Source of the DNA: a virus
Strand: one strand, 5' to 3'
IMG/VR virus record: IMGVR_UViG_3300025030_000039
Location: 1 to 60,877 of that record
Length of the DNA: 60,877 nt
Positions 1 through 60,877 of the stretch are shown one piece after another. Numbering within the stretch: position 1 is the first letter of the stretch; each line of letters starts with the position of its first letter. A program made the translations under genes and the position numbers. The notes beneath the pieces were generated by a model. It did not search any database. It was not told the DNA's origin and saw only the letters and a list, made by a program, of their open reading frames with translations.

Positions 1-306
1 CATTTTTTCTTGATAATCTCTTAATACAATTGTTCTAAGACCTTCATCGGTCATTACTGTACAATACTTATTAGCAAAATATACTATATCTTTAGCACAT
101 TTTCTTATTTCACTTATTTCAAAATCTGTATAATCAAATATTATGTTACCTTTTCTTATTGTTGGATTGCCTTCATAAAAGGGAGTTGATTTGGGTTTAT
201 AACCTTCATCAATCATATTCATTAATTCATTGATTTTTTCGGTACTCCATGCTGTTCTTTCTTGCACATTATCTTCTTTATGTGCTAGCGCGTATTCTTC
301 TTCCAT
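1..306 (-). CDS. 17: Terminase large subunit, N-terminal part (T4 gp17-like), cut by window edge
   Basis: Translating the minus strand from the ATG at 306 gives an open frame to the left edge, about 102 residues. It contains YFANKYCTVMTDEG followed by LRDYQEKM. This matches the N-terminal region of T4-like terminase large subunits, where a short IxxVSLDEG/DFQEKM-type segment precedes the ATPase Walker A. In the family this protein is the packaging motor ATPase and headful nuclease; those domains lie outside the window. The small terminase candidate is at 2014-2781, so in the T4 order 16-17 two extra capsid-targeted genes sit between the subunits. Only the N-terminal extension is visible, so the call rests on motif and context. 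Confidence 0.72.
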   Translation of the reverse strand, partial: MEEEYALAHKEDNVQERTAWSTEKINELMNMIDEGYKPKSTPFYEGNPTIRKGNIIFDYTDFEISEIRKCAKDIVYFANKYCTVMTDEGLRTIVLRDYQEKM

Positions 307-316
307 ATTTTAATTA

Positions 317-1228
317 TTAATCGAAAAAACCGAATTCAGTGGCATTTTCTATGTGTTCATATTTAACTCGTAAATCTTTAGGTAATAATTTAACTAAATG
401 ATTTAAATCATTTAAATTATTATCAAATATTTTTACAAAATTTGTTTTTATTTTTTTAAACATTATATCTAATATTTTAATTAAATATTGTTTATCCATT
501 TTAATTTCTTTAACAACTATATTAAAAGTTTTTAATATTTCTAATAAATATTCTAAATTAGTTTCACTATAATCTAAATATTTATTGTTAAATATATTAT
601 ATAATCTTACATCATTTTCATTATTATCACCTGTTTCTATACTATTATATTTTGATATCATTTTCAATACTAAATTAATATCATTTATAGTAACATATTT
701 ATGTAAAAAATCACTATGTATAAAATTGTTTATCTTTTTTTCTATGTTATCATATTCCTTTTTTGCATTAGCTTTTAGATCGCTACTTGTTTCTAAATGA
801 TTTTGTAAAAAGAAAGTACTTTCATAATATTGAGTAGTTACTAAAAAAAATTTATCATTTCTATTTAAAACTTCTATTTCTGGTCCAGGCACAAATTCAC
901 TATTCATAGAAGGATGTTCTTCTTGATAATAATGTTTTCTACTTATTCCTATTTCTGGAAAATCTTTAGCCATCAATAAAAAACAAGGTTGGTTTAAAAC
1001 AGGTAGTTTGATATCACCTATTTCTAAATTATGTGGAGTATTTGATCTATTAGAAATTAATAATCTAGTAACTTCTTTTATAACATTTCCACTTTTTTCT
1101 CTAAGTAACCATGCAACAAGTCCGTCTTTATCATAAATTTCTTTAAAATATTTTTTACTAATATTATGATTAATTGAATCATGAACAGATTCAATTAAAA
1201 AATCTTTATATGTTTGAATATATTTCAT
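317..1228 (-). CDS. Putative capsid-targeted internal protein of unknown function
   Basis: 303 residues. The first 13 (MKYIQTYKDFLIE) resemble the capsid-targeting sequence of T4 internal proteins (MKTYQEFIAE) and end in L-I-E, the (I/L)-x-E consensus cut by T4-type prohead proteases. The last about 25 residues (PKDLR...IENATEFGFFD) match the C-terminus of the neighbouring LRR protein at 1240-2013 (PKHLR...ADDFGFFDN), while the central 250 residues are unrelated to it. The centre is rich in Asn, Lys and Ile and I recognise no enzymatic motif. The gene lies 11 bases after the LRR gene and ends 11 bases before the terminase start, so it is probably co-transcribed with late genes. Packaging in the head and delivery with the DNA is inferred from the leader only. 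Confidence 0.6.
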   Translation of the reverse strand: MKYIQTYKDFLIESVHDSINHNISKKYFKEIYDKDGLVAWLLREKSGNVIKEVTRLLISNRSNTPHNLEIGDIKLPVLNQPCFLLMAKDFPEIGISRKHYYQEEHPSMNSEFVPGPEIEVLNRNDKFFLVTTQYYESTFFLQNHLETSSDLKANAKKEYDNIEKKINNFIHSDFLHKYVTINDINLVLKMISKYNSIETGDNNENDVRLYNIFNNKYLDYSETNLEYLLEILKTFNIVVKEIKMDKQYLIKILDIMFKKIKTNFVKIFDNNLNDLNHLVKLLPKDLRVKYEHIENATEFGFFD

Positions 1229-1239
1229 TTAGTTATTTT

Positions 1240-2013
1240 TTAATTATCGAAAAATCCAAAATCATCTGCATTCGCTACATCCTCTATATCTTTATGACCT
1301 CTTAAATGTTTTGGAAAATCTTTATGCTTTATCACCTTAATTCCATTCATCTTAAACAACCTCAACCATACTTCATTACTCAAACCCTTCAAATTCAAAC
1401 TATCAAATACTTTCAATTTAACGAACTCAACTGGTATTGAAACCAACTCATTAACATGTAAATATAATTCTGTTAAATTCTTTAAATTGCCAATCTCCTT
1501 TGGCAACTCAGTTAATTTATTATTATCTAAATTTAAATATGTTAATTTAGTTAAATTACCAATCTCCTTTGGCAACTCAGTTAACTGATTATTATATAAA
1601 TTTAAAATTTTTAAATTCATTAAATTACCAATCTCCTTTGGTAACTCAACCAACTGATTTCTATTTAAATTTAATTCTTCTAAATTCTTTAAATTTCCTA
1701 TTTCCTTTGGAAATTCCTTCAACTTATTATCACGTAAATTTAATTCTGTTAATTTAGTTAAATTACCTATCTCCTTTGGCAACTCAGTCAACTGATTATC
1801 ACTTAAATCTAAATATGTTAATTTAGTTAAATTACCAATCTCCTTTGGCAACTCTTTTAACTTATTTAACTTATTATTATTTAAAGTTAAAGCTGTTAAG
1901 TTAACTAATTTTTCAATTGAAACTTTAGCTAAATTAGCTATTAACTCTAATGTATCTAATTTAACTTCTTTAGCTTCTAATAAAAAATCTTTATATGTTT
2001 GAATATATTTCAT
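1240..2013 (-). CDS. Leucine-rich-repeat protein with capsid-targeting leader
   Basis: 257 residues. The leader MKYIQTYKDFLLE is almost identical to that of the next gene and ends in an L-L-E prohead-protease-like site. Residues about 35-200 form at least six 23-residue leucine-rich repeats of the type LPKEIGNLTKLTxLxLxxN plus degenerate flanking repeats. LRR solenoids are protein-binding scaffolds and many bacterial LRR proteins are effectors. The C-terminus carries the same FGFFD module as 317-1228. The gene starts directly after the stop of the small terminase candidate. The repeat DNA is nearly identical between units, suggesting recent repeat expansion or recombination. The target is unknown; packaging into the capsid and ejection into the host is an inference from the leader. 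Confidence 0.75.
   Translation of the reverse strand: MKYIQTYKDFLLEAKEVKLDTLELIANLAKVSIEKLVNLTALTLNNNKLNKLKELPKEIGNLTKLTYLDLSDNQLTELPKEIGNLTKLTELNLRDNKLKEFPKEIGNLKNLEELNLNRNQLVELPKEIGNLMNLKILNLYNNQLTELPKEIGNLTKLTYLNLDNNKLTELPKEIGNLKNLTELYLHVNELVSIPVEFVKLKVFDSLNLKGLSNEVWLRLFKMNGIKVIKHKDFPKHLRGHKDIEDVANADDFGFFDN
1460..1870 (-). repeat. Tandem 69-bp repeats encoding the LRR units
   Basis: About six near-identical 69-bp units, each containing the plus-strand string aatctcctttggcaactc or a close variant. They are the coding DNA of the 23-residue leucine-rich repeats of the gene at 1240-2013, not an independent element. The conservation at DNA level makes unit gain and loss by slippage or recombination likely. 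Confidence 0.75.
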
Positions 2014-2781
2014 TTAGTTATTATCATTTTCAAAATCTTCAGGATCTGGTCCAAAATCCTCTTCATCATCTACATCTAAATCTTCATCTAAATCAATCAC
2101 AGGTTCAATAGTTTCAGCATTTTGATAATTTTTAGTAATTAAATCTTCTTGAGTTATTGATTCTTCTTGATCAATTATTTCTTCTTTTTTAAGACTTTGC
2201 TGTATAGCTTTCATTAAATCTTTTTGTCCTCTTGAACTGACGCCTGATTTGTTAGTAGCTTCTTTACTATTAGATGTTGTAGATTTTCCTTTGTATACTT
2301 CATAATCTCTTCCTATTCTTTTAATATCTTCTTCAGCAGCCATCATATACATAGTTTGACTTTTAATAATATCAAGCATTGTCTTTTGAAGTTGACCTAA
2401 TACCTCAAACATTCTTGGATGCATATCTCCATCTTCTATTGCTTCTAATAATCTTGTCATAGATCGTTCAGAAGTTTCTAATAAATAAATTAATTTTGAA
2501 AGACCTGAATTTTTAGCTTCTATTTTAGCTTTAATATATTCTTCATGTTCAATTATATCTTCATCTAAATAGAATTTTAGTAATGAAATAATTGTATTAC
2601 GAGCTCTATCTTCTGCCTTATCTTTTATTGTTTTAAATATTGTACCAGACATTTTAACTGAAGGAAGAGCATCATCGGCCTTTTCATTAGTATTAATTTC
2701 ATCAGGAAGACCGTCTATTATTAAATCACTTATAGACATTCTTACGAATTCCTTATCATCTTCACTTATTTTATCGTTCAT
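2014..2781 (-). CDS. 16: Probable terminase small subunit (T4 gp16-like)
   Basis: 255 residues, mostly helical, with an acidic C-terminus rich in Asp and Glu. The central part has RLLEAIEDGDMHPRMFEVLGQ followed by a helix with KTMLDIIKSQ. This pattern, a region where groups of residues 'HPRxFEVxxxLxKT' precede a long coiled helix, is typical of T4-type small terminases, which form rings that recognise the packaging substrate and regulate the large subunit. The terminase large subunit lies two genes downstream, supporting the call. It is longer than T4 gp16 (164 residues), the extra length being in both termini. It starts 18 bases after the stop of the VWA gene. Confidence is moderate because small terminases diverge strongly. 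Confidence 0.55.
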   Translation of the reverse strand: MNDKISEDDKEFVRMSISDLIIDGLPDEINTNEKADDALPSVKMSGTIFKTIKDKAEDRARNTIISLLKFYLDEDIIEHEEYIKAKIEAKNSGLSKLIYLLETSERSMTRLLEAIEDGDMHPRMFEVLGQLQKTMLDIIKSQTMYMMAAEEDIKRIGRDYEVYKGKSTTSNSKEATNKSGVSSRGQKDLMKAIQQSLKKEEIIDQEESITQEDLITKNYQNAETIEPVIDLDEDLDVDDEEDFGPDPEDFENDNN

Positions 2782-2799
2782 TATTTATAATATTAAAAA

Positions 2800-4290
2800 T
2801 TATACTCTTTTTTTAGCACCCTTATTTTCTTCAACAGAAGAAATATTTATTTTTTTACCGAATGATACATTAGTATTATTCATTATATCATCTGATATTA
2901 TCCAAAGTACTTTTTTAGCATACTTTGGAGTTGGTGGCATAGGAGCCAATCCATCAGTAAAGTACATCATTGCACCTAATTTTTGACCTTTATTTAAATT
3001 AGCATTAACCCATTCAAATGGTGGTTCAAATGAAGTTCCACCTCCACCTTTAAAAGATAATAAATCTTTTGCTATATTATCTCCTTTTAATTTGTGTATT
3101 ACTGGATCTTGTATATTATAATCACAATGTATTATATAAATATCTCTAATATCATAGTTATTGCAAAGATTAAGTATCTCAGCTCCAAATACTTCTAGCA
3201 TACTAGTACTAACACTTCCAGAAGTATCAACAGCAATAACAAGATTTCTCATTGAATCTTCTTTATATTTAAGACCTGGTATATAAATTCCTTTACTAAT
3301 ATATCTCCTGTTAGGCATTTTATATTCCATGTTTCTAACAGAGAGTTTTAAAAATTTGAGTTTTAAAAATTTTCGTACTTCAGCTCTCCAATTAATTTGT
3401 GGAACACTTAATCTTGCAATAATTCTATCTATAGATGAACTACCTAATCCTCTTCCTTTAGATGCATTTCTTCGCATATAATCTTCCCACCATGTTCCAC
3501 TTTTTCCTTCTGATTTATTTTCTCCTTCAATTTTACCAAATGTTCCTTTTTTCCATACAGCACCAGCATTACCTAATTCAGATCCATGACCTTGTCCGGT
3601 TCCATTACATGCAGGACAAGTCGAACTACCTTGACCCTGACCTTGACCCTGTCCTTGACCCTGACCTTGACCCTGTCCTTGACCTTGACCCTGACCTTGA
3701 CCCTGTCCTTGACCTTGACCCTGTCCTTGACCCTGACCCTGTCCTTGACCTCCTGGAATAGTTCCTGATCCATTACATCTAGGACATCCTTGTTTTGGAA
3801 ATTTAGATTTTATTTCATCATAAATATCTTCTGCACTTTCACCATGATATTTTATATCATACATTACATCATTAGGCATTTTTATTCCTGATGATTGTTC
3901 CATTTCTTTAAGAATACTATTAATAGCATAATCTGCTGCTACATTCCAAGGTTTATGTTCTCTATTTTTTATTCTTTCATGATGCATTAATGTACAATGT
4001 AATACTTCGTGCATAATAACAAATTTAAGTTCGTCCATCGTAAGTTTTAATGTAAAATCTGGATCATATACAACAACAATTCCATCTGTTCCCATTGTAC
4101 CTTGTGCTTCACCATTAATATCTTGTTTCCATTCTAATGCCGCAATAGCTTCTGCAAAAAATGGAAATTTACCTGAAACTTGACTAATAGCAGTTCTTAT
4201 TTTTTTATCAGCATCAGGATTATATTTTAATGGATAATTTATAATAAGATTTTCAAATATAAAATTTTCATAACTTTTAATATATTTCAT
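2800..4290 (-). CDS. VWA-like metallopeptidase-fold protein with DnaJ-type zinc motifs (MoxR partner)
   Basis: 496 residues. It begins MKYIKSYENFIFE, a capsid-targeting-like leader ending in I-F-E. Residues 94-98 are HEVLH with further histidines at 103-104, the zinc-binding motif of the DUF2201 putative metallopeptidase domain. Two CPxCNGxGT-type zinc motifs, as in DnaJ, flank a 40-residue (QG)n linker at about 175-225. The C-terminal third is a VWA domain with the MIDAS motif DTSGSVS near residue 354. The MoxR-type AAA+ ATPase lies 6 bases upstream; MoxR-VWA pairs are known to act together as chaperone or metal-cofactor remodelling systems. Its role in a phage is unknown. The leader suggests packaging in the head. 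Confidence 0.8.
   Translation of the reverse strand: MKYIKSYENFIFENLIINYPLKYNPDADKKIRTAISQVSGKFPFFAEAIAALEWKQDINGEAQGTMGTDGIVVVYDPDFTLKLTMDELKFVIMHEVLHCTLMHHERIKNREHKPWNVAADYAINSILKEMEQSSGIKMPNDVMYDIKYHGESAEDIYDEIKSKFPKQGCPRCNGSGTIPGGQGQGQGQGQGQGQGQGQGQGQGQGQGQGQGQGQGQGQGQGSSTCPACNGTGQGHGSELGNAGAVWKKGTFGKIEGENKSEGKSGTWWEDYMRRNASKGRGLGSSSIDRIIARLSVPQINWRAEVRKFLKLKFLKLSVRNMEYKMPNRRYISKGIYIPGLKYKEDSMRNLVIAVDTSGSVSTSMLEVFGAEILNLCNNYDIRDIYIIHCDYNIQDPVIHKLKGDNIAKDLLSFKGGGGTSFEPPFEWVNANLNKGQKLGAMMYFTDGLAPMPPTPKYAKKVLWIISDDIMNNTNVSFGKKINISSVEENKGAKKRV
3627..3752 (-). repeat. Low-complexity hexamer repeat encoding (Gln-Gly)n
   Basis: On the plus strand the region is built from ccttga, ccctga and cctgtc hexamers, which read on the minus strand as about 20 Gln-Gly dipeptides. 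It lies inside the VWA gene between two zinc-binding CxxC pairs. The repeat creates spurious open frames on both strands (rejected). Its length is likely variable by replication slippage. Confidence 0.85.
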
Positions 4291-4296
4291 AATATA

Positions 4297-5991
4297 TTAC
4301 TTTTTATTATATTTTTCTTGATCTTCAGGTCTCCAAAATTCTTGTTTATATGTATCACTCCATAATTTAATTGCTTTTTGTACTCCATCAGGATCTTCTG
4401 TTTTTAAATATGGATGAACATCTAATATCATTTTAACTAAAAGATTAGCCCATTCCATTTGTTTTAATCTAATTGAATATTTTACAACATTTATTAATTC
4501 TTTAGAAGTAATTTTTTTTCTACTTCTTTTATAAGCAATTGCAGACATCATAGCTTGAGCAACATTTGCATTAAGTGATTGTTTATCTTTTCCTCCACCT
4601 ACATTAAATGTTAAAGGAGCACTAGGTGGAATTTTTGCTTTATCTGGATCAGAGTATACATAATCTATATCTTTATCATCCATATGACCAGCTATAGTAT
4701 TTTTAAATGCTATAAACATCATAGCAGGAGTTTTGCCTATTGTAGTTTCTAATGCATCTAATATATCTTGATCGGTTAATTCTTTTCCTTCTGTTTTAGC
4801 TATTTTTTCATACCATGCATATTTTTTTGCTGCTTCAACCCAAGATCTTGGAGAAGCCCATACTGGAGATTCTTCTCCAATAATATATCTATGAAAATAT
4901 TTTTCATTAAATTTAATAAAAGCTAGCATATGGCTACTTAATAAAATTTCTTTAGCTATTTGTATATCAGAATCTGGATCTTTTTCTTTTGTTTTAAGCC
5001 ATTTTTCCCATGAAGCAGGATCTGCTACTAAATTAACATGATGAAATCTATTTCCTAATGCAGAACCTAAATCTTCAACATCTGCATTTTCTTCTCCACT
5101 AGATCTATTTCCAGCAGATATTATAACCCATTCGCTAGGAAGTTCATAATCACCTGTTTTTAATCCACCTCCTAATTTTCTATCTAAAACAAATTGTAAT
5201 GAAGCTTTTATTACAGGAATAGCAGCTCTATTCATTTCATCGAAAAATATAATTCCACCTTTTCCGTTTTCTCCATTTGTTGTTGGAAATACTAATGGAG
5301 TAGCATATCTGGTTCTACCTACTTTAACTATTTTACCAGTAGCATCTGGCATATCAACATATACAATTTCAGGTACTCCGACAAAATCTGTTGGATCTTT
5401 TAATGATAAATTAAATATAATTAAATCTTTTCCATATTCATCTGCAATTTGTTTAACTATATCAGTTTTACCAACACCTGGAGCTCCCCATATAAATAAT
5501 GGTGATTTTTTTTCTACTGCATATCTTAAATTCATTTTAAGACCTTTAACATCTACATTTTTAACTTCTTTACTTGGATGACTTAAATCTAATGGATTTT
5601 CTTCACCAACTATTCCTTCTTCCAAATTTTTAATATTAATATCTGGAACATTTTTATTTTTTAATGTATTACAATAATATTCTATTCCCCATTTTTTAAG
5701 TTGTCCTTTTTTTTGTAAAAATAATAAATTATATGACCAAGCATGTTTTCCAAATTTTTCAATAAACCAATTTGTTATTTTAGTCCATATTGCATTAAAT
5801 AATCCTTCATTTAATTCATCATTTAATTCATCATTATTATTAAAATTAGAATATATTTCATCTAATTCATCATAAGCTGAATTAAATTCAGGTTCAGGTT
5901 CAGCTTTATTTACAATTTTATTAAATTTATATTCTGCCAATAAATTAATAGAAATATGTTCAGAATACTGCGTAAAATTTTTGAAACTCAT
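4297..5991 (-). CDS. MoxR-type AAA+ ATPase
   Basis: 564 residues. Walker A is GAPGVGKT at 169-176 and Walker B is IIFFDEMNRA near 250; an arginine-finger/sensor region with SPRSWVEAAK lies further on. The family couples ATP hydrolysis to remodelling of targets presented by a VWA partner, which here is the next gene downstream. The first 150 residues are an extra N-terminal region: it holds NLLAE at 16-20 and LNE-G at 60-63, both matching the (I/L)-x-E prohead-protease consensus, so it may be a cleaved propeptide that brings the ATPase into the capsid. A late-type promoter box lies just upstream. Function in infection is unknown. Confidence 0.82.
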   Translation of the reverse strand: MSFKNFTQYSEHISINLLAEYKFNKIVNKAEPEPEFNSAYDELDEIYSNFNNNDELNDELNEGLFNAIWTKITNWFIEKFGKHAWSYNLLFLQKKGQLKKWGIEYYCNTLKNKNVPDINIKNLEEGIVGEENPLDLSHPSKEVKNVDVKGLKMNLRYAVEKKSPLFIWGAPGVGKTDIVKQIADEYGKDLIIFNLSLKDPTDFVGVPEIVYVDMPDATGKIVKVGRTRYATPLVFPTTNGENGKGGIIFFDEMNRAAIPVIKASLQFVLDRKLGGGLKTGDYELPSEWVIISAGNRSSGEENADVEDLGSALGNRFHHVNLVADPASWEKWLKTKEKDPDSDIQIAKEILLSSHMLAFIKFNEKYFHRYIIGEESPVWASPRSWVEAAKKYAWYEKIAKTEGKELTDQDILDALETTIGKTPAMMFIAFKNTIAGHMDDKDIDYVYSDPDKAKIPPSAPLTFNVGGGKDKQSLNANVAQAMMSAIAYKRSRKKITSKELINVVKYSIRLKQMEWANLLVKMILDVHPYLKTEDPDGVQKAIKLWSDTYKQEFWRPEDQEKYNKK

Positions 5992-5999
5992 AACTTTTA

Positions 6000-6016
6000 T
6001 TTTTTTTATATATTAA
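6000..6016 (-). promoter_or_regulatory. Late-type promoter box before MoxR gene
   Basis: Minus strand TAATATATAAAAAAAATA, ending about 9 bases before the ATG at 5991. It resembles the TATATAA(T)AAA boxes upstream of other virion genes here and the T4 late box TATAAATA. Confidence 0.4.
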
Positions 6017-7962
6017 CGATTGTTTGCTTTTCTTGCTAGACGTATACCAGGCATTGCATTATCTACTATTTCACTTAAATGAGTATCAGCAACAACATAT
6101 TGATTTAATATTAAAGATTGTTCTTCTTCTTCAATAGGTGATTTAAATATTCTTATATTGGTTAACTCTATTGGGCATGAAATTAATTTCCAATCTAACC
6201 CATCTGTTATAATATATTTTTCATTTAATTGTTTAGTTTCAGTAAATGAATTTTTTAGTGTACTACCAATATTAAATGCTCCAGTACCTGTTATTTTTTC
6301 TATTTCATATACGAATAAACTTAATTGTTTAAATGTATTAGAAAAATTGATAACTATTCCATACCAATTATCAGTTAAAATTTGAAAATCTTTTGCTTTT
6401 AAATCAAAGTAATAATCATAATTATTAATATTTATAATAAATGCATCCTTTATAAAACCAATTTCAAATTTATCGCTATATTGTAAATATTTGCAATATT
6501 CATATTTTCTGGACCTTGCATTAATACGCACATTTGTTATATATATGGTACTAATTGTAAATTTATTGCTATTAACAGCTATAATGCGATGTATACCATT
6601 ATAATCTTGTGTACCTGTTATTCTAACGATATCACCAACTACATAGTCATTTGTAGCTAATTGAAATACAGTGTTATTATTGATATCAGATTCTATATTT
6701 TCTATAACCAATGAATTATATGATATTCTGCTAGAAGATTTTATCCACATTGTAAATGCTCTATTTTCATCAACTGTTATTCCTTTATTATATCTATAAA
6801 TAGCTGCAATGCTATCTTTAGTTATAGAAGATAGATCATATTGATATTTTGATATTACAGTATAATTATTTCTAATTTGATTATCATTAATTTTTAATCT
6901 TATATCTATTTCTTTTCTTATATAATCTTTATCATTAGTTCCTAATGTATTATATTGATTAGCTTTTCTAACTTTAATTATCTCTTCTTCTTTTTCTTCT
7001 TTAAATCTTTCTTCTGTACTATCAATTATACTATCAATTTCTTCTCTAATTTCAGGACCAGCTTCTTCTTGTTCATAATCTCTATTCTGTCTATCTTGCC
7101 AATCAGTTAAATTAACTTTATAAAAAGGAGTTTCATATAAAGAAGCATTTGGTAAAGCTATAGAATTTATTTCAAACATTCTATCAATCATTGGAAACCA
7201 TATTGCATCTCCTTGTCCTGGTCTTTCTCCTTTTCCAAATGCTGCTTCAAAATGAGTTTTAATTATATGTACTTCAAACATATCTGGAACTTCCATATCT
7301 AATTGACTAAAATGAATTTCACGGCTTGGAAATTCATTATTAGGAACAACAACTTTTAAATCATCAACTTCCTTAACATTGTATAAAGAATATTCTTTAA
7401 ATATAACATCTCTAGAATCTGATTTTGGATTTTGTTTATAATATCTAACAGGTAGTCCAAATATTGTTCCTACTAAACAACTTAATTGATTATAATTAGA
7501 TCTAGCATTTTGTAAATTTGCATATGGATCAAATACAGCTTCTGGACAACAATCGTCAATTATTAATGTTTCATTTGGAGCACAATCATCACCATTACAA
7601 TATTCAACACATGGAATATCTACAATAGATCCATTAGTTGTTATTGTTTCTAACGATATTGATTCAAAAGTTAATGTATTTCCAGTACTTATAGATTCAA
7701 CTTCATATTTATATTGTATCCAAAAAGGCTTAGTTGAATCTAATTCTAATTCTTGTAAATTATCATTAGTTAAAATAATCCAATCTGAATAAAATTTATT
7801 ATCAATTGACCATCTAAAATATTTATAAAAAAAATTATATGTATCTTCACCAGAAATTTCATCTTGATAAGATTCAATACTTGAAATATTCTCGTAAGGT
7901 TTAATTAAACTTATAAATAAAATATCTCCCTTTTGTGTAGCTGATCTTCCTTCTACTGCCAT
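6013..7962 (-). CDS. Virion structural protein, neck-like N-terminal half with LamG-like C-terminal part
   Basis: 649 residues. A segment near residues 235-275 (GDAIWFPMIDRMFEIN followed by ALPN and FYKVNL) resembles T4-type neck protein gp14, where a similar FEI/FY pattern occurs. A long acidic, charged helix rich in Glu and Lys lies near residues 290-330. The last 250 residues have alternating beta strands (FTMWIKSSSRISY, WYGIVINFS, LTNIRIFKSP) as in concanavalin/LamG-like domains, which often bind carbohydrate. Cysteines cluster near residues 120-145. A late-type promoter box and a terminator lie upstream, so it probably starts a late transcription unit. Exact position in the virion is uncertain. 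Confidence 0.5.
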   Translation of the reverse strand: MAVEGRSATQKGDILFISLIKPYENISSIESYQDEISGEDTYNFFYKYFRWSIDNKFYSDWIILTNDNLQELELDSTKPFWIQYKYEVESISTGNTLTFESISLETITTNGSIVDIPCVEYCNGDDCAPNETLIIDDCCPEAVFDPYANLQNARSNYNQLSCLVGTIFGLPVRYYKQNPKSDSRDVIFKEYSLYNVKEVDDLKVVVPNNEFPSREIHFSQLDMEVPDMFEVHIIKTHFEAAFGKGERPGQGDAIWFPMIDRMFEINSIALPNASLYETPFYKVNLTDWQDRQNRDYEQEEAGPEIREEIDSIIDSTEERFKEEKEEEIIKVRKANQYNTLGTNDKDYIRKEIDIRLKINDNQIRNNYTVISKYQYDLSSITKDSIAAIYRYNKGITVDENRAFTMWIKSSSRISYNSLVIENIESDINNNTVFQLATNDYVVGDIVRITGTQDYNGIHRIIAVNSNKFTISTIYITNVRINARSRKYEYCKYLQYSDKFEIGFIKDAFIININNYDYYFDLKAKDFQILTDNWYGIVINFSNTFKQLSLFVYEIEKITGTGAFNIGSTLKNSFTETKQLNEKYIITDGLDWKLISCPIELTNIRIFKSPIEEEEQSLILNQYVVADTHLSEIVDNAMPGIRLARKANNR

Positions 7963-7980
7963 TTTTTATTTTGTTATACA

Positions 7981-7999
7981 TTTATTTATTATATATCCC
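7981..7999 (-). promoter_or_regulatory. Late-type promoter box
   Basis: Minus strand GGGATATATAATAAATAAA, 20-odd bases before the ATG at 7962. It is one of the clearest matches to the shared TATATAATAAA box and lies directly after a terminator, as expected for the start of a transcript. Confidence 0.55.
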
Positions 8000-8007
8000 A
8001 AAATAAA

Positions 8008-8036
8008 AAAGGGATAACTTAATTGTTATCCCTTTA
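8008..8036 (-). terminator. Rho-independent terminator
   Basis: Perfect stem aaagggataac/gttatcccttt with loop ttaatt. On the minus strand it is followed by a run of T. It ends the transcript coming from 8061-8732 and separates it from the structural gene at 6013-7962. Confidence 0.8.
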
Positions 8037-8060
8037 AAGTAATATAAGTTTATAGTAAAA

Positions 8061-8732
8061 TTAAAAATCGGTTTTAATTATTAAAAAGCAATCATCTTCT
8101 TCTATTTTAGTTTCAAGCATTTCATATATAATTGAAATTACATCTTGAATATCTTGAATAAATAGTGGATCAATTTTTTCAACAGCCATTAATCTAGATA
8201 TAAAATCTTTTGATTTAATAATATAATAAGGATCTATTCCAATTGATAAATCTTTATCATATACATTCATAAAACTTAAAAGTTCATTTAAATTATGTAA
8301 TTGTTCTAAATTTAAATATTTAGGAAAATCTAATATACCTTGATGCACTTTATAATCAAATCCAACTAAACGCTGATGATTAGAATAAAATACTCTACTA
8401 AAATTTCTTTTATCAGAAATTTCAACATTTAACATTTTTAAATTTTCGAAATTACTTAATATATTATTTAAAAAATATGCGCTATTAACATTATTAAATA
8501 ACGTTTCAGATGGCACTGCATTTATTCGTTCTATTTCTTTATTAAATTTATTTTTAATAATTTTTTCTAAATCTTCTTTATTTACAGAATAAATATTCTT
8601 CTGATTAGTTATATAATATGTACTTTTTCTAATTTCATTAATAATTAAATTATCAAAATAATTATTTTTATAAAGAATAATATTTATAATTAATGGTACA
8701 CTGTAAAATTTAGATTCTTTTTTAACAAACAT
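8061..8732 (-). CDS. Hypothetical protein in replication cluster
   Basis: 223 residues, not recognised. It is rich in Asn, Lys, Ile and Tyr, has no signal peptide or membrane segment, and ends in a short beta-like stretch DDCFLIIKTDF. It is the last gene before a terminator and lies 4 bases downstream of the gp62-like gene, so it belongs to the clamp-loader/RNase H transcription unit. No catalytic motif was seen. A replication role is suggested only by position. Confidence 0.5.
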   Translation of the reverse strand: MFVKKESKFYSVPLIINIILYKNNYFDNLIINEIRKSTYYITNQKNIYSVNKEDLEKIIKNKFNKEIERINAVPSETLFNNVNSAYFLNNILSNFENLKMLNVEISDKRNFSRVFYSNHQRLVGFDYKVHQGILDFPKYLNLEQLHNLNELLSFMNVYDKDLSIGIDPYYIIKSKDFISRLMAVEKIDPLFIQDIQDVISIIYEMLETKIEEDDCFLIIKTDF

Positions 8733-8736
8733 AATG

Positions 8737-9177
8737 TTATTCTTTTAAATTTCTTTTTTGAATCTTTGTCATTTGTTTTTCAAGTGTTTTTAAATCATTT
8801 ACAACAATAGTTTCATTATATTTTAATGCATCTTTATATTCTTTCATTCCTATTTCATTAATCTGAAGATACATATCTAATATTTCATCTTCAGGAGAAT
8901 ATTCTTTAGTATCTTTTTGATTTTTATTAGTTTTAGTAAAAATCCAACTAGGAGTTTTTTTATATTGTTGAGCAACCATTTGCCAACAATCAACTAGTCC
9001 AGCAGGATCCATTCCTACCTTATTAAATAAAGCAGCTTGTACTGGATATTTTATACTGCAAAATCTATTCATCATAAATGCATGTTTAGCTTTTTGATGT
9101 CTAGTTAACTTTTTATAATTTTGAGGTTCATTAAAAAATACTCTAATAAAATCAAATAATTTATCTACATCTATCAT
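8737..9177 (-). CDS. 62: Probable clamp loader small subunit (gp62-like)
   Basis: 146 residues. The pattern HAFMMNRFCSIKYPVQAALFN followed some 40 residues later by KTPSWIFTK resembles gp62-type clamp loader subunit A proteins. Those have an 'FMVNRxLSxFPD...AN' segment and then a basic 'RFSKW' segment. In T4 gp62 forms a 4:1 complex with the gp44 ATPase and loads the gp45 clamp. The gp44 pieces lie a few genes upstream in the same orientation and RNase H is adjacent. gp62 proteins are very divergent, so this call is tentative. The C-terminus is a charged helix. Confidence 0.45.
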   Translation of the reverse strand: MIDVDKLFDFIRVFFNEPQNYKKLTRHQKAKHAFMMNRFCSIKYPVQAALFNKVGMDPAGLVDCWQMVAQQYKKTPSWIFTKTNKNQKDTKEYSPEDEILDMYLQINEIGMKEYKDALKYNETIVVNDLKTLEKQMTKIQKRNLKE

Positions 9178-9180
9178 ATT

Positions 9181-10383
9181 TTAAAATAATGAATTATCAC
9201 TAATAATATCTTTAATATCAAAATTATCTTCTTCATCATCCTTAAAGAAATTAAATTGAGACGGAACAAATACATTATTAACATGTTCAGTATCTTTTAA
9301 TATAGATTCTTTTGTTACAAAATTATTAATATCTTGTTGTAATTTTGAAAATACTTCTATATCTTTAAACATTTGTTGTTGAATTTGTTGTGGTATAGCT
9401 CTACTATGTAGCATAATTAACATAGTATTATTTTCAATATTATTTAAAATATCTTGATAAGTCATTTTAGTTGCATTAAGTTCATGTATTATTATTTTAG
9501 CAACTTCTTCTCTATATGATTTATCAAATAAATAAATACTTTTAAAATCTTTATGTTTTTCAGTTAATACATCCCATACTCTATCAGCTTTTTTATCACT
9601 AACTCCGTATCTTCTTCCATTTTTTTCATACCAATATACAGATTTTATATTATCACCAGCATCACCACTTAATATTTTTTTAAATATAAATTCATTAGAA
9701 TTAACTGTAATTGTTTGTAATTGATGTTTTTTAACTAAATCTTTAAGTAAAGTTTTTGTTATATTATCTCCATGAATAGTTTGATTCATTTCAAATATAT
9801 TTGTAATTTCGTTACTTATATCAGATTTAAGCCAATCTATAAATCCAGGATATCCAACTATTTTTTTACTCATTCTATTTTTGGTATAAAATATAGTATG
9901 AGCTTTAGTTGATTCATTATAATCAACTAATTGCATTAAATCTCCGTCACCTGAAACTATTATAACATTATCTCCCTCTAAATTCAAAGCTTTAGACCAA
10001 GCAAAAACTAAATCATCACCTTCAGCACCAGGAACTCTGTGTATAATCATTCCCTTATTTTTTAATATAGTTGAAAATTCATCTATACAATTATAGAAAC
10101 TAGACCAATCGATATTATCTGATGGAACTCTATTTCCTTTATATGCTTGTTCAGGATAAAAATCCTTTCTCCATGACGATGAATCAATTACAAAAACTAT
10201 CCTTTTAAGAATAGGTTTAAACCTTCTAATTTCAGCTGCGAAATCTAATGCTAACTTACCAATAAAAGTACTTTGATCATTTTTAGATTCTAATAATTTT
10301 CCTTTACTTTCATTAGGCAGAACATAAAGCGTCTTATGAAAAAAATAGTTGCCATCGAAAATAATTGTATGTTTTTTACTCAT
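9181..10383 (-). CDS. rnh: RNase H / 5'-3' exonuclease (FEN1-like, T4 rnh-like)
   Basis: 400 residues with the acidic motifs of the FEN/PIN family: IIFDGNYFF at about 7, GAEGDDLVFAW near 118, SGDGDLMQ near 139 and SGDAGDNI near 235. A helical C-terminal domain follows. In T4 this enzyme removes RNA primers and flaps from lagging-strand fragments. The protein ends ISDNSLF; the polymerase fragment at 51280-52221 also ends SSSLF, and T4 gp43 ends with an SLFDMF-type clamp-binding tail, so a clamp-binding role is likely. It overlaps the small gene at 10376 by 8 bases, suggesting coupled translation. Confidence 0.85.
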   Translation of the reverse strand: MSKKHTIIFDGNYFFHKTLYVLPNESKGKLLESKNDQSTFIGKLALDFAAEIRRFKPILKRIVFVIDSSSWRKDFYPEQAYKGNRVPSDNIDWSSFYNCIDEFSTILKNKGMIIHRVPGAEGDDLVFAWSKALNLEGDNVIIVSGDGDLMQLVDYNESTKAHTIFYTKNRMSKKIVGYPGFIDWLKSDISNEITNIFEMNQTIHGDNITKTLLKDLVKKHQLQTITVNSNEFIFKKILSGDAGDNIKSVYWYEKNGRRYGVSDKKADRVWDVLTEKHKDFKSIYLFDKSYREEVAKIIIHELNATKMTYQDILNNIENNTMLIMLHSRAIPQQIQQQMFKDIEVFSKLQQDINNFVTKESILKDTEHVNNVFVPSQFNFFKDDEEDNFDIKDIISDNSLF

Positions 10384-10600
10384 TAGTATATTTTATTAAT
10401 AGTACTTTATTTTCTTTTAAGATATTAGTACCATTTTGTATATAGATTTTTTCTTTATTTTCATCTATTACAGCTAGTTTTATAGAAGTAATATCTATTT
10501 CAGTATAACCTATAATTCCATGTTCATCATTAATTATTTCATATGCTAATCCTTGAGTAGCTATATTTTTTAATTTTTCTTTTGATAATTTTATTTCCAT
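10376..10600 (-). CDS. Small hypothetical protein upstream of RNase H
   Basis: 74 residues (MEIKLSKEKLKNIATQ...LLIKYTNE), not recognised. It has a short basic N-terminal helix followed by alternating beta strands. It overlaps the start of the RNase H gene by 8 bases and follows the clamp-loader C-terminal piece by about 30 bases, so it is part of the same unit. Confidence 0.5.
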   Translation of the reverse strand: MEIKLSKEKLKNIATQGLAYEIINDEHGIIGYTEIDITSIKLAVIDENKEKIYIQNGTNILKENKVLLIKYTNE

Positions 10601-10632
10601 TTTATTTAAATTTAATAATTTAGTTTATATAT

Positions 10633-11394
10633 TTATACATTATTAACTACGTTTTGAATCTCATAAATCGCGGCCAATAGTGAAATCTGTGGATCAATTA
10701 CCTGTTGACGAGTAGATTGATATTTATTTACAGTTATAATAATTTGTGGAAGATATTTTAATTTATCAGGTTTTTCTTGTTGTAAATATTCAATAAATTC
10801 TGTACCTAAAGATGCTAATACATCATCAACTCTATTAGAATAATTAGAAACTAAATATTGATAATTTTTAACAGGATCTATATTATCGAAAATTAATTGA
10901 AATATATCTTTATAAACGCTATTAAATTTTTTAATATCATCTATTGATATTTTTTCTTTACCTTCATTTTTATATCCTTGTAAAGTATTTAGCATACTTC
11001 TAAAGTCAGGAAATTTTCTTTTAACTAATTCTAATAATGCTTCTTTATCTATAATTAAATTTTCAGCTTTACATATATTCCACAATCTAATTAAATAACC
11101 TTTCATTAATTCAGATTCTTCTTCTTTAGAAAAATCAAAATTAATTAATTCAAATCTAGATTTAACTGCTTCATCTATTTTATTAATATAATTACTAGTA
11201 GCAATAAATCTAGAATTAGCATGAAATTCTTCCATAGATGCTTTAAATGCTTTAAAAAATTGTTGTGAAGCACCATCACAATTATGAGTACATATTCCAT
11301 TTTCTGTTAAAAATGTATGATTTTTATATACTGTTAAATTTAAAACTCTTCCTTTATCTATTTTTTTAATTTGTTTTATTTTAAATGTTTTCAT
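10633..11394 (-). CDS. 44: Clamp loader ATPase gp44, C-terminal piece with C-terminal half of a split intein
   Basis: 253 residues. Residues 1-38 are the C-terminal half of an intein. It has the block TVYKNHTFLTENGICTHN, ending in the His-Asn pair that drives Asn cyclisation. Residue Cys39 is the first extein residue and starts CDGASQQFFKAF, which continues the Walker B of gp44 (T4: IDEFDRSG). The rest carries clamp-loader motifs, including ATSNYINKIDEAVKSRFE with sensor 1 and the SRC-like arginine. The N-terminal piece is at 12752-13378. Protein trans-splicing would restore a complete clamp loader. The nuclease gene at 11381-12712 overlaps its start by 14 bases. Confidence 0.88.
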   Translation of the reverse strand: MKTFKIKQIKKIDKGRVLNLTVYKNHTFLTENGICTHNCDGASQQFFKAFKASMEEFHANSRFIATSNYINKIDEAVKSRFELINFDFSKEEESELMKGYLIRLWNICKAENLIIDKEALLELVKRKFPDFRSMLNTLQGYKNEGKEKISIDDIKKFNSVYKDIFQLIFDNIDPVKNYQYLVSNYSNRVDDVLASLGTEFIEYLQQEKPDKLKYLPQIIITVNKYQSTRQQVIDPQISLLAAIYEIQNVVNNV

Positions 11395-12712
11395 TTATTA
11401 AAAAATTTTTGATTTTATTATTTACTTTTTCTGGAATTTTAAAATTATTTTTTTTAACAATATTATCGAAATGTATATATGTATAATTTTTAAAAAAAAA
11501 TTCATCAATTCTTTTATATGTAAAAAAATTTAAGTTACACCAATAAATTAAACTTTCTTCTTTTAAAATATTAATATCTTTATTCATATAAATTGATGGT
11601 TTTATTTCATATACAACTTTATTTTTATAATCTATAAAATCTATTATATAAATTTTTTCAATATTATTATAAGTATAAGGTATTCTTAAATCTTCATATT
11701 TTAAATCTAAATTTTCATTTAAAATAAAAAAACATAATTCCCAAGAACTTCTAAATTTATACTCAATATTATTGTGTCTTAAATAAATATCTAATTTTGT
11801 CCAATAATTATTAATATTAGGTTTAAATCTATTTTCTGATATAGCCTTCTTAAGAGCAATACTTTGTTTTTTCCTTCTTTCATCGGTAACATAAAATTTA
11901 AAATTTTTATGATAACATTTTAATGAACAGGTATATTGTGATTTTGTTTTTCCTTTTCCAAATAATTGTTTATATTCATATTCTTTATCACATATTTTAC
12001 ATATTTTAATATTTTCATGATAATATGTTTTTACAAAATCTAAAAATTTATCTTTATATAGTTTTTTATAAAAAAATCTTTTATTTCTTAAATTCTTTTT
12101 AATATAAAAACAAGTATCCTCACTTAAATAATAATCTTTTAAATCAATTTTCTTTTTATTATAAAAATAATTTAATCTAAAATCATTAAACATATTAATG
12201 GGATTTTCAACTTTGTTTAATATGAAATTTTTATATAAAATATGTTTTACCTTTTTAATATCTTTATATTCATTTAATAATTTATAACTTATTAAATTTA
12301 AATATGAATAATCATAAGGTTGAAAATTATCAATTATATGTTCATTTTTAAAAAAATATCTTTTATATTTTTGACAATAATCATCATTACATTTATAAAT
12401 TCTTCTATTTTTTAAATCTTTAATCTTTATATTATTATTACATATTTTACATTTTACAATCTTTTCATCATTTTTTTCCTTTTTTAATTTATTACGTTTT
12501 TTTGCACATTCTATTAAAAATGTTTTTTGACATTTTTCATTACAACATATTTCTTTATATCCTGTAAAAAAACCTCTAAATTTTGCATTAGATCCACAAT
12601 ATTTACACTTAGGTATATTTATATTATTTTCTTTTAAATATGCTTCTTCAATAGAAGCATATTTAAATCTAAATTTATTAATTAAACTTCTATTATAACT
12701 ACTATAACCCAT
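11381..12712 (-). CDS. Putative homing endonuclease in the gap of the fractured gp44 gene (zinc fingers plus PD-(D/E)XK-like domain)
   Basis: 443 residues. The N-terminal part has several CxxC pairs (CKYCG...CC, CKIC...C...C, CKIC...C...C), probable DNA-binding zinc fingers. The C-terminal part has FRSSWELCFF...IIDFIDYKNKVVYEIKPS, with the D-x(n)-E-x-K arrangement of the PD-(D/E)XK nucleases; a similar segment is in the gp4-like protein at 33501. It sits between the two gp44 pieces and so occupies the typical position of a homing endonuclease in a fractured gene. A late-type TATATAAATAAA box lies upstream. It differs from the other nuclease genes in this window. Homing activity is inferred from position. 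Confidence 0.65.
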   Translation of the reverse strand: MGYSSYNRSLINKFRFKYASIEEAYLKENNINIPKCKYCGSNAKFRGFFTGYKEICCNEKCQKTFLIECAKKRNKLKKEKNDEKIVKCKICNNNIKIKDLKNRRIYKCNDDYCQKYKRYFFKNEHIIDNFQPYDYSYLNLISYKLLNEYKDIKKVKHILYKNFILNKVENPINMFNDFRLNYFYNKKKIDLKDYYLSEDTCFYIKKNLRNKRFFYKKLYKDKFLDFVKTYYHENIKICKICDKEYEYKQLFGKGKTKSQYTCSLKCYHKNFKFYVTDERRKKQSIALKKAISENRFKPNINNYWTKLDIYLRHNNIEYKFRSSWELCFFILNENLDLKYEDLRIPYTYNNIEKIYIIDFIDYKNKVVYEIKPSIYMNKDINILKEESLIYWCNLNFFTYKRIDEFFFKNYTYIHFDNIVKKNNFKIPEKVNNKIKNFLINENI

Positions 12713-12718
12713 TAATAT

Positions 12719-12735
12719 TTTTATTTATATATCCC
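12719..12735 (-). promoter_or_regulatory. Late-type promoter box before gp44-gap nuclease
   Basis: Minus strand GGGATATATAAATAAAAA just before the ATG at 12712. It would let the nuclease be transcribed separately from the gp44 pieces. Confidence 0.4.
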
Positions 12736-12751
12736 ATTATATTTTTAAATG

Positions 12752-13378
12752 TTATAAAAAACATATTATATTATCCGTCAAACTTAGTCCATTTTTTATA
12801 GATTTTTCCATAATTTTACTATCCTTTGTGAGAATCATAAAGGGATGATTCTCAGTAACATTGATAGTTTTTCCATCTTCTAATTCTATTTCATATAAAT
12901 CATCAATTTTATCAGAAATTATTTCACATGTATCATTTTCTAATTTTCCAGTTTCAGTATTCATAGAAATACAATCATATATAGTATTTTTTTCTAAATT
13001 TTTTAATTTTATAGATTTCCAATTATTAAGTTTACCTATTCTTACCTTTTCATCTTCTTGTAAACATTCGTCTAGAATAACAACTTTAAGTTTTCCAGGT
13101 TCATCCATTATTGATCTAGTAGAACAAAAATCTGTTATTTTTTCTCTAACAACATCTACTGATGTTTCTTTAGATGAATTAATATAAATATATGGATATC
13201 CAAATTCTTTAACAATAGCTTTAGCAACAGAAGTTTTACCTAAACCCGGACTTCCATAAAATAAATAATTTTGAAGTTGACCAGATTTGAATTTTTCCTT
13301 TAAAAAATTTGGAACTACTATGTCATCTATTTTTGTTGGACGATATTTTTCTGTCCATAATATTTCAGATATCTTCAT
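12752..13378 (-). CDS. 44: Clamp loader ATPase gp44, N-terminal piece with N-terminal half of a split intein
   Basis: 208 residues. Residues 1-104 are the clamp-loader N-terminus: WTEKYRPTKIDDIV, Walker A GSPGLGKTS near 42-50, and the beginning of Walker B, VVILDE, at 99-104. Cys105 starts the intein half (CLQEDEKVRIG...), which includes the block B-like TENHPFMIL, and the protein stops at 208. The break therefore falls inside Walker B, a site where only exact splicing gives a working ATPase. The C-terminal half is at 10633-11394. The preceding gene stops immediately before this ATG. It is known that phages carry such split-intein fractured genes; the gp44 case is read directly here. Confidence 0.9.
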   Translation of the reverse strand: MKISEILWTEKYRPTKIDDIVVPNFLKEKFKSGQLQNYLFYGSPGLGKTSVAKAIVKEFGYPYIYINSSKETSVDVVREKITDFCSTRSIMDEPGKLKVVILDECLQEDEKVRIGKLNNWKSIKLKNLEKNTIYDCISMNTETGKLENDTCEIISDKIDDLYEIELEDGKTINVTENHPFMILTKDSKIMEKSIKNGLSLTDNIICFL

Positions 13379-13756
13379 TTATTCAGGTATAAAGCTTCTT
13401 AATAAAAAAATGTTATTTGACATTGAATATGTATAAACATAGACTTCTTTTTGATTTTTTAAATATTCAATCATTTCATCTAAATCTTTAAATTGATTAG
13501 ATTGACAAATATAATTTCTAATTGTATTATCTTTTTGTTTAAATTGTGCTACAGGCTGTTCAACTATTTTAACATTATATAATCTTGAAATTGTATCTGC
13601 AATATAATCTAATAAATCAAAATTTACATTATTAGAATTAATTAAAGACATACTATATAATAGAAATCTTTTTCTTTCAACAGTATATAGTTGTTCATTT
13701 GTATATTTTACTTTTTGATGATATAAAACATCATCTATTATTTCATTTTGTAACAT
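13379..13756 (-). CDS. Hypothetical protein upstream of clamp loader
   Basis: 125 residues, not recognised. The N-terminal 60 residues look helical and the C-terminal half has beta-like segments ending FLLRSFIPE. Its stop abuts the start of gp44-N, so the two genes are translationally coupled. It is the first gene after an AACAAA-N12-CATATAAT promoter at 13790-13815 and thus heads the clamp-loader unit. A replication-related or translational-regulatory role is possible by position only. Confidence 0.5.
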   Translation of the reverse strand: MLQNEIIDDVLYHQKVKYTNEQLYTVERKRFLLYSMSLINSNNVNFDLLDYIADTISRLYNVKIVEQPVAQFKQKDNTIRNYICQSNQFKDLDEMIEYLKNQKEVYVYTYSMSNNIFLLRSFIPE

Positions 13757-13789
13757 TTATTTGAATTTTAAATTATTAATATTAATATA

Positions 13790-13815
13790 ATTATATGCAA
13801 AAATAATTTTTTGTT
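13790..13815 (-). promoter_or_regulatory. Early/middle-type phage promoter AACAAA-N12-CATATAAT
   Basis: Minus strand AACAAA, 12 bases, CATATAAT, ending 33 bases before the ATG at 13756. Box sequences and spacing are the same as at 56007 and 56310. Confidence 0.6.
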
Positions 13816-13818
13816 TCA

Positions 13819-14517
13819 CTATTTATCTAGTATTTCTAAAGCCTCTTTAGTTCTATCCATCCCGTCTTTTAGTTTTTCAAGTGATTCTGTTATATCTTGA
13901 CCTTTAGTTATTTTGTATTTATAATTAACTGCTCTAACATAATCAGAAGCTTTAACATCGCATTCTTCTTCAACTTTTCCACCTTTATCTAATTTAATTT
14001 GATCGGCTAAAGCACAAATAGTTGCTTGTTTATCACATGCTCTATCTAGTAAAGCTTTTAATATATCTTTAGGTTCAGTAGGCAAATCATAATCAAAAAG
14101 AGCTTTCCAATTATCTTCTACCATTTTTTTTCTTTTTTTATCTAATTGCCAATCTATGTCTTCTAGAAGAAATTCTCCATGATAATCACGATCATCATTC
14201 ACGGGTACAATTCGTAAACCTCTGTCCCTTAAATAAATATTTAAATCTAAATCATAACCTACGAAACTTAATAACAAGTATGCATCTGCAATATGATCTG
14301 CTAATATTTTTGCTCTAGGCGGGGTATTTTCATTAGGCCATCCTCCTAAATAATATTTGATATCTTTTGCATATCTAAATTCTTTAGGATCTCTATTAAA
14401 AAATCCTTTATAAATTCTACTAAGAGTAGATAACTCTTTATTATGATCTTCATTAATTTCATATCTAATTAAACTACCATCTTCAATTTCTTTTTCGTAA
14501 ACTTTTTCGTTTTTCAT
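13819..14517 (-). CDS. Hypothetical protein
   Basis: 232 residues, not recognised. It is soluble and charged, with KDIKYYLGGWPNENTPPRAK and DHIADAYLLLSFVGYDLDLN in the first half and a helical tail (ESLEKLKDGMDRTKEALEIL). It has its own AACAAA-N12-CATATAAA promoter and another promoter starts just after it, so it forms a single-gene unit. This suggests early or middle expression. I see no catalytic motif. Confidence 0.55.
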   Translation of the reverse strand: MKNEKVYEKEIEDGSLIRYEINEDHNKELSTLSRIYKGFFNRDPKEFRYAKDIKYYLGGWPNENTPPRAKILADHIADAYLLLSFVGYDLDLNIYLRDRGLRIVPVNDDRDYHGEFLLEDIDWQLDKKRKKMVEDNWKALFDYDLPTEPKDILKALLDRACDKQATICALADQIKLDKGGKVEEECDVKASDYVRAVNYKYKITKGQDITESLEKLKDGMDRTKEALEILDK

Positions 14518-14550
14518 AATATAATAAATTATTTAAATTTCCTATTTTAA

Positions 14551-14576
14551 TTTATATGCAAAATATTTAATTTGTT
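14551..14576 (-). promoter_or_regulatory. Early/middle-type phage promoter AACAAA-N12-CATATAAA
   Basis: Minus strand AACAAA followed after exactly 12 bases by CATATAAATT, ending about 33 bases before the ATG at 14517. The intergenic region 14518-14602 also holds a plus-strand late-type box, so it is a divergent control region. Confidence 0.55.
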
Positions 14577-14582
14577 ACATGG

Positions 14583-14597
14583 AATATATATTAAAAT
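14583..14597 (+). promoter_or_regulatory. Late-type promoter box, plus strand
   Basis: Plus strand ATATATATTAAAATA immediately upstream of the ATG at 14603. It resembles the minus-strand late boxes but is closer to the start codon. Confidence 0.3.
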
Positions 14598-14602
14598 AGC
14601 TG

Positions 14603-15397
14603 ATGAAATACAAATTTGAAAAAAATAGATTTTATAGAAAAGTTTTAGTTGAACCTTTAACAACTATAACTGTTAAAGAAATTAATATGGATAATTTAGA
14701 TAGAAAACGAAAAGTAATTGATATTCCTAAAAGAGAACCAATAAGACAAGAAGTAGATAGAGCTAATAGAGCAAAATTTTCAAATACTTATAAAAAAATT
14801 GATACATTAAATCCAATATTTAAAGATAAAACAATATTTATAATAGGTGGAGGTCCTTCTTTATTAAATTTCGATTTTTCTGTGTTAAAAGATAAATTTG
14901 TTATTGCAATTAATAAAGCATTTTTAACATATCCGAATGCTGATGTATTATATTGGACTGATTCAAGATTTTATAAGTGGTTTGAAACTGATATAAATAA
15001 ATTTAAAGGTTTAAAAATTACTAATAAGCCAAGACCCGCTGTTAATGATATTATTAATTTAAGAGATACTGGAAGGGATGGATTAGAATTAAAACCTGAT
15101 GGAATAAGACATGGAAATAATTCTGGTTATGCTGCAATTAATGTTGCAATACACTTGGGCGCAAAGAATATAATTTTATTAGGTTATGATATGGAATCAA
15201 AGGGAAATAAAACTCATTTTCATGATGGATATCAAATTAAACATAATCCTAGAATATATGAAAATAATATGATGCCTCATTTTAATACATTAATTAAACC
15301 TTTAGAAGAAAAAGGTGTTAAAGTATGGAATATAAATAAAGATTCTAAATTAAGATGTTTTCCTTTTTGCACACTATTGGAAGCACTAAATTTTTAA
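14603..15397 (+). CDS. DUF115/MptE-like protein (possible nucleotide-sugar-binding or transferase fold)
   Basis: 264 residues. The core starts IFIIGGGPSLLNFDFS, then VIAINKAFLTYPNADVLYWTDSRF, and later GYAAINVAIHLGAKNIILLGYD. This is the Rossmann-like pattern of the DUF115 (6-hydroxymethylpterin pyrophosphokinase MptE-like) family, which also resembles the Cst-II sialyltransferase fold and is common in phages, often of unknown function. It is one of only two plus-strand genes in the window and converges on 15394-15891, overlapping its 3' end by 4 bases. A role in modifying glycans or DNA is possible but not shown. Confidence 0.6.
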   Translation: MKYKFEKNRFYRKVLVEPLTTITVKEINMDNLDRKRKVIDIPKREPIRQEVDRANRAKFSNTYKKIDTLNPIFKDKTIFIIGGGPSLLNFDFSVLKDKFVIAINKAFLTYPNADVLYWTDSRFYKWFETDINKFKGLKITNKPRPAVNDIINLRDTGRDGLELKPDGIRHGNNSGYAAINVAIHLGAKNIILLGYDMESKGNKTHFHDGYQIKHNPRIYENNMMPHFNTLIKPLEEKGVKVWNINKDSKLRCFPFCTLLEALNF

Positions 15398-15891
15398 CGA
15401 TTTCTTTTGGTATATTTAATGTAATTTTGATGTTCTTCTTTTAATAGATTTTTGCAATATAACGTAAAATTTACTGATGATTCTATTACTTTTTTATCAA
15501 TTTTAAATCTCACCTTATAGTATGCGTGTCTACATTCATTACAATAAAAATATTTAGGTTTTCTTTCATACATATTTATAATAATATCTTTATTGCATAT
15601 AGCACAATACCATTCTATATTATCATAATCTACTTCTATATCACTATACGTAGTTATTTTATTTTGATAAGGATTAAACCAATATTTTCTATTTCCTTTA
15701 TGTAAAGATTCCATATCGGCTATACGAAAAAGTATATGAAGAGTATGATCATCTTCAGATACTTTTTTTATGAATTTATTATTTTTTAAAAGATCTTTTT
15801 GAACTTTAGGTAATGGATCTGTTAATATACCATATTTTCTATGAAACCATCCAAAATTTAATCTTTTAATTTTATATAATCTGTTATACAT
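15394..15891 (-). CDS. Hypothetical zinc-ribbon protein
   Basis: 165 residues. A zinc ribbon is visible at about 96-122: CAICNKD, then YFYCNECRHAYY, giving two CxxC pairs. The N-terminal half is basic (YKIKRLNFGWFHRKYG). The stop codon overlaps the end of the convergent plus-strand gene by 4 bases. It follows the coiled-coil gene at 15892 directly. Nucleic-acid binding is plausible from the ribbon and the charge, but the family is not recognised. Confidence 0.55.
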   Translation of the reverse strand: MYNRLYKIKRLNFGWFHRKYGILTDPLPKVQKDLLKNNKFIKKVSEDDHTLHILFRIADMESLHKGNRKYWFNPYQNKITTYSDIEVDYDNIEWYCAICNKDIIINMYERKPKYFYCNECRHAYYKVRFKIDKKVIESSVNFTLYCKNLLKEEHQNYIKYTKRNR

Positions 15892-16680
15892 TTACCAACG
15901 ACTAAAAAATTTTCTTCTTCTTGTATTTTTACCTGTTAAATCTCTACCTCCTGGACCTATTACAGCATTTTGTTTTCTTGTATCTTCAGCTTTTTTTGCA
16001 ACTTGATATGTAGCTACATGTTTTTCTTTACTAAATCCTTGTTGTATATTTTCAAGTCTTTTCTTTTCTAATTCTCTATATTTTTTTTCTTCTTCAGCTT
16101 CAAATCCTTTTTCTATATCCTCAAGTCTTTTTTTTTCAAGTTCTTTAATTGCTTTTTCGTCTTCTTTCATTTTAATATTAACTTCTTTTGTATCAGATGC
16201 AATAATTCCCATCTTTTCAGTATTTTGTCTCATAAGTTCTTTTCTTTCTTCTCCTTCTGCAATTTTAACTCTTTCGTTATTTACTCTTAATTGACCTTTT
16301 AATCTAGAAATTCTTTGAACTTTTCTTAAATATTCATTACTGCCTGCAATTTCTAAAGCTTCTGCTTCATATTCTTTAGCATTATCTTCTAATGCATCTA
16401 ATTTAGTTTGAAGTAATGCCCACATTCTTTCAATATTAGGTTTTTTTCCTTCACTGAAAGCTCTTTCAATTTGTCTTCTTTGATCAATTTCTTGTCTTGC
16501 TGCTTTTAATCTTAATAAATTAGCTTTTTCTTGAAGATTTTTAACTTTAGGAGCATAAATAAACCAGTCACTTATTCTACCTTCATTTAATTGATTATTA
16601 AATAAATCAATTAAAGTATTTATTAACTCTTCATTAAAAGATTCTTCTATATGATTTTCATATGTTTCTAAAAACTTCAT
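15892..16680 (-). CDS. Coiled-coil protein with capsid-targeting-like leader
   Basis: 262 residues. The start MKFLETYENHIEE resembles the capsid-targeting leaders at 317, 1240 and 2800 and ends in I-E-E; a second (I/L)-x-E site, QLNE-G, lies near residues 31-34 and matches LNE-G in the MoxR protein. Residues about 60-230 are highly charged (KRLEDIEKGFEAEEEKKYRE and similar) and predicted to be long coiled coil. The basic C-terminus ends NTRRRKFFSRW. A late-type promoter box lies upstream. Likely an internal head protein or scaffold-associated protein; function unknown. Confidence 0.6.
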   Translation of the reverse strand: MKFLETYENHIEESFNEELINTLIDLFNNQLNEGRISDWFIYAPKVKNLQEKANLLRLKAARQEIDQRRQIERAFSEGKKPNIERMWALLQTKLDALEDNAKEYEAEALEIAGSNEYLRKVQRISRLKGQLRVNNERVKIAEGEERKELMRQNTEKMGIIASDTKEVNIKMKEDEKAIKELEKKRLEDIEKGFEAEEEKKYRELEKKRLENIQQGFSKEKHVATYQVAKKAEDTRKQNAVIGPGGRDLTGKNTRRRKFFSRW

Positions 16681-16689
16681 GTAAATGTA

Positions 16690-16706
16690 TTTTTATTATA
16701 TATTGG
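16690..16706 (-). promoter_or_regulatory. Late-type promoter box
   Basis: Minus strand CCAATATATAATAAAAAT, about 10-25 bases before the ATG at 16680, overlapping the stop of the patatin gene. Confidence 0.5.
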
Positions 16707-17589
16707 GATTTTTCATATAATTGTGTGTAGCAGTCTTACCAATATCATACCATTTAGCAATAGTTTCTTTACTAAATTCATACATACCTTTACCATCAGA
16801 TAAAACATATGGCATAAATATTTTATGATTTTTAATTCCTCTTTCTTTAGATAATAAATCCATTTTTTCTTCATCATTTTTAGATATTTCTATCATCATA
16901 ATATCGAATCCTCTAAATATAGGTTTAAGAACATTAGTAGCTTTCCAATTATCTTCTACTATCATTGCATTTTCAGGTCGTGAAAAGATAGAATAATTTT
17001 CAGTTATATTAAATTTTTCAACTAACCAATGTGATCCAATATGATCTCTTACTCCACCATCATAATAATATTCATCATTCATTAAAACTGGTTCAACAAA
17101 AGCTGGAATGCTCGATGTAGATTTAACATTATCTAAAAATTCTTCATATGTAAGTTGTTTACAATTAGCGTATTTTCTAGATCCGGTTTTAAAACCAACT
17201 GAACATAAAAATACAGTAGGATATATTTTATTCTTTTTATAATCATTAAAACGCTTTTCAGTCATAACTTTCTTAAAAGTATTTATTAATTGATCTTGTT
17301 TTCCTAATGAAGGTTTTCCAGTTAATAATCTAACTAATGCTCTTAAAGTTATTTTTCCTTTAGAATTAACAGGTTTGTATTTTCCAAATATATCAGTTAA
17401 TGTAAAATTAGTTATTAATTCTTTAACTTCATCATATAAACCCATAGCTAATGGAACTGATAATATTCCACCAGCAGATGTACCAACTATATAATTAGGT
17501 TCATAATTATAATCACATAATAATGTAATAGCTGCACCACCTAAAGCTGCAATCTTTGTACTTCCACCTGATATTGATAAACTTTTCAT
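16696..17589 (-). CDS. Patatin-like phospholipase
   Basis: 297 residues. The nucleophile elbow is VGTSAGG (Ser38) after the glycine-rich LSISGGSTKIAALGGA oxyanion region, and the second half of the Ser-Asp dyad is YYDGGVRDH near residue 175. These define the patatin family, which hydrolyses lipid acyl esters in the cytosol or at the membrane. No signal peptide or membrane anchor is seen. It lies between tail-fibre genes and a coiled-coil late gene. Possible roles are membrane damage late in infection, lipid remodelling or interference with another phage; the sequence does not distinguish these. Confidence 0.85.
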   Translation of the reverse strand: MKSLSISGGSTKIAALGGAAITLLCDYNYEPNYIVGTSAGGILSVPLAMGLYDEVKELITNFTLTDIFGKYKPVNSKGKITLRALVRLLTGKPSLGKQDQLINTFKKVMTEKRFNDYKKNKIYPTVFLCSVGFKTGSRKYANCKQLTYEEFLDNVKSTSSIPAFVEPVLMNDEYYYDGGVRDHIGSHWLVEKFNITENYSIFSRPENAMIVEDNWKATNVLKPIFRGFDIMMIEISKNDEEKMDLLSKERGIKNHKIFMPYVLSDGKGMYEFSKETIAKWYDIGKTATHNYMKNPNI

Positions 17590-17603
17590 TTTATAGTTTT
17601 ATT

Positions 17604-18305
17604 TTAATAATTTCCATTTTTTAATATATCTAATAGTTTAACAGAAAATTCTTGTATTGTTGAATAACCTTCTATAATATAAGTATGATCTAAAAATCCA
17701 TTATTTTCAAATGATGATCCTACTTGAGATCTAAAATAATCAAATAAACCTTCTGGATCACCTTCTAATAAACCTTCTCTACCATAATAAATATACGATT
17801 CTCTAAGATTATGTGTTAATAATGAAACACTTTTTTCTATTTCATTTAATACTTCATTAGCATCATTAAAATTTAATCTATTATATAATTCATACTTAGC
17901 TTTTTTATGTCTTATATCTCGTGATATTACTGAATTCATATCAAATATTTCTGCAAAAGCTATTTGTTCTTCAATATTATACACAGTATCTCTTAATTCT
18001 TTTGGGACAACAAACCATTCAGCTGCTATTAATTTTTCAATATCTGTCAATAATATCCAATTATTAGGATCTCCCATCATTTTAGTCCATACTAAAGTCA
18101 TAATTTCATTACGTATAAATTTATAATCTTTATTTATACATGTTCCAAATTTATGCCAATTTTCTATTGAAGATATATCTTCATATCCTACTGTTACTGT
18201 ATCTTCACATAATATAGGTTGATTTTCTCCTATTTCAGTTTTATTCCAAGTAAAAACTTGTGATATAACAGGTTGTCCTTCTATTAAATATGCTGTTAAT
18301 TTCAT
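17604..18305 (-). CDS. Hypothetical protein downstream of tail-fibre genes
   Basis: 233 residues, not recognised by family. The N-terminus AYLIEGQPVISQVFTWNKTE looks like beta strands, and the middle has MMGDPNNWILLTDIEKLIAAE, which is helical. It lies 17 bases after the fibre gene at 18323-19630 and shares its direction, so a fibre-associated or fibre-assembly role is likely by position. It begins MKLTAYLIEG without a signal peptide. Confidence 0.5.
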   Translation of the reverse strand: MKLTAYLIEGQPVISQVFTWNKTEIGENQPILCEDTVTVGYEDISSIENWHKFGTCINKDYKFIRNEIMTLVWTKMMGDPNNWILLTDIEKLIAAEWFVVPKELRDTVYNIEEQIAFAEIFDMNSVISRDIRHKKAKYELYNRLNFNDANEVLNEIEKSVSLLTHNLRESYIYYGREGLLEGDPEGLFDYFRSQVGSSFENNGFLDHTYIIEGYSTIQEFSVKLLDILKNGNY

Positions 18306-18322
18306 TTTAAATTTTATTTTTA

Positions 18323-19630
18323 TTAACTAACTCTCCAAAATTCATATGATGAAGAATTAAATGTTTGAGTTACTGCCGTACTTTCGGATGCACTTCTTAA
18401 TTGAAGTGTATGTGATCCAGATGTTAATGTAGTATAGAAAAAATTAGTCCATGTTATATCATCACTTGTATCTTTTGATTCAATTTCAACTACATCTCCT
18501 AATGCAGTTCCATCTAAATACCATCTAAATTTTGCAGAGCTACTTGTTGAATTAGTAGTAAAATTAAATTTAGTTCCTATTCTATATGTTCCTGTATTAG
18601 TAGCAGATATTGTATAGGTATAAATTACTACAGTTAAGTTATTAGTTGTATATCCGCTGTTTGAATTATTATTAATATTTGAATTATTAGTACTTTGAGA
18701 AAATGATTCTCCAAATTTTATTGAAACATTACCAGATCCTAATAAAGTTGTTCCATCAACAGTTTTTATATTTGTTCCACTAACTAAAATAACTTGATAT
18801 AAAGTATCAAAATATGTTTTAAGTGTTGCTTTAATATTAGCCCATGTTAATTTTTTCTTATCATTAGTAGCAGCAGAATCTTCTATTACAGTTATATCTG
18901 CATCTACTGGAGTTGTTTTACTTGTTAAACCATTAATTTCAGAAGATGCATTTAAATGTATTGCATTTGTATCTGTTCCTATTGAATCCAATCTACTATC
19001 GTTTCCTTGACAAACAGTTCCTGCAGTTATACCAAAATCTTTATTAAATGCAGTATTTTTAGAAAAAGCTGCTTCATAAACTCCCGTATGATTGTGATTT
19101 CCAGTAGCAACAGTACCAGCAATAGTTCCAACATTTAATGTAGCACTATCTCCTAAACCTAAACTAGTACGAGCTGTTACATTGTTATTTAAATCACTTA
19201 AATTACTGGCTATCTTTAATTGTGCATCATTAGATACATTACTTAATCCAATATCACTACTGTTTAATGTAATATTACTAGATAATGCTTTACTGTTTAT
19301 TGTTGTTGTTTTAGGTACTTTAGTATCAGAATATGTTTTTATAGCTTTTTCAGATACTGCCACAAGATCAGAATTAGATGATAATGTTCCATCAGCACTT
19401 AAATTTATAGCTATTGATTGAGAACTTAATTCTGTTAATGTGTTACCATTATTATCTTTAATTGTAATATATGAATTATCTATAGCATTTTGTAAATCTG
19501 CACTATCTCTAATCTCCTCTGCTGTAAATTCAGTAATAAGATTATAATCAGTAACTGGATGTGTAAATGCTATAGATCCTAAATCTTCTATTGTAACTGT
19601 TTGATTTGTTGTTAAATATATTGCTGTCAT
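18323..19630 (-). CDS. Tail fibre protein, small
   Basis: 435 residues, rich in Ser, Thr and Asn. A fibre repeat motif ALSSNITLNSSDIGLSNV is present near residue 115, a form very common in phage tail fibres. Near the middle is GNHNHTGVYE, a short His-rich metal-binding fibre motif. The C-terminus is a beta-sandwich-like domain (TGTYRIGTKFNFTTNS, SGSHTLQLRS) probably involved in receptor or glycan binding. It shares the fibre module with the large fibre at 19643-24148, so the two are paralogous in part. The gene begins 12 bases after the stop of that gene. Confidence 0.8.
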   Translation of the reverse strand: MTAIYLTTNQTVTIEDLGSIAFTHPVTDYNLITEFTAEEIRDSADLQNAIDNSYITIKDNNGNTLTELSSQSIAINLSADGTLSSNSDLVAVSEKAIKTYSDTKVPKTTTINSKALSSNITLNSSDIGLSNVSNDAQLKIASNLSDLNNNVTARTSLGLGDSATLNVGTIAGTVATGNHNHTGVYEAAFSKNTAFNKDFGITAGTVCQGNDSRLDSIGTDTNAIHLNASSEINGLTSKTTPVDADITVIEDSAATNDKKKLTWANIKATLKTYFDTLYQVILVSGTNIKTVDGTTLLGSGNVSIKFGESFSQSTNNSNINNNSNSGYTTNNLTVVIYTYTISATNTGTYRIGTKFNFTTNSTSSSAKFRWYLDGTALGDVVEIESKDTSDDITWTNFFYTTLTSGSHTLQLRSASESTAVTQTFNSSSYEFWRVS

Positions 19631-19642
19631 AATTTATTTATT

Positions 19643-22600
19643 TTATACTTCTATCATAAATATTGAAATCGCTGGACTCTGAACTGATCCTGAAGATCCA
19701 ACCAAAAATCTTAATCTTATTCTGTCTCCTGTAGATATTGAGACTGATAAATCACTTCTATAAGCATAAAAAGTATTATTTATAGATAATGTTGCAACTT
19801 CTACATTATTTACAAGTACAGAAGCAGTCCAAGTTTCATTTGTACTTGTTAAATTTGATGCTGAAATAGATTTTAATTTACAATTAACTGGAACAACAAA
19901 TGGTGATATATTTGTAGGTACTCCATCTCCATATCTCAAATCTATATCTGAATTTACATTAGAATTCCTTGACGCGGAAAATGTAATAGATTGTTTCTTT
20001 AAATTTTCTAGCTGTACATACTTTTTAACTCCCAATGCACCTGAATCTTCTATAAGAATCACATCTGTTGTAGATATAGATGTTTTTTCTGTAAATGTAT
20101 TAAAATCATTAGCTGAACGTTTTAATTGTGCATCATTTGTTACATTACCTAATGATAAATCAGATTTAGATAAAGTAACATTACTAGATAATGCATAACC
20201 ATTTACTGTTATAGAAGTACTAACTTTACTTGATAATTTCGTATCTGTATCATCTCTAACTTCAACTATAGCAGATTGTACATTTATTGCAGTAATGTCA
20301 CCATTAGGTGTAAATGGAACTTCTGATGCTATCTGATCTATAGTAGCTCCTGATTCAATTCCATCTAATTTTGAACCATCAATGCTTAAATCTCGTCCAT
20401 CAACTGTTCCAACATTTGTAATATCATTACCTCCTACATTTAAGTCTCCTGATAAGCTTCTTGTTCCATTTGCTAATAAATATTGTGGATGATCATCATT
20501 ATTTAATCCTATTAACGAACTGTGATCTGTAATATTACTACTTCCTTGATATATTGTATCAAATGCACTTTCAATAATATATCCAGTAGTAGCACCTTTT
20601 TGAACAATTATTCTACCCATAAGCATGCCATGTGATGTTATTAATGATGGCAACATGCTTATAGTTTTTGATGCTTTTGCCAAATCACTAGTAGCAAATT
20701 CTTCATTACCTAAAATAGTATAGCAGTGATCTTGTAACTCTATTCCTTTCCATAAATAATTAATTGTCCAGTATGTATCTGTTAATGTTACTAAATTTGT
20801 ACCATCATCATATTGAGTATTATTAATTACTGGAGATGTATGACTTGTTACAGTCCAAACTCCACCAACATGATAATTAAAAAATTGTCTTGTAGCTACT
20901 GATATTGGACTAATAGTATTTTCGTAAACTATACTATATACTATTCCACCGTTTGATGTTATATTTAAAGAACTATCTACTGCTATAATATCTAATCCAG
21001 ATTCTCTTCCATATCTGTTTGTATGTGCTATCCTTGCATAATTTTTGGCATCTTGTTCATAGCCATATATCGGTAACATTTGTATATGTAAATTGTTTCC
21101 AGATCTGTAGCATTCTGCATATAATAAATATCTTAAATTATGTATAATAGAATGATCGTTAGTAGTAATCCAAGTTCCTGTATCTCTATCTGCTAAAATA
21201 TAATTAATATCAAGATCAATTAGAGACAAGGATGAATTTAATGCAATATTAATTCTAGATATCGATGTTTTAGCATCATTTAAAAAACTTGCAGAATTTG
21301 CAGGTACTGTACAAGTACCATCACCATTTGATGTAACTATATAATCAAAATCAAATCCAGTATTTACAGGTAAAGTTTGTATAATTGGATTAACTTGGGC
21401 GCCTTCTTCTATACCTGCAACCTTTGAAACAACTGATGATAAATCATTAGTCACTAAATCATATGAAGCTTGACTCAAATGCATGAATGGTGATTCACCA
21501 TTCATGTTGGTTAAATCATTATGACTTGTAATTGATGAAGACTGATTTGCAAATTGTCCCAATTTTGGTCTCTCATCAACTATTGAAACTATTGTAGATC
21601 CTAATGAACATATAATTCCTGCTATACGTAAAGAATAACTTAATAAAACTTCTGGAGTTATTGGATAAGATCCAATTTCAGCAGTAAGTTGAGTATCATA
21701 TAATGTATTTCCATATAATACATGATACTCTGTATATTCTTCATTTTGTGTAACAAATAAAATATCTTTTTTAAATTTTCCTAATGGAATTGCAGTTATT
21801 CCAGTATCAATATCATTATAGTTATTATCATCTATTTGTGTTTGATTTTGTATTTGATACCAATTGCTTCCAATATTATACCAATATGTAAATGTTACAT
21901 TAGTTGCAGATGACGTCAAATATCTATTATCTGATATATAATAATCACCAGCAGTTACATCAAATGATAAAGGATCTAGATTATTGATGCTTGTTATGTT
22001 TCCTGAATTTGATAATGGTCCAAGAATTAATGATTTATATCTATGATCTCTTTCAGTTGTTTGTAATAAATCAATATAATGTTTATTTAAAAATACTATA
22101 TCAGTATCATTAGTTTGAACTACTGCAAGTTCTATTTCTGTTTCATGATTAGGATGTCCTAACATAGTTCCAGCAATTCCAAGACTATTAATAAATACAT
22201 ATAGTCTAGCATTTAAATCAGTTATTTCAATTTCTTGTGCATCCCAATTTATTTGTGAAATTTCTCCATTATTATTTATGTATCCTTTTCCTGCATTTAC
22301 ATGTAAAAATAATCCACCAGTTACTGTAAAAACTTCTCCACCATTAACTCTACCAGTGCCAATAGTATCATGCATATAGCTTGATAATGGGAAAAAATTA
22401 ATGTTTTCAGATTCTATATTAACAGGCCCTAAAAAAATTTCACCCATATTAACGTTGCCCTCATTTCCATTTGAAGTATCTATTGAATTTATAGTAGATT
22501 TTGTTCCAATAACTAAATCTAATTTACTTTTGGTCAAAGATCCTGAATAATATATTTCACCAGTAGCAGACTCACATAGTATATCAGTCGTAAAAAAATT

Positions 22601-24148
22601 ATCATTATCATTTTGTATAGCAACAGAATTTGCAAATATTTTTGAACTACCATCAGGCCCAATATGCAATGCTATATTCCCAGTAGATAAAATAGAATTA
22701 CTTATTCGTAATATTGCATCATTATTTATATAAATAGCGTCTGAACCTGCATTTTTAAAAGTTGCTCCTATTAATACCATTTCTGCATTTGGTCCATCTG
22801 CATAAAAAGCTTTTACTACTTTTGCCGGTGCTCCACACATATATGAACAATTAGTACCAACAATTGTACTATATCCCGTGCATCTAATTAAATTTTCATA
22901 TTGAGTACCGATATAATAATTTGCTACATTAAATAGATGAATAACTCCTCTAGATGTTGCTTGATTTCCCCATATTCCATAATATCCTGCTCTGATAAAT
23001 ACATAGTCTAAAATAAATGGTATATAACTTTCTCTTATATAATATATAGTAGAATAACCGGTACCTGTAGGTCCCTCTAAACTTAAATTTTTTAATATAG
23101 ATGCTTCATAACCTATAATAAAATTATTATTATTATCCGATGTTTTAATTATAGTATTTAAAAATCCTGCACCTTCTATTATAACATAACTTTTAAGTGT
23201 AAATGGATCTTCAATAAAAGTACCTGGACCTACTTCAATTTTATAATAATTACTTGAACTATTATCTAATATAGAATCATTTGCATCTTTAACTGAAGTA
23301 AAATCTACATCTCCTGATTTTCCAACTTTTATAATATGTTCTATTTTACCAATTTCTATTCCATTATATAATAAATCTCCAGCAGTATTAACATTTAAAT
23401 TATCTAACACATCTTTATTTATATGATTATGTCTATCTATAGTGTTAGCCGCAACATCTATATTATTAGAAACTTCAATATCAAAATCTGATATAGATAA
23501 AGCAGTTTGTGTTCCAGTATGATTATTTCTATCTAAATAATATGATGGTAATTCTGCACCTAATTTTTCAGAATCATCTACTATGCCATTATTATTAATA
23601 TCATAAGTAGATTTTTCCATGTCTCCTACTGCAAAACCAGGAACATTTGTAATATTATTCCAATGTACTAAAGCACTTCCGCTTGTTTGTAAATTAGTTT
23701 TTGTATAATAATTATCGAAATTTAAAGCTAATTCATCTATTGCATATTGAACCTGAACTGCCATTAATCCACTAGTACCATTATCATATATAATTTCACT
23801 AGCATCCCATTGAGGATCTCCGGCATATTCCCAAGTAGCTCCATTAGATCTATATAATCCTCTTAATTTTCTATTTAATAAAAATACACTACCTGTTTCT
23901 GTAATTACATAATAAACTTGTCCAATATTAGAAGCTGCAGCTGGTAATAAAGCAAATGTATTTACTGTTGGATATGCAGATCCACCACTTGGAAGATTAC
24001 TCACATTAACCTTTATACGATTTTGTGCAGAATCATATACAAAGTTAAGAATATCTCCTATTGTATAAATTGCATTTAATTCACCTGAACCACTTTCATA
24101 AACATCATTCCATATATGCGATGCTGTATATACTTCTCCATTAGCCAT
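19643..24148 (-). CDS. Large tail fibre / receptor-binding protein
   Basis: 1501 residues. Residues about 290-520 look like a right-handed parallel beta-helix (VGPGTFIEDPFTLKSYVIIE, then many short ILKNL- and VFI-type strands), a pectate-lyase-like fold common in fibres and depolymerases. Residues 660-1000 carry more beta-rich modules. Near the C-terminus the motif NGYALSSNVTLSKSDLSLGN is shared with the smaller fibre. The last domain (VNNVEVATLSINNTFY...) is beta-rich and probably exposed. It is the longest gene here and has a late-type promoter box just upstream. Receptor binding is inferred from architecture; no catalytic residues could be assigned. Confidence 0.8.
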   Translation of the reverse strand: MANGEVYTASHIWNDVYESGSGELNAIYTIGDILNFVYDSAQNRIKVNVSNLPSGGSAYPTVNTFALLPAAASNIGQVYYVITETGSVFLLNRKLRGLYRSNGATWEYAGDPQWDASEIIYDNGTSGLMAVQVQYAIDELALNFDNYYTKTNLQTSGSALVHWNNITNVPGFAVGDMEKSTYDINNNGIVDDSEKLGAELPSYYLDRNNHTGTQTALSISDFDIEVSNNIDVAANTIDRHNHINKDVLDNLNVNTAGDLLYNGIEIGKIEHIIKVGKSGDVDFTSVKDANDSILDNSSSNYYKIEVGPGTFIEDPFTLKSYVIIEGAGFLNTIIKTSDNNNNFIIGYEASILKNLSLEGPTGTGYSTIYYIRESYIPFILDYVFIRAGYYGIWGNQATSRGVIHLFNVANYYIGTQYENLIRCTGYSTIVGTNCSYMCGAPAKVVKAFYADGPNAEMVLIGATFKNAGSDAIYINNDAILRISNSILSTGNIALHIGPDGSSKIFANSVAIQNDNDNFFTTDILCESATGEIYYSGSLTKSKLDLVIGTKSTINSIDTSNGNEGNVNMGEIFLGPVNIESENINFFPLSSYMHDTIGTGRVNGGEVFTVTGGLFLHVNAGKGYINNNGEISQINWDAQEIEITDLNARLYVFINSLGIAGTMLGHPNHETEIELAVVQTNDTDIVFLNKHYIDLLQTTERDHRYKSLILGPLSNSGNITSINNLDPLSFDVTAGDYYISDNRYLTSSATNVTFTYWYNIGSNWYQIQNQTQIDDNNYNDIDTGITAIPLGKFKKDILFVTQNEEYTEYHVLYGNTLYDTQLTAEIGSYPITPEVLLSYSLRIAGIICSLGSTIVSIVDERPKLGQFANQSSSITSHNDLTNMNGESPFMHLSQASYDLVTNDLSSVVSKVAGIEEGAQVNPIIQTLPVNTGFDFDYIVTSNGDGTCTVPANSASFLNDAKTSISRINIALNSSLSLIDLDINYILADRDTGTWITTNDHSIIHNLRYLLYAECYRSGNNLHIQMLPIYGYEQDAKNYARIAHTNRYGRESGLDIIAVDSSLNITSNGGIVYSIVYENTISPISVATRQFFNYHVGGVWTVTSHTSPVINNTQYDDGTNLVTLTDTYWTINYLWKGIELQDHCYTILGNEEFATSDLAKASKTISMLPSLITSHGMLMGRIIVQKGATTGYIIESAFDTIYQGSSNITDHSSLIGLNNDDHPQYLLANGTRSLSGDLNVGGNDITNVGTVDGRDLSIDGSKLDGIESGATIDQIASEVPFTPNGDITAINVQSAIVEVRDDTDTKLSSKVSTSITVNGYALSSNVTLSKSDLSLGNVTNDAQLKRSANDFNTFTEKTSISTTDVILIEDSGALGVKKYVQLENLKKQSITFSASRNSNVNSDIDLRYGDGVPTNISPFVVPVNCKLKSISASNLTSTNETWTASVLVNNVEVATLSINNTFYAYRSDLSVSISTGDRIRLRFLVGSSGSVQSPAISIFMIEV

Positions 24149-24160
24149 TTCAAACTATAT

Positions 24161-24177
24161 TTTATTATATATATTAG
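24161..24177 (-). promoter_or_regulatory. Late-type promoter box before large fibre gene
   Basis: Minus strand TAATATATATAATAAA, 12-30 bases before the ATG at 24148. The rest of 24178-24231 is AT-rich spacer toward the divergent TnpB-like gene. Confidence 0.45.
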
Positions 24178-24231
24178 AATAATTTTAGAAAGTTTGAATG
24201 ATATATAATTTATATAAAAAAATAATATAAA

Positions 24232-25443
24232 ATTAAAACTCTCAAACTTAAAATAAAAAACCTTTCTAAACCTAACTATTCTAAACTTCTAGAACAATGC
24301 AACCACTCAAGAGCCCTTTACAACTCGGCTCTCTATATAGCAAATGAACATTATAAACAAACTCTTTCCTACATCGGCTACAACGACCTCTATAAAGAAC
24401 TTAAAGACAACATCCATTATAACTCACTTAACAAACCGACTGCTCAACAAATCATTAAACTTGTAGACAAAAACTTTAAATCGTTTTTTGCTCTACTTAA
24501 AAAGAAAAAATCAAACTCATCTATAGGACAAATTAATTCACCTCAATATAAAAAGTCTGATTCATTATTTAATTTGATTAAGCCGATTCAGAAAGAGAGT
24601 AATTCGATAAGAAAGGGATTTTTAAATATTTATAATTGGCTTAAGATACCATATACACATGAAATAGACGGAAACATTAAGCAATTTACAATCAAACCTA
24701 TAAACAATGGTCAGTTTTTTTATTTGTATATTGTTTATGAAGAAAATAAAAAAGAAGAAGTAAAAATAAATAAAAATAGATACTTAAGTATAGATTTAGG
24801 CATTAATAATTTGATGGCTACATTTGATTCAACTGGACGTTCAATAATAATAAACGGTAAACCTCTTAAAGCATATAACAGTTGGTTCAACATAAAGAAA
24901 TCAAGTATTCAGTCAGAGCTAGAAATAAAAAATAAAAAGAAATGGAGTAAAAGATTACAGAATTTAAATGAAGATAGAAAGAATTTTATAAATAATTATT
25001 TTAATCAATCAGTAAATAGAATAGTTAAGCATTGTATAGTTAATGATATTGGAACAGTAATTGTTGGATATAATAAGAAATGGAAGCAGGATACTAAAGA
25101 GTTAGGTAAAAAATTTAATCGTAAATTCCAACAAATTCCGCATTTTATATTGAAGGAAAAGTTGAGTAATAAATGTAGTGATTATGGAATAGATTTGGTA
25201 TTTCATGAAGAGAGTTATACTAGTAAGTGTGATGCATTAGCGATAGAGAAGTTAAAGAAGCAAGATGTTTATTTAGGTAAAAGGATAAAAAGAGGATTGT
25301 TCCAGTCAAGTGTAGGAAAGTTGATAAATGCTGATGTGAATGGAGCGATGAATATAATGAGAAAAGTAGTCAGTGATTCCCAGTTTAAAGGGATAGTTGA
25401 TAATAGGTTAATAGTACAACCTTTAATGATTAACATCTTATAA
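24232..25443 (+). CDS. TnpB-like protein (IS200/IS605 OrfB family), start codon lost or non-canonical
   Basis: The plus-strand frame is open from just after the TAA at 24223-24225 to the stop at 25443, about 400 codons, but contains no ATG near the expected start; ATT at 24232 or an in-frame TTG at 24574 could be used. The first codons read IKTLKLKIKNLSKPNYSKLL, a typical TnpB N-terminus, so a 24574 start would truncate it. RuvC-I is SIDLGINNLMATFD, RuvC-III is NADVNGAMNIM. At the RuvC-II position the Glu is missing (VIVGYNKKWKQ); EESYTSKC follows and may supply an alternative Glu. The C-terminal Cys4 zinc finger is absent. No TnpA is nearby. It stands divergent to the large fibre gene. Confidence 0.7.
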   Translation: MKTLKLKIKNLSKPNYSKLLEQCNHSRALYNSALYIANEHYKQTLSYIGYNDLYKELKDNIHYNSLNKPTAQQIIKLVDKNFKSFFALLKKKKSNSSIGQINSPQYKKSDSLFNLIKPIQKESNSIRKGFLNIYNWLKIPYTHEIDGNIKQFTIKPINNGQFFYLYIVYEENKKEEVKINKNRYLSIDLGINNLMATFDSTGRSIIINGKPLKAYNSWFNIKKSSIQSELEIKNKKKWSKRLQNLNEDRKNFINNYFNQSVNRIVKHCIVNDIGTVIVGYNKKWKQDTKELGKKFNRKFQQIPHFILKEKLSNKCSDYGIDLVFHEESYTSKCDALAIEKLKKQDVYLGKRIKRGLFQSSVGKLINADVNGAMNIMRKVVSDSQFKGIVDNRLIVQPLMINIL

Positions 25444-25610
25444 ATGTACTATATATTAGAATTGAAATCTCTCTATAATAATATTTGCTGTATTAATTAT
25501 TTTAAATTTAGTATGCTTAGTTATATCTAGACACTTCTATTACAACTATAAATTATTTAAATATATTCCTATTTAAAATAATTGCGTATACTATGATTCA
25601 CGATTTAAAC
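25444..25610. other. Non-coding stretch after the TnpB-like gene
   Basis: About 170 AT-rich bases between the TnpB-like stop and a terminator, with no open frame I can support. By analogy with other TnpB loci, a guide-like RNA (omega RNA) could arise from the 3' end of the gene and this flank. No conserved fold was identified by eye. Confidence 0.3.
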
Positions 25611-25642
25611 AAAAAAGACTCTTAGAAATAAGAGTCTTTTTT
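25611..25642. terminator. Bidirectional rho-independent terminator
   Basis: Perfect hairpin aaaaaagactctta/taagagtctttttt with a 4-base loop and T-runs on both strands. It can end the plus-strand TnpB transcript and the minus-strand nuclease transcript; the stop codon of the latter lies inside the stem. Confidence 0.85.
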
Positions 25643-27421
25643 CCATTCAAATTTATAATTTCCTGTTCCAAAACATCTGTAATATCCCCTATCATGCATT
25701 ATCTCCACTTCAGTCATTGATGGATCCGCTCCTTCCTTAACTAATTTATCTTTTCTAAATTTAAACCTATTCTCCCTAATTCCATCTACTACCCACCAAT
25801 AATTTATATCAGTATGTCCTAAGTATTTAAAACCTAATTTAGTATATAAATTATCTTGCTCATTTGGTGTCCAATCACAATCAGCATAACTAATTACTCT
25901 ATTAGGTTTATATTCATCTAAAAAGTATTTAAACAAACGACTTGCACCTCCTATTACACTAATATTCAATTTATTAGCAAACCTTAAAAGTTCAAATTCT
26001 CCTTCAATTGCCTTTTGACCTAAATTCTTTCTAAGAGATCCAAATGTCATCAAAGATACCAACTCATCATTATAATACAAACCTAATTTAACAGCTGCAT
26101 TTGCATTACCTTGCAAATGATTCATATTTAAAAACTCTCTACTATTACTAGAATTAACGGTTTTAATTACACACTTACGTGCATACATAGTTTCATTTAA
26201 ATTTAATAATCCCTTTATTCTAGATTTTACTATCTCTTGCTTATTTAACCATAAATCTTCCCATATATGCACTAACTTAACTCCCTTTTCTTTAGCTAAT
26301 TTAGTTTTATTTAAATGATAATCTTTAGGTTTATTAAATTCATTGTGCCAATAAACTCCATTATGCTCAAAACCTAAATTATATAAAGGTATATAAATAT
26401 CTATCTCATCACCATTTAAAACATTTCTATCTTTCTTTGTTTCTATATTTAAACTTTCTATAAACTCTTTAATCTCATTTTCAGATTTACTTGTATAATT
26501 ATTTAAAGGATTACATACTGTACAAATATTAACATTATAATGATGTCTTTGATGCAATAAATTTATACTTATATTTTTATAATCTTTACATTCATTACAA
26601 TAAAAATCTAAAGTATAATTTTTATAAATTTCTTTTATATCTAAATTATTATAACGTTCTCTTATTTTATTTTTATGCTTTTCAAATAAATTATTTTTAT
26701 ATTCATCTGATTGAGAATAAAATTCATAATTATATTTTTCTAAATTAATTTCTTTAATTTTGTCTTTAATATCTTCATTTTTAAAAACATTATTTACACC
26801 ATATTTTTCTATAATAGTATTTTCTTGCTTATTTTTAATTTCTTTATTTTTTAAAGGACTAGTAACTCCATATTTATCCAAAAGTGTATTTTTAATTTTT
26901 TCTTTGACTTCTTTTGCTTGAAATACGTATTCTACTCCATATCGTTTTAAATTAGTTTCTTTTATATTTTTATTTATATTATCGATATTACTTTTAAATG
27001 TCTCTATTCGTTTTTTTTGTACTTCTTTATTTTTTAAAGGATTATCTACTCCATATCTTTCTAAAGAAGTTTTTTTAAATTTTTCTTTACTACTTAATGC
27101 ACTAATATTTTTTATTTTTTTATTAATTTTATTAGGATGATCAACTCCATATCTTTCTAAACTTGTATTTTTTCTTTTACAATTTCCACATTCAAATTTA
27201 TCATTTAATTTATTTGTAGAATTATAATAAACCTTATAATCTATTTTCAATTTTTTATTACAAGAATCACAACTTACATTTATTTTACTTAGATAATTAT
27301 TTTGTAAATCTTTAATATCTATTATTATTATATCTCCTATTTCACATAAATATCCAAGTTCATTATAATAATTTTTATTTTTATAATGAACTTTAATTTC
27401 AATATTTTTATCTAATATCAT
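25622..27421 (-). CDS. Homing endonuclease, ERYGV-repeat plus Vsr/EDxHD-like nuclease
   Basis: 599 residues. The N-terminus has CxxC pairs (CDSCNKK, CGNCKRK), followed by about six 30-residue units with LERYGVDNPLKNKEVQ-like sequence that probably bind DNA. Residues about 335-400 have GDEIDIYIPLYNLGFEHNGV and LVHIWEDLW, the EDxHD-type, Vsr-related catalytic arrangement described for phage homing nucleases. The last 190 residues (ARKCVIKTV to the end) form a module shared nearly unchanged with 34048 and 52214. It is free-standing, between a TnpB-like gene and the capsid gene, has its own AACAAA-N12-TATATAAT promoter, and a terminator at each end. Its target is probably in or near the capsid gene. 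Confidence 0.85.
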   Translation of the reverse strand: MILDKNIEIKVHYKNKNYYNELGYLCEIGDIIIIDIKDLQNNYLSKINVSCDSCNKKLKIDYKVYYNSTNKLNDKFECGNCKRKNTSLERYGVDHPNKINKKIKNISALSSKEKFKKTSLERYGVDNPLKNKEVQKKRIETFKSNIDNINKNIKETNLKRYGVEYVFQAKEVKEKIKNTLLDKYGVTSPLKNKEIKNKQENTIIEKYGVNNVFKNEDIKDKIKEINLEKYNYEFYSQSDEYKNNLFEKHKNKIRERYNNLDIKEIYKNYTLDFYCNECKDYKNISINLLHQRHHYNVNICTVCNPLNNYTSKSENEIKEFIESLNIETKKDRNVLNGDEIDIYIPLYNLGFEHNGVYWHNEFNKPKDYHLNKTKLAKEKGVKLVHIWEDLWLNKQEIVKSRIKGLLNLNETMYARKCVIKTVNSSNSREFLNMNHLQGNANAAVKLGLYYNDELVSLMTFGSLRKNLGQKAIEGEFELLRFANKLNISVIGGASRLFKYFLDEYKPNRVISYADCDWTPNEQDNLYTKLGFKYLGHTDINYWWVVDGIRENRFKFRKDKLVKEGADPSMTEVEIMHDRGYYRCFGTGNYKFEWKKDSYF

Positions 27422-27438
27422 GTAATTAAATTTTACTA

Positions 27439-27464
27439 ATTATATAAATTTAATGGGTTTTGTT
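27439..27464 (-). promoter_or_regulatory. Early/middle-type promoter of homing nuclease
   Basis: Minus strand AACAAA-N12-TATATAAT, ending 17 bases before the ATG at 27421. It differs from the consensus by one base in the downstream box. Confidence 0.55.
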
Positions 27465-27473
27465 TAAATAAAA

Positions 27474-27503
27474 AAAAGAGCATTAATTACTTAATGCTCT
27501 TTT
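27474..27503 (-). terminator. Terminator after the major capsid gene
   Basis: 13-bp perfect stem aaaagagcattaa/ttaatgctctttt with a ttac loop, followed by T residues on the minus strand. It lies about 20 bases after the capsid stop codon. Confidence 0.85.
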
Positions 27504-27521
27504 AATTTATATTAGTTTAAT

Positions 27522-29174
27522 TTACACTAAACTTGGAAGGTTTGCACCTGTTTCTACTTTTAAAGTAATGTAGTTTAATTCTGGATTATGTCCAGCATCA
27601 ACTAATGCAAATCTGGATTTAATAGCGATTTTTGGAGCCATTGTACCTTCGGCAATAGTTTGTACTGATTCAGCCATTAAATAAGGCATGAATACTAAAC
27701 CTGTTGAATTTCCATCTCCTTTTCTACCTATTGAAACTCTAGTGTCATTCCATGTCATGTTAGGGTCAACATAGATGTTAACGCCTGCAATTGAACCTAC
27801 TGGATATAAAGAACCAGCTGATTGATTGATTGTGTTTGACATTGGATAAGTAATGAAACCTGCAACATCTTGAAGAGCAGTAGCAACTTGACCGTTTGTA
27901 ACTGTAAAGTTAGCAGCACCTCTTCTACCTCTGATTGCTATAACGTTACCAGCACCTAGAATTTTAGATAAAATTCTTCTTTGTACTGAACCTTGAGTGT
28001 CACCACCAAAAGTAGTTGTAGCAGCAGTATTCATTAAAGCAACAGGGCTACCGTTTATACCATCTCCTAAATCAATATTAGTAGCAGTTGTTCCATAGTT
28101 TAAGTTAAGGTTTACACCTGCTCTTGTATGGTTAGTTGCTCCCATTCTGAAAATTCTTTCAAGAATAAGTTTGTTAATTGATTGAGTTAACTCATTGATA
28201 AGAACTGATTCAACTTGAGCAACAGCATCAATACCATATTGTTTAAGGTCTTGTACTTGTTCTCTAGTAACTGCTGCAGCAACTTGATATGTAGCAGCTT
28301 CTACTGATTTGTTGAAAAGAGTTAAGTTCATTAAGTTATCAACAGTTGATTCACCTTCTTCTCTTAAATAAGGTTCATTTCTGTTAGTAATTCCATTACC
28401 TAATCTTAATGATCTACCAGCAAATCCTGGAATATGGTCTTCTAATGCTTTTACTAATTCTGCATTTGATGTAAATTCAGCAACTTCATTAGCACCAGTT
28501 GATGCAGAAAATAATGAACCTGTTGAAACTGCAGTATTAATAGTTACAGCACCTGTAGCACCAATATTTCTAGCTGTACCATCAGCATCAGCTGCAACAA
28601 CTTTAAATATTGAATAACCATCAATTCTTGAATCTCCTAAGTAAGTAAATAAATAAAGATTATCACTAGCACCTGCACCAGTTTTTACATAGTAAGTTGT
28701 ACCTTCTGTAAAAGAAGTTAAACCACCTGATGTAACGAAAGAAACGTCTACTTTAATTAAAAGAGGAGCTTCTTTTGAATCTAATTTACCACCGCCATAA
28801 GTAAAATCTAAGTAAGTTAAAAGTCCTAGTGGACCTGGCATTGGAACTACTGGAACTAAATCTAGTCCGATTGTTTGAGCAGCAACTTGCATAGCAAGAG
28901 GAAGCAAACTGTAAGGCTTATCGCCTGATCCTTTTTGTTGTCCTGAGAAACTTGTTGTGTAACCTGGATCACCTGGGAATGAAATAGCTCCCATACCATT
29001 TACGTTCATATCTGGATTAAGATGAACTGTATTATACGCATTTTCGTATAATTCATGGTAATGAGCATATTTAGACATCCACGCTAATTTAGATTTATTG
29101 TCGATTCCTGTTGAACCTTCAATAATTGGCGCCCATGTTCTCATAATTTCTGCTTCGTTAATTAATTTAATCAT
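27522..29174 (-). CDS. 23: Major capsid protein (T4 gp23-like)
   Basis: 550 residues. The N-terminus IMRTWAPIIEGSTGI matches the T4 gp23 start (NKWKPLLEG) and includes I-I-E, a likely prohead-protease site. Later come the P-domain helix VTREQVQDLKQYGIDAV at 302-318, IYVDPNMTWNDTR near 465 and EGTMAPKIAIKSRFALVDAG near 510, as in HK97-fold capsids of T4 type. An insertion rich in Gly, Thr and Ser at 140-245 is probably a surface-exposed domain. It follows the portal and protease-scaffold genes in T4 order, with a late-type promoter box upstream and a strong terminator downstream. Fragments of this protein recur at 49459, 50089 and 54692. Confidence 0.9.
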   Translation of the reverse strand: MIKLINEAEIMRTWAPIIEGSTGIDNKSKLAWMSKYAHYHELYENAYNTVHLNPDMNVNGMGAISFPGDPGYTTSFSGQQKGSGDKPYSLLPLAMQVAAQTIGLDLVPVVPMPGPLGLLTYLDFTYGGGKLDSKEAPLLIKVDVSFVTSGGLTSFTEGTTYYVKTGAGASDNLYLFTYLGDSRIDGYSIFKVVAADADGTARNIGATGAVTINTAVSTGSLFSASTGANEVAEFTSNAELVKALEDHIPGFAGRSLRLGNGITNRNEPYLREEGESTVDNLMNLTLFNKSVEAATYQVAAAVTREQVQDLKQYGIDAVAQVESVLINELTQSINKLILERIFRMGATNHTRAGVNLNLNYGTTATNIDLGDGINGSPVALMNTAATTTFGGDTQGSVQRRILSKILGAGNVIAIRGRRGAANFTVTNGQVATALQDVAGFITYPMSNTINQSAGSLYPVGSIAGVNIYVDPNMTWNDTRVSIGRKGDGNSTGLVFMPYLMAESVQTIAEGTMAPKIAIKSRFALVDAGHNPELNYITLKVETGANLPSLV

Positions 29175-29195
29175 GATGTTTGTTTTTTATTTTTA

Positions 29196-29210
29196 TTTTT
29201 TATATATTGG
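29196..29210 (-). promoter_or_regulatory. Late-type promoter box before the capsid gene
   Basis: Minus strand CCAATATATAAAAAA, about 25 bases before the ATG at 29174, consistent with strong late expression. Confidence 0.5.
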
Positions 29211-29221
29211 ATTATTTTTTA

Positions 29222-31120
29222 TTATTTATTAAATCTTCTTTTCATTTCTTCTTCGTAATATTTCATTTTTTCATTTTTAACGTTCTCAAATTCTTCGTTA
29301 TTTGCATTTTCATTCAAAGGTTGAAACTTAACTTTTACCGGTCTTAAATCTCTAGTTGCCCAGAAGTTATTAATTTGGTATACTGTATTAAGTGGATAAT
29401 ACTTTGATTGAGCTTTAATAGCGTTTTGTTGAGATTCAGAAAGATTTTCCCAAGATTCTTTATAAGATATTGGCATGTTTTTAATAAAATCAATTTTTTC
29501 TGAAGCTGGATTAACAACTGCTTCAAAAATATCAACGACATCTTGAGTAGTTTTGTATCCTTTTTCTTTAATTGAATTTAAAATTTCATTTTTCTTTCCT
29601 TCGTCAATTGACATAAATTGATTTTTTCTTGAAGAATCAAGATAATTTAAAAAATTATAATCCGTGCTCATATAGCCAGCTGTTTGCTTCTTAGCTGATT
29701 CTATTATTAAGTTCAATTTTTCTGATAATGATTGTTTATAATCATTATTTGTTGTGGTATTTTCTAATACTGTTGTAACTTCTGTTACAGCTTCTGTTAC
29801 AGTATTAATTTCTGGAGTAACTTCTTTTGTAATAATTGAATTGGTAGTTACTGTATCAATAATATTATTTACTCCATTTGCAATATGATTATTATGTGAA
29901 ACTAATGTATCAAAATTTTCTTTAACATATTGTGTATAACTTATAGTATCATTTAAATTACTAGCAATGTAATTACCGTGAATAATAGATTCTTCTATTT
30001 TAACTGCTAAATGTTCACTATATTGTAATCCATAATCAGCTTTTTCTGCGATATGTTCCATATATTGTAAACCTTTATCAGCTTCATTTGCAATGTATCT
30101 AGTATATTCTAAATTACTTGCTAATTCTTCATCTAATATTACAGTTTTATTTATTACTGCATCTAAACTTTCTTCTAAATTTTTAGCTGTATCAATATTT
30201 GAATTTAATTCATTTGCTACATATCCAACATAATCTTGAATTCTTCCAACACTTTCTACTAAGTGATCTTGATGAGAAATTGTTTTATCAACGTTTTCTG
30301 CTACATATTTAACGTAATTTCCAAGCTTATTAAATTTTTCAGCTATAGTATTTACATAATTAATCATTTTTTCTGGATTGAAATCTCCATTATAGCCTTC
30401 AGTTGTATTATTAATTTCAGCTAATTTAGATTCCAATGTAGATAATTTATCTTTTACATATGTTGAATATTTATCAAAATCTTCAACTGTAACACTGTTT
30501 TGTTTTTCCATTATTGAATCATTATTTTTATATTTATCATCTAAACTTTCTGTATTTTTATCATCAATTTCATATATGAAAAAATCATCTGAATTTTCAA
30601 AACCATATGCTTCATTTACTCTATTTAATTCTGCATTTTCAAATCCTGGATCTGCAACTAAATCATAAGTAAATAATTTTTTAATTGTTACATTACCCGA
30701 TTCATCAACTGAACCTGCAGCTCTAGATGATATATGTAATGGAATTCCGTCATTAACTAAATCTTGAGCAATTTTTCCTTTTGGAGTATTAAGTAAACGA
30801 ATTCTTCCTTTTACTAATTTACTATCTTTATCATAATGTAAATCTTCTATAACATGTGATACATTAACTAAACTAATATCAAATTGTTTAGGATGATCTA
30901 ATTCACCTAATAATTTTGATGTTGAAATTTTACTTTGTAAAGATTCTATTTGAGGAATATATTCATCTTCACTATAAATTCTTTGATTTTTATTTTTAAC
31001 ACCAATTTCACCAAATGTACCTTCTAAAACAAATTTATTATCATCTGTAGATGTAAGAATAGCCTTAGATCTTTCGATAATTAATAATGATTTTTTATCG
31101 GATTTTTTATCTGATTTCAT
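29222..31120 (-). CDS. 21: Prohead protease fused to scaffold-like region (T4 gp21 plus gp22-like)
   Basis: 632 residues. Residues 1-175 form a gp21-type serine protease: GELDHP supplies the catalytic His near residue 96, HISSRAAGS the Ser near 148, and YDLVADPGFENAE follows. The remaining 450 residues are a long, repetitive, acidic coiled-coil region (units such as YTRYIANEADKGLQYMEHIA) like a scaffold core. In T4 the protease and the scaffold gp22 are separate genes; here one protein appears to do both. In the family the enzyme cuts capsid and core proteins at (I/L)-x-E. The gene lies between portal and capsid genes. A late box is upstream. Confidence 0.82.
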   Translation of the reverse strand: MKSDKKSDKKSLLIIERSKAILTSTDDNKFVLEGTFGEIGVKNKNQRIYSEDEYIPQIESLQSKISTSKLLGELDHPKQFDISLVNVSHVIEDLHYDKDSKLVKGRIRLLNTPKGKIAQDLVNDGIPLHISSRAAGSVDESGNVTIKKLFTYDLVADPGFENAELNRVNEAYGFENSDDFFIYEIDDKNTESLDDKYKNNDSIMEKQNSVTVEDFDKYSTYVKDKLSTLESKLAEINNTTEGYNGDFNPEKMINYVNTIAEKFNKLGNYVKYVAENVDKTISHQDHLVESVGRIQDYVGYVANELNSNIDTAKNLEESLDAVINKTVILDEELASNLEYTRYIANEADKGLQYMEHIAEKADYGLQYSEHLAVKIEESIIHGNYIASNLNDTISYTQYVKENFDTLVSHNNHIANGVNNIIDTVTTNSIITKEVTPEINTVTEAVTEVTTVLENTTTNNDYKQSLSEKLNLIIESAKKQTAGYMSTDYNFLNYLDSSRKNQFMSIDEGKKNEILNSIKEKGYKTTQDVVDIFEAVVNPASEKIDFIKNMPISYKESWENLSESQQNAIKAQSKYYPLNTVYQINNFWATRDLRPVKVKFQPLNENANNEEFENVKNEKMKYYEEEMKRRFNK

Positions 31121-31131
31121 ATTTAAATATT

Positions 31132-31147
31132 ATTTTTTTATATATCA
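31132..31147 (-). promoter_or_regulatory. Late-type promoter box
   Basis: Minus strand GATATATAAAAAAATA, 12-27 bases before the ATG at 31120. Confidence 0.45.
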
Positions 31148-31160
31148 TCTATCTTTATGC

Positions 31161-32843
31161 TTAATATCCAGAAGTTGTACCACCTACACCCATAGCTAAT
31201 CCACCACCAGTATCTTCAGGATTAACTTTTTGAAATTTTGCTTTCGGTTCACCGAAAGCAATTTTTTTAGCATCTTTTTTATCATATCCTTCTTTTACTA
31301 ATTTTTTAATTTCTTTATAAATTTCGTTAGTCTTTAAATCATCAGCATCAAAATTACCAAATCTTTGTATTAAGAAATCTAAATCAAAAAATGGTACCTC
31401 TGTCATATCTGGAGCCATTTCAGTTAATCCATCTTTTAATGTTCCTATAAATTCAATTCTTTTTTGAGTTAACTCCTGTTGTTTCATTTCCTCAAATACA
31501 TTTTCTTTATTAAATCTAATAGAGGTATTTACTTTAAATGATTCATCATCTTCTAATTCTGGATGACTTAATACCATTTGTATATAAAGAGGTTTAACTA
31601 ATATTTCTTGAAATATAGATCTTAATCGTGTGATAAATTTAGAAAATCTTATTTCATCTCTCATCATACCTTCAGCGGCCATTTCATATCCAGCTGGTGA
31701 ATCTTGATCAAATCTACTAAAGGGTATTTTTGAAACCATTTTTAATTTATCTGCAAACCATTTTAATGCATCTGTATCCGATAATTCTGGACCTTCTCCA
31801 CCTATTGTATCTATTTCAGGTGTATCACCATCTTTTTGAGGTAGCCAATATTCTTTATTAAATGGTAACATTGGTTTACCATTTATTTGAAGTTCACCTG
31901 ATTGATAATCAAAGTCAATTACTTCTCTATAATTATGCATAAGTTGGGCAAGTGACTGTTTAGCTCTTGTTTTTGATTTACCTCCTACTGGAATAATAAA
32001 TTTAGTTTTAAACGAAGAATTTGTTACTGCCCATATAATTCTAGTATGTTCCATTATTCTAAGTAAATTAAAAGATCTAACTAATCTTTCAACGTATGAT
32101 ACTCTTGATACTGAATTAACAGACGAAAAAGAAATATAAATAACTTGTGAGTCATATAATAATCTCTCTTTTGCACCAGTACCTTTATTCTGTATATAAA
32201 TCTTTTTATTTGTTTTTTTATCTAATCCTGGAACTAATGAGATTGGATCAAGTTCTTTAAATCCTATAATATTTTTTTGAGGTTTATCATATATTATTTC
32301 AAATGCTAAAAATCCATCTATTAACCATTTTCTAAAATAATTCCAAGCTGATTGACCATCGTGAAAATTAAAATATTGATATATCTTTTTATAATTTAAT
32401 TCTAAACTTTGTCTTAATTTATCATCTATTTCTCCACTTAAAAATGCAGGATAAGCCATTAAATTTTTAGTATCATATACTATTGCTTCATCTGTTAAAA
32501 TATCTAATATATCTTCAATCTCATCTTGAAGAGCAAACATTCTTAAATCATTTCTTTTTTGTTTATATTTTTTATCAAAAAAGGCAACATTCTTTTTCAT
32601 ACTTGTATCTGTTAAAGATAAAGCTGCAAAGGTATACCACATATCATCATGATCTGGTGCATTAGGATTATATTTATATCCAAATTGATCCTCTGCTATA
32701 CCAACAGCTCTAGAATTTCTGATAACCATGTCGTCATATTTCATCCCAATTCTACTCAATTTTTTAATTTGAGCAGAAACCCAATTATCAGTAGTTAAAG
32801 GTCCTCTTAATTGATTATTTTGTGCATCTGTAAAACCTGCCAT
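31161..32843 (-). CDS. 20: Portal protein (T4 gp20-like)
   Basis: 560 residues, the usual length of T4-type portals. Characteristic segments are DTKNLMAYPAFLSG, GFLAFEIIYDKPQKNIIGFK, ELDPISLVPG, TKFIIPVGGKSKTRAKQ at about 280-296 and PFSRFDQDSPAGYEM near 374-388. The portal forms the dodecamer at the packaging vertex. The protease-scaffold and capsid genes follow it. The segment 277-390 is closely similar to the small protein at 58408-58836. The Gly-rich tail GGGLAMGVGGTTSGY is unusual but does not affect the assignment. Confidence 0.92.
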   Translation of the reverse strand: MAGFTDAQNNQLRGPLTTDNWVSAQIKKLSRIGMKYDDMVIRNSRAVGIAEDQFGYKYNPNAPDHDDMWYTFAALSLTDTSMKKNVAFFDKKYKQKRNDLRMFALQDEIEDILDILTDEAIVYDTKNLMAYPAFLSGEIDDKLRQSLELNYKKIYQYFNFHDGQSAWNYFRKWLIDGFLAFEIIYDKPQKNIIGFKELDPISLVPGLDKKTNKKIYIQNKGTGAKERLLYDSQVIYISFSSVNSVSRVSYVERLVRSFNLLRIMEHTRIIWAVTNSSFKTKFIIPVGGKSKTRAKQSLAQLMHNYREVIDFDYQSGELQINGKPMLPFNKEYWLPQKDGDTPEIDTIGGEGPELSDTDALKWFADKLKMVSKIPFSRFDQDSPAGYEMAAEGMMRDEIRFSKFITRLRSIFQEILVKPLYIQMVLSHPELEDDESFKVNTSIRFNKENVFEEMKQQELTQKRIEFIGTLKDGLTEMAPDMTEVPFFDLDFLIQRFGNFDADDLKTNEIYKEIKKLVKEGYDKKDAKKIAFGEPKAKFQKVNPEDTGGGLAMGVGGTTSGY

Positions 32844-32861
32844 AATTTTTATTTTAAATTA

Positions 32862-33500
32862 TTACTTTTTTAATTTATTTTTCTTTTTATTAATTATATA
32901 TTCCTTGTAATTTTTTTCAATTGAACCTACACTAAAATTTTCAAAACTATAACTTTCTATTAACATCATACTATCCCAATGTTCATAACTAATACATGCT
33001 AATTTTTTGATATTTGTTTTTTTATAATATCTAAATGCTATTCCTAAATAATATTTATCAACTAAAGATCCAATAGAATCCCAATCTAATCCTAAATCAA
33101 ATTGATTTTTAGCATTATTTGCATTTCTTCCACTTATTTGAGAATCAATAATAGATTTATAATTTGTATATAAATCATCTAAAAAATCTATTTTAATATT
33201 ATATGGTAATACATTTAAATTAATAGCTGCTTCACATAGTCCATTTTGAAATTTAACTTGTCCTAAACTTATAATTAAAGGATTTTTATCATGCCAAGTT
33301 AATCCTTTTGTTATTGGACTATATAAAAATTTATACATTTTTCCTTTTTGTATAACATCAGTGGGTCCTAATCTATCTACTGTATGATCTAATCTATTAT
33401 CAAAAGATTCATTAAACCATGCTACATAATTTTTTGAAACTGAAATAGCACTTCCATATGATCTTCGTTTATCTTTATATGTATCTTTTAAATTGCCCAT
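32862..33500 (-). CDS. Hypothetical protein between gp4-like and portal genes
   Basis: 212 residues, not recognised. It is basic at both ends (the C-terminus is KKKNKLKK) and beta-rich in the middle. It starts directly after the gp4-like stop and ends 18 bases before the portal start, so it is probably a head or neck protein. No catalytic motif is seen. It lacks a capsid-targeting leader. Confidence 0.5.
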   Translation of the reverse strand: MGNLKDTYKDKRRSYGSAISVSKNYVAWFNESFDNRLDHTVDRLGPTDVIQKGKMYKFLYSPITKGLTWHDKNPLIISLGQVKFQNGLCEAAINLNVLPYNIKIDFLDDLYTNYKSIIDSQISGRNANNAKNQFDLGLDWDSIGSLVDKYYLGIAFRYYKKTNIKKLACISYEHWDSMMLIESYSFENFSVGSIEKNYKEYIINKKKNKLKK

Positions 33501-33980
33501 TTAAATAAATGATGTTTTTTCAGTTACAAATAAAGTTTTATATCCTCTTCCTTTAGCAAACTTTTCTAATGCATCTTTTTTACATAAATTTATTATATAT
33601 GTTGTCATACATCTTTTATAATTAACCCAAGCTTTTCTATTATTATTTTTTGGTTTAATTGGTTTAGTTAATTGGGCTAATGGTTTAACTTCAATAATAT
33701 ATTGAACTATGATATCATCCTTTTTAATTTTTGCGTAAAAATCTGGATAATAATGATGTATTTTTTTATCTAATATATTATAATATGGTATCTTAAATGG
33801 TTCAGAAGACCATAACAAAACATCTGGATGTTTATCTAGATAAATACAAAACTTTTTTTCCCAAGAAGATCTATAAATTACTGGTAAAGGACCTACATAT
33901 TTAGCCTTTTCATTAATTTCATAATAACCTTGTTTATAAAAAGATTTTTTACTAGGTTTTAAATTTTTAATATTCATCAT
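33501..33980 (-). CDS. 4: Head-completion nuclease (T4 gp4-like)
   Basis: About 159 residues from the ATG at 33980 (a TTG at 34001 would add seven residues; the ATG pair fits the family better). It has KYVGPLPVIYRSSWEKKFCIYLDKHP split over residues 25-50, followed by WSSEPFKIPYYN and HYYPDFYAKI...IEVKP, the D-x(n)-E-x-K nuclease pattern of T4 gp4. In T4 gp4 is needed to complete filled heads before tail joining. A TATATAAAATA stretch just upstream could be a late box. The same fold seems to be used in the gp44-gap nuclease. Confidence 0.82.
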   Translation of the reverse strand: MMNIKNLKPSKKSFYKQGYYEINEKAKYVGPLPVIYRSSWEKKFCIYLDKHPDVLLWSSEPFKIPYYNILDKKIHHYYPDFYAKIKKDDIIVQYIIEVKPLAQLTKPIKPKNNNRKAWVNYKRCMTTYIINLCKKDALEKFAKGRGYKTLFVTEKTSFI

Positions 33981-34007
33981 ATATTTTATATATACAAACA
34001 ATAAAAT

Positions 34008-34029
34008 GGAGATAATTTTAACTATCTCC
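34008..34029 (-). terminator. Short terminator hairpin
   Basis: Stem ggagata/tatctcc with an 8-base loop, flanked by A/T runs, located between the homing nuclease stop (34048) and the gp4-like gene. Confidence 0.55.
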
Positions 34030-34047
34030 CTTTATAATTAATCAATA

Positions 34048-34073
34048 TTAAATACTATAGATTTCTGCATTAT
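34048..34073 (-). repeat. 26-bp direct repeat, copy 1 (end of the homing nuclease)
   Basis: Plus strand starts ttaaatactatagatttctg and ends cattat. It is identical except for one base to 35710-35735, the end of the gp55-like gene. It encodes the shared C-terminus NAEIYSI of both proteins. Confidence 0.85.
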
Positions 34074-35661
34074 ATTCATATTTAAAATTTCCTGTTCCAA
34101 AACATCTATAATATCCTTTATCATGCATTACATCAACTCCAGTCATTAAAGGATCTGCTCCTTCTCTAACCAATTTATCCTTTCTAAACTTGAACCTATT
34201 CTCCCTAATTCCATCTACTACCCACCAATAATTTAAACCAGTATGCCCTATATATTTAAAACCTAATTTTGTATATAAATTATCTTGCTCATTTGGTGTC
34301 CAATCACAATCAGCATAACTAATAACTCGATTCGGTTCATACTCTTTAATAAAATATTTAAATAACTTACTAGCACCTCCGATAACTGAGGTATTTAATT
34401 TATTAGTAAATCTCATTAATTCATACTTATTATCTTCTGCTTTTTGTCCTAGATTTTTTCTCAACTTACCAAAGGTCATTAATGATACTAACTCATCATT
34501 GTAATATAAACCTAATTTAACAGCAGCATTAACATTACCTTGTAAATGGTTCATATTTAAAAACTCTCGACTATCACTAGAGGACACCTTTTTAATTGTA
34601 CATTTTCGTGCATAAATACTTTTTTTATTTTTATTTAAAAGATTTAAAATTCTTGACTTAACTATATCTTGTTTATTTACACATGAATCTTCCCATATAT
34701 GTACCAATTTAATGCCCTTAGTTTTAGCTAAAGATGTTTTATTTAAATGGTAATCTTTAGGTTTTTCTAATTCAGAGTGCCAATAAACTCCATTAAATTC
34801 AAATCCTATTTTATTATCAGGAATATAAATATCTATCTCTTTACCATTTAAAATTGTTCTATCGCGTAAAATATATTTTATATCTAAATTATCTAATATT
34901 TCAGTAAAATGTCTTTCTAATCCAATATTAGAATTTGGATTATATGGAGTACATAAAATACAAGAATCTATATTATTTGATAATCTATAATTTAATTTTA
35001 AATATGAAATTTCATATTCTTTTTTACATTTTTCACAATATAATTTAACTAAACCTTTATTAAATTTTTTAGTTGTTCCTATACTATAATTTTTAACATC
35101 TAATAAATATTTATCTTTTAAATTATTTACTATTTTATTAGTTTTTTTATCTTTTATATTATTAATTATAGTTTTATTTTTCCATGGATTATCTTTACCA
35201 TATTTATTTATACATGTATTTTTAAATTTATTTGATATTTCTTTAGATTGTAAACTGTGTTCAACTCCATATCTTTCAACTCTAGTAATTTTCATTTTTT
35301 CTTGTACATTACTAAGTTGTGCTACATTTTCAACTCCATATTTTTCAATATTTGTAGTTTTAGTTTTTTCAAGCTTTGATATCAATATACATTCTCTAGA
35401 ACATTCCTTTAAATATCCTTTAGATATACTAATAAATCTAGAATTTGGAATTATATTACTACAATATTTACAAGTAGGTTTACTTGATATATTATTAATC
35501 CAATGATAAGCTTTCTGCCTAAATGAATATGACTTAATATTATTAATTAAGTCATATTCATTTATATGTTTTATTACTTCAGGATAATGTAAAGTTAAAT
35601 ATTCTACAGAAAGCCTTTTATATAAAAGTTTATTATTTAAAAAAAATAAATTTCTTAACAT
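34048..35661 (-). CDS. Homing endonuclease inserted at the end of gp55
   Basis: 537 residues. It shares with 25622 and 52214 the ERYGV-type repeats (VERYGVEHSLQSKEISN), the EDxHD-like nuclease region (GKEIDIYIPDNKIGFEFNGV and LVHIWED) and the C-terminal module from ARKCTIKKV on. An N-terminal CKYC...C zinc finger precedes the repeats. The protein ends NAEIYSI, identical to the end of the gp55-like protein just upstream; the related nucleases end differently. So it has taken over the 3' end of gp55. It has an AACATT-N12-CATATAAT promoter at 35678-35703. Its target is presumably the gp55 3' end. Confidence 0.85.
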   Translation of the reverse strand: MLRNLFFLNNKLLYKRLSVEYLTLHYPEVIKHINEYDLINNIKSYSFRQKAYHWINNISSKPTCKYCSNIIPNSRFISISKGYLKECSRECILISKLEKTKTTNIEKYGVENVAQLSNVQEKMKITRVERYGVEHSLQSKEISNKFKNTCINKYGKDNPWKNKTIINNIKDKKTNKIVNNLKDKYLLDVKNYSIGTTKKFNKGLVKLYCEKCKKEYEISYLKLNYRLSNNIDSCILCTPYNPNSNIGLERHFTEILDNLDIKYILRDRTILNGKEIDIYIPDNKIGFEFNGVYWHSELEKPKDYHLNKTSLAKTKGIKLVHIWEDSCVNKQDIVKSRILNLLNKNKKSIYARKCTIKKVSSSDSREFLNMNHLQGNVNAAVKLGLYYNDELVSLMTFGKLRKNLGQKAEDNKYELMRFTNKLNTSVIGGASKLFKYFIKEYEPNRVISYADCDWTPNEQDNLYTKLGFKYIGHTGLNYWWVVDGIRENRFKFRKDKLVREGADPLMTGVDVMHDKGYYRCFGTGNFKYEYNAEIYSI

Positions 35662-35677
35662 TATTTATTGTATTTAC

Positions 35678-35703
35678 ATTATATGAAATACAATACAAAT
35701 GTT
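35678..35703 (-). promoter_or_regulatory. Early/middle-type promoter of homing nuclease
   Basis: Minus strand AACATT-N12-CATATAAT ending 16 bases before the ATG at 35661. The spacing is exact, the upstream box matches 4 of 6 positions. Confidence 0.45.
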
Positions 35704-35709
35704 TAAAAA

Positions 35710-35735
35710 TTAAATACTATAAATTTCTGCATTAT
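35710..35735 (-). repeat. 26-bp direct repeat, copy 2 (end of gp55-like gene)
   Basis: Partner of 34048-34073, one mismatch. The two copies bracket the nuclease gene, so a 1662-bp unit appears to have been inserted with duplication of the gp55 tail. Confidence 0.85.
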
Positions 35736-36084
35736 CACCACCATCTAAACTAAATGTGCCTGCATACTTTTTAGGATAAATGGTATTCCACCCCTTAGCG
35801 AAACCCTTTTTTATAATTTCAGTATAATAAGCAAAAGCATTTTTAGATTTTTCTGGATCAAAACTATTCCAGTATTTTAATAAATCTAAATGAGCAAATG
35901 ACATGCAATCTTTTCTATCTTCTGGATTTTTATATTGCATTCTTCGCGATACTCTTGTTGTTAATAATATAAGCATATTTTGAGCAGGAGTTGTTAATTT
36001 TCCTTGTCCTTTTGACTTAACTATTTCTTCATACAAATCTTTATTTTTAAGATAAATATTATCTTTAAATTTATTTTTTATCAT
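35710..36084 (-). CDS. 55: Late-transcription sigma factor (T4 gp55-like)
   Basis: 124 residues. The segment ILLTTRVSRRMQY...DRKDCMSFAHLDLLKYWNSF followed by DPEKSKNAFAYYTEIIKKGFAKGW matches the core-binding sigma-2-like region of gp55 (T4: [20 protein letters not shown] then NPHAYITQACFNAF). In T4 gp55 directs RNA polymerase to late TATAAATA promoters and its C-terminus binds the gp45 clamp. This protein is shorter than T4 gp55 (185 residues); its end SLDGGDNAEIYSI could be the clamp-binding tail. The tail is duplicated in the following homing nuclease. It lies in the structural region and is consistent with the late-type boxes seen here. Confidence 0.75.
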   Translation of the reverse strand: MIKNKFKDNIYLKNKDLYEEIVKSKGQGKLTTPAQNMLILLTTRVSRRMQYKNPEDRKDCMSFAHLDLLKYWNSFDPEKSKNAFAYYTEIIKKGFAKGWNTIYPKKYAGTFSLDGGDNAEIYSI

Positions 36085-36105
36085 AATTTATTTTTATTGG
36101 TTAAT

Positions 36106-37959
36106 TTATGCTATTTTTAAATTTTTCTTAACCAACATTTTAACAGGTTTACCTTGTGATTCAATTACTTTAACTTTGTCAGTATCACCTGATGTTGTAT
36201 AATCGACTGCATATACGTATACTGTATCACCTACTTTAAATCCAAGCTCAGGTTTTAAAAGAGTTGCTTCAACATATCCTTGATCTTCTAAACTTTTTGC
36301 CTCAGATACATTACCTAGTTGTTGATAAACGTGTTGTAATTTAATTTCTTTATCTTTCAATTCTTCATCTAAAAGTTTAATAGCTTCAAATAAAGGTTCT
36401 CTATTTACAGCTAATTTTGTTGTTTTTTCTAATTCAGATTTTTTCTCTTGTAAGAAATTAATTTTATCTATTAAATCACTTTTTTCAATTTCTAATTTAG
36501 TTCTAATTTTATTTTCTTCATTTAATTGTTCATGAATAGATTTAGAAATATCAAAATTAACCATTTCCTTAACTAAAAGTTTTGCATCTTCTGCGCTTTC
36601 AGCCTTAATCAATTCATTTTTTTTCATTGAAGGATTAATCCTATTAACATATAATGTATTATCTAATTTAATTAAATTAACCATAACACCTTCATTAATT
36701 TTAGAAGAAATGCTAGTTATAAAATCTAATTCTATAATTGTATCAAACTGTTCAACTAAATACATTAATTGATCAATTTTATACATTTCATCTAAATGAA
36801 AAAATCTTGATCTAATTAGATGATTTCTAAAACTTTCACCATTTTTATGATCTACGTTTTTTCCATTAATTTTAACAGTACCATCTGTTATAGAAATTTC
36901 TAATGAATTTTTGTCTTCGAATAAAATAAAACTATTATCTAAAATTTTAAAACTTTGAAAAGATTTATTAATATTATATAATGTTGGAGATATTTGTGTT
37001 GTTTCTTCTATACTATCATTTGATAATGTATAAAATTTATTGCCTAGAGCAAATGTAATAGATTTATTTTTTTCATTTACTTCTACTGGTGAATATACTT
37101 TTGATACTTTTCCTTCTTCATTACTAATTGTAACTTTTTTATCATTAGAATATGCGTTAAGAATTACTTTAATTAAAGGTACCCATGAATGTTTTTCTAA
37201 AATATAATTTAATCCTTCTGTAATTTCTTTTTCATCTTTTTTAATTAAAAATTCTAAATCATTAATTACACTTGAGTAGTATTTTGAATCTTTATTATTT
37301 AATGCATATAATGCATTAGAAAGTGCAGCTTTAAATTTATTGTTTTCGAAAATATCTCTCATTTCACCAATAAATTCTGAAACATTAATTAATTGATTAT
37401 GAGTTGCTAATTCTTGTAACAACATACTTCCATAATAGAATTCAGGATTACTTTTAATATCAGCAATATTTAATCTTTCTGTTAATTTAGCTTTAAGATT
37501 TAAATTTTCTGTTTTGTCTATATCTCTTAAACTACTTTGTAAGTCATTTAATTTAATGATATATTTCTCAACAATTTTAACCGCAGTTTGAGCACTATAA
37601 TTTACTCTAGTTTCATCTCCTGCTATTTTTTCTAAACTTTCCTTTAATGTTTTTAATTTTAAAGAAAGAGTTGGAATGTTAAATGCATTATCCATTTTAT
37701 TTAGTTTATTTTTATTATTTGCATCATAGTAATATAAAGGGTTTTCTGATTTTTTACCCCAATAATTTTCAACGGCATATATAGATCTATCTCGAGGAAC
37801 ACCCATTCCTCTTAAGATAGAATATACTTGATTAGGTGATCTATGACCGTTATTAAATTGATCAACCATCATTTTAAGATTATCTCTACCATCAACATTT
37901 TCATAAGGTATACCACCATTAGTATAAACTTGAGTCCATTCATTGATATCTTTTAACAT
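36106..37959 (-). CDS. Large structural or internal head protein of unknown function
   Basis: 617 residues, not recognised by family. Residues 1-80 have MVDQFNNGHRSPNQVYSIL, probably helical; the middle (about 260-350) has beta strands; residues 470-560 are a charged coiled coil (LEIEKSDLIDKINFLQEKKS). The last 65 residues (GFKVGDTVYVYAVDYTTSGD) look like a small SH3-like beta-barrel. It begins a late unit with an upstream box and is followed by gp55, gp4 and portal. A head or tail structural role is likely. There is no capsid-targeting leader. Confidence 0.5.
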   Translation of the reverse strand: MLKDINEWTQVYTNGGIPYENVDGRDNLKMMVDQFNNGHRSPNQVYSILRGMGVPRDRSIYAVENYWGKKSENPLYYYDANNKNKLNKMDNAFNIPTLSLKLKTLKESLEKIAGDETRVNYSAQTAVKIVEKYIIKLNDLQSSLRDIDKTENLNLKAKLTERLNIADIKSNPEFYYGSMLLQELATHNQLINVSEFIGEMRDIFENNKFKAALSNALYALNNKDSKYYSSVINDLEFLIKKDEKEITEGLNYILEKHSWVPLIKVILNAYSNDKKVTISNEEGKVSKVYSPVEVNEKNKSITFALGNKFYTLSNDSIEETTQISPTLYNINKSFQSFKILDNSFILFEDKNSLEISITDGTVKINGKNVDHKNGESFRNHLIRSRFFHLDEMYKIDQLMYLVEQFDTIIELDFITSISSKINEGVMVNLIKLDNTLYVNRINPSMKKNELIKAESAEDAKLLVKEMVNFDISKSIHEQLNEENKIRTKLEIEKSDLIDKINFLQEKKSELEKTTKLAVNREPLFEAIKLLDEELKDKEIKLQHVYQQLGNVSEAKSLEDQGYVEATLLKPELGFKVGDTVYVYAVDYTTSGDTDKVKVIESQGKPVKMLVKKNLKIA

Positions 37960-37969
37960 ATTAAGACAT

Positions 37970-37990
37970 TTTTTTATAGTATATATATTT
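37970..37990 (-). promoter_or_regulatory. Late-type promoter box
   Basis: Minus strand AATATATATACTATAAAA, 11-31 bases before the ATG at 37959 and within the short gap behind the TnpB gene. Confidence 0.4.
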
Positions 37991-37993
37991 AAT

Positions 37994-39229
37994 TTATTTA
38001 TTCATTTTATTGATATTACACCAATAAAATCTTTCTGATACAAATATCTTATCTGTATCAAGTGGCATACTATAATCGCCCATGAATTGTTTGTAAATAT
38101 TTATAGCACTATTTATGTCTCGATTTAAATCATTTCCACAATCACATATGTACTGTCTATCACTTAAATCCAAATCATAATTAATACCTCCACACTTACA
38201 ACACGTTTTTGAAGTCCATGCTTCATTAACTTTTATAACTTCATTACCCTTTAACTTATTCTTATACTCTAAAAGGTGTATAAAAGTTTGCAAATTCCAA
38301 TTATTCTGCATTTGCCTATTCAAACCCTTAAAATCTGACTTTATATTTTTCTTTAAATTCGTTAACTCGCCTATTAAAATCGTTTTATTTTGTTTAGATA
38401 AATCTTTACTTACCTTTTGTAAAATTAAATTAGTCTGTGTCTTCTTTTTAGAATAAACTTTCTTTAATTTCCTATTTATTTTCTTAAATTTTTTACTTCC
38501 CTTCTTTTTAGTATCCCTTTTTGATTTTAATTCATCAATTCTTTTATCTAAAAACTTTTGATTTTTACTTAAATATTTTGAACTATAAACTAATCCTTTA
38601 TTATTTTCAACATCATAAACAGCTAACAAATTCTTTTTACCTAAATCAATACTCAAAACTTTATTTACATCTATATCCTTTAATTTATCTTCTTTCTTTT
38701 CATAAATTATAGAAGCATAATATTTATCATCTTTCTTATAAATCTTTAACTGCTTAATTTCTGATTCTTTAGTTTTACTTCTCAAACAAATTAAATGTTT
38801 AATTTGCTCTGTATAATCAAGTTTTATTTCTAATTTTCTATAATTTGAATATGATATTTTTAAAATATTTTCTTTAATAATAAAATCTTGAGTGTATGAT
38901 AAAGTGAAAAAATAATCTTTACCTCTAAATTTAGGTGGGTTAGGATTTAAATCTTTGTTATTTTTAATTAATTTAAAGAAAATAGAATAGTTATTATGCA
39001 GAGTCCTTAATATTTCCTTTTTAATATCAAATGTTAAATAATCTGATTTATAATCTTTTAATTCTTTTTGTTGTTTATAATAAGAAATAAATGTTTTATT
39101 TTTTTCATAATGTTCTTTTAATTTACTCAAAAAATGATTATATAATAAACGTCCGTCATTAGATATTGAATCAATGATAGAGTGTTGTTCATTATTTAAT
39201 TTTAATTGTATTTTAAAAGTTAATAACAT
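37994..39229 (-). CDS. tnpB: TnpB, RNA-guided nuclease of the IS200/IS605 OrfB family
   Basis: 411 residues, full length. RuvC-I Asp is in VLSIDLGKKNLLAVYD, RuvC-II Glu in ILIGELTNLKKN, RuvC-III Asp in LNRDINSAINIYK. The C-terminal zinc finger is complete: CCKCGG...CDCG. TnpB proteins are RNA-guided DNA nucleases that use a guide RNA from the 3' end of the element. No TnpA or clear left/right ends are visible. Only 34 bases separate its stop from the next gene, so any guide RNA would have to overlap the TnpB end or the next gene. It lies between late genes and carries its own late-like box. It may be a domesticated or recently moved element. Confidence 0.9.
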   Translation of the reverse strand: MLLTFKIQLKLNNEQHSIIDSISNDGRLLYNHFLSKLKEHYEKNKTFISYYKQQKELKDYKSDYLTFDIKKEILRTLHNNYSIFFKLIKNNKDLNPNPPKFRGKDYFFTLSYTQDFIIKENILKISYSNYRKLEIKLDYTEQIKHLICLRSKTKESEIKQLKIYKKDDKYYASIIYEKKEDKLKDIDVNKVLSIDLGKKNLLAVYDVENNKGLVYSSKYLSKNQKFLDKRIDELKSKRDTKKKGSKKFKKINRKLKKVYSKKKTQTNLILQKVSKDLSKQNKTILIGELTNLKKNIKSDFKGLNRQMQNNWNLQTFIHLLEYKNKLKGNEVIKVNEAWTSKTCCKCGGINYDLDLSDRQYICDCGNDLNRDINSAINIYKQFMGDYSMPLDTDKIFVSERFYWCNINKMNK

Positions 39230-39237
39230 TAAAAATT

Positions 39238-39253
39238 TTTTTATTATATATCA
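39238..39253 (-). promoter_or_regulatory. Late-type promoter box before TnpB
   Basis: Minus strand GATATATAATAAAAAA, 9-24 bases before the ATG at 39229. Confidence 0.4.
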
Positions 39254-39274
39254 TATAATCATTCTTCATTAGTA

Positions 39275-40159
39275 TTAGGAATTAGGAATATCATCAGAAG
39301 GTGTAGCAGTTTCTCTAAAATTTCCATCACCATCAATAGCTGAATCATAATTTGTTACTCTTACTCCATAATCAGGTCCTGTTGGCAATAATCCTTCAGT
39401 ATTATCTATAATAACATGTCCCTGATTAGATAATTGATCTTCTTCTGGAACTATTGACATATCACCCATATTATGTTGTAATCCTCCTGTCATATTATTT
39501 CCTGCGAAAATTTTCGTACTTTCTTCAAATATTGGTAAAAATGATTTTACAGAAAGAGAAAAACTTATATTATATGTAATTTTATCTGAATAACTAAAAT
39601 CAAATAATTGTTCATTATCTAGTGATTCTGGAATTGAAACACTTGCAGCTATTCTATAACCTCCTAAATCTACATAAAAACATCTATTTTTATAAAATGA
39701 TCTCATTGCAGATTCAGTAATTTTTAACATTTCAATATTACTATTACAAATTATTTTAGTTTCAAATGTTAATTCAATTGGAATAATCATTGTTTCGTAA
39801 GAGTATGGAACTAAATTTTTGTCTTCTTTTTCTAATCGTTCCATTCTTACAAATTTATTAACTAAAGATCCTGCATCTATATCCATAGATGTTAGATTTA
39901 TAACACCTCTAGGAACAGTATTATATGTTCCTATAGCATGTTCATTTGTTGGATCTGCAGTTTCATCATTTAAAAAATTATCTATTAAAAATCTTTCATT
40001 TCCAGTAACAGAATAATAAAACGGAACGCCTAAATACTTTTTTTCTTGATCTGAAATTTGTGAATATTTTATTTTATCATTTAATTCTGATAGTAATGAT
40101 ACTATAATATATCTTATAACTGAATCATCTTTATTAAATTCGAGATTGTATTTACTCAT
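39275..40159 (-). CDS. 15: Probable tail completion / sheath stabiliser protein (T4 gp15-like)
   Basis: 294 residues. The pattern is that of T4 gp15: an N-terminal strand-rich region (YIIVSLLSELNDKIKYSQIS...VPFYYSV), a central PRGVINLTSMDID, then MIIPIELTFETKIICNSNIE followed by a helix and FYKNRCFYVDLG, and a long Pro/Asp-rich disordered tail. In T4 gp15 caps the tail and contacts the neck. A late-type box lies upstream. Similarity is by pattern, not by strong identity, so other tail-terminator proteins remain possible. Confidence 0.5.
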   Translation of the reverse strand: MSKYNLEFNKDDSVIRYIIVSLLSELNDKIKYSQISDQEKKYLGVPFYYSVTGNERFLIDNFLNDETADPTNEHAIGTYNTVPRGVINLTSMDIDAGSLVNKFVRMERLEKEDKNLVPYSYETMIIPIELTFETKIICNSNIEMLKITESAMRSFYKNRCFYVDLGGYRIAASVSIPESLDNEQLFDFSYSDKITYNISFSLSVKSFLPIFEESTKIFAGNNMTGGLQHNMGDMSIVPEEDQLSNQGHVIIDNTEGLLPTGPDYGVRVTNYDSAIDGDGNFRETATPSDDIPNS

Positions 40160-40175
40160 TCTTTTAAATGTATTT

Positions 40176-40192
40176 GTTATTATATAAAAAAA
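40176..40192 (-). promoter_or_regulatory. Late-type promoter box
   Basis: Minus strand TTTTTATATAATAACAA, about 17-33 bases before the ATG at 40159. It follows directly on the terminator of the gp46 transcript. Confidence 0.45.
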
Positions 40193-40232
40193 CTAAAAAT
40201 AGTTTCATATTATTAGCTTTTTTTATATATCA

Positions 40233-40260
40233 AAAAAGGCCCTACTAATGTAGAGCCTTT
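40233..40260 (-). terminator. Terminator after gp46
   Basis: Stem aaaggccctac/gtagagccttt with one mismatch and a taat loop, followed on the minus strand by a T-run. It separates the replication unit from the late genes. The rest of 40160-40283 is AT-rich spacer. Confidence 0.75.
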
Positions 40261-40283
40261 ATAACTTAAAACTTAAATATTAT

Positions 40284-41960
40284 TTATGTGACTGAAGCAA
40301 CAATTATATTAGAAAAACCACCATTTTTTTCTATATTTATTTCTACATCAAACATATGAGTAGGAAGTGAAGAGTGATTAATGATAAATGTATTTAAATC
40401 TATTTCTTTAATAACTTCTCTTAAAACATTTATAATAACATATCTACTATCTCCATCTAAGCTTGAAAATATTTCATCTAAAAATAAAATATTCAAAGTA
40501 GGATATCTAAGTTTTGTTAATTTTATTAAAGCAATAATAATTATAAAATCTGCTTTCTTTCTTTCTCCAGTACTTAATGATTTAGGATTAATTTTTTCTC
40601 CTAAGCTTGTAATGTTAGCATTAAATTTATCATCAAAAATAATGTTAAAAGGTAAATGAACTTTTTTAAGTAATGATGAAATATTTCCATTTAAAGCGGG
40701 TAATATCATTTTCATTGCAAGATTTTTTATTCCACTATCTTCACCTAAAATTTCTTCTACTAATTTTAAAAAATAAAATTCATCACTTTTTTCTATTTTA
40801 TCTTTATGCCTTTCTTGTTCTTTGACTCTTGATTCTTTTATTAAATTTTCTAAATGTTGAAATTCTTCTCCACTATTTTTCTTATTAACTATTTGGATTA
40901 AATCTTTTTTCATATTATCCATATTTGCTTCAATAGAAGAATTTTTAGAAATTATTTTATGCTGGGCATCTCTTATTTGAATAAATTTTTCTTTTTTATT
41001 AATAATTTCTTTTTCGCATTCTTTTATTTCTATTGGTAATATGTTTAATAATTCTTTATATGAATTCTTTTTATCTTTATGAAATGATGTAGTTAGATCA
41101 GATTCACATTCTGGACATTTATCATTTTCATATAACTTTAATTTATGTTCTATTTTTTCTAAATCAGATTTCTTTTCATTATATTTCTTCTTTAATTTTT
41201 CTGTTATTTTTTCATACTCTTTTAGACTATCATCTACTTTTTTCTTAGCATCTAATAATTTAATTTTATCATCTTTTAAAGTTAATAATTTATTTTTGAG
41301 TTCTTGTATTTTTTCTTCATTTTTAATATTAGAACTTTTTTGTAAATCATTTAATTTAGAATTAACTGAGGTAATAGATTGAGTAATTATACCTAATTCT
41401 TTTTCATAACTATTAATTTCTTCTTCTACTCCTTTTTTCTTTTCTTTAATTATTTGTCTCATTTCATTTATAACAGAAAAACCGAATAATCTATCAACAA
41501 TAGATTTTTTGTCGCCTGGATTCATCGTTATAAATGATTTAAATTCATTAATTGAAAGAATAATTATATTTTTAAATACATTAAAAGGCATGCCGAAAAA
41601 TTCGCGTTCCATATAATCTTGAACATTTAATTTTCCAGCTTGATCATATTCTTTATTATCAATAAAAACTTTAAATATATTAGGAGATAATCCTCTTTCG
41701 ATTTCTAAATATTTACCTTTAGAAAATATTTTAATTTTACCCCAAAGATTTTTATTAATTCTATTTGGAAGATCTGTTAAATTAACCCCATCAACTTTAC
41801 CATATAATAAAAATTTAATTACATTAGCGACGGTACTTTTGCCTGCACCATTCACTCCCGTCAATAGAATCAAGTGACTTTTATCTTCATTGAATTCAAT
41901 CTTTTGAATTTTATTTCCATAACTAGCAAAATTTTTAAAATGTATACTTAATATTTTCAT
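40284..41960 (-). CDS. 46: Recombination nuclease subunit gp46 (SbcC/Rad50-like)
   Basis: 558 residues. Walker A GVNGAGKST is at 35-43; a long coiled coil surrounds the zinc hook CPEC at 282-285; the signature SLSTGERKKAD and Walker B FLDEIFSSLD are near the C-terminus. Together with gp47 it forms the exonuclease that resects DNA ends for recombination-dependent replication. The gp47 gene is three genes upstream in the same unit. A terminator follows. It overlaps the preceding small gene by 4 bases. Confidence 0.92.
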   Translation of the reverse strand: MKILSIHFKNFASYGNKIQKIEFNEDKSHLILLTGVNGAGKSTVANVIKFLLYGKVDGVNLTDLPNRINKNLWGKIKIFSKGKYLEIERGLSPNIFKVFIDNKEYDQAGKLNVQDYMEREFFGMPFNVFKNIIILSINEFKSFITMNPGDKKSIVDRLFGFSVINEMRQIIKEKKKGVEEEINSYEKELGIITQSITSVNSKLNDLQKSSNIKNEEKIQELKNKLLTLKDDKIKLLDAKKKVDDSLKEYEKITEKLKKKYNEKKSDLEKIEHKLKLYENDKCPECESDLTTSFHKDKKNSYKELLNILPIEIKECEKEIINKKEKFIQIRDAQHKIISKNSSIEANMDNMKKDLIQIVNKKNSGEEFQHLENLIKESRVKEQERHKDKIEKSDEFYFLKLVEEILGEDSGIKNLAMKMILPALNGNISSLLKKVHLPFNIIFDDKFNANITSLGEKINPKSLSTGERKKADFIIIIALIKLTKLRYPTLNILFLDEIFSSLDGDSRYVIINVLREVIKEIDLNTFIINHSSLPTHMFDVEINIEKNGGFSNIIVASVT

Positions 41961-42265
41961 TTATATTCTTTTAATATTAATAGTATATCATTTAATGCAG
42001 CATTATAAGATTTATCTTCATTAGAAGATTCACCCATATATCCATGTCTATATTTTTCATATATAGATTTTTCTATATCATCAATTATAAATTTAAATAT
42101 TTCATTTTCTATTAAATTTTTTTTATTTAATTTTAAATTTATTTCTTCATCTCTTCGTAATGCTCCTTCTATACTATTCCATTCTTTTCCATCTTCTGAA
42201 ACATATACTTTTAATTCTTTAATTAGTTCTTTCATATTAATTTGGTATAACAGATTCAAGATCAT
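41957..42265 (-). CDS. Small hypothetical protein before gp46
   Basis: 102 residues, charged and helical (ELIKELKVYVSEDGKEWNSI, SIYEKYRHGYMGESSNEDKS). Not recognised. It overlaps gp46 by 4 bases and the upstream gene by 29 bases, a translational coupling pattern. If the in-frame ATG near residue 11 is used the overlap disappears. Confidence 0.5.
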   Translation of the reverse strand: MILNLLYQINMKELIKELKVYVSEDGKEWNSIEGALRRDEEINLKLNKKNLIENEIFKFIIDDIEKSIYEKYRHGYMGESSNEDKSYNAALNDILLILKEYK

Positions 42266-42635
42266 TTGCTATAGTTCTTACATTTATATTTTTAACAATT
42301 GGAAGAGATGATATAACTTTATCCCAATTTATAGGATAAGTTTCAGCTTTTGATATAATAATAAATTCATCATCTTTATATTCATAGTCATCTCCTTTTA
42401 TAGTCCACCATTTATTGTATTCTGTTGCTACTATACCTGTTTTTGTTACATATTTTATATAAAATCCAAATGCGAAGCAATGTCCGTGTTCAATCTTATA
42501 AAAATATTCTCCTTTAAATTTAAAAATAGATTTTTGTTCTTCTGTAAGATTTGTTATAGCTTCTTGTAATTCTTTTTTTGAATCCTCTTCAGTTACATAA
42601 ATAAATTTAAATAAATTTTCTTCTTCTTTTTTCAT
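42237..42635 (-). CDS. Hypothetical protein in replication unit
   Basis: 132 residues, not recognised. Beta-rich middle with aromatic residues (GHCFAFGFYIKYVTKTG, YNKWWTIKGDDYEYKDDEF). It lies between the IMPDH/GMP reductase gene and gp46 and is co-directional. Function unknown. Confidence 0.5.
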   Translation of the reverse strand: MKKEEENLFKFIYVTEEDSKKELQEAITNLTEEQKSIFKFKGEYFYKIEHGHCFAFGFYIKYVTKTGIVATEYNKWWTIKGDDYEYKDDEFIIISKAETYPINWDKVISSLPIVKNINVRTIANDLESVIPN

Positions 42636-42640
42636 AATTT

Positions 42641-43711
42641 TTATTTTTTATAACGATTTAATGAATTTTCTGTAATAAAAATGAATTCTGTTTCTTCTCT
42701 AAATTCTTTAAGATTATTTGTTCCTGAATAGCTCATAGCACTTTTTAAATAATCTGAAAAATTTTCTATCCATTGAGATAGTGTGTATTCAACTTCTATT
42801 AATTTAATAATACCTTCTGAAGTTTTTAATTTAGTATTACCCATTTCTTTTTGTATTTCTTTGGTACTCATTCCTCTAAACTTTTTATAAAATTTAGTAC
42901 CACTTTTTAACATAGCACTATAATGTTCCGTATATTGATCAATTTGATCACCAGGTTCTGTCCAACTATTATATTTTTTATTTCCTATAAAAGTATTTGC
43001 TGCACTTTCTAATGCTTTATTAAATATTGAACCTAACATTACATAATCAGCGCCTAATGAAAGAGCTGCAATTACATCAGAATATTTTTTCATTCCACCA
43101 TCAGCTACTATTTTAGTAGTTAAACAAAATTCTTGTTTATGAATAAAACATTCATTTATTAATGAAGCCATCGGATATCCAATTTTTGTTTGTTGTGTAG
43201 TTAAACAAGCACCACCAAAGCCTATACCGCATCTTACATAATCAGCGCCTGCTCGTGATAATTGTATATATGTACGAGGATTTGCTATATTACCGACCAT
43301 TAATATAAGCTTATCGGTATATACTCTTTTTGCATGTTCAATTACTATAAGTAATTGACTCATATGACCATTAGCTATGTCTATTAATACTTTAATTGGT
43401 TTTAAAAAAGTAATTGTATGTTTTAAAAATTTTTCTTCAAAATCTTCTAAACTAAAAGAATACCAAGTATCTAATTCATTGCAAGTGTTTAAAAAATTAT
43501 CACTATCTTTTCCTCTTGGTAAAATAGTATTTATACCTAAAGATTTATAAATATTAATATTTTTTAAATCTATTACATCATACATAGGTGCTGTAAATAA
43601 TGGAAGATTTCCATTATCATCATTTATGTTTATTTCACTTCTACTTCTTATACTACTTGTTATAGCAGGCTCTATAAGTATATCATCAAAATCGAATTTT
43701 ACGTTTTCCAT
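42641..43711 (-). CDS. IMP dehydrogenase / GMP reductase family protein
   Basis: 356 residues, a TIM-barrel enzyme. Motifs: NVKFDFDDILIEP at the start, LPLFTAPMYDV, the phosphate-binding VADGGMKKYSDVIAALSLGADYVMLGS (family: DGGIxxxGDxxKAxAxGAxxVMxGx), and GIGFGGACLTTQQTKIGYP with the catalytic Cys near residue 170. No CBS domains, so it resembles GMP reductase in size. It would change the guanine nucleotide pool during infection. It sits between gp47 and gp46. Which of the two activities it has cannot be decided from the sequence alone. Confidence 0.82.
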   Translation of the reverse strand: MENVKFDFDDILIEPAITSSIRSRSEININDDNGNLPLFTAPMYDVIDLKNINIYKSLGINTILPRGKDSDNFLNTCNELDTWYSFSLEDFEEKFLKHTITFLKPIKVLIDIANGHMSQLLIVIEHAKRVYTDKLILMVGNIANPRTYIQLSRAGADYVRCGIGFGGACLTTQQTKIGYPMASLINECFIHKQEFCLTTKIVADGGMKKYSDVIAALSLGADYVMLGSIFNKALESAANTFIGNKKYNSWTEPGDQIDQYTEHYSAMLKSGTKFYKKFRGMSTKEIQKEMGNTKLKTSEGIIKLIEVEYTLSQWIENFSDYLKSAMSYSGTNNLKEFREETEFIFITENSLNRYKK

Positions 43712-43724
43712 ATTTTATTTATTT

Positions 43725-44825
43725 TTAATTATCTTCATCATCATCACTAAAATTGTTTATAACTTGATGATATAAATCCTCAATTGCTTTTGTTAATTTA
43801 TCTTTCATTGTAGATTCATACGAAGAACCATCCATATATCTTTTAGCAATACTCATAACATTAAAATCTCTAAAATCTGATTCTTCATCAATCATTTGAT
43901 TTAAATTTTCTTCAGATTCAAATATTTGAGGTTCTATTTTCTTTGTATATTTTTCTAATATTGATATTAAACTCGTTAAATTATATTTTGTAACTACTTC
44001 ACTAGATATGTATAAATCTACAAAATTGTTTTTAACCTTTTCAATTAATTCTTCAATTGTTATTTCAAATATATCTCCAATATTAAGTTTTATAAATTGT
44101 GGAGAATAAGTATTTTCAAAAAATTCTTCTTTATTATTTTCAAAATCAATTAAATATACTCCTTTTTTATTGTACATATCTGATCTTGTCATTTGATATG
44201 GATTTCCAACAAATGTAAAATTATTTTTTTTCTGAGAATAATGAATATGTCCAGAGTATATTTTTTTAAAATTTTTAAATGATTCTAATTCTATTCCAAC
44301 TTCTTGTTTTGATTTTTTATTTAAGTTTATTCCTTTAACTTCAGAATGACAAAATAAATAATCCGCTGATACAAAAGTACTTAATGTTTCTACTTCTTGT
44401 TCTATATCTTTTCTCCAAGGCATCATTGCTATTCTTTTATTACAAATATTTAATATCTTTGGTTGTTTATAAATAGTTAAACCTTTTATATTTTTAAGGC
44501 AAGATGTCGAAGTTACTTCGTTATCCAGTTTACGGAATATGTCATGATTTCCTATTAATAGATGTACTTCAGAAAATATTTCACATAAATCTTCTATTAA
44601 TTTAATAACAACATCTTGAACGAGAACCTGTATTGTTTGTCTATTATCGAATATATCTCCTAATATAAAAAGAACATCACCAGGCTTATAATGTTTTTTA
44701 ACTAATGGAATAAAAAAATTATAAAAATAATCCTTTTGTAATTCTAACCATTCCATAGAATTACTTCTTAATCCAAAATGTAAATCTGTAATTATAAATG
44801 TTCTTTTAATTAAATTGCTATTCAT
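43725..44825 (-). CDS. 47: Recombination nuclease subunit gp47 (SbcD/Mre11-like)
   Basis: 366 residues. Metallophosphatase motifs are clear: TDLHFGLRS near 13-21, LGDIFDNRQ near 55-64, LIGNHD near 95-100, FCHSEVKG near 160 and SGHIHYSQK near 190. It is the nuclease partner of gp46. The C-terminal half is acidic, as in T4 gp47. It follows the gene at 44831 by 5 bases. Confidence 0.92.
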   Translation of the reverse strand: MNSNLIKRTFIITDLHFGLRSNSMEWLELQKDYFYNFFIPLVKKHYKPGDVLFILGDIFDNRQTIQVLVQDVVIKLIEDLCEIFSEVHLLIGNHDIFRKLDNEVTSTSCLKNIKGLTIYKQPKILNICNKRIAMMPWRKDIEQEVETLSTFVSADYLFCHSEVKGINLNKKSKQEVGIELESFKNFKKIYSGHIHYSQKKNNFTFVGNPYQMTRSDMYNKKGVYLIDFENNKEEFFENTYSPQFIKLNIGDIFEITIEELIEKVKNNFVDLYISSEVVTKYNLTSLISILEKYTKKIEPQIFESEENLNQMIDEESDFRDFNVMSIAKRYMDGSSYESTMKDKLTKAIEDLYHQVINNFSDDDEDN

Positions 44826-44830
44826 ATTCG

Positions 44831-45496
44831 TTAGAACAATTTTTTTATTTTTTTTCTTTCTAAAATATCCGTTTGTTTATCTAATTCCATTACTAATTCA
44901 TGTTTAAATATATTACTTAAACTACTATAAAATTTATTAGGATAAATATCAAAATATTCGGATAGTGTTGCCCATAATTCTAATCTACTATAGCCTTTAG
45001 AAATATTTTTTATTATATAACTATAAACAGTATTAATTTGAATTTTATTTAATTTAACAGATTTTCCGTTTTCATCTAATTTATTTAAATTACTAAATTC
45101 AGATTTTTGAATTAAAGCATGTAATTCATCGTATAATAATTTTTGATGTAAATCATCATCAGGATCTGTTGAATCATCATAAGCCGGATCTACTCTAAAA
45201 TTAAAATTAGAAACAATATCTAATTCTTTTTCTTCATATTTATTATCGAAGATTTTATCTGTTTTTGTTCTACCAGTTTTCCATCTATTAAATTTAACCG
45301 GTTCCTTTTTCTCTTCTTTAACACCTTCTATATCAGCTTCTATATTAACATCAGCATCTGTATCATTTACTACATCAACATCTAATTCTTCTATCATTGA
45401 TACTTCAATATCTAAATTATTTAATTCTTCTTCTATTTTTTTATCGAAATTATCTAATTCATTTTCAAATTGAGTGTATATTTCATCATCATTCAT
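44831..45496 (-). CDS. Hypothetical acidic protein between helicase and gp47
   Basis: 221 residues. Residues 1-75 are very acidic and probably disordered (DVVNDTDADVNIEADIEGVK); the second half is helical (TVYSYIIKNISKGYSRLELW). Not recognised. The C-terminus ends KKIKKLF. It lies 12 bases after the helicase, in the replication unit. A primase, helicase-loader or transcription co-activator role is possible by position, but no motif supports any of these. Confidence 0.5.
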   Translation of the reverse strand: MNDDEIYTQFENELDNFDKKIEEELNNLDIEVSMIEELDVDVVNDTDADVNIEADIEGVKEEKKEPVKFNRWKTGRTKTDKIFDNKYEEKELDIVSNFNFRVDPAYDDSTDPDDDLHQKLLYDELHALIQKSEFSNLNKLDENGKSVKLNKIQINTVYSYIIKNISKGYSRLELWATLSEYFDIYPNKFYSSLSNIFKHELVMELDKQTDILERKKIKKLF

Positions 45497-45508
45497 ATTA
45501 CTTTATTT

Positions 45509-46816
45509 TTATATTTCACTACTAGTGATATCACCAGTTTCTTTTAATCTCATAAAATTATAATCTATTTCAAATCTACATTTTATTCCTAATCCTTCTC
45601 CATCTCTAATTTTTAAAATTTTAAGCCAATATTCATTATTAACATGCATCATTTCATCTTGTATAATAGCATAAATTAAATCGCATGTATGAGCTAAACC
45701 TGCAGATTCACTGATATGCTCAATTTTAACATCAGTAGAATCCCATCCTGCTTTACCGATTTGAGTTGCACTAATAACTAATAAATCTCTCTTTACAGCT
45801 AATCCTCTTAAATCTTCTGCAATTTGTTTAATTTTTATGTAGGTGTTTTCAGTATTAGGATTTCTATAATTTGCTAAAATATTTATATAATCTACTATTA
45901 AAACATTTACTTTAAAATCTTTAGTTTCTTCTAAATCCTTTAAGTATGCTTCAATATCTAAAATACTTGCTTGTGATGTTGGAAATTCTTTTATAATTAA
46001 ACGGCCTGGAGGCATTACACCTTGAGAAACATTTTGAAGTTTTCTCTTCATGAAATTTACATCTTTACTTTTAAGATCATATTCATCCATTTTAATATTA
46101 AGTAAATTAGCACCTATTCTTTTTGCTACTTTTTTAGCTGACATTTCAGCACTTATATAAACAACATTATACCCCTTTTCTACAAAATTTGCTGCATCAT
46201 TACATAACCAAATACTTTTCCCAATTCCGCTCTGACCACAATAGCAGATTAATGTTTTTTTATCATATCCACCAGTTCTTCTATCTATAAAATCTTTTCC
46301 TGATTGTATTTTAGATAATTTTTCTTGAATATGATCTTCTGCATTAAAAAAATCTAATCCTAAATCACTATCAAAATTAACTTTTCCATTTTCATTTAGC
46401 ATATTAATTGCATTATCTATAATACCATCAACTTTATCAGGTGTAATGCTTTGTAATTTAATATATTCAACAGTTTTAATAAGTTGCCTATCAAAATTTC
46501 TCCATTTAATCCATGATTCTGAAATACTTTTTAACCATTCAGGATCATATTCATTTAAATTTGTATCAAAAATTAGATTAATTAATTCATTATCTATTTT
46601 ATCAGCAAATGTGGATTTTTGTACTAAAAGTTTTATTTGATCTTTTGATGGAACTTCTTTAAATTTTTCATAGAATTTTTTAGCAATGTCAGCTAAAATA
46701 TCTAATTCATTATTAGAGAAAAATCCATTATAAAATTTATCAAAGTACTTTGGATTTTTTAAAGCATTAAGAAAAAATAATTTTTCATAATCTTGAGAAT
46801 AATTTAAACCTGTCAT
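45509..46816 (-). CDS. 41: Replicative DNA helicase (DnaB-like, T4 gp41)
   Basis: 435 residues. RecA-fold C-terminal domain with Walker A CGQSGIGKS near 193-201, NVVYISAEMSAKKVAKRIG, Walker B VLIVDYINILANYR, and the H4 motif LVISATQIGKAGWDS. The N-terminal 150 residues are helical, as in gp41. It unwinds the fork and partners with a primase not seen in this window. An AACAAC-N12-CAATATAAAT box is found just upstream in the end of the epimerase gene. Confidence 0.92.
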   Translation of the reverse strand: MTGLNYSQDYEKLFFLNALKNPKYFDKFYNGFFSNNELDILADIAKKFYEKFKEVPSKDQIKLLVQKSTFADKIDNELINLIFDTNLNEYDPEWLKSISESWIKWRNFDRQLIKTVEYIKLQSITPDKVDGIIDNAINMLNENGKVNFDSDLGLDFFNAEDHIQEKLSKIQSGKDFIDRRTGGYDKKTLICYCGQSGIGKSIWLCNDAANFVEKGYNVVYISAEMSAKKVAKRIGANLLNIKMDEYDLKSKDVNFMKRKLQNVSQGVMPPGRLIIKEFPTSQASILDIEAYLKDLEETKDFKVNVLIVDYINILANYRNPNTENTYIKIKQIAEDLRGLAVKRDLLVISATQIGKAGWDSTDVKIEHISESAGLAHTCDLIYAIIQDEMMHVNNEYWLKILKIRDGEGLGIKCRFEIDYNFMRLKETGDITSSEI

Positions 46817-46840
46817 ATTTTTGTATATTTTAATTTTAAT

Positions 46841-46866
46841 TTATATTGCAAAATTTATCCGTTGTT
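46841..46866 (-). promoter_or_regulatory. Possible early/middle-type promoter before the helicase
   Basis: Minus strand AACAAC-N12-CAATATAAA. It has the same arrangement as the other AACAAA-N12 promoters, with one change in the first box and one extra base in the second. It lies within the last codons of the epimerase gene and the short gap. Confidence 0.35.
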
Positions 46867-47808
46867 TAATATTTCCTGAAAATATTTAATAGCTTTATCC
46901 AATCCTTCATATAAATGTATTTTAGGTTCCCAATTCAATTTTTCTTTAGCTAATGATATATCAGGTTTTCTAACTTTAGGATCATCTTGTGGCAAATCTT
47001 TAAATATTAATTTGCCTTTAGTTTCAATTTTTTGCATAACTAAATTTGCTAATTCTTTTACTGTAAATTCATTAGGATTACCCAAATTAACAGGTCCAAT
47101 AAAACTATCATCTGATTCCATCATAGCAATTAGACCATTAACCATATCGTCTATATAACAAAAACTTCTAGTTTGATGTCCATCTCCGTAAATCGTTATA
47201 TCTTCTCCTTTTAAAGCTTGTACTATAAAATTTGAAACTACTCTTCCATCCTCTGGATCCATCCAAGTGCCATAAGTATTAAATATTCTTACTATTTTAA
47301 TACGAGTGTTATAAGTTCTATGATGATCCATTAACATAGTTTCTGCAACTCTTTTTCCCTCATCATAACAAGATCTTATTCCAATAGAATTAACATTACC
47401 CCAATATGTTTCAGTTTGAGGATGTTCTAAAGGATCTCCATATATTTCACTAGTAGATGTATGTAATAATTTTGCTTTAGTTGACTTTGCTAAATCTAAA
47501 ACATTAGCAGTTCCAGTGTAAGATATATCTAAGGTATATAAAGGATTTCTTTGATAATGAGGTGGAGATGCAGGACAAGCTAAATTATAAATTTCATCTA
47601 TATCTTGATATTGTGTTATTTGTAATTTATCTGTTACATCAGCAAATATAAATTTAAAATTAGGATTGTCTAATAATTCTATAATATTATCTTTTAGACT
47701 AGTATAAAAATTATCTATACAAATAACTTTATGTCCATCATCCAATAATCTTCTACATAAATTACTTCCTATAAAACCGGCGCCGCCTGTTACTAATATT
47801 TTTTTCAT
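46855..47808 (-). CDS. NAD-dependent sugar epimerase, UDP-glucuronate decarboxylase-like
   Basis: 317 residues, extended SDR fold. NAD-binding [14 protein letters not shown] is at 8-21, catalytic Ser in [12 protein letters not shown], and the YxxxK motif in [11 protein letters not shown]. The continuation [16 protein letters not shown], and [21 protein letters not shown] then [12 protein letters not shown], is typical of UDP-xylose synthases. It converts UDP-glucuronate to UDP-xylose or a related sugar. It could feed modification of the phage's DNA or virion or alter host polysaccharide. It overlaps the 47805 gene by 4 bases and sits between UvsX and the helicase. Confidence 0.88.
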
Positions 47809-48113
47809 TCAAAAGGATTTTTTTCTATTTTATAATATTTCTTTATATTAGTTTCTTTATTAAATGATAATGTATTATCTTTAACTAAAGAATCTATTTT
47901 TGATAAAAAATCATCTTTTAAATTTTTATCAATATTTAGTTCATTCATTAACCATGAATCATGAAATATGTATTCAGTTTTTTTATCTTGTCCAATCACC
48001 CATTGCATAAGAAAATACATTATATCTTCAGATGTTGGGTAACCTTCAATTACTTTATAGTTACCCAACACATATTTAACTTTTAATTTATTTTCATTAA
48101 TTTTTAATTCCAT
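47805..48113 (-). CDS. Small hypothetical protein
   Basis: 102 residues, not recognised ([18 protein letters not shown], then [13 protein letters not shown]). Mixed alpha/beta. It is coupled to the epimerase by a 4-base overlap and starts 2 bases after the UvsX stop. Confidence 0.5.
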
Positions 48114-48115
48114 AT

Positions 48116-49453
48116 TTAATTAAGAGTTAATTCAAAATCTTTTTCATCTTCATGATTTAAAATTGTATCAATATCATCAACTTCTCTTTCATTTTCATCA
48201 TAATCACTATATTGAAATTTACTTTTTAAAACTTCATCTAATTGCATTAATACGGTATTTGTAAATACTGATGATGTAAATAATCTATGAGGTTCTATTG
48301 AATCTCCTAAATGTTTAACGGCAATTACTTTAGCTGCTCCACCTATACCAACTTCTTTAGCAGTTTCAGGATCTACAAAATATAAAAATTCTTTTTGTTT
48401 TATAAGTTTTCCAGTTTCTACAGATTCAATTTCTCTTTCAAATTCATACTTAGTTGATTCTATTGTATTTTTTACTTCAATTAATTTATTACGTTTATCA
48501 TCATTTTTTTCTCTTTCTATTTTCTTTAATAATGAACTAAACTCTTTATCATCAATTATTTTTCCTTTATCTATTCCGCATGCTTTCCAACTTATGTATT
48601 GCTCTAATCCGACATAAGCGTTCATACCTTTCATAAAATGAATATGAAATTTAATTGTATTAGGAATACTAAATCTATTTTTATTAGGTTTAGCATTAAC
48701 AATAATACCTGCTTTAGCATCACCTTCTTTTAATTGAGCTTTATTTAAAAATAAAATAATAGATGCTGCATATTCAGGGCCAGTACCACCGCCTGCTTGT
48801 TGTTGAGCAATAAACCCTTGCGTTAAATAAACATGGTTTGTAAACCAAAAGGATGCTTTAATTATAGCAAGCTTACTAATTATAATTCTAAATATAGATT
48901 TAAGAAATTTAGCTCGTGTCATATCTGCTTTATCTGATCCTGACATTGCATCATCAATTTCTTTTTGTGTTGCTAAGTTACCTGCTGAATCTAAACATAC
49001 TAAAAATTTGGGAACTTCAAAACCTGCTTTTTGTTTAGCAATAAGCATTTCAACAAAATTAATAATATATGTTCTAAATTCTTGAACAGTAGTTACCGGT
49101 TCATATCTAAATTTTGTTGTATCAATTCCAAACTTTTTAACTAATGATTTATCAACAGCATTTTCAGAATCAAAAAATAAAATATGATAACCCATTTTTT
49201 GAGCTTCTCTAATTCCATTAAGTAATAAATACGTTTTTCCTGTTCCACTAGGACCTGCTAAAGCAACAGCTCTATTGCCCGGATATCCTTTTAATAATGA
49301 GCCCGTTAAACATGCATTAAGATGATAGTTACCGCTATGTATAAATTCATTTACTTCACTAATAGTAGATTTATCCATACGTTCTCCTAACATACTAACT
49401 TTTGACATTTCATCATTAAAATCATCAAAAGTAAAAATTTTTTCTTTTGCCAT
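48116..49453 (-). CDS. uvsX: Recombinase UvsX (RecA-like)
   Basis: 445 residues. Walker A AGPSGTGKT is at 66-74; HILFFDSENAVDKSLVKKFG matches the UvsX/RecA FIDxE region; Walker B is FLVCLDSAGNLA; the later TNHVYLTQ and GGGTGPEYAAS belong to the RecA-type L2 region. It promotes strand invasion for recombination-dependent replication, with gp46/gp47 in the same unit. It follows two genes derived from or resembling capsid protein. Confidence 0.9.
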   Translation of the reverse strand: MAKEKIFTFDDFNDEMSKVSMLGERMDKSTISEVNEFIHSGNYHLNACLTGSLLKGYPGNRAVALAGPSGTGKTYLLLNGIREAQKMGYHILFFDSENAVDKSLVKKFGIDTTKFRYEPVTTVQEFRTYIINFVEMLIAKQKAGFEVPKFLVCLDSAGNLATQKEIDDAMSGSDKADMTRAKFLKSIFRIIISKLAIIKASFWFTNHVYLTQGFIAQQQAGGGTGPEYAASIILFLNKAQLKEGDAKAGIIVNAKPNKNRFSIPNTIKFHIHFMKGMNAYVGLEQYISWKACGIDKGKIIDDKEFSSLLKKIEREKNDDKRNKLIEVKNTIESTKYEFEREIESVETGKLIKQKEFLYFVDPETAKEVGIGGAAKVIAVKHLGDSIEPHRLFTSSVFTNTVLMQLDEVLKSKFQYSDYDENEREVDDIDTILNHEDEKDFELTLN

Positions 49454-49458
49454 AAAAT

Positions 49459-50088
49459 TTATTTTTTTTCTATTAATTTTAAAACAACCATTATATCAGG
49501 TTGTTTTTCTTTTGTTCTTACTAATTCTATTTGTGATATTTTTGAGTCATTAATAACTTCTTCTAAAGTTCTTTGATGTTTAAAAGGTTTTCTTTTCTCA
49601 ATTGTTTTTTCAACTAACTTTAAATAATCACCTTCTCTAATTAATATAATTTTTTCTTCATTACTTTTTTCATATTTAAATTCAAAATTTTTGAGATGAA
49701 TATAATGCTCTAATAAATCACATAATTTACTTCCTAATTTTCCACTAAATATTATTTTATTAGCATTACCTATTTTTGATTTAGCATAAACCATATTTGA
49801 TGCTGCTAATATTTTTGTAACTACTTTAGATATACAGTCATCAGTAATAAAACCTGCTTCATCATATTCTATTTCTAATTCAAATGAATCTAATATATTT
49901 GTTTCTACTTTAGTATTTGTGATATCATTAGTTTCATCTTCATCAATATAATCAACTAAATTATCTATAATAATTTCAGCTGCTTTCATTGAAGCAAAAC
50001 TACCATCTTCATGTTCAATTTCTAAAGGAGATTCACATAATAAAGTCCATCCATTTTTATTTAATAATTTAAATTTAATTTTGTCCAT
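49459..50088 (-). CDS. Hypothetical protein, possible capsid-derived segment
   Basis: 209 residues. Residues about 85-125 (VVTKILAASNMVYAKSKIG, then ANKIIFSGKLGSKLCDLL) can be aligned to the major capsid protein segment SKILGAGNVIAIRGRRGAAN...NGQVATALQDVAGF and to KKSEIIVNGAVGSQLQDMAG of the neighbour at 50089. The rest is not recognised. It is directly adjacent to the capsid-fusion gene (one-base spacing) and to UvsX. Origin as a further capsid fragment is plausible but weaker than for 50089 and 54692. Confidence 0.45.
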   Translation of the reverse strand: MDKIKFKLLNKNGWTLLCESPLEIEHEDGSFASMKAAEIIIDNLVDYIDEDETNDITNTKVETNILDSFELEIEYDEAGFITDDCISKVVTKILAASNMVYAKSKIGNANKIIFSGKLGSKLCDLLEHYIHLKNFEFKYEKSNEEKIILIREGDYLKLVEKTIEKRKPFKHQRTLEEVINDSKISQIELVRTKEKQPDIMVVLKLIEKK

Positions 50089-51030
50089 TTAAACCATTTT
50101 TTCTAAATTTGTTAATTTAATTACTTGACAATTTTTTTCTATATCAAATAATGCAATCTTTAATATACATGGACTCCATTTTGGCGTCATAGTACCTTCA
50201 ACAGTAAATGAATCTTTATCATTTTCTATTAAATCGACTACAGCAATCACATCTTTAATTACAATCATTCTTGTATCATCCCATCTCATGTTAGGATCAA
50301 CATATAAATTATTATCTCCTAATTTTCCAATTTGATATAAAGCACCTGTTGAATTCAAGTTAGTTTTAATTTGTGACAATTCAAATCCTGCCATATCTTG
50401 TAATTGAGATCCTACTGCACCATTTACTATAATTTCTGATTTTTTAATATCTGAAAGTAATCCTTTTAATTGAAGATTTTTATTAGTTAAAGATATATTT
50501 TCATCAAACATAATTTCATATCTTTCTGCTTTTTCTGTTATTGTTGAAAGAATCGTTTTAATAGCGGAATGTACATACTCATTTAAACATACATTTAATA
50601 ACATCGCAATAACATCTATTCCAAATTGAGTTAATGATGATATTTGATCACGCGTAACAGCAACAGATATATGTAATGCTTCAAAATTTAAATTAGTATA
50701 TTTCTCATGATTTAAATCTATAAAATTAACGGCATTTAATATAGGATCACATTTAAACTGTTCTATAATATTATTATGCAAATCTTTAAACTTAGATTCC
50801 ATTTCTTTATTATTTTTATCTTTATATTGCATTAATTTAACTAATAAATCCTCATATAATTCTGAATTACTATTTTTGATTAAATCTGTATATATTTCTA
50901 ATGCTTTTAAAGCATTAATATCTTTATCTAATCTTAATACAAAATAATCTGCATTTTTATCTATACCAGATCCATCTGCTTTTTGTACTATATACTTTTG
51001 ATAATATCCTTTTTTTTCTATTTTATTCAT
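50089..51030 (-). CDS. Capsid-protein paralogue fused to a small N-terminal domain
   Basis: 313 residues. Residues 1-66 belong to a common small phage/bacterial domain (KYIVQKADGSG, DYFVLRLDKDINALKALEIY). Residues 118-160 match the major capsid protein P-domain helix: VAVTRDQISSLTQFGIDVIA against AAVTREQVQDLKQYGIDAVA. Residues 205-296 match its C-terminal part: LQDMAGF, LYVDPNMRWDDTRM against IYVDPNMTWNDTRV, and VEGTMTPK against AEGTMAPK. The N-arm, E-loop and the inserted domain of the capsid are absent. It lies between polymerase and UvsX, not among head genes, and the frame is intact. Function unknown; see findings. Confidence 0.8.
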   Translation of the reverse strand: MNKIEKKGYYQKYIVQKADGSGIDKNADYFVLRLDKDINALKALEIYTDLIKNSNSELYEDLLVKLMQYKDKNNKEMESKFKDLHNNIIEQFKCDPILNAVNFIDLNHEKYTNLNFEALHISVAVTRDQISSLTQFGIDVIAMLLNVCLNEYVHSAIKTILSTITEKAERYEIMFDENISLTNKNLQLKGLLSDIKKSEIIVNGAVGSQLQDMAGFELSQIKTNLNSTGALYQIGKLGDNNLYVDPNMRWDDTRMIVIKDVIAVVDLIENDKDSFTVEGTMTPKWSPCILKIALFDIEKNCQVIKLTNLEKMV

Positions 51031-51032
51031 TT

Positions 51033-51248
51033 TTATTTATTTTTAATTTTTTCTAAAATTCCTAATTCTTTAAATGTATTAAATATTAATTGGTTAACAC
51101 TATATCTATCAGTATTATTATCTAATAAAATATCAAACATCTTTTCTACTTCTCCTTCTATTTCAATAGAAGGAGTTCCTGAAAAATTTAAACTGGATTT
51201 TATTGCAATATAATTTGCAAAATTGATTTTGTAATTTTTAAGGTCCAT
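51033..51248 (-). CDS. Small hypothetical protein
   Basis: 71 residues (MDLKNYKINFANYIAIKSSL...), not recognised. It lies between the polymerase C-terminal piece and the capsid-fusion gene with 2-base spacing to the latter. A plus-strand open frame opposite it is considered a shadow. Confidence 0.45.
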   Translation of the reverse strand: MDLKNYKINFANYIAIKSSLNFSGTPSIEIEGEVEKMFDILLDNNTDRYSVNQLIFNTFKELGILEKIKNK

Positions 51249-51279
51249 AATCGTATTTTTTAATTGTTAATAATTGTAT

Positions 51280-52221
51280 TTAAAACAAACTAGAGCTATA
51301 GATTAAATTTCTATCTAAAGTTTGTAATCCTATTGCTGCAATAACTCTATTTATTGGATCTATAATAGTTTTTTCAAACTGTAATTCATAATCCATAGGT
51401 GGAGCAAATTCATATGGATAAGATCCTGCTATATAAGAAAATATATTACATACTTTATCTGTAGTATAATAAATTTTAACTTTTTCTCCATCAGCTATTA
51501 AATTATATTTGTTTTTAAATTTAGAATTATATAATAAATAATTATGATAACCACTTCCTCTTACATGTAATGGACATCTTTTTTCTATTGTAAATTCTTT
51601 TCTATCATTTAGAATATATTTTTTATAATTATTAATACTTAAATTTTGTGAAATATGTTCTAAGTTTGCTAATTTAAACTGCTGTTTAATTTTTTTAAGA
51701 TATTTAACCATTTCACTTATTTTTACATCTTCTACAGAAAAAATATACTTTAATAACTCTTTTAATTTTTCTCTTGCAAATTGAGGTGTAGATGATTGTA
51801 TAATCTCAAATCCTTTAGATTTAATTTTTGTTAAACTTTCAAAACTTATATCAGGATCTTTCCATATTAAATCTTGCATATATTTTTTCTTAGCTAACCA
51901 TATAGCACTTTTAGCAATAGATTCTAACTCAAAATTTAAATAATTTTCAGTATTATTATTATCAGCATATTCTTGTAATATATTTTCAATATATTTTTTT
52001 AATCTTTTATTATAAATTTCTAATATAAAATCTTTTATTGTACCTGTCCAATTACATTTATCTAATACTTCACCAAATGCAAGGTAACAAGAATTATGTA
52101 CTAAAATATCATTAGCAATAAAAGTATGAGTATTATCATCAACTTCAATATCATAAACATATTCATCAAAAAATCCTATGCATTCGCAACTTTCTATATC
52201 TTCAAATTTATAATTATTCAT
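51280..52221 (-). CDS. 43: DNA polymerase gp43, C-terminal piece with C-terminal half of a split intein
   Basis: 313 residues. Residues 1-43 are the intein half, ending VDDNTHTFIANDILVHN. Ser44 starts the extein SCYLAFGEV, which continues polymerase motif C. Further on, KGFEIIQSSTPQFAREKLKE and KRCPLHVRGSGYHNYLLY match T4 gp43 (METQKSSTPKAVQKALKE, CPFHIRGILTYN). The end, LQFEKTIIDPINRVIAAIG...SSSLF, matches LLEKTFIKPLEGF...ASLFDMF, including the clamp-binding tail. The upstream half is at 53910-54680. The nuclease overlaps its start by 8 bases. Confidence 0.9.
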   Translation of the reverse strand: MNNYKFEDIESCECIGFFDEYVYDIEVDDNTHTFIANDILVHNSCYLAFGEVLDKCNWTGTIKDFILEIYNKRLKKYIENILQEYADNNNTENYLNFELESIAKSAIWLAKKKYMQDLIWKDPDISFESLTKIKSKGFEIIQSSTPQFAREKLKELLKYIFSVEDVKISEMVKYLKKIKQQFKLANLEHISQNLSINNYKKYILNDRKEFTIEKRCPLHVRGSGYHNYLLYNSKFKNKYNLIADGEKVKIYYTTDKVCNIFSYIAGSYPYEFAPPMDYELQFEKTIIDPINRVIAAIGLQTLDRNLIYSSSLF

Positions 52222-53917
52222 TCCAACTAAATTTTAAATTACCACTATTCCATATTCTATTATATCCCTTATCATGCATTATTTCTACCTCTGTTAAATT
52301 TGGATCTGCTCCTTCTTTAACTAAAACATCTTTTCTATATTTAAATCTATTTTCTTTAATTTCAAAATTAGACCAATAATAATTCGGTTTAACTAAATAA
52401 TCAAAACTAAATCCTAATTTTATATATAAATTATCTTGTTCATCTGATGTCCAATCACAATCTGCATAACTAATCACTCGATTTGGTTTATACTCTTTAA
52501 TAAAATATTTAAATAAACGACTTGCTCCACCTATAACTGTTGTATCCAATTTATTAACAAATCTTAAAAGCTCATATTCTCCTTCAATAGCCTTTTGTCC
52601 TAAATTCTTCCTTAATTTTCCAAAGGTCATTAATGATACCAATTCATCATTATAATATAAACCTAATTTGACGGCTGCATTTACATTACCCTGTAAATGA
52701 TTATTATTTAAAAAAAAACTATTTTCTTTTGATAATACTTCTTTAATTATGCATTTACGAGCATATATTCTATTATATGTTAAATTTAATAATTGTTTTA
52801 GTCTAGATTTAATTATATCTTGTTTATTTATCCAATCATCTTCCCATATATGTATAAGTTTAACTCCTTTTTTCTTTGCTAATAATGTTTTGTTTATATG
52901 ATATTCTTTATTTTTATGTAATTCTGAATGCCAATATAATCCATTAAATTCAATACCAATTTTATTATTAGGCAAATAAATATCAATTTCTAATGGTGTA
53001 ATAATATATCTAATATTTTCTTCTATTTTTATATTATAATCATTAAGAAATTTTATTATTTCTATTTCTCTATTACTTCTAGATTTATCTATAGGATAAC
53101 ATAATAAGCAAGGATTTAAATTAGCTTTTATTCTATGATATAAATGATTTATTCTTATATTATAGTTATTATTGCATTTATTACATTTTATTTTAACATT
53201 TCCATTTATTAATTCTATGATATTAATATTATATAAATTTTTTATTCTTATTAAATTTTTATCATTTATTTTTTTTCTTATATTATGTTGTATTATATTA
53301 TTTTGCATTGCGCATACTACATCATATCTTTCTAAATTTGTTTTTTTAATCTTATCTTGTACTTCTTTATTTTTAGCAGGATTATCAACTCCATATCGTT
53401 CTAAATTAGTTTCTTTAATTTTTTCTTTTATTTCTTTTCTTTGTAAACTATGTTCAACTCCATATTTTTTTAAATTTGTTTCTTTAATTTTTTCTTTAAT
53501 ATTATTATTTTGAAAACTATATTCTACTCCGTATTTTTTAAAATTTGTATCTTTAAGTTTATTTTTTATGATTTTACATTTTAATGGACTATCTACTCCA
53601 TATCTTTCTAAGCATGTTTTTTTATAATTTTTAATAGATAATATTTTTGAACATTCTTTTGAACAAGTTTTATGATATCCTGTTTTAAATTTATAAAAAG
53701 ATAGTACTTCCTTTTTACAAATTTCACACTTTGGAAATGATGAAATTTTATTAATGTAATTAAATAATTTATTAGAAAATAATGTTATATTATTATTAAT
53801 ATTAAAATCATAATTATTTATTTCATCATATATTAATTTATAATGATTTTTAATATAATGTTCTGTTAAAAATAAAGTAGATTTAGTATTTTTAATATCG
53901 TTTATAAAATTATTCAT
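52214..53917 (-). CDS. Homing endonuclease in the gap of the fractured DNA polymerase gene
   Basis: 567 residues. An N-terminal CEIC...C zinc finger is followed by four to five ERYGV repeats (LERYGVDSPLKCKIIKN, KKYGVEHSLQRKEIKE), a middle EDxHD/Vsr-like nuclease region (PLEIDIYLPNNKIGIEFNGL, WHSE, LIHIWEDDW) and the same C-terminal module as 25622 and 34048. It overlaps both polymerase pieces by 8 bases. It is the arrangement described for fractured genes with split inteins. The nuclease probably homes into the polymerase motif C site. Confidence 0.88.
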   Translation of the reverse strand: MNNFINDIKNTKSTLFLTEHYIKNHYKLIYDEINNYDFNINNNITLFSNKLFNYINKISSFPKCEICKKEVLSFYKFKTGYHKTCSKECSKILSIKNYKKTCLERYGVDSPLKCKIIKNKLKDTNFKKYGVEYSFQNNNIKEKIKETNLKKYGVEHSLQRKEIKEKIKETNLERYGVDNPAKNKEVQDKIKKTNLERYDVVCAMQNNIIQHNIRKKINDKNLIRIKNLYNINIIELINGNVKIKCNKCNNNYNIRINHLYHRIKANLNPCLLCYPIDKSRSNREIEIIKFLNDYNIKIEENIRYIITPLEIDIYLPNNKIGIEFNGLYWHSELHKNKEYHINKTLLAKKKGVKLIHIWEDDWINKQDIIKSRLKQLLNLTYNRIYARKCIIKEVLSKENSFFLNNNHLQGNVNAAVKLGLYYNDELVSLMTFGKLRKNLGQKAIEGEYELLRFVNKLDTTVIGGASRLFKYFIKEYKPNRVISYADCDWTSDEQDNLYIKLGFSFDYLVKPNYYWSNFEIKENRFKYRKDVLVKEGADPNLTEVEIMHDKGYNRIWNSGNLKFSWNE

Positions 53918-54680
53918 TATAAATTGATAATATTTTATCTGTTAGTATATTAATATCTCTTGCTTTAATAATTTTTTTATCACCTTTTCTAAAAACTATT
54001 AATGAATGATCACCTGTAACATCTATTTCTTTACCAGATTTAGTTTTTAATTTCCATTTATCTTTTTTAACTTTATGTCTAATTATTCTTTTTACATTAG
54101 CATAATAAAGTTCAGAGTCATTAAAGTTAAGTATTTTATCATTTGTTAAAACTGATTCGTGACCAGTCATTGTTTCTCCACCAGAACCATTTTTAATATT
54201 TATATTATACCATTCTTCTACTGAAAATTCACCTTTATCAGTTTTTATTTTAGCTTCTTTTTGTATCGAGTCCGTATCAATATATACGCCTATAGGTTTT
54301 AAAACTTTACCTGTTACTTTTATTCCCATACTTGCATGTAATTCAGTATCAGTATGCCATGTTTCATGAAAATACTTATTTATTAATGCTTCAGTATATA
54401 ATATAGCATCCTGACCCTGTAATGTAATTGTTTCGGCTAAATTTATATTATAGAAATAAAAATGTTGGTTACCAAATGCACCATATATGGAATTTAAAGT
54501 TAATTTAACGGATTGTTCCATATTATAATATCTTTTAGCTAAGGATTCTTTTTCTGCTAAAAGTTTTTCTAATTCTTCTGTTGATAAAGATTCGAAATTA
54601 TCTGTTGTTTCGTATTCAAATAACACTTTCTCATCACCATTACTAGAATTCATTACTGAATCTCCGGCGTTTCCTTGCAT
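53910..54680 (-). CDS. 43: DNA polymerase gp43, middle piece with N-terminal half of a split intein
   Basis: 256 residues. Residues 45-137 are the polymerase palm segment: motif B KLTLNSIYGAFGNQHFYFYN near 59-78 and motif C IDTD at 134-137. Ser138 begins the intein half (SIQKEAKIKTDKGEFSVEEW), with a block B-like TGDHSLIVF, ending at 256. The N-terminal exonuclease and motif A (DxxSLYP) are missing and are not found elsewhere in this window. So the polymerase is split at least three ways: an N-terminal part elsewhere, this piece, and 51280-52221. It starts MQGNAGDSVMN just after the capsid-like gene. Confidence 0.9.
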   Translation of the reverse strand: MQGNAGDSVMNSSNGDEKVLFEYETTDNFESLSTEELEKLLAEKESLAKRYYNMEQSVKLTLNSIYGAFGNQHFYFYNINLAETITLQGQDAILYTEALINKYFHETWHTDTELHASMGIKVTGKVLKPIGVYIDTDSIQKEAKIKTDKGEFSVEEWYNINIKNGSGGETMTGHESVLTNDKILNFNDSELYYANVKRIIRHKVKKDKWKLKTKSGKEIDVTGDHSLIVFRKGDKKIIKARDINILTDKILSIYNE

Positions 54681-54691
54681 AATTTTTAAAT

Positions 54692-55201
54692 TTATTTAAT
54701 TTTATAATTCATTTTAATTTGTACTAATGGTCTTAATGTTTTTTCTGCTATTACTGTAAATGATTCAATTAATAAATGTATCATTAAATCAAACTTATCA
54801 CTAATTTTTAAATTTGTTTTAATTTCGTCATTTATTCTATTTGCAGCTTCTTCTATTATAGAAAGTTCAATTTCTTTTGTTATGAGTCCTGTATTTATAG
54901 ATGTTGTTAATAAATCATTAGGTTTGAATGTTGCTGAAATAATTTCATCTCCTTTTTCTATTCTATTACCTATTATTTTTATTGTGACATTTTCTGGAAT
55001 ATTTAATTTGCTAAATAATAATAATGATAATGGAAGTAATGAATATTCTTTATCAGATAGATTATTATTTGTTCTTTCAATAAGAGTATGATGATGTGCA
55101 TATATACACATTGCTTCTTTTTTATTTACCTCAATATCACTAAAATTTGCATCAATTATTGGTGTCCAATTTTTAATAATTTGTTCTTTTGTTGCTTCCA
55201 T
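54692..55201 (-). CDS. Miniature capsid-protein paralogue
   Basis: 169 residues. Residues 7-66 match the capsid N-terminus: IIKNWTPIIDANFSDIE against IMRTWAPIIEGSTGID, CIYAHHHTLIERTNN against SKYAHYHELYENAYN and DKEYSLLPLSLLL against DKPYSLLPLAMQV. Residues 100-130 can be aligned with the P-domain helix. Residues 138-165 match the C-terminal part: LMIHLLIESFTVIAEKTLRP against FMPYLMAESVQTIAEGTMAP. Most of the core is deleted. The start overlaps the sliding clamp stop by one base, so translation is coupled to the clamp, and the polymerase follows. The frame is intact. Function unknown. Confidence 0.82.
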   Translation of the reverse strand: MEATKEQIIKNWTPIIDANFSDIEVNKKEAMCIYAHHHTLIERTNNNLSDKEYSLLPLSLLLFSKLNIPENVTIKIIGNRIEKGDEIISATFKPNDLLTTSINTGLITKEIELSIIEEAANRINDEIKTNLKISDKFDLMIHLLIESFTVIAEKTLRPLVQIKMNYKIK

Positions 55202-55965
55202 TATTCCTCCTCATCTCCATTCATGCATAATGCAATTATTAATAATGTATTAGTATCTTGTGATTTAAAGAAAATTTTATTTGTACATACAGTAACATCA
55301 TAACTTTCTTTATCTAAAAGAGGAAAATATTTTTTATAAACCATAACTTTTATTAAACTTTCATCTAATACTTCTACAGTCTCAGATAATATTGCATCAT
55401 AATTTTTTCCTTTAACTCGTAGTATATTATCTTCAATAGCAAATTTAAATGTTTCTACTTCTTTATCTAATTTAAAATATGAATTAATATTATCTATTTG
55501 TTTAACAGGTAAATCGAATTTAAATGTACCATTATCTGTACTAAATGCTCTTTTTATTTCATCTTTACTCATATCCATAAATGATAATGTAGGATCTGCA
55601 CAAAATAATTTTATTGTTAATTTATCATTAAAAATAACAAAATCGCTAGCTATGAATTCATCGCCCATTTGTTCATATACTATTTTACCTTTTATAGTAT
55701 CATCTCCAAAATACGATAATGCATCAATTATACGTGAAGCATTATAAAATGAAACTTTAATAGTATCTTTTATAACATCTTTTATTTCAAACATTTGTTC
55801 TAATGGTACACTAACTAATTTAACTGCGTCTTTTTGCGGAAAATATACTGTTGATGACACAGCCTTTGTATTTATTTTCATAAACACAAATTTATCTATT
55901 GCTAATAGCTTTTTAATAAAGCTTTGAAATTCATTAGCAATAACTTTATCTATTTTTAATTCCAT
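55201..55965 (-). CDS. 45: Sliding clamp (T4 gp45-like)
   Basis: 254 residues. Clamp-like duplicated alpha-beta domains: NEFQSFIKKLLAIDKFVFM at the start, then FCADPTLSFMDMSKDEIKRA corresponding to the DPS-type linker in gp45, and FDLPVKQIDNINSYFKL. In T4 gp45 is the processivity factor of the polymerase and an activator of late transcription through gp55. The first gene after an AACAAA-N12-CATATAAT promoter, followed by the mini-capsid paralogue and the polymerase pieces. Identification is by pattern and context. Confidence 0.7.
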   Translation of the reverse strand: MELKIDKVIANEFQSFIKKLLAIDKFVFMKINTKAVSSTVYFPQKDAVKLVSVPLEQMFEIKDVIKDTIKVSFYNASRIIDALSYFGDDTIKGKIVYEQMGDEFIASDFVIFNDKLTIKLFCADPTLSFMDMSKDEIKRAFSTDNGTFKFDLPVKQIDNINSYFKLDKEVETFKFAIEDNILRVKGKNYDAILSETVEVLDESLIKVMVYKKYFPLLDKESYDVTVCTNKIFFKSQDTNTLLIIALCMNGDEEE

Positions 55966-56006
55966 GTGAATTTTTTAAAAATTTTGACTTAAAATATTGA
56001 ATATAA

Positions 56007-56032
56007 ATTATATGTAAATAATTTATTTTGTT
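56007..56032 (-). promoter_or_regulatory. Early/middle-type promoter of the sliding clamp unit
   Basis: Minus strand AACAAA-N12-CATATAAT, a perfect match to the shared motif, 41 bases before the ATG at 55965. It follows the terminator of the histone-like gene. Confidence 0.6.
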
Positions 56033-56044
56033 TATCCGGATACA

Positions 56045-56078
56045 ACAAAGGCTCCAAGCATAAATGTGGAGCCTTTGT
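56045..56078 (-). terminator. Terminator after the histone-like gene
   Basis: Perfect 12-bp stem acaaaggctcca/tggagcctttgt with a 10-base loop, between the histone-like stop and the sliding clamp promoter. Confidence 0.8.
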
Positions 56079-56091
56079 AACCCTTTAAAAA

Positions 56092-56265
56092 TTATGAATT
56101 TTTAGTTTCTTGTATACTAATTCTTAATTCTTGCGCTAATTTTTTAGCGTCTTGTAAAGTTTTTCTAACTCTAGTACCAGCTGTTTTATTTCCTTTTTCG
56201 AAGAATTTTGTTACATCATCTTCTAAATTTGCTACTAGTTCTTTAAGTTTTTCATACTGTTCCAT
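56092..56265 (-). CDS. Histone H1/Hc1-like small DNA-binding protein
   Basis: 57 residues, too short for a standard ORF threshold. It starts MEQYEKLKELVANLEDDVTK, has the basic core GNKTAGTRVRKTLQDAKK, and ends SIQETKNS. This is the arrangement of the histone H1-like (Hc1) proteins common in Bacteroidota, which bind DNA and compact chromatin. It has its own perfect AACAAA-N12-CATATAAT promoter and a strong terminator, so it is a self-contained unit. It may help reorganise host or phage DNA; the gene suggests past transfer from a Bacteroidota host. Confidence 0.8.
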   Translation of the reverse strand: MEQYEKLKELVANLEDDVTKFFEKGNKTAGTRVRKTLQDAKKLAQELRISIQETKNS

Positions 56266-56309
56266 AACTGTTTTCTTTAATTAAATTATACATTATTTTT
56301 TCATTTATA

Positions 56310-56335
56310 ATTATATGGATAATAATTAATTTGTT
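56310..56335 (-). promoter_or_regulatory. Early/middle-type promoter of the histone-like gene
   Basis: Minus strand AACAAA-N12-CATATAAT, perfect match, 44 bases before the ATG at 56265. Confidence 0.6.
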
Positions 56336-56343
56336 TCACAAAT

Positions 56344-56715
56344 TTAAATATTTTTACAAAAAATATAATCAAAATGTGCTAACGGCATTATAATTAATCT
56401 TGCTATTTTATCACCTATGCTATATGTATTTGGTATATTTTCGTCAGTTGATTTGAATTTTACAATAATTTCATCTTTTGATTCGGGATATATTATTCCT
56501 ATATTATTTTTAAGTATTAAATCTTTATCATTGACAGAATCCATAGGAAATAAAAAACCTGCATATCCTTTAGGAATATTTACACTAATACCTGTTCCAT
56601 ATTCTATATATTTATAGGTAGTTTTTTTTGAAATACAAGTAAATTCAAGAGTATTTTTTCCATCTAAAATAGGGTTAATTGCTCTATCATCTAACTGATT
56701 AATTTTAACATTCAT
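56344..56715 (-). CDS. dUTPase-like protein with degenerate active site
   Basis: 123 residues. The trimeric dUTPase pattern is visible: GTGISVNIPKGYAGFLFP, MDSVNDKDLILKNNIGIIYP (motif 2 and 3 region) and SIGDKIARLIIMPL (motif 4). But motif 3, normally G-V-I-D-x-G-Y, reads GIIYPESKDEI, so the catalytic Asp is missing; motif 1 lacks its Asp and the Gly-rich motif 5 is absent. It may be inactive, bind nucleotide only, or be a regulatory dUTPase-like protein. It lies next to the histone-like unit, near the reductase. The fold call is reasonably supported; the activity is doubtful. Confidence 0.6.
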   Translation of the reverse strand: MNVKINQLDDRAINPILDGKNTLEFTCISKKTTYKYIEYGTGISVNIPKGYAGFLFPMDSVNDKDLILKNNIGIIYPESKDEIIVKFKSTDENIPNTYSIGDKIARLIIMPLAHFDYIFCKNI

Positions 56716-56732
56716 AAAATAATTTTTTTATA

Positions 56733-57260
56733 TTACTTTAATAGTTCATAAATTTCTGAAATTCTGCTATTAGTTTCTTTTTTTATTTTAATTATAATTT
56801 CAGGATATATTTTATTAAACCACTCATTATCAATAAGTGTATTATTCTTTAATACACTTTGTATTACATCTAAACTTATTCCATTAAATGTATTAATTGG
56901 AATATGATTAAAATGATAAAATTTTATATTAATACTATCATTTCCAACTAAATGTATAGAAACATTATAGTTTATCATTGCATTTGTTTGATCTCGATAT
57001 ATTTTTGTAAGTGATTTACTTTGTATAGTACTATCACTAACATATTTAAAAAACGTACTATATTCAATAATATTAGATTGTTTATTTACATTTTTAATAA
57101 TATAATTAGTTTTACCACTTAAATTATCTGTCAAATATTTAAAATTAGTTTTAGCTTTTTGATTATTAATAATTTTAAATGTTGTATCTATTTTTAAATC
57201 TTGTGAATAACTAACTGCTACAACTAAAAATAAGGATAAAATTAATAAGATTTTTTTCAT
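56733..57260 (-). CDS. Secreted hypothetical protein with signal peptide
   Basis: 175 residues. A Sec signal peptide is obvious: MKKILLILSLFLVVAVSYSQ, with cleavage likely around SYS-Q, typical for Bacteroidota. The mature part is beta-rich (FKYLTDNLSGKTNYIIKNVN). Not recognised. Its start overlaps the ATP-grasp gene by 4 bases. In a phage this would place the protein in the periplasm or envelope; possible roles are superinfection exclusion or lysis support, without direct evidence. Confidence 0.6.
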   Translation of the reverse strand: MKKILLILSLFLVVAVSYSQDLKIDTTFKIINNQKAKTNFKYLTDNLSGKTNYIIKNVNKQSNIIEYSTFFKYVSDSTIQSKSLTKIYRDQTNAMINYNVSIHLVGNDSINIKFYHFNHIPINTFNGISLDVIQSVLKNNTLIDNEWFNKIYPEIIIKIKKETNSRISEIYELLK

Positions 57261-58246
57261 ATAGGATTTTTTGACAATTTATACTCTTTAGGAAATTCTT
57301 TTTTTATTATTTCTCTGTATTCATTAATTATATTATTTGCTATATTTAATTTTTTTTCAGGTGGATCTTTTTTATAAAAATCTTTATACATTGCTTTATA
57401 AGTTGAAGCCTGAGAGCATGCTCCTAAACCTGGTGATAAATTTGATTCTATTAAAAATACTTTACCGTTTTTATCGATAAAAAAATCTAATGCATAAAAG
57501 TCCGGAGCAAAATGCTTTCTAGTATCTTTTATTATAGTATTAAATTCATTTAAAAACTTTAATTTATTTAAATCTTGTTCTATATAAATAAAACTAACTT
57601 TTTCTTTTTTATCTTTAGTTTTAATAGTACTATTATCTTCTTGATTTGGAACTCTTTCATATATTATAAATGCATTATCTTTTAAACATAATGCTCTATA
57701 TTCTGCTGCAAAATCTATCATTTCACTATATACATCAAAAGTGCCTTTAGAGTTTATTAAATCTTGATATGATTCAAATTTTTCTATTCCTATTCCACTA
57801 TGTCCTGATTCAGGTTTAGCTATTATAGGAAAATTTAAATCTTTAGTATCTCTTCTAGAATAAACAGTTTTAGGTAAATATGATTTATCTCCTAAAGTTT
57901 TATGCCATATTTTTTTACTACCACTAATTTTTGCTAATTCTGGATCATAATTATATGTATGTTGTTTTACTATATCTAAATGCTTATTTATAAACTCAGA
58001 ACTAAAACCTGTATCTGAATGAGCATATCTAAACACTGGTCTATAAATATCTAAATCTTTATGTTCTGTTTGATTATGATATACTTTTTTATTCACAATA
58101 AAAATATCATATAATTCATGTTCAGAAGTATTTGCTAATTCTTTTATTCTTTCATTATCAGTTGATGAATTTTGATTAAAAATTTTTACCCATTGAATTC
58201 TATCATCATTAATTTTAAATTCTTCGTAAGGCTTAATAAATTTCAT
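57257..58246 (-). CDS. ATP-grasp enzyme with possible capsid-targeting-like start
   Basis: 329 residues. The ATP-grasp core shows FPIIAKPESGHSGIGI, with the nucleotide-binding Lys and Gly-rich loop, and ALDFFIDKNGKVFLIESNLSPG, with the metal-binding Glu and Asn. This family ligates a carboxylate to an amine or thiol (as in glutathione or peptide ligases). The start MKFIKPYEEFKIND resembles the MKYIxxYxxF leaders but lacks the I-x-E end. A late-type box is upstream. Substrate unknown; it is coupled to the secreted protein gene. Confidence 0.72.
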   Translation of the reverse strand: MKFIKPYEEFKINDDRIQWVKIFNQNSSTDNERIKELANTSEHELYDIFIVNKKVYHNQTEHKDLDIYRPVFRYAHSDTGFSSEFINKHLDIVKQHTYNYDPELAKISGSKKIWHKTLGDKSYLPKTVYSRRDTKDLNFPIIAKPESGHSGIGIEKFESYQDLINSKGTFDVYSEMIDFAAEYRALCLKDNAFIIYERVPNQEDNSTIKTKDKKEKVSFIYIEQDLNKLKFLNEFNTIIKDTRKHFAPDFYALDFFIDKNGKVFLIESNLSPGLGACSQASTYKAMYKDFYKKDPPEKKLNIANNIINEYREIIKKEFPKEYKLSKNPI

Positions 58247-58257
58247 TAAAAGTATTT

Positions 58258-58273
58258 GTTTTAATATATATTT
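58258..58273 (-). promoter_or_regulatory. Late-type promoter box
   Basis: Minus strand AAATATATATTAAAAC, 12-27 bases before the ATG at 58246. Confidence 0.4.
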
Positions 58274-58304
58274 GAATATTTTTATAAAAATAAATTTAAT
58301 TTCA

Positions 58305-58394
58305 TCAAATACTTTTTCTTTCTAAATAATCATTTCTCATTACAGCTATCATATCAACAACATCTATAGCTCTAAATATTTCCCATGTTATCAT
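58305..58394 (-). CDS. Possible tiny ORF, 29 residues
   Basis: Reads MITWEIFRAIDVVDMIAVMR and 9 more residues on the minus strand, amphipathic and helical. It lies between the portal-like protein and the ATP-grasp gene and is a plausible small gene, but no similarity or start signal confirms it. The rest of 58247-58407 is AT-rich spacer. Confidence 0.25.
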   Translation of the reverse strand: MITWEIFRAIDVVDMIAVMRNDYLERKSI

Positions 58395-58407
58395 ATTATG
58401 ACTTAAT

Positions 58408-58836
58408 TTACCATATTATAGTTTTCATAAAATTATATGATAGTATCCAATTTTTCATATCTTCTAATGTACAGTGTTCTCTAGATGGCCCATAAGGTAT
58501 CATTCCACAATTAAATACCCAATAACCATTATCTGAATCCCATCTAAAATATGCATGATCATCCTTTACTTTTTCAGTATAAATCTGTAATATTTCTAAT
58601 TGTAATTTTAAAGCATTTTCTTTAGATTCAACAGGTATATTTGGATAAAATGTTTGTTTTGAAATATCGATATTTCTTAAAACTAAACCTTTATCAACAT
58701 TAAAATTAATATCTTCTTTATAAGAACTCATTAATTTATGCATAGATATTTTTGCTTCTTCTTTTGTTATATTACCAATAGGTATTACGAATTTCCTTCT
58801 TATTTGATTATAGCCTGTTATATTATAATTAATCAT
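58408..58836 (-). CDS. Small portal-protein paralogue
   Basis: 142 residues from the ATG at 58836 (an upstream in-frame ATG at 58977 runs inside the reductase gene and is unlikely). Residues 12-105 match portal 277-390: RRKFVIPIGNITKEEAKISM against KTKFIIPVGGKSKTRAKQSL, HKLMSSYKEDINFNVDKG against AQLMHNYREVIDFDYQSG, and FRWDSDNGYWV against FDQDSPAGYEM. The last 37 residues are different. It lacks the portal's clip, wing and crown. The frame is intact. It sits right after the ribonucleotide reductase. Function unknown. Confidence 0.78.
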   Translation of the reverse strand: MINYNITGYNQIRRKFVIPIGNITKEEAKISMHKLMSSYKEDINFNVDKGLVLRNIDISKQTFYPNIPVESKENALKLQLEILQIYTEKVKDDHAYFRWDSDNGYWVFNCGMIPYGPSREHCTLEDMKNWILSYNFMKTIIW

Positions 58837-58855
58837 ATTTATATTATATTTAAAT

Positions 58856-60028
58856 TTAACCTTGACACAGGGAAAATTCGCACGAATGACAATATGTACA
58901 ACCTTCCTTTTTATAAAGACCTGACGGATCTCCGCATAAAGGACATTTAGTCTCAGATAACTTTTCTTCTGCATCACCTTTTAAGTATTTAGATAATGTT
59001 CTAGAAATTGCTTTACTAAATGCTACTATAGTTCCTTCAGATTTATTTAATTGTTGAACAATGAATTTAATATCAGCACCATGTCTTAGACTAACAGATA
59101 TCATTCTAGTAAGAGCTTCTTCTTCATCTCTTTCGAATAATTCATTAACATTATCTAGTACTCCATTACCTGATATTTCTAAACTATAATGACCTCTTTT
59201 AACTTTTGTTAGAATAGCGTCTTTTATATTTTTAGATATACTTATATTTTTCTCTTTAAAAGCAAATACTTCATAAGGTTCATTATCCATTAGTCCTACA
59301 ATTACGACATAATCGTGTCCCTTTGCTGTAATATGATGTATATTACAAGGAAGAGATTTAGGTCTAATAGGAGCTTCAGTTTTAATTATTTTTTCTTTTT
59401 GTTTTTTATTGCTAACAAGTACTCCTGATCTTGAACCTTCTCTATAAACAGTTAATCCTTTACATCCTGATTTCCATCCCGTCTCATATACCTTAGATAC
59501 CATATCTTCAGTTGCATTTTCTGGCAGATTTGTCGTCGAACTTATAGAATGGTCTATCCACTGTTGAATTGCACCTTGCATTTTTACTTTTGCAACCCAA
59601 TCAATATCTGCAGATGATGCTTTATAATAAGGAGATTTTTTAATTACTTCATCTAATTGAGTTTCATTATATAATTTTACTTCTTCTATATTATAATTAT
59701 TAATTTTTAACCATTTTAAAAATTTAGGATGAAATACTAAATATGTTTCCCATGCATCACCTGAAAAATCAGTAAATGAAATATTAACTTCTTTATCGTT
59801 TGGATTTACTTTTCTATTTCTTTTATATACTGGAAGAAAAACAGGTTCAATTCCAGATGTAGTTTGTGTCATAAGGGAAACTGTATTATGAGATACTATT
59901 CCATTATCTAAAATATAATAATGAGTATCTTCTACCTCTATATCCATTGTATAATCAGTATCCGTAGTTTTTTCTAATATTTCTATTAACTCATATTGTA
60001 TATTTTCTAAATTAACTATTTCTTGCAT
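58856..60028 (-). CDS. nrdJ: Class II ribonucleotide reductase (NrdJ), C-terminal piece with C-terminal half of a split intein
   Basis: 390 residues. Residues 1-48 are the intein half (YTMDIEVEDTHYYILDNGIVSHN, split here: TMDIEVEDTHYY and ILDNGIVSHN). Thr49 starts the extein TVSLMTQTTSGIEPVFLPVY, the PSG-T catalytic loop of NrdJ. The rest carries TGWKSGCKGLTVYREGSRSG and a C-terminal Cys-rich tail CPLCGDPSG...CTYCHSCEFSLC used for re-reduction. The N-terminal reductase piece lies outside the window; the nuclease at 60016 fills the gap. The enzyme makes deoxynucleotides with adenosylcobalamin. Confidence 0.85.
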   Translation of the reverse strand: MQEIVNLENIQYELIEILEKTTDTDYTMDIEVEDTHYYILDNGIVSHNTVSLMTQTTSGIEPVFLPVYKRNRKVNPNDKEVNISFTDFSGDAWETYLVFHPKFLKWLKINNYNIEEVKLYNETQLDEVIKKSPYYKASSADIDWVAKVKMQGAIQQWIDHSISSTTNLPENATEDMVSKVYETGWKSGCKGLTVYREGSRSGVLVSNKKQKEKIIKTEAPIRPKSLPCNIHHITAKGHDYVVIVGLMDNEPYEVFAFKEKNISISKNIKDAILTKVKRGHYSLEISGNGVLDNVNELFERDEEEALTRMISVSLRHGADIKFIVQQLNKSEGTIVAFSKAISRTLSKYLKGDAEEKLSETKCPLCGDPSGLYKKEGCTYCHSCEFSLCQG

Positions 60029-60877
60029 AATAAATCTTTTATTTTATTTTTTATTTGTTCTGTAACTAAATTTATATTAATTAATTCTTTTTCCCATATT
60101 ATTATAATATCAGATTTAAATTTATCTTTTATAATATTAATTCGTCTTTTATCTCTATTTCGTATTTCATCATATATGTTATCTTTATAACATTCTATTT
60201 CTGGATTTTTATGCCAATAATCACCATATATTTCAATAACTAAATTAATATCTTTAATATAAATATCAGGTTTAATTATTTTAAATTCTCCATTTCCAAT
60301 ATAAAAAGTATATTCATTTTCACCATAATAAATTTTATTAAATATTTTATTATATTCATTATAAATATATTCACCTATTAATATAGAAAGTTTAGAATAT
60401 GGTAATCTTTTAGCTTTTTTAATTAATAATTCAGAATACCATTTTTCTCCGTGTTTTTTAATTAAATTATCCTTTGAATTTCCAAATTTTAAACATTCTT
60501 TAAGTTTGTTATATTTTTCATTTCCTAATTCAACACCAAATTTATTAATATAATTTTCTAATGTATTAGATTTTTTAGCATTTATTTCTTGCCATTTTAT
60601 TTTTCCTAACTCACCATATTTACTTATTAACTTATCTAATGATGAGGTATTTTGACGTTTTCTTAAACATTCTTTTGCTTTTTCAATAGAATCTGTTCTT
60701 TTTATCCAATATTCTAATGTTGTGGATTTTTCTCTTTTATTGTATGATGAATTGGGATCATTTTTAATATAATCTTTAACTGCACATCTTTTTCTAAATA
60801 AATCATATCTTTCTCTACCTAATATTTCTCCATATCTTTCAATAAATCGTTGTAAGGACCCAGCCGTTTTTTTATTT
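60016..60877 (-). CDS. Homing endonuclease in the gap of the fractured nrdJ gene (partial, cut by window edge)
   Basis: The minus-strand frame is open from the right edge to the TAG at 60016-60018, about 287 residues. Near the C-terminus are PDIYIKDINLVIEIYGDYWH, NRDKRRINIIKDKF and DIIIIWEKEL, the Vsr-like EDxHD arrangement. The N-terminal visible part has repeats such as LISKYGELGKIKWQEINAKK and INKFGVELGNEKYNKLKE. It overlaps the NrdJ C-terminal piece by 13 bases. It is of the classical Vsr-like type, distinct from the larger ERYGV family. Confidence 0.8.
   Translation of the reverse strand, partial: NKKTAGSLQRFIERYGEILGRERYDLFRKRCAVKDYIKNDPNSSYNKREKSTTLEYWIKRTDSIEKAKECLRKRQNTSSLDKLISKYGELGKIKWQEINAKKSNTLENYINKFGVELGNEKYNKLKECLKFGNSKDNLIKKHGEKWYSELLIKKAKRLPYSKLSILIGEYIYNEYNKIFNKIYYGENEYTFYIGNGEFKIIKPDIYIKDINLVIEIYGDYWHKNPEIECYKDNIYDEIRNRDKRRINIIKDKFKSDIIIIWEKELININLVTEQIKNKIKDLLCKK

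What the first reader, a model, noticed from the sequence alone, without database searches (positions are those of the whole stretch)
10633..13378. Fractured clamp-loader gene gp44 split inside Walker B by a split intein, with a PD-(D/E)XK-like nuclease in the gap
N-piece ends VVILDE|C..., C-piece starts ...THN|CDGAS. Only trans-splicing gives an active ATPase. The nuclease is not Vsr-like but has zinc fingers and a D...E-x-K core as in gp4, suggesting that a different nuclease family has entered the fractured-gene niche. The intein halves are about 104 and 38 residues.
Basis: partly seen in the sequence, partly recalled or inferred. Interest (0 to 1): 0.7.

Follow-up and report, generated by a model that had tools for sequence, protein, structure and literature searches.

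The report
Split clamp-loader gene with homing nuclease
A giant phage carries its DNA clamp-loader gene in two pieces that should be stitched back together as protein by a split intein, with a DNA-cutting selfish gene sitting in the gap, and close relatives of that cutter sit at the same spot in several unrelated ATP-using proteins of other phages.

Summary
gp44 (clamp-loader ATPase) is cut exactly after the Walker B "DE". The N-piece (104 aa) carries a 104-aa IntN; the C-piece carries a 38-aa IntC. A 443-aa nuclease ORF lies between them. All 116 fetched relatives of gp44 are uninterrupted at this point. No second gp44 was found in either record of this phage. The nuclease is a PD-(D/E)XK enzyme closest in fold to TnsA (Z about 9), above Vsr (6.3) and I-Bth0305I (5.9), with three C4 finger-like clusters. 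Of 84 nuclease clusters, 80 have a readable DE|C junction, 1 lies five residues further on, 1 is free-standing and 2 lack upstream sequence. Hosts are UvsW-like helicase, clamp loader, TerL, CobS-like AAA and PhoH. Nuclease trees conflict strongly with intein trees: inteins follow their gene, nucleases have changed genes. The fractured-gene arrangement itself is known (Dassa 2009, recalled). The nuclease family, its Walker-B restriction and its swapping between genes were not found in the papers searched. Splicing and cutting are inferred, not shown.

The parts
13067..13378 (-). gp44 N-extein, residues 1-104, ending in Walker B VVILDE
   Evidence: phrog_168 profile positions 7-117, E 5.9e-32
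12752..13066 (-). IntN, 104 aa plus stop; Cys1, block B TENHPF; net charge -6
   Evidence: TIGR01445 over cut-off, PF14890, PDB inteins, charge
11381..12712 (-). 443-aa homing-type nuclease: finger-like clusters C36/C39/C57/C61, C88/C91/C108/C113, C238/C241/C262/C266; PD-(D/E)XK core E325, E340, D358, E369-x-K371
   Evidence: phrog_15427 endonuclease 4.2e-26; conservation; models and fold matches
11281..11394 (-). IntC, 38 aa, ending THN before Cys+1; net charge +6
   Evidence: TIGR01443 over cut-off, charge
10633..11280 (-). gp44 C-extein, 215 aa plus stop, starting CDGASQQF
   Evidence: phrog_168 positions 112-309, E 2.4e-34; Gp44_lid Pfam 4.5e-12

Best explanation
This is a fractured gene. 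gp44 is made as two polypeptides that re-associate through a class-1 split intein (IntN 104 aa acidic, IntC 38 aa basic) and are trans-spliced into one 319-residue clamp-loader ATPase with Walker B DE-C-D. The ORF in the gap is a free-standing homing endonuclease of a TnsA-like PD-(D/E)XK family with C4 finger-like modules that probably bind DNA. It most likely cuts the uninterrupted gp44 allele of co-infecting relatives around the Walker B codons, so that repair copies the IntN-nuclease-IntC cassette, together with the neighbouring +1 codon, into that allele. Trans-splicing keeps the essential gene working, so the invader is tolerated and cannot easily be deleted. Across phages the same nuclease family occupies Walker B DE|C gaps of at least five ATPase families. 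The nucleases are swapped between such gaps while the inteins mostly stay with their genes. Shown here: anatomy, empty alleles, family membership, site restriction, tree conflict. Inferred: splicing, cutting, homing, and what DNA is read.
For: Anatomy and profiles. Empty alleles in 116 of 116 loci. One fractured gp44 and no intact copy found. Cys1, TxxH-type block B, HN and Cys+1 all present; across 64 canonical relatives Cys1 and the last Asn are kept in 64 of 64 and the block B pattern in 61 of 64; the penultimate His in only 11 of 64, with Ser there in 44. Nuclease catalytic positions across 40 rows: E340, D358, E369 in 40 of 40; E325 35 Glu plus 5 Asp; K371 39 Lys plus 1 Arg. Fold: TnsA Z 9.3 and 9.0; domain alone pLDDT 91.7 with TnsA Z 9.1. 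Site: DE|C in 79 of 84 clusters by intein profile HMM plus L253 by pattern; N|C in 80 of 84. Conflict: nuclease data reject the well-supported intein splits, p-AU 5.8e-53, and the reverse 8e-4, on 65 loci; L204 nuclease 66% identical to a helicase-gene nuclease while its intein is 54% identical to a clamp-loader intein.
Against: No splicing or cleavage data exist. The window's own nuclease core hits no Pfam family, sits on a long branch (1.44) and is unplaced in the tree, so it could be decaying although its catalytic residues are intact. Its GC is 15.4% against 24.4% for the window. Two-piece ATPases could in principle work without splicing. The Cys+1 is absent from empty alleles (Ile in 115 of 116, Ala in 1), so the splicing product differs from the ancestral enzyme beside the catalytic Glu.
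Confidence: 0.85

Rival explanations
1. The intein still splices but the nuclease is a dead passenger: homing ended long ago and the ORF is decaying.
For: Long branch, no Pfam match for the window copy, very low GC. Campylobacter CP21 shows a broken relative in the same kind of gap.
Against: 443-aa ORF intact with all five catalytic positions and all three finger clusters; low GC also marks IntC (0.167).
Confidence: 0.25
2. The two halves assemble and work as a two-subunit ATPase without splicing, as in genes-in-pieces enzymes; the intein halves are only dimerisation domains.
For: Genes-in-pieces that work as separate peptides are known in phages (cited in PMC10448857, passage).
Against: The cut is between the Walker B catalytic Glu and the next residue, and every splicing residue is kept; Cys1 and the last Asn in 64 of 64 canonical relatives.
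Confidence: 0.06
3. The Walker B restriction reflects intein preference for ATPase active sites, not the nuclease: inteins settle there and nucleases of many kinds then fill the gap.
For: Inteins with other nucleases are known in the ATPase domain of mycobacteriophage TerL, mapped there against the Walker B motif (PMC5050341, passages). An NCBIfam archaeal RFC model built with inteins (PRK04132.1-3) aligns across the S16 UvsW junction, suggesting an old intein site there.
Against: In this same phage three other fractured genes (PolB, RNR, topoisomerase A) carry Vsr-like nucleases at other motifs. A gp44 fractured at Walker A (L128) carries a Vsr-like remnant instead. Relatives of the window's Vsr-like nuclease were free-standing in 8 of 8 readable loci of 9. 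None of these controls is a census of other nucleases at DE|C.
Confidence: 0.4

Closest known systems
Fractured genes of Dassa et al. 2009 (NAR 37:2560; recalled, not held)
   Same: Conserved enzyme gene broken by a split intein with a free-standing endonuclease gene in the gap, mostly in phages
   Different: As recalled, the new family described there is Vsr-related and found in about half of the loci; here the nuclease is TnsA-like, and its sampled relatives are confined to Walker B DE|C
MIJ3 PolB split intein with HNH nuclease (PMC6892783, passages)
   Same: Non-Vsr nuclease between intein halves in a jumbo phage
   Different: HNH enzyme, polymerase gene, other site
Campylobacter phage IBB_35 split TerL, PhoH and nrdA genes (PMC3322345, passages)
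   Same: PhoH interrupted by inteins; the CPt10, WX1 and CP21 relatives seen here have this nuclease in PhoH
   Different: The passages name inteins and HNH/Hef nucleases, not a TnsA-like family or Walker B restriction
EDxHD/Vsr homing endonuclease I-Bth0305I (PDB 3r3p)
   Same: Homing endonuclease catalytic domain with a related fold
   Different: Z 5.9 against 9.3 for TnsA; no His among the invariant or nearly invariant columns of the 40 aligned members
TnsA (PDB 1t0f, 1f1z) and T7 endonuclease I (PDB 1m0d)
   Same: PD-(D/E)XK core; best fold match (TnsA) and weak profile match (T7 endonuclease I)
   Different: No transposon or resolvase setting noticed; carries finger clusters and sits in an intein gap
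gp41-1 and similar phage split inteins; AceL/GOS TerL atypically split inteins (the latter recalled)
   Same: Split near residue 100 (gp44, helicase, CobS-like, PhoH) or near residue 30-40 (TerL)
   Different: gp44 Walker B site; no gp44 split intein found in the papers searched

Membership tests
Fractured gene | Enzyme gene broken in two by complementary intein halves | tested here: met
Fractured gene | Free-standing endonuclease ORF between the halves | tested here: met
   ORF 11381-12712, phrog_15427 endonuclease 4.2e-26
Fractured gene | Uninterrupted orthologue in relatives | tested here: met
   116 of 116 loci
Class 1 split intein | Cys/Ser1, block B TxxH, C-terminal HN, Cys/Ser/Thr+1 | tested here: met
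   sequence; curated models
Class 1 split intein | Trans-splicing activity | not testable with these tools
   needs co-expression
PD-(D/E)XK, TnsA-like nuclease | E...D...E-x-K core | tested here: met
   40 aligned rows
PD-(D/E)XK, TnsA-like nuclease | Match to TnsA-like profile PF08722 | tested here: inconclusive
   41 of 49 rows at E <= 0.01, but not the window's own copy
PD-(D/E)XK, TnsA-like nuclease | TnsA fold | tested here: met
   Z 9.3 and 9.0, 9.1 on the domain alone; next row 6.6 and 6.5
EDxHD/Vsr-like homing endonuclease | Conserved His-Asp catalytic pair (motif recalled) | tested here: not met
   no His among invariant or nearly invariant columns of 40 members
EDxHD/Vsr-like homing endonuclease | Best fold match to Vsr or I-Bth0305I | tested here: inconclusive
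   Z 6.3 and 5.9, below TnsA
Homing endonuclease | Cuts the empty allele and spreads into it | not testable with these tools
   needs cleavage assay and phage cross
Tn7-type transposon | TnsB/TnsC partners and transposon ends | not tested
   no such neighbour noticed; not searched for

The most novel reading that the evidence does not exclude
A protein motif used as a DNA address. This nuclease family reads the codons of Walker B (hydrophobic run - GAY GAR - TGY) and so can hop between wholly unrelated ATPase genes, dropping into or replacing the nuclease of any DE|C split-intein gap. The intein is the local shelter and the nuclease is the traveller.
Probability: 0.3. Interest if true: 0.82.

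Novelty: new variant of a known kind. Interest (0 to 1): 0.62.

Why it matters
It adds a nuclease family to the fractured-gene arrangement and ties that family to one catalytic motif across at least five ATPase families. The conflict between nuclease and intein trees makes an open question directly testable: do homing nucleases and split inteins move together or separately, and how does a homing nuclease acquire a new gene target? The loci are also a large set of untested natural split inteins of both split types, all but one of the readable ones with Asp-Glu before Cys1 and all but one with Cys at +1.

Tried and rejected
Single-sequence scan of IMG/VR with the window nuclease found no relative; the alignment A1 did. 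A shared-DNA explanation for the site was examined: across gene classes only the codons for Asp-Glu-Cys are clearly common in the joined flanks, so a longer shared recognition sequence is not visible. Considered and rejected: Vsr-like nuclease (fold and motif), intact gp44 elsewhere, assembly artefact (two records identical over 5,601 bases; the same arrangement of gp44 in 13 other IMG/VR clusters). The two records may come from one metagenome, so their identity is not independent proof. The 84 clusters are not a random sample: they were gathered by a nuclease peptide pattern taken from nine sequences, the window and eight relatives already seen in such gaps, so diverged free-standing members would be missed; one such ORF exists in this genome (349317-349937). 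The row groups of the AU tests were named after seeing the trees or by host gene.
Full report
What is there. On the minus strand the window holds, in order, gp44 residues 1-104 ending in Walker B (VVILDE), a 104-aa intein N-half and stop, a 443-aa ORF, a 38-aa intein C-half, and the remaining 215 residues of gp44 starting CDGAS. Clamp-loader profiles match both pieces with nearly contiguous profile positions and curated intein end models match both intein halves above cut-off. The IntN carries net charge -6 and the IntC +6. The window lies in an IMG/VR virus record of 429,198 bases and is identical over the 5,601 bases tested to LR756500.1, an uncultured phage of 462,018 bases.

Is it real. 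Scans of IMG/VR with the two pieces gave 80 and 36 loci (some contigs occur in both; one search kept 80 of 126 relatives). In all 116 the exteins are joined, with a single codon between gp44 residue 104 and C-extein residue 2; that codon is Ile in 115 and Ala in 1. So the fractured allele also carries a Cys at +1 where its relatives have Ile. Neither G000 nor LR756500 has another clamp-loader match stronger than 1e-10; the two best of the others look like other AAA proteins.

The nuclease. The ORF matches phrog_15427, an endonuclease family, but no Pfam family by itself. tblastn against 50,697 phage records found 48 with a match, one of them LR756500 itself, mostly to the C-terminal domain. 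I opened nine of the 48. In nine of nine the relative lies between two halves of an ATPase gene cut after Asp-Glu and before Cys, with intein halves on both sides by eye: TerL in phiR1-RT, TB34 and Thanatos-2, UvsW in S16 and Proteus PM2, PhoH in Campylobacter WX1, CPt10 and CP21 (its nuclease, and its gene further on, broken), and a helicase in Lak-B2 read with code 15. In TB34 and Thanatos-2 the nuclease is fused in frame behind the IntN. S16 UvsW gives independent curated intein matches on both halves (TIGR01445 4.8e-11, TIGR01443 5.5e-6), and the WX1 PhoH N-piece one (TIGR01445 1.5e-6); the phiR1-RT halves gave none.

Family and fold. Nine sequences were aligned, then 40 and 49 cores. Positions E340, D358 and E369 are invariant in 40, K371 is 39 Lys and 1 Arg, E325 is 35 Glu and 5 Asp. 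TnsA-like PF08722 is matched by 7 of 9 at E <= 5 (best 1.7e-9) and 41 of 49 at E <= 0.01; phage endonuclease I by 3 of 9 and 10 of 49; DUF559 by 1 of 49. The window's own copy matches none of these. The full-length model has mean pLDDT 70.3 with residues 83-141 and others below 50; the nuclease domain alone has 91.7. Fold comparison puts TnsA first (Z 9.3 and 9.0, domain alone 9.1), then ribosomal rows at 6.6 and 6.5, Vsr 6.3 and I-Bth0305I 5.9; Foldseek E-values are weak (best 3.1e-3). Profile search of PDB sequences gives T7 endonuclease I at E 0.0085 and 0.021. Three C4 clusters precede the core in the window copy; 25 of 40 rows have at least one CxxC in the first three quarters of the protein.

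Census. Two alignment scans of IMG/VR found 166 and 167 relatives among the 188 pattern matches and each kept 80; together 156 locus records, which I grouped into 84 nuclease clusters. Intein junctions were then placed with profile HMMs of the intein halves, without any condition on the extein (the HMMs were trained on halves first picked with a DE-C and an N-C pattern). N side: DE|C in 79, IE|C in 1 (L180, TerL, five residues past DE), none in 4. Of those 4, L253 shows DE|C by pattern, L291 and L215 have almost no upstream sequence, and L175 is free-standing beside an uninterrupted clamp loader (only 310 bases upstream). C side: N|C in 80, N|T in 1, none in 3 (two contig ends and L175). The C-exteins of 80 clusters and the window (81; L204 left out because a second intein seems to interrupt it) fall into UvsW-like helicase 51, clamp loader 13, TerL 14, CobS/MoxR-like AAA 2 and PhoH 1. 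gp44 is thus fractured at the same bond in 13 other clusters (12 of the 80 plus L204). TerL inteins are split after about 30-43 residues; the others mostly after 93-113, with three ORFs running on to 136-159 and one fused to the nuclease.

Controls. The same phage has three more fractured genes, PolB at motif C, ribonucleotide reductase and topoisomerase A, each with a nuclease that looks Vsr/EDxHD-like by motif; for the PolB one Pfam gives restriction-type MTES_1575 below cut-off, for the other two no nuclease family. None is at Walker B. A phage gp44 in L128 is instead fractured at Walker A, with a short IntN and a remnant of a Vsr-like ORF, read by eye. Relatives of the window's PolB-gap nuclease gave nine loci, eight readable, none between intein halves.

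Do nuclease and intein travel together. On the nuclease tree (92 rows) the host-gene label changes 15 times (least possible 6; shuffled mean 35.0), and well-supported branches force at least 2 changes for clamp loader, 5 for helicase and 3 for TerL. On the intein tree of the canonical split type (67 rows, two of them Vsr-type controls) it changes 5 times (least possible 4). The 14 clamp-loader nucleases as one clade are rejected (p-AU 4.3e-53), as are 9 that share one intein clade (p 0.0065). With only well-supported splits enforced, nuclease data reject the intein tree (p 5.8e-53) and intein data reject the nuclease tree (p 8e-4), 65 shared loci. Concretely, the L204 nuclease is 66% identical to that of helicase locus L236 but 36-40% to two clamp-loader ones, whereas its intein is 54% identical to clamp-loader L192 and 32% (84 residues) to L236; the L142 helicase nuclease is 66% identical to that of TerL locus L210, whose intein is of the other split type. 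The window's intein groups with gp44 and CobS-like inteins (100/99 support), and the CobS-like ones nest among gp44 ones (99/86), so an intein has probably moved between those genes too. The window's nuclease is a long unplaced branch.

How it works. The simplest account is homing: cutting of the empty allele, copying of the cassette, and rescue by trans-splicing. The swapping suggests that nucleases can also replace one another inside existing gaps. Across gene classes only the Asp-Glu-Cys codons are clearly shared at the DNA site, so either each nuclease re-learns its flanks, or it reads Walker B codons, or it reads intein DNA. The evidence does not decide.

Known or new. The arrangement is known (Dassa 2009, recalled; paper not held). 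Ten paper searches listed no gp44 split intein and no TnsA-like nuclease in split inteins as far as titles and abstract starts show; I saw listings, and passages of the papers named. Inteins in the TerL ATPase domain are known from mycobacteriophages (PMC5050341, passages), in PhoH from Campylobacter phage IBB_35 (PMC3322345, passages), in TerL of Salmonella phage Marshall (PMC3853055, passages), and an HNH nuclease in a split PolB intein from MIJ3 (PMC6892783, passages). The library leaves out most subscription papers, so absence there is weak evidence.

Noticed in passing
window 51280-54680 (-): DNA polymerase B fractured at motif C (YIDTD|S): N-piece 53910-54680, 567-aa Vsr/EDxHD-like nuclease 52214-53917, C-piece 51280-52221.
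   Followed up: partly
window 58856-60028 (-) and G000 60019-63033 (-), L229: Ribonucleotide reductase fractured by a split intein, with a 377-aa Vsr-like nuclease ORF in the gap.
   Followed up: partly
G000 425880-428638 (-), L231: Topoisomerase subunit A fractured by a split intein with a Vsr-like nuclease in the gap; with gp44, PolB and RNR that makes four fractured genes in one phage.
   Followed up: partly
G000 63045-65998 (-), L229: PolB N-terminal part ends at 64985 beside another Vsr-like nuclease (656 aa) with no intein half seen; the polymerase seems to lie in three pieces with RNR genes in between.
   Followed up: no
G000 78994-80724 (-), L230: A 577-aa ORF that looks by eye like ThyX with a contiguous intein carrying an HNH-like nuclease.
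   Followed up: no
L128 4992-6565: gp44 of another phage fractured at Walker A (GK|TS) by an atypically split intein, with a short Vsr-like remnant in the gap.
   Followed up: partly
L175 310-2882: Nuclease relative directly beside an uninterrupted clamp loader reading VVILEECDSS: Cys kept at +1, possibly a scar of intein loss.
   Followed up: no
L204 5608-7776: Clamp-loader C-piece interrupted a second time by what looks like a contiguous intein (ARFILT|CVTGDT).
   Followed up: no
G000 349317-349937 (-), L222: Stand-alone relative of the nuclease (232-aa ORF, E 4e-9), outside any intein gap as far as seen.
   Followed up: partly
window nuclease residues 34-98 and window PolB-gap nuclease residues 62-143: Weak similarity of the finger regions of the two nuclease types (single-pair E 0.033), hinting at shared DNA-binding modules on different cores.
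   Followed up: no

Follow-up and report, generated by a model that had tools for sequence, protein, structure and literature searches.

The locus analysed here raises the question of why a huge phage should carry, among its replication genes, a short open reading frame resembling a major capsid protein (MCP), and whether this frame is a gene in its own right. The window, meaning the whole stretch of DNA analysed (60,877 bases), represents bases 1-60877 of a virus record of 429,198 bases and holds both a T4-like head cluster (MCP, protease and portal) and a replication cluster. It is 100% identical over the 43 kb compared to LR756500.1, an uncultured phage of 462 kb, which was for this reason dropped as an independent sample for selection tests. 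The genes of the two clusters that concern us are the following:

27522-29174, minus strand: full-length MCP of the gp23 type (Pfam PF07068, E=8e-34)
31161-32843, minus strand: full-length portal protein of the gp20 type (PF07230, E=2.3e-70)
53910-54680, minus strand: piece of DNA polymerase B together with the N-terminal half of the intein, 11 bases beyond the end of p169
54692-55201, minus strand: p169, a domain-deleted MCP (prodomain/N-arm, spine helix and C-terminal strand)
55201-55965, minus strand: gene upstream of p169, a putative sliding clamp, whose stop overlaps the p169 start

The original prediction assigned a capsid origin to 54692-55201, and the similarity searches bore this out. 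When p169 was compared by phmmer with all ORFs of the window, the MCP at 27522-29174(-) ranked second after p169 itself (E=4.4e-6) and was the only other strong match, with collinear pieces pairing p169 residues 6-47, 47-62 and 139-166 with MCP residues 12-53, 86-101 and 499-526, respectively (numbering as in the tool output, offset by up to 4 residues). Against a profile of 82 MCPs, p169 reached E=6.7e-7 and 22.5 bits, a score that rules out chance similarity, since the maximum among 6000 shuffled sequences was 8.3 bits; the reversed sequence scored -2.4. Profile-profile comparison added the spine helix of the P-domain, in collinear position between the matches at the two ends, and MAFFT recovered this helix with and without the LR756501 relative described below. 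No similarity beyond chance to the phage's own MCP was detected at the nucleotide level, and p169 alone gave no match in the Pfam or PHROG libraries, where gp23 MCPs are represented by PF07068 and PHROG 138 / 28442. The AlphaFold2 model of p169 had a low pLDDT (58.8) and no significant fold match. The blocks shared with the MCP are located as follows:

55049-55186, minus strand: p169 residues 6-51, match to the MCP prodomain (MCP 12-53)
54810-54889, minus strand: p169 residues 105-131 (approximately), match to the MCP spine helix (helix at 105-130 in the weak AlphaFold2 model)
54695-54787, minus strand: p169 residues 139-169, match to the C-terminal P-domain strand (MCP 499-528)

Accordingly, p169 retains the prodomain, which we presume to be cleavable and count within its N-arm, the start of the N-arm proper (SLLPL), the spine helix and the C-terminal P-domain strand. 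Missing from the alignments are the prodomain-to-shell linker of about 35 residues, the E-loop and insertion domain, the A domain and the last 26 residues or so, the domain names being inferred from the alignment after the general HK97/gp23 layout. The predicted deletion of the core was therefore found, and the predicted content of N-arm plus C-terminal strand was correct for both parts but understated, as the spine helix is also kept; the linker is deleted. In comparison with gp23-family MCPs (PF07068, PHROG 138 / 28442), p169 has homologous blocks in the same order, with homology beyond chance, but is without most of the conserved core and so without the complete fold of E-loop, P domain and A domain. 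Taken together, these comparisons show, at the sequence level, that p169 is an intact gene and that it arose from a gp23-type MCP through the loss of domains.

The frame of p169 is indeed intact, as had been proposed, with an ATG start, 169 codons and zero internal stops. Of the two outcomes named beforehand as refuting the prediction, a lack of profile similarity and frameshifted copies in all close relatives, neither was encountered. A frame of 169 codons is open by chance at this base composition with P=1.3e-8, and codon use in p169 is that of the neighbouring genes (z=7.0). Codon use and openness show that p169 is under coding constraint; the gene has diverged to about 20-30% identity yet is open throughout. 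No close orthologues of p169 were found by pattern search in IMG/VR or GTDB genomes.

The supposed coupling of p169 to a sliding clamp held as far as the junction is concerned, since the upstream gene's stop and the p169 ATG have 1 base in common (TAATG), but the identity of the clamp was not confirmed: 55201-55965 gave no match in Pfam, PHROGs or PDB profile searches, and we take it to be a clamp from its position. In L095 and L096, whose contigs are the only two syntenic relatives found (polymerase 61-62% identical), DNA polymerase immediately follows the orthologue of this gene; between these two genes, p169, the intein, the endonuclease and the further MCP-like ORFs p313 and p209, introduced below, are all missing from both contigs. 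At 51280-54680 of the window, an intein splits DNA polymerase B; the intein halves belong to separate ORFs, which flank the gene for a homing endonuclease of 567 aa. In this AT-rich genome, a scan for late-promoter motifs gave no signal that could be used.

Relatives with the same deletion were found in LR756501, a phage of 735 kb that holds two full-length genes of the p169 type:

W03:276345-276899, minus strand: first LR756501 relative of p169, full-length, same deletion design
W03:565360-565893, plus strand: second LR756501 relative of p169, full-length, same deletion design

The three genes are mutual best matches, with 33, 33 and 56 bits among them, which is above the best score against any MCP for p169 (22.8 bits) and for the second LR756501 copy (22.6 bits). 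The first LR756501 copy scores higher against the MCPs of its own clade (72 bits) and is therefore the least changed of the three. It has in common with p169 the motifs WTPI(I/L)DA and MC(I/V)YA, the loss of 3 residues that yields SKLN, and an end directly after the last strand, characters that occur in no MCP of the alignment. Because of these shared characters and the bit scores, a single ancestral mini-gene behind p169 and the LR756501 copies is favoured. The layout of prodomain, LLP N-arm, spine helix and C-terminal strand, ending right after, was present in three full-length genes, and sequence comparison thus shows p169 to belong to a small family of P-domain mini-MCPs, of which at least three members, from two huge phages, are full-length. 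The LR756501 genes share the deletion architecture of p169 but are about 27% identical to it and do not adjoin the presumed clamp, and one carries an in-frame insert.

The parentage first proposed for p169, from the phage's own MCP, fared less well. In the tree, the minis stand together inside the LR756501-type MCP clade, with low support (UFBoot 41 for the three), and placement of p169 with its own MCP received a bp-RELL of 0.029 and an AU value of 0.09; the AU test rejects no alternative placement of the minis. Descent from the phage's own MCP is therefore disfavoured by the tree, not rejected; pairwise and clade-profile scores lean opposite to the tree (the clade-A MCP profile scores p169 above the clade-B profile).

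Besides p169, the window contains two further pieces of MCP:

50089-51030, minus strand: p313, second mini-MCP, with spine helix, A domain and C-terminal strand (the strand by eye); MCP profile E=1.1e-25
49459-50088, minus strand: p209, third mini-MCP, an A-domain piece; MCP profile E=6.4e-6, Pfam Gp23 E=0.095

In p313, an unrelated domain of about 80 aa precedes the MCP part, and a PDB search with its AlphaFold2 model hit capsid proteins of the HK97 fold (best E=3.5e-7), including T4 gp23 and gp24, although the alignment behind the model contained MCPs, which helps the model towards the HK97 fold. Both p169 and p313 hold the spine helix and C-terminal strand, which identifies them as separate paralogues and rules out a single gene split in two. 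Related huge phages also carry MCP pieces: a group of mini-MCPs of 232-263 residues (spine helix plus A domain) was present in about ten records of phages, in most cases at a distance of 5-10 kb from the MCP, and the prodomain region was found repeatedly in other mini ORFs. A competitor-clade origin for all minis was dropped, as p313 and most others resemble the MCP of their own lineage. The cultured Chryseobacterium phage MA9V-2 has one mini-MCP (L094 25810-26556; MA9V2_215), annotated as hypothetical and closest to its own MCP; in Lak-B1, PAU and pT24 only the MCP and portal were found, with no mini copies.

MCP segments also occur in other settings. In the same record as the window, a piece resembling the MCP A domain is fused to a domain that by eye resembles SIS (sugar-phosphate isomerase) (G000 392449-392592; L131 6628-7851), and the MCP linker is found in an ORF of 127 residues (G000 67827-68054; L130 6884-7264). 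This linker (NVNGMGxxxxPGxPG...GSGDxP) stands alone in other small proteins (L130 6884-7264, L096 1714-2604, L143-L147), often after a shared N-terminal domain, and might serve as a head-targeting or cleavage segment. In LR756501, an ORF that by eye is DNA-polymerase-like (L134 2701-4077) has an in-frame MCP segment (profile 89-115).

Pieces of other core genes were detected as well, including two portal fragments in the window:

58408-58977, minus strand: mini-portal ORF; portal profile 267-317, E=5.5e-10 (second search 7.4e-10), codon use weakly gene-like
10379-10600, minus strand: possible mini-portal ORF of 74 aa; portal profile 175-225, E=8.7e-5

LR756502 also has mini-portals, LR756501 has them at four or five sites, and the truncated copies in the fetched loci were of MCP, portal and homing endonucleases only. 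LR756501 itself holds fragments from every part of the MCP together with pieces of portal, terminase and sheath, some of them with internal stops; strict head-gene specificity was dropped on account of the terminase and sheath pieces.

Two short peptides recur in these genomes. DPYGEE, usually as LDPYGEE[D/N]WE, appears 27 times in 177 ORFs of LR756501.1 (L088, L129, L132-L136, L256), where shuffling gives an expectation of 0.00; 17 of the 27 lie within 30 residues of the C-terminus, and their DNA varies synonymously. It appears to be a dispersed protein tag. Additionally, an in-frame insert or C-terminal tag of about 25-40 residues (NRDRKIDSILEDxEF..., R(D/E)xKI(D/N)xIL) is found in several huge phages, in small ORFs that are otherwise unrelated and also inside mini-MCPs (L257 5740-6802, L127 15408-15878, L128 15774-16268, L259 2614-3039, L256 5331-5897).

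As to function, we tentatively favour, at somewhat below an even chance, that p169 modulates assembly, binding to scaffold or shell lattice while being unable to complete a capsomer. The prodomain and N-arm would let p169 dock on the scaffold or MCP lattice, and a protein without E-loop and A domain could neither build nor close a capsomer, so that shell growth would be held up or ended. If p169 is made with the replication genes, a timing that derives from gene position only, it would act before MCP is abundant. It might then keep the phage from assembling its own heads until MCP is in excess over it, or it might spoil those of a relative or satellite that infects the same cell. Between self-regulation and interference, the evidence favours neither. 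In support of a modulator are the collinear MCP homology in all retained blocks, the LR756501 relatives, the coding constraint, the coupled start and the recurring prodomain. There is also precedent in Ccm, a protein by which a satellite redirects the assembly of helper capsids and which is homologous to capsid proteins, its N-terminal domain being cleavable (PMC8569155), and in T4 the prohead protease removes 65 N-terminal residues from gp23, the shell co-assembling with an inner core (PMC9958956). The open-access literature searched contained no domain-deleted MCP with assembly-modulating activity and none in huge phages. Capsid interference cannot explain the whole phenomenon, because LR756501 has portal, terminase, sheath and polymerase-like ORF pieces, and the weak structure model of p169 also counts against a modulator. 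It is in our judgement doubtful that huge T4-like phages in general keep domain-deleted copies of head genes, some expressed early, as dominant-negative regulators or saboteurs in mixed infections, with p169 as the founding example.

Several other explanations have to be weighed against a modulator. The fragments of LR756501, decayed in part, and the homing endonucleases common in these genomes could indicate that p169 belongs to a functionless debris of partial head-gene copies, scattered by recombination and slowly decaying; this is quite improbable for a frame that has stayed open for 169 codons with normal codon use at so low an identity, and that has one architecture in three members; the conservation of a 232-263-aa mini-MCP in about ten records also speaks against debris. 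Exaptation of the MCP-derived, helical p169 for DNA replication or another non-capsid task would account for its translationally coupled place between presumed clamp and polymerase, and for its long branch and the loss of most of the fold. We regard it as unlikely, given that the same two neighbours are adjacent without p169 in two relatives and that in LR756501 the family members are surrounded by small accessory ORFs, with one member about 12 kb from a presumed clamp.

Two more readings are a virion passenger and a defence decoy. The prodomain may take p169 into the prohead core, where it would be packaged as a minor or internal protein and possibly carried to the next cell; p169 lacks the linker and its gene lies outside the head cluster, which makes such a passenger improbable despite the frequent prodomain of mini ORFs, the occurrence of the MCP linker alone in other proteins of these phages, and the short targeting sequences that localise T4 core proteins (PMC9958956). 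Very unlikely, finally, is a decoy that binds a host capsid-sensing defence without triggering it. MCPs do directly trigger bacterial immunity, as with CapRel (PMC9712102), and mini-portals and mini-terminases exist as well, but no sensor is known for this host and a fragment could equally trigger one.

Phage capsid-gene paralogues are otherwise known as whole-fold vertex proteins or as weapons of satellites, and p169 resembles each kind in part. Like T4 gp24, a paralogue of gp23, it is a divergent MCP paralogue of HK97-fold ancestry in the same type of phage lineage; in gp24 the fold is complete and pentamers of the protein occupy the vertices (PMC9958956), whereas p169, without E-loop and A domain, does not have the full HK97 fold. 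With Ccm of SaPIbov5, a cos-type SaPI, it shares descent from capsid proteins and an N-terminal prodomain. Ccm, a full-length satellite protein with the HK97 fold, assembles into pentamers and has its prodomain removed (PMC8569155), whereas p169 is phage-encoded, domain-deleted to 169 aa and missing the linker; Ccm alters the capsid assembly of another element, something that p169 might also do.

Overall, capsid genes that lack the capsomer-forming core, intact in huge phages and in one of them located in a replication operon, appear to be new with respect to the open-access literature searched. The cut-down head genes scattered through several giant phages hint at an unrecognised steering or blocking of head assembly, and mini-MCPs, mini-portals and shared peptide tags together suggest that a general process is at work in the largest genomes among phages. 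If p169 modulates assembly, it would provide a compact genetic handle on the timing of giant-head formation or on competition among giant phages.
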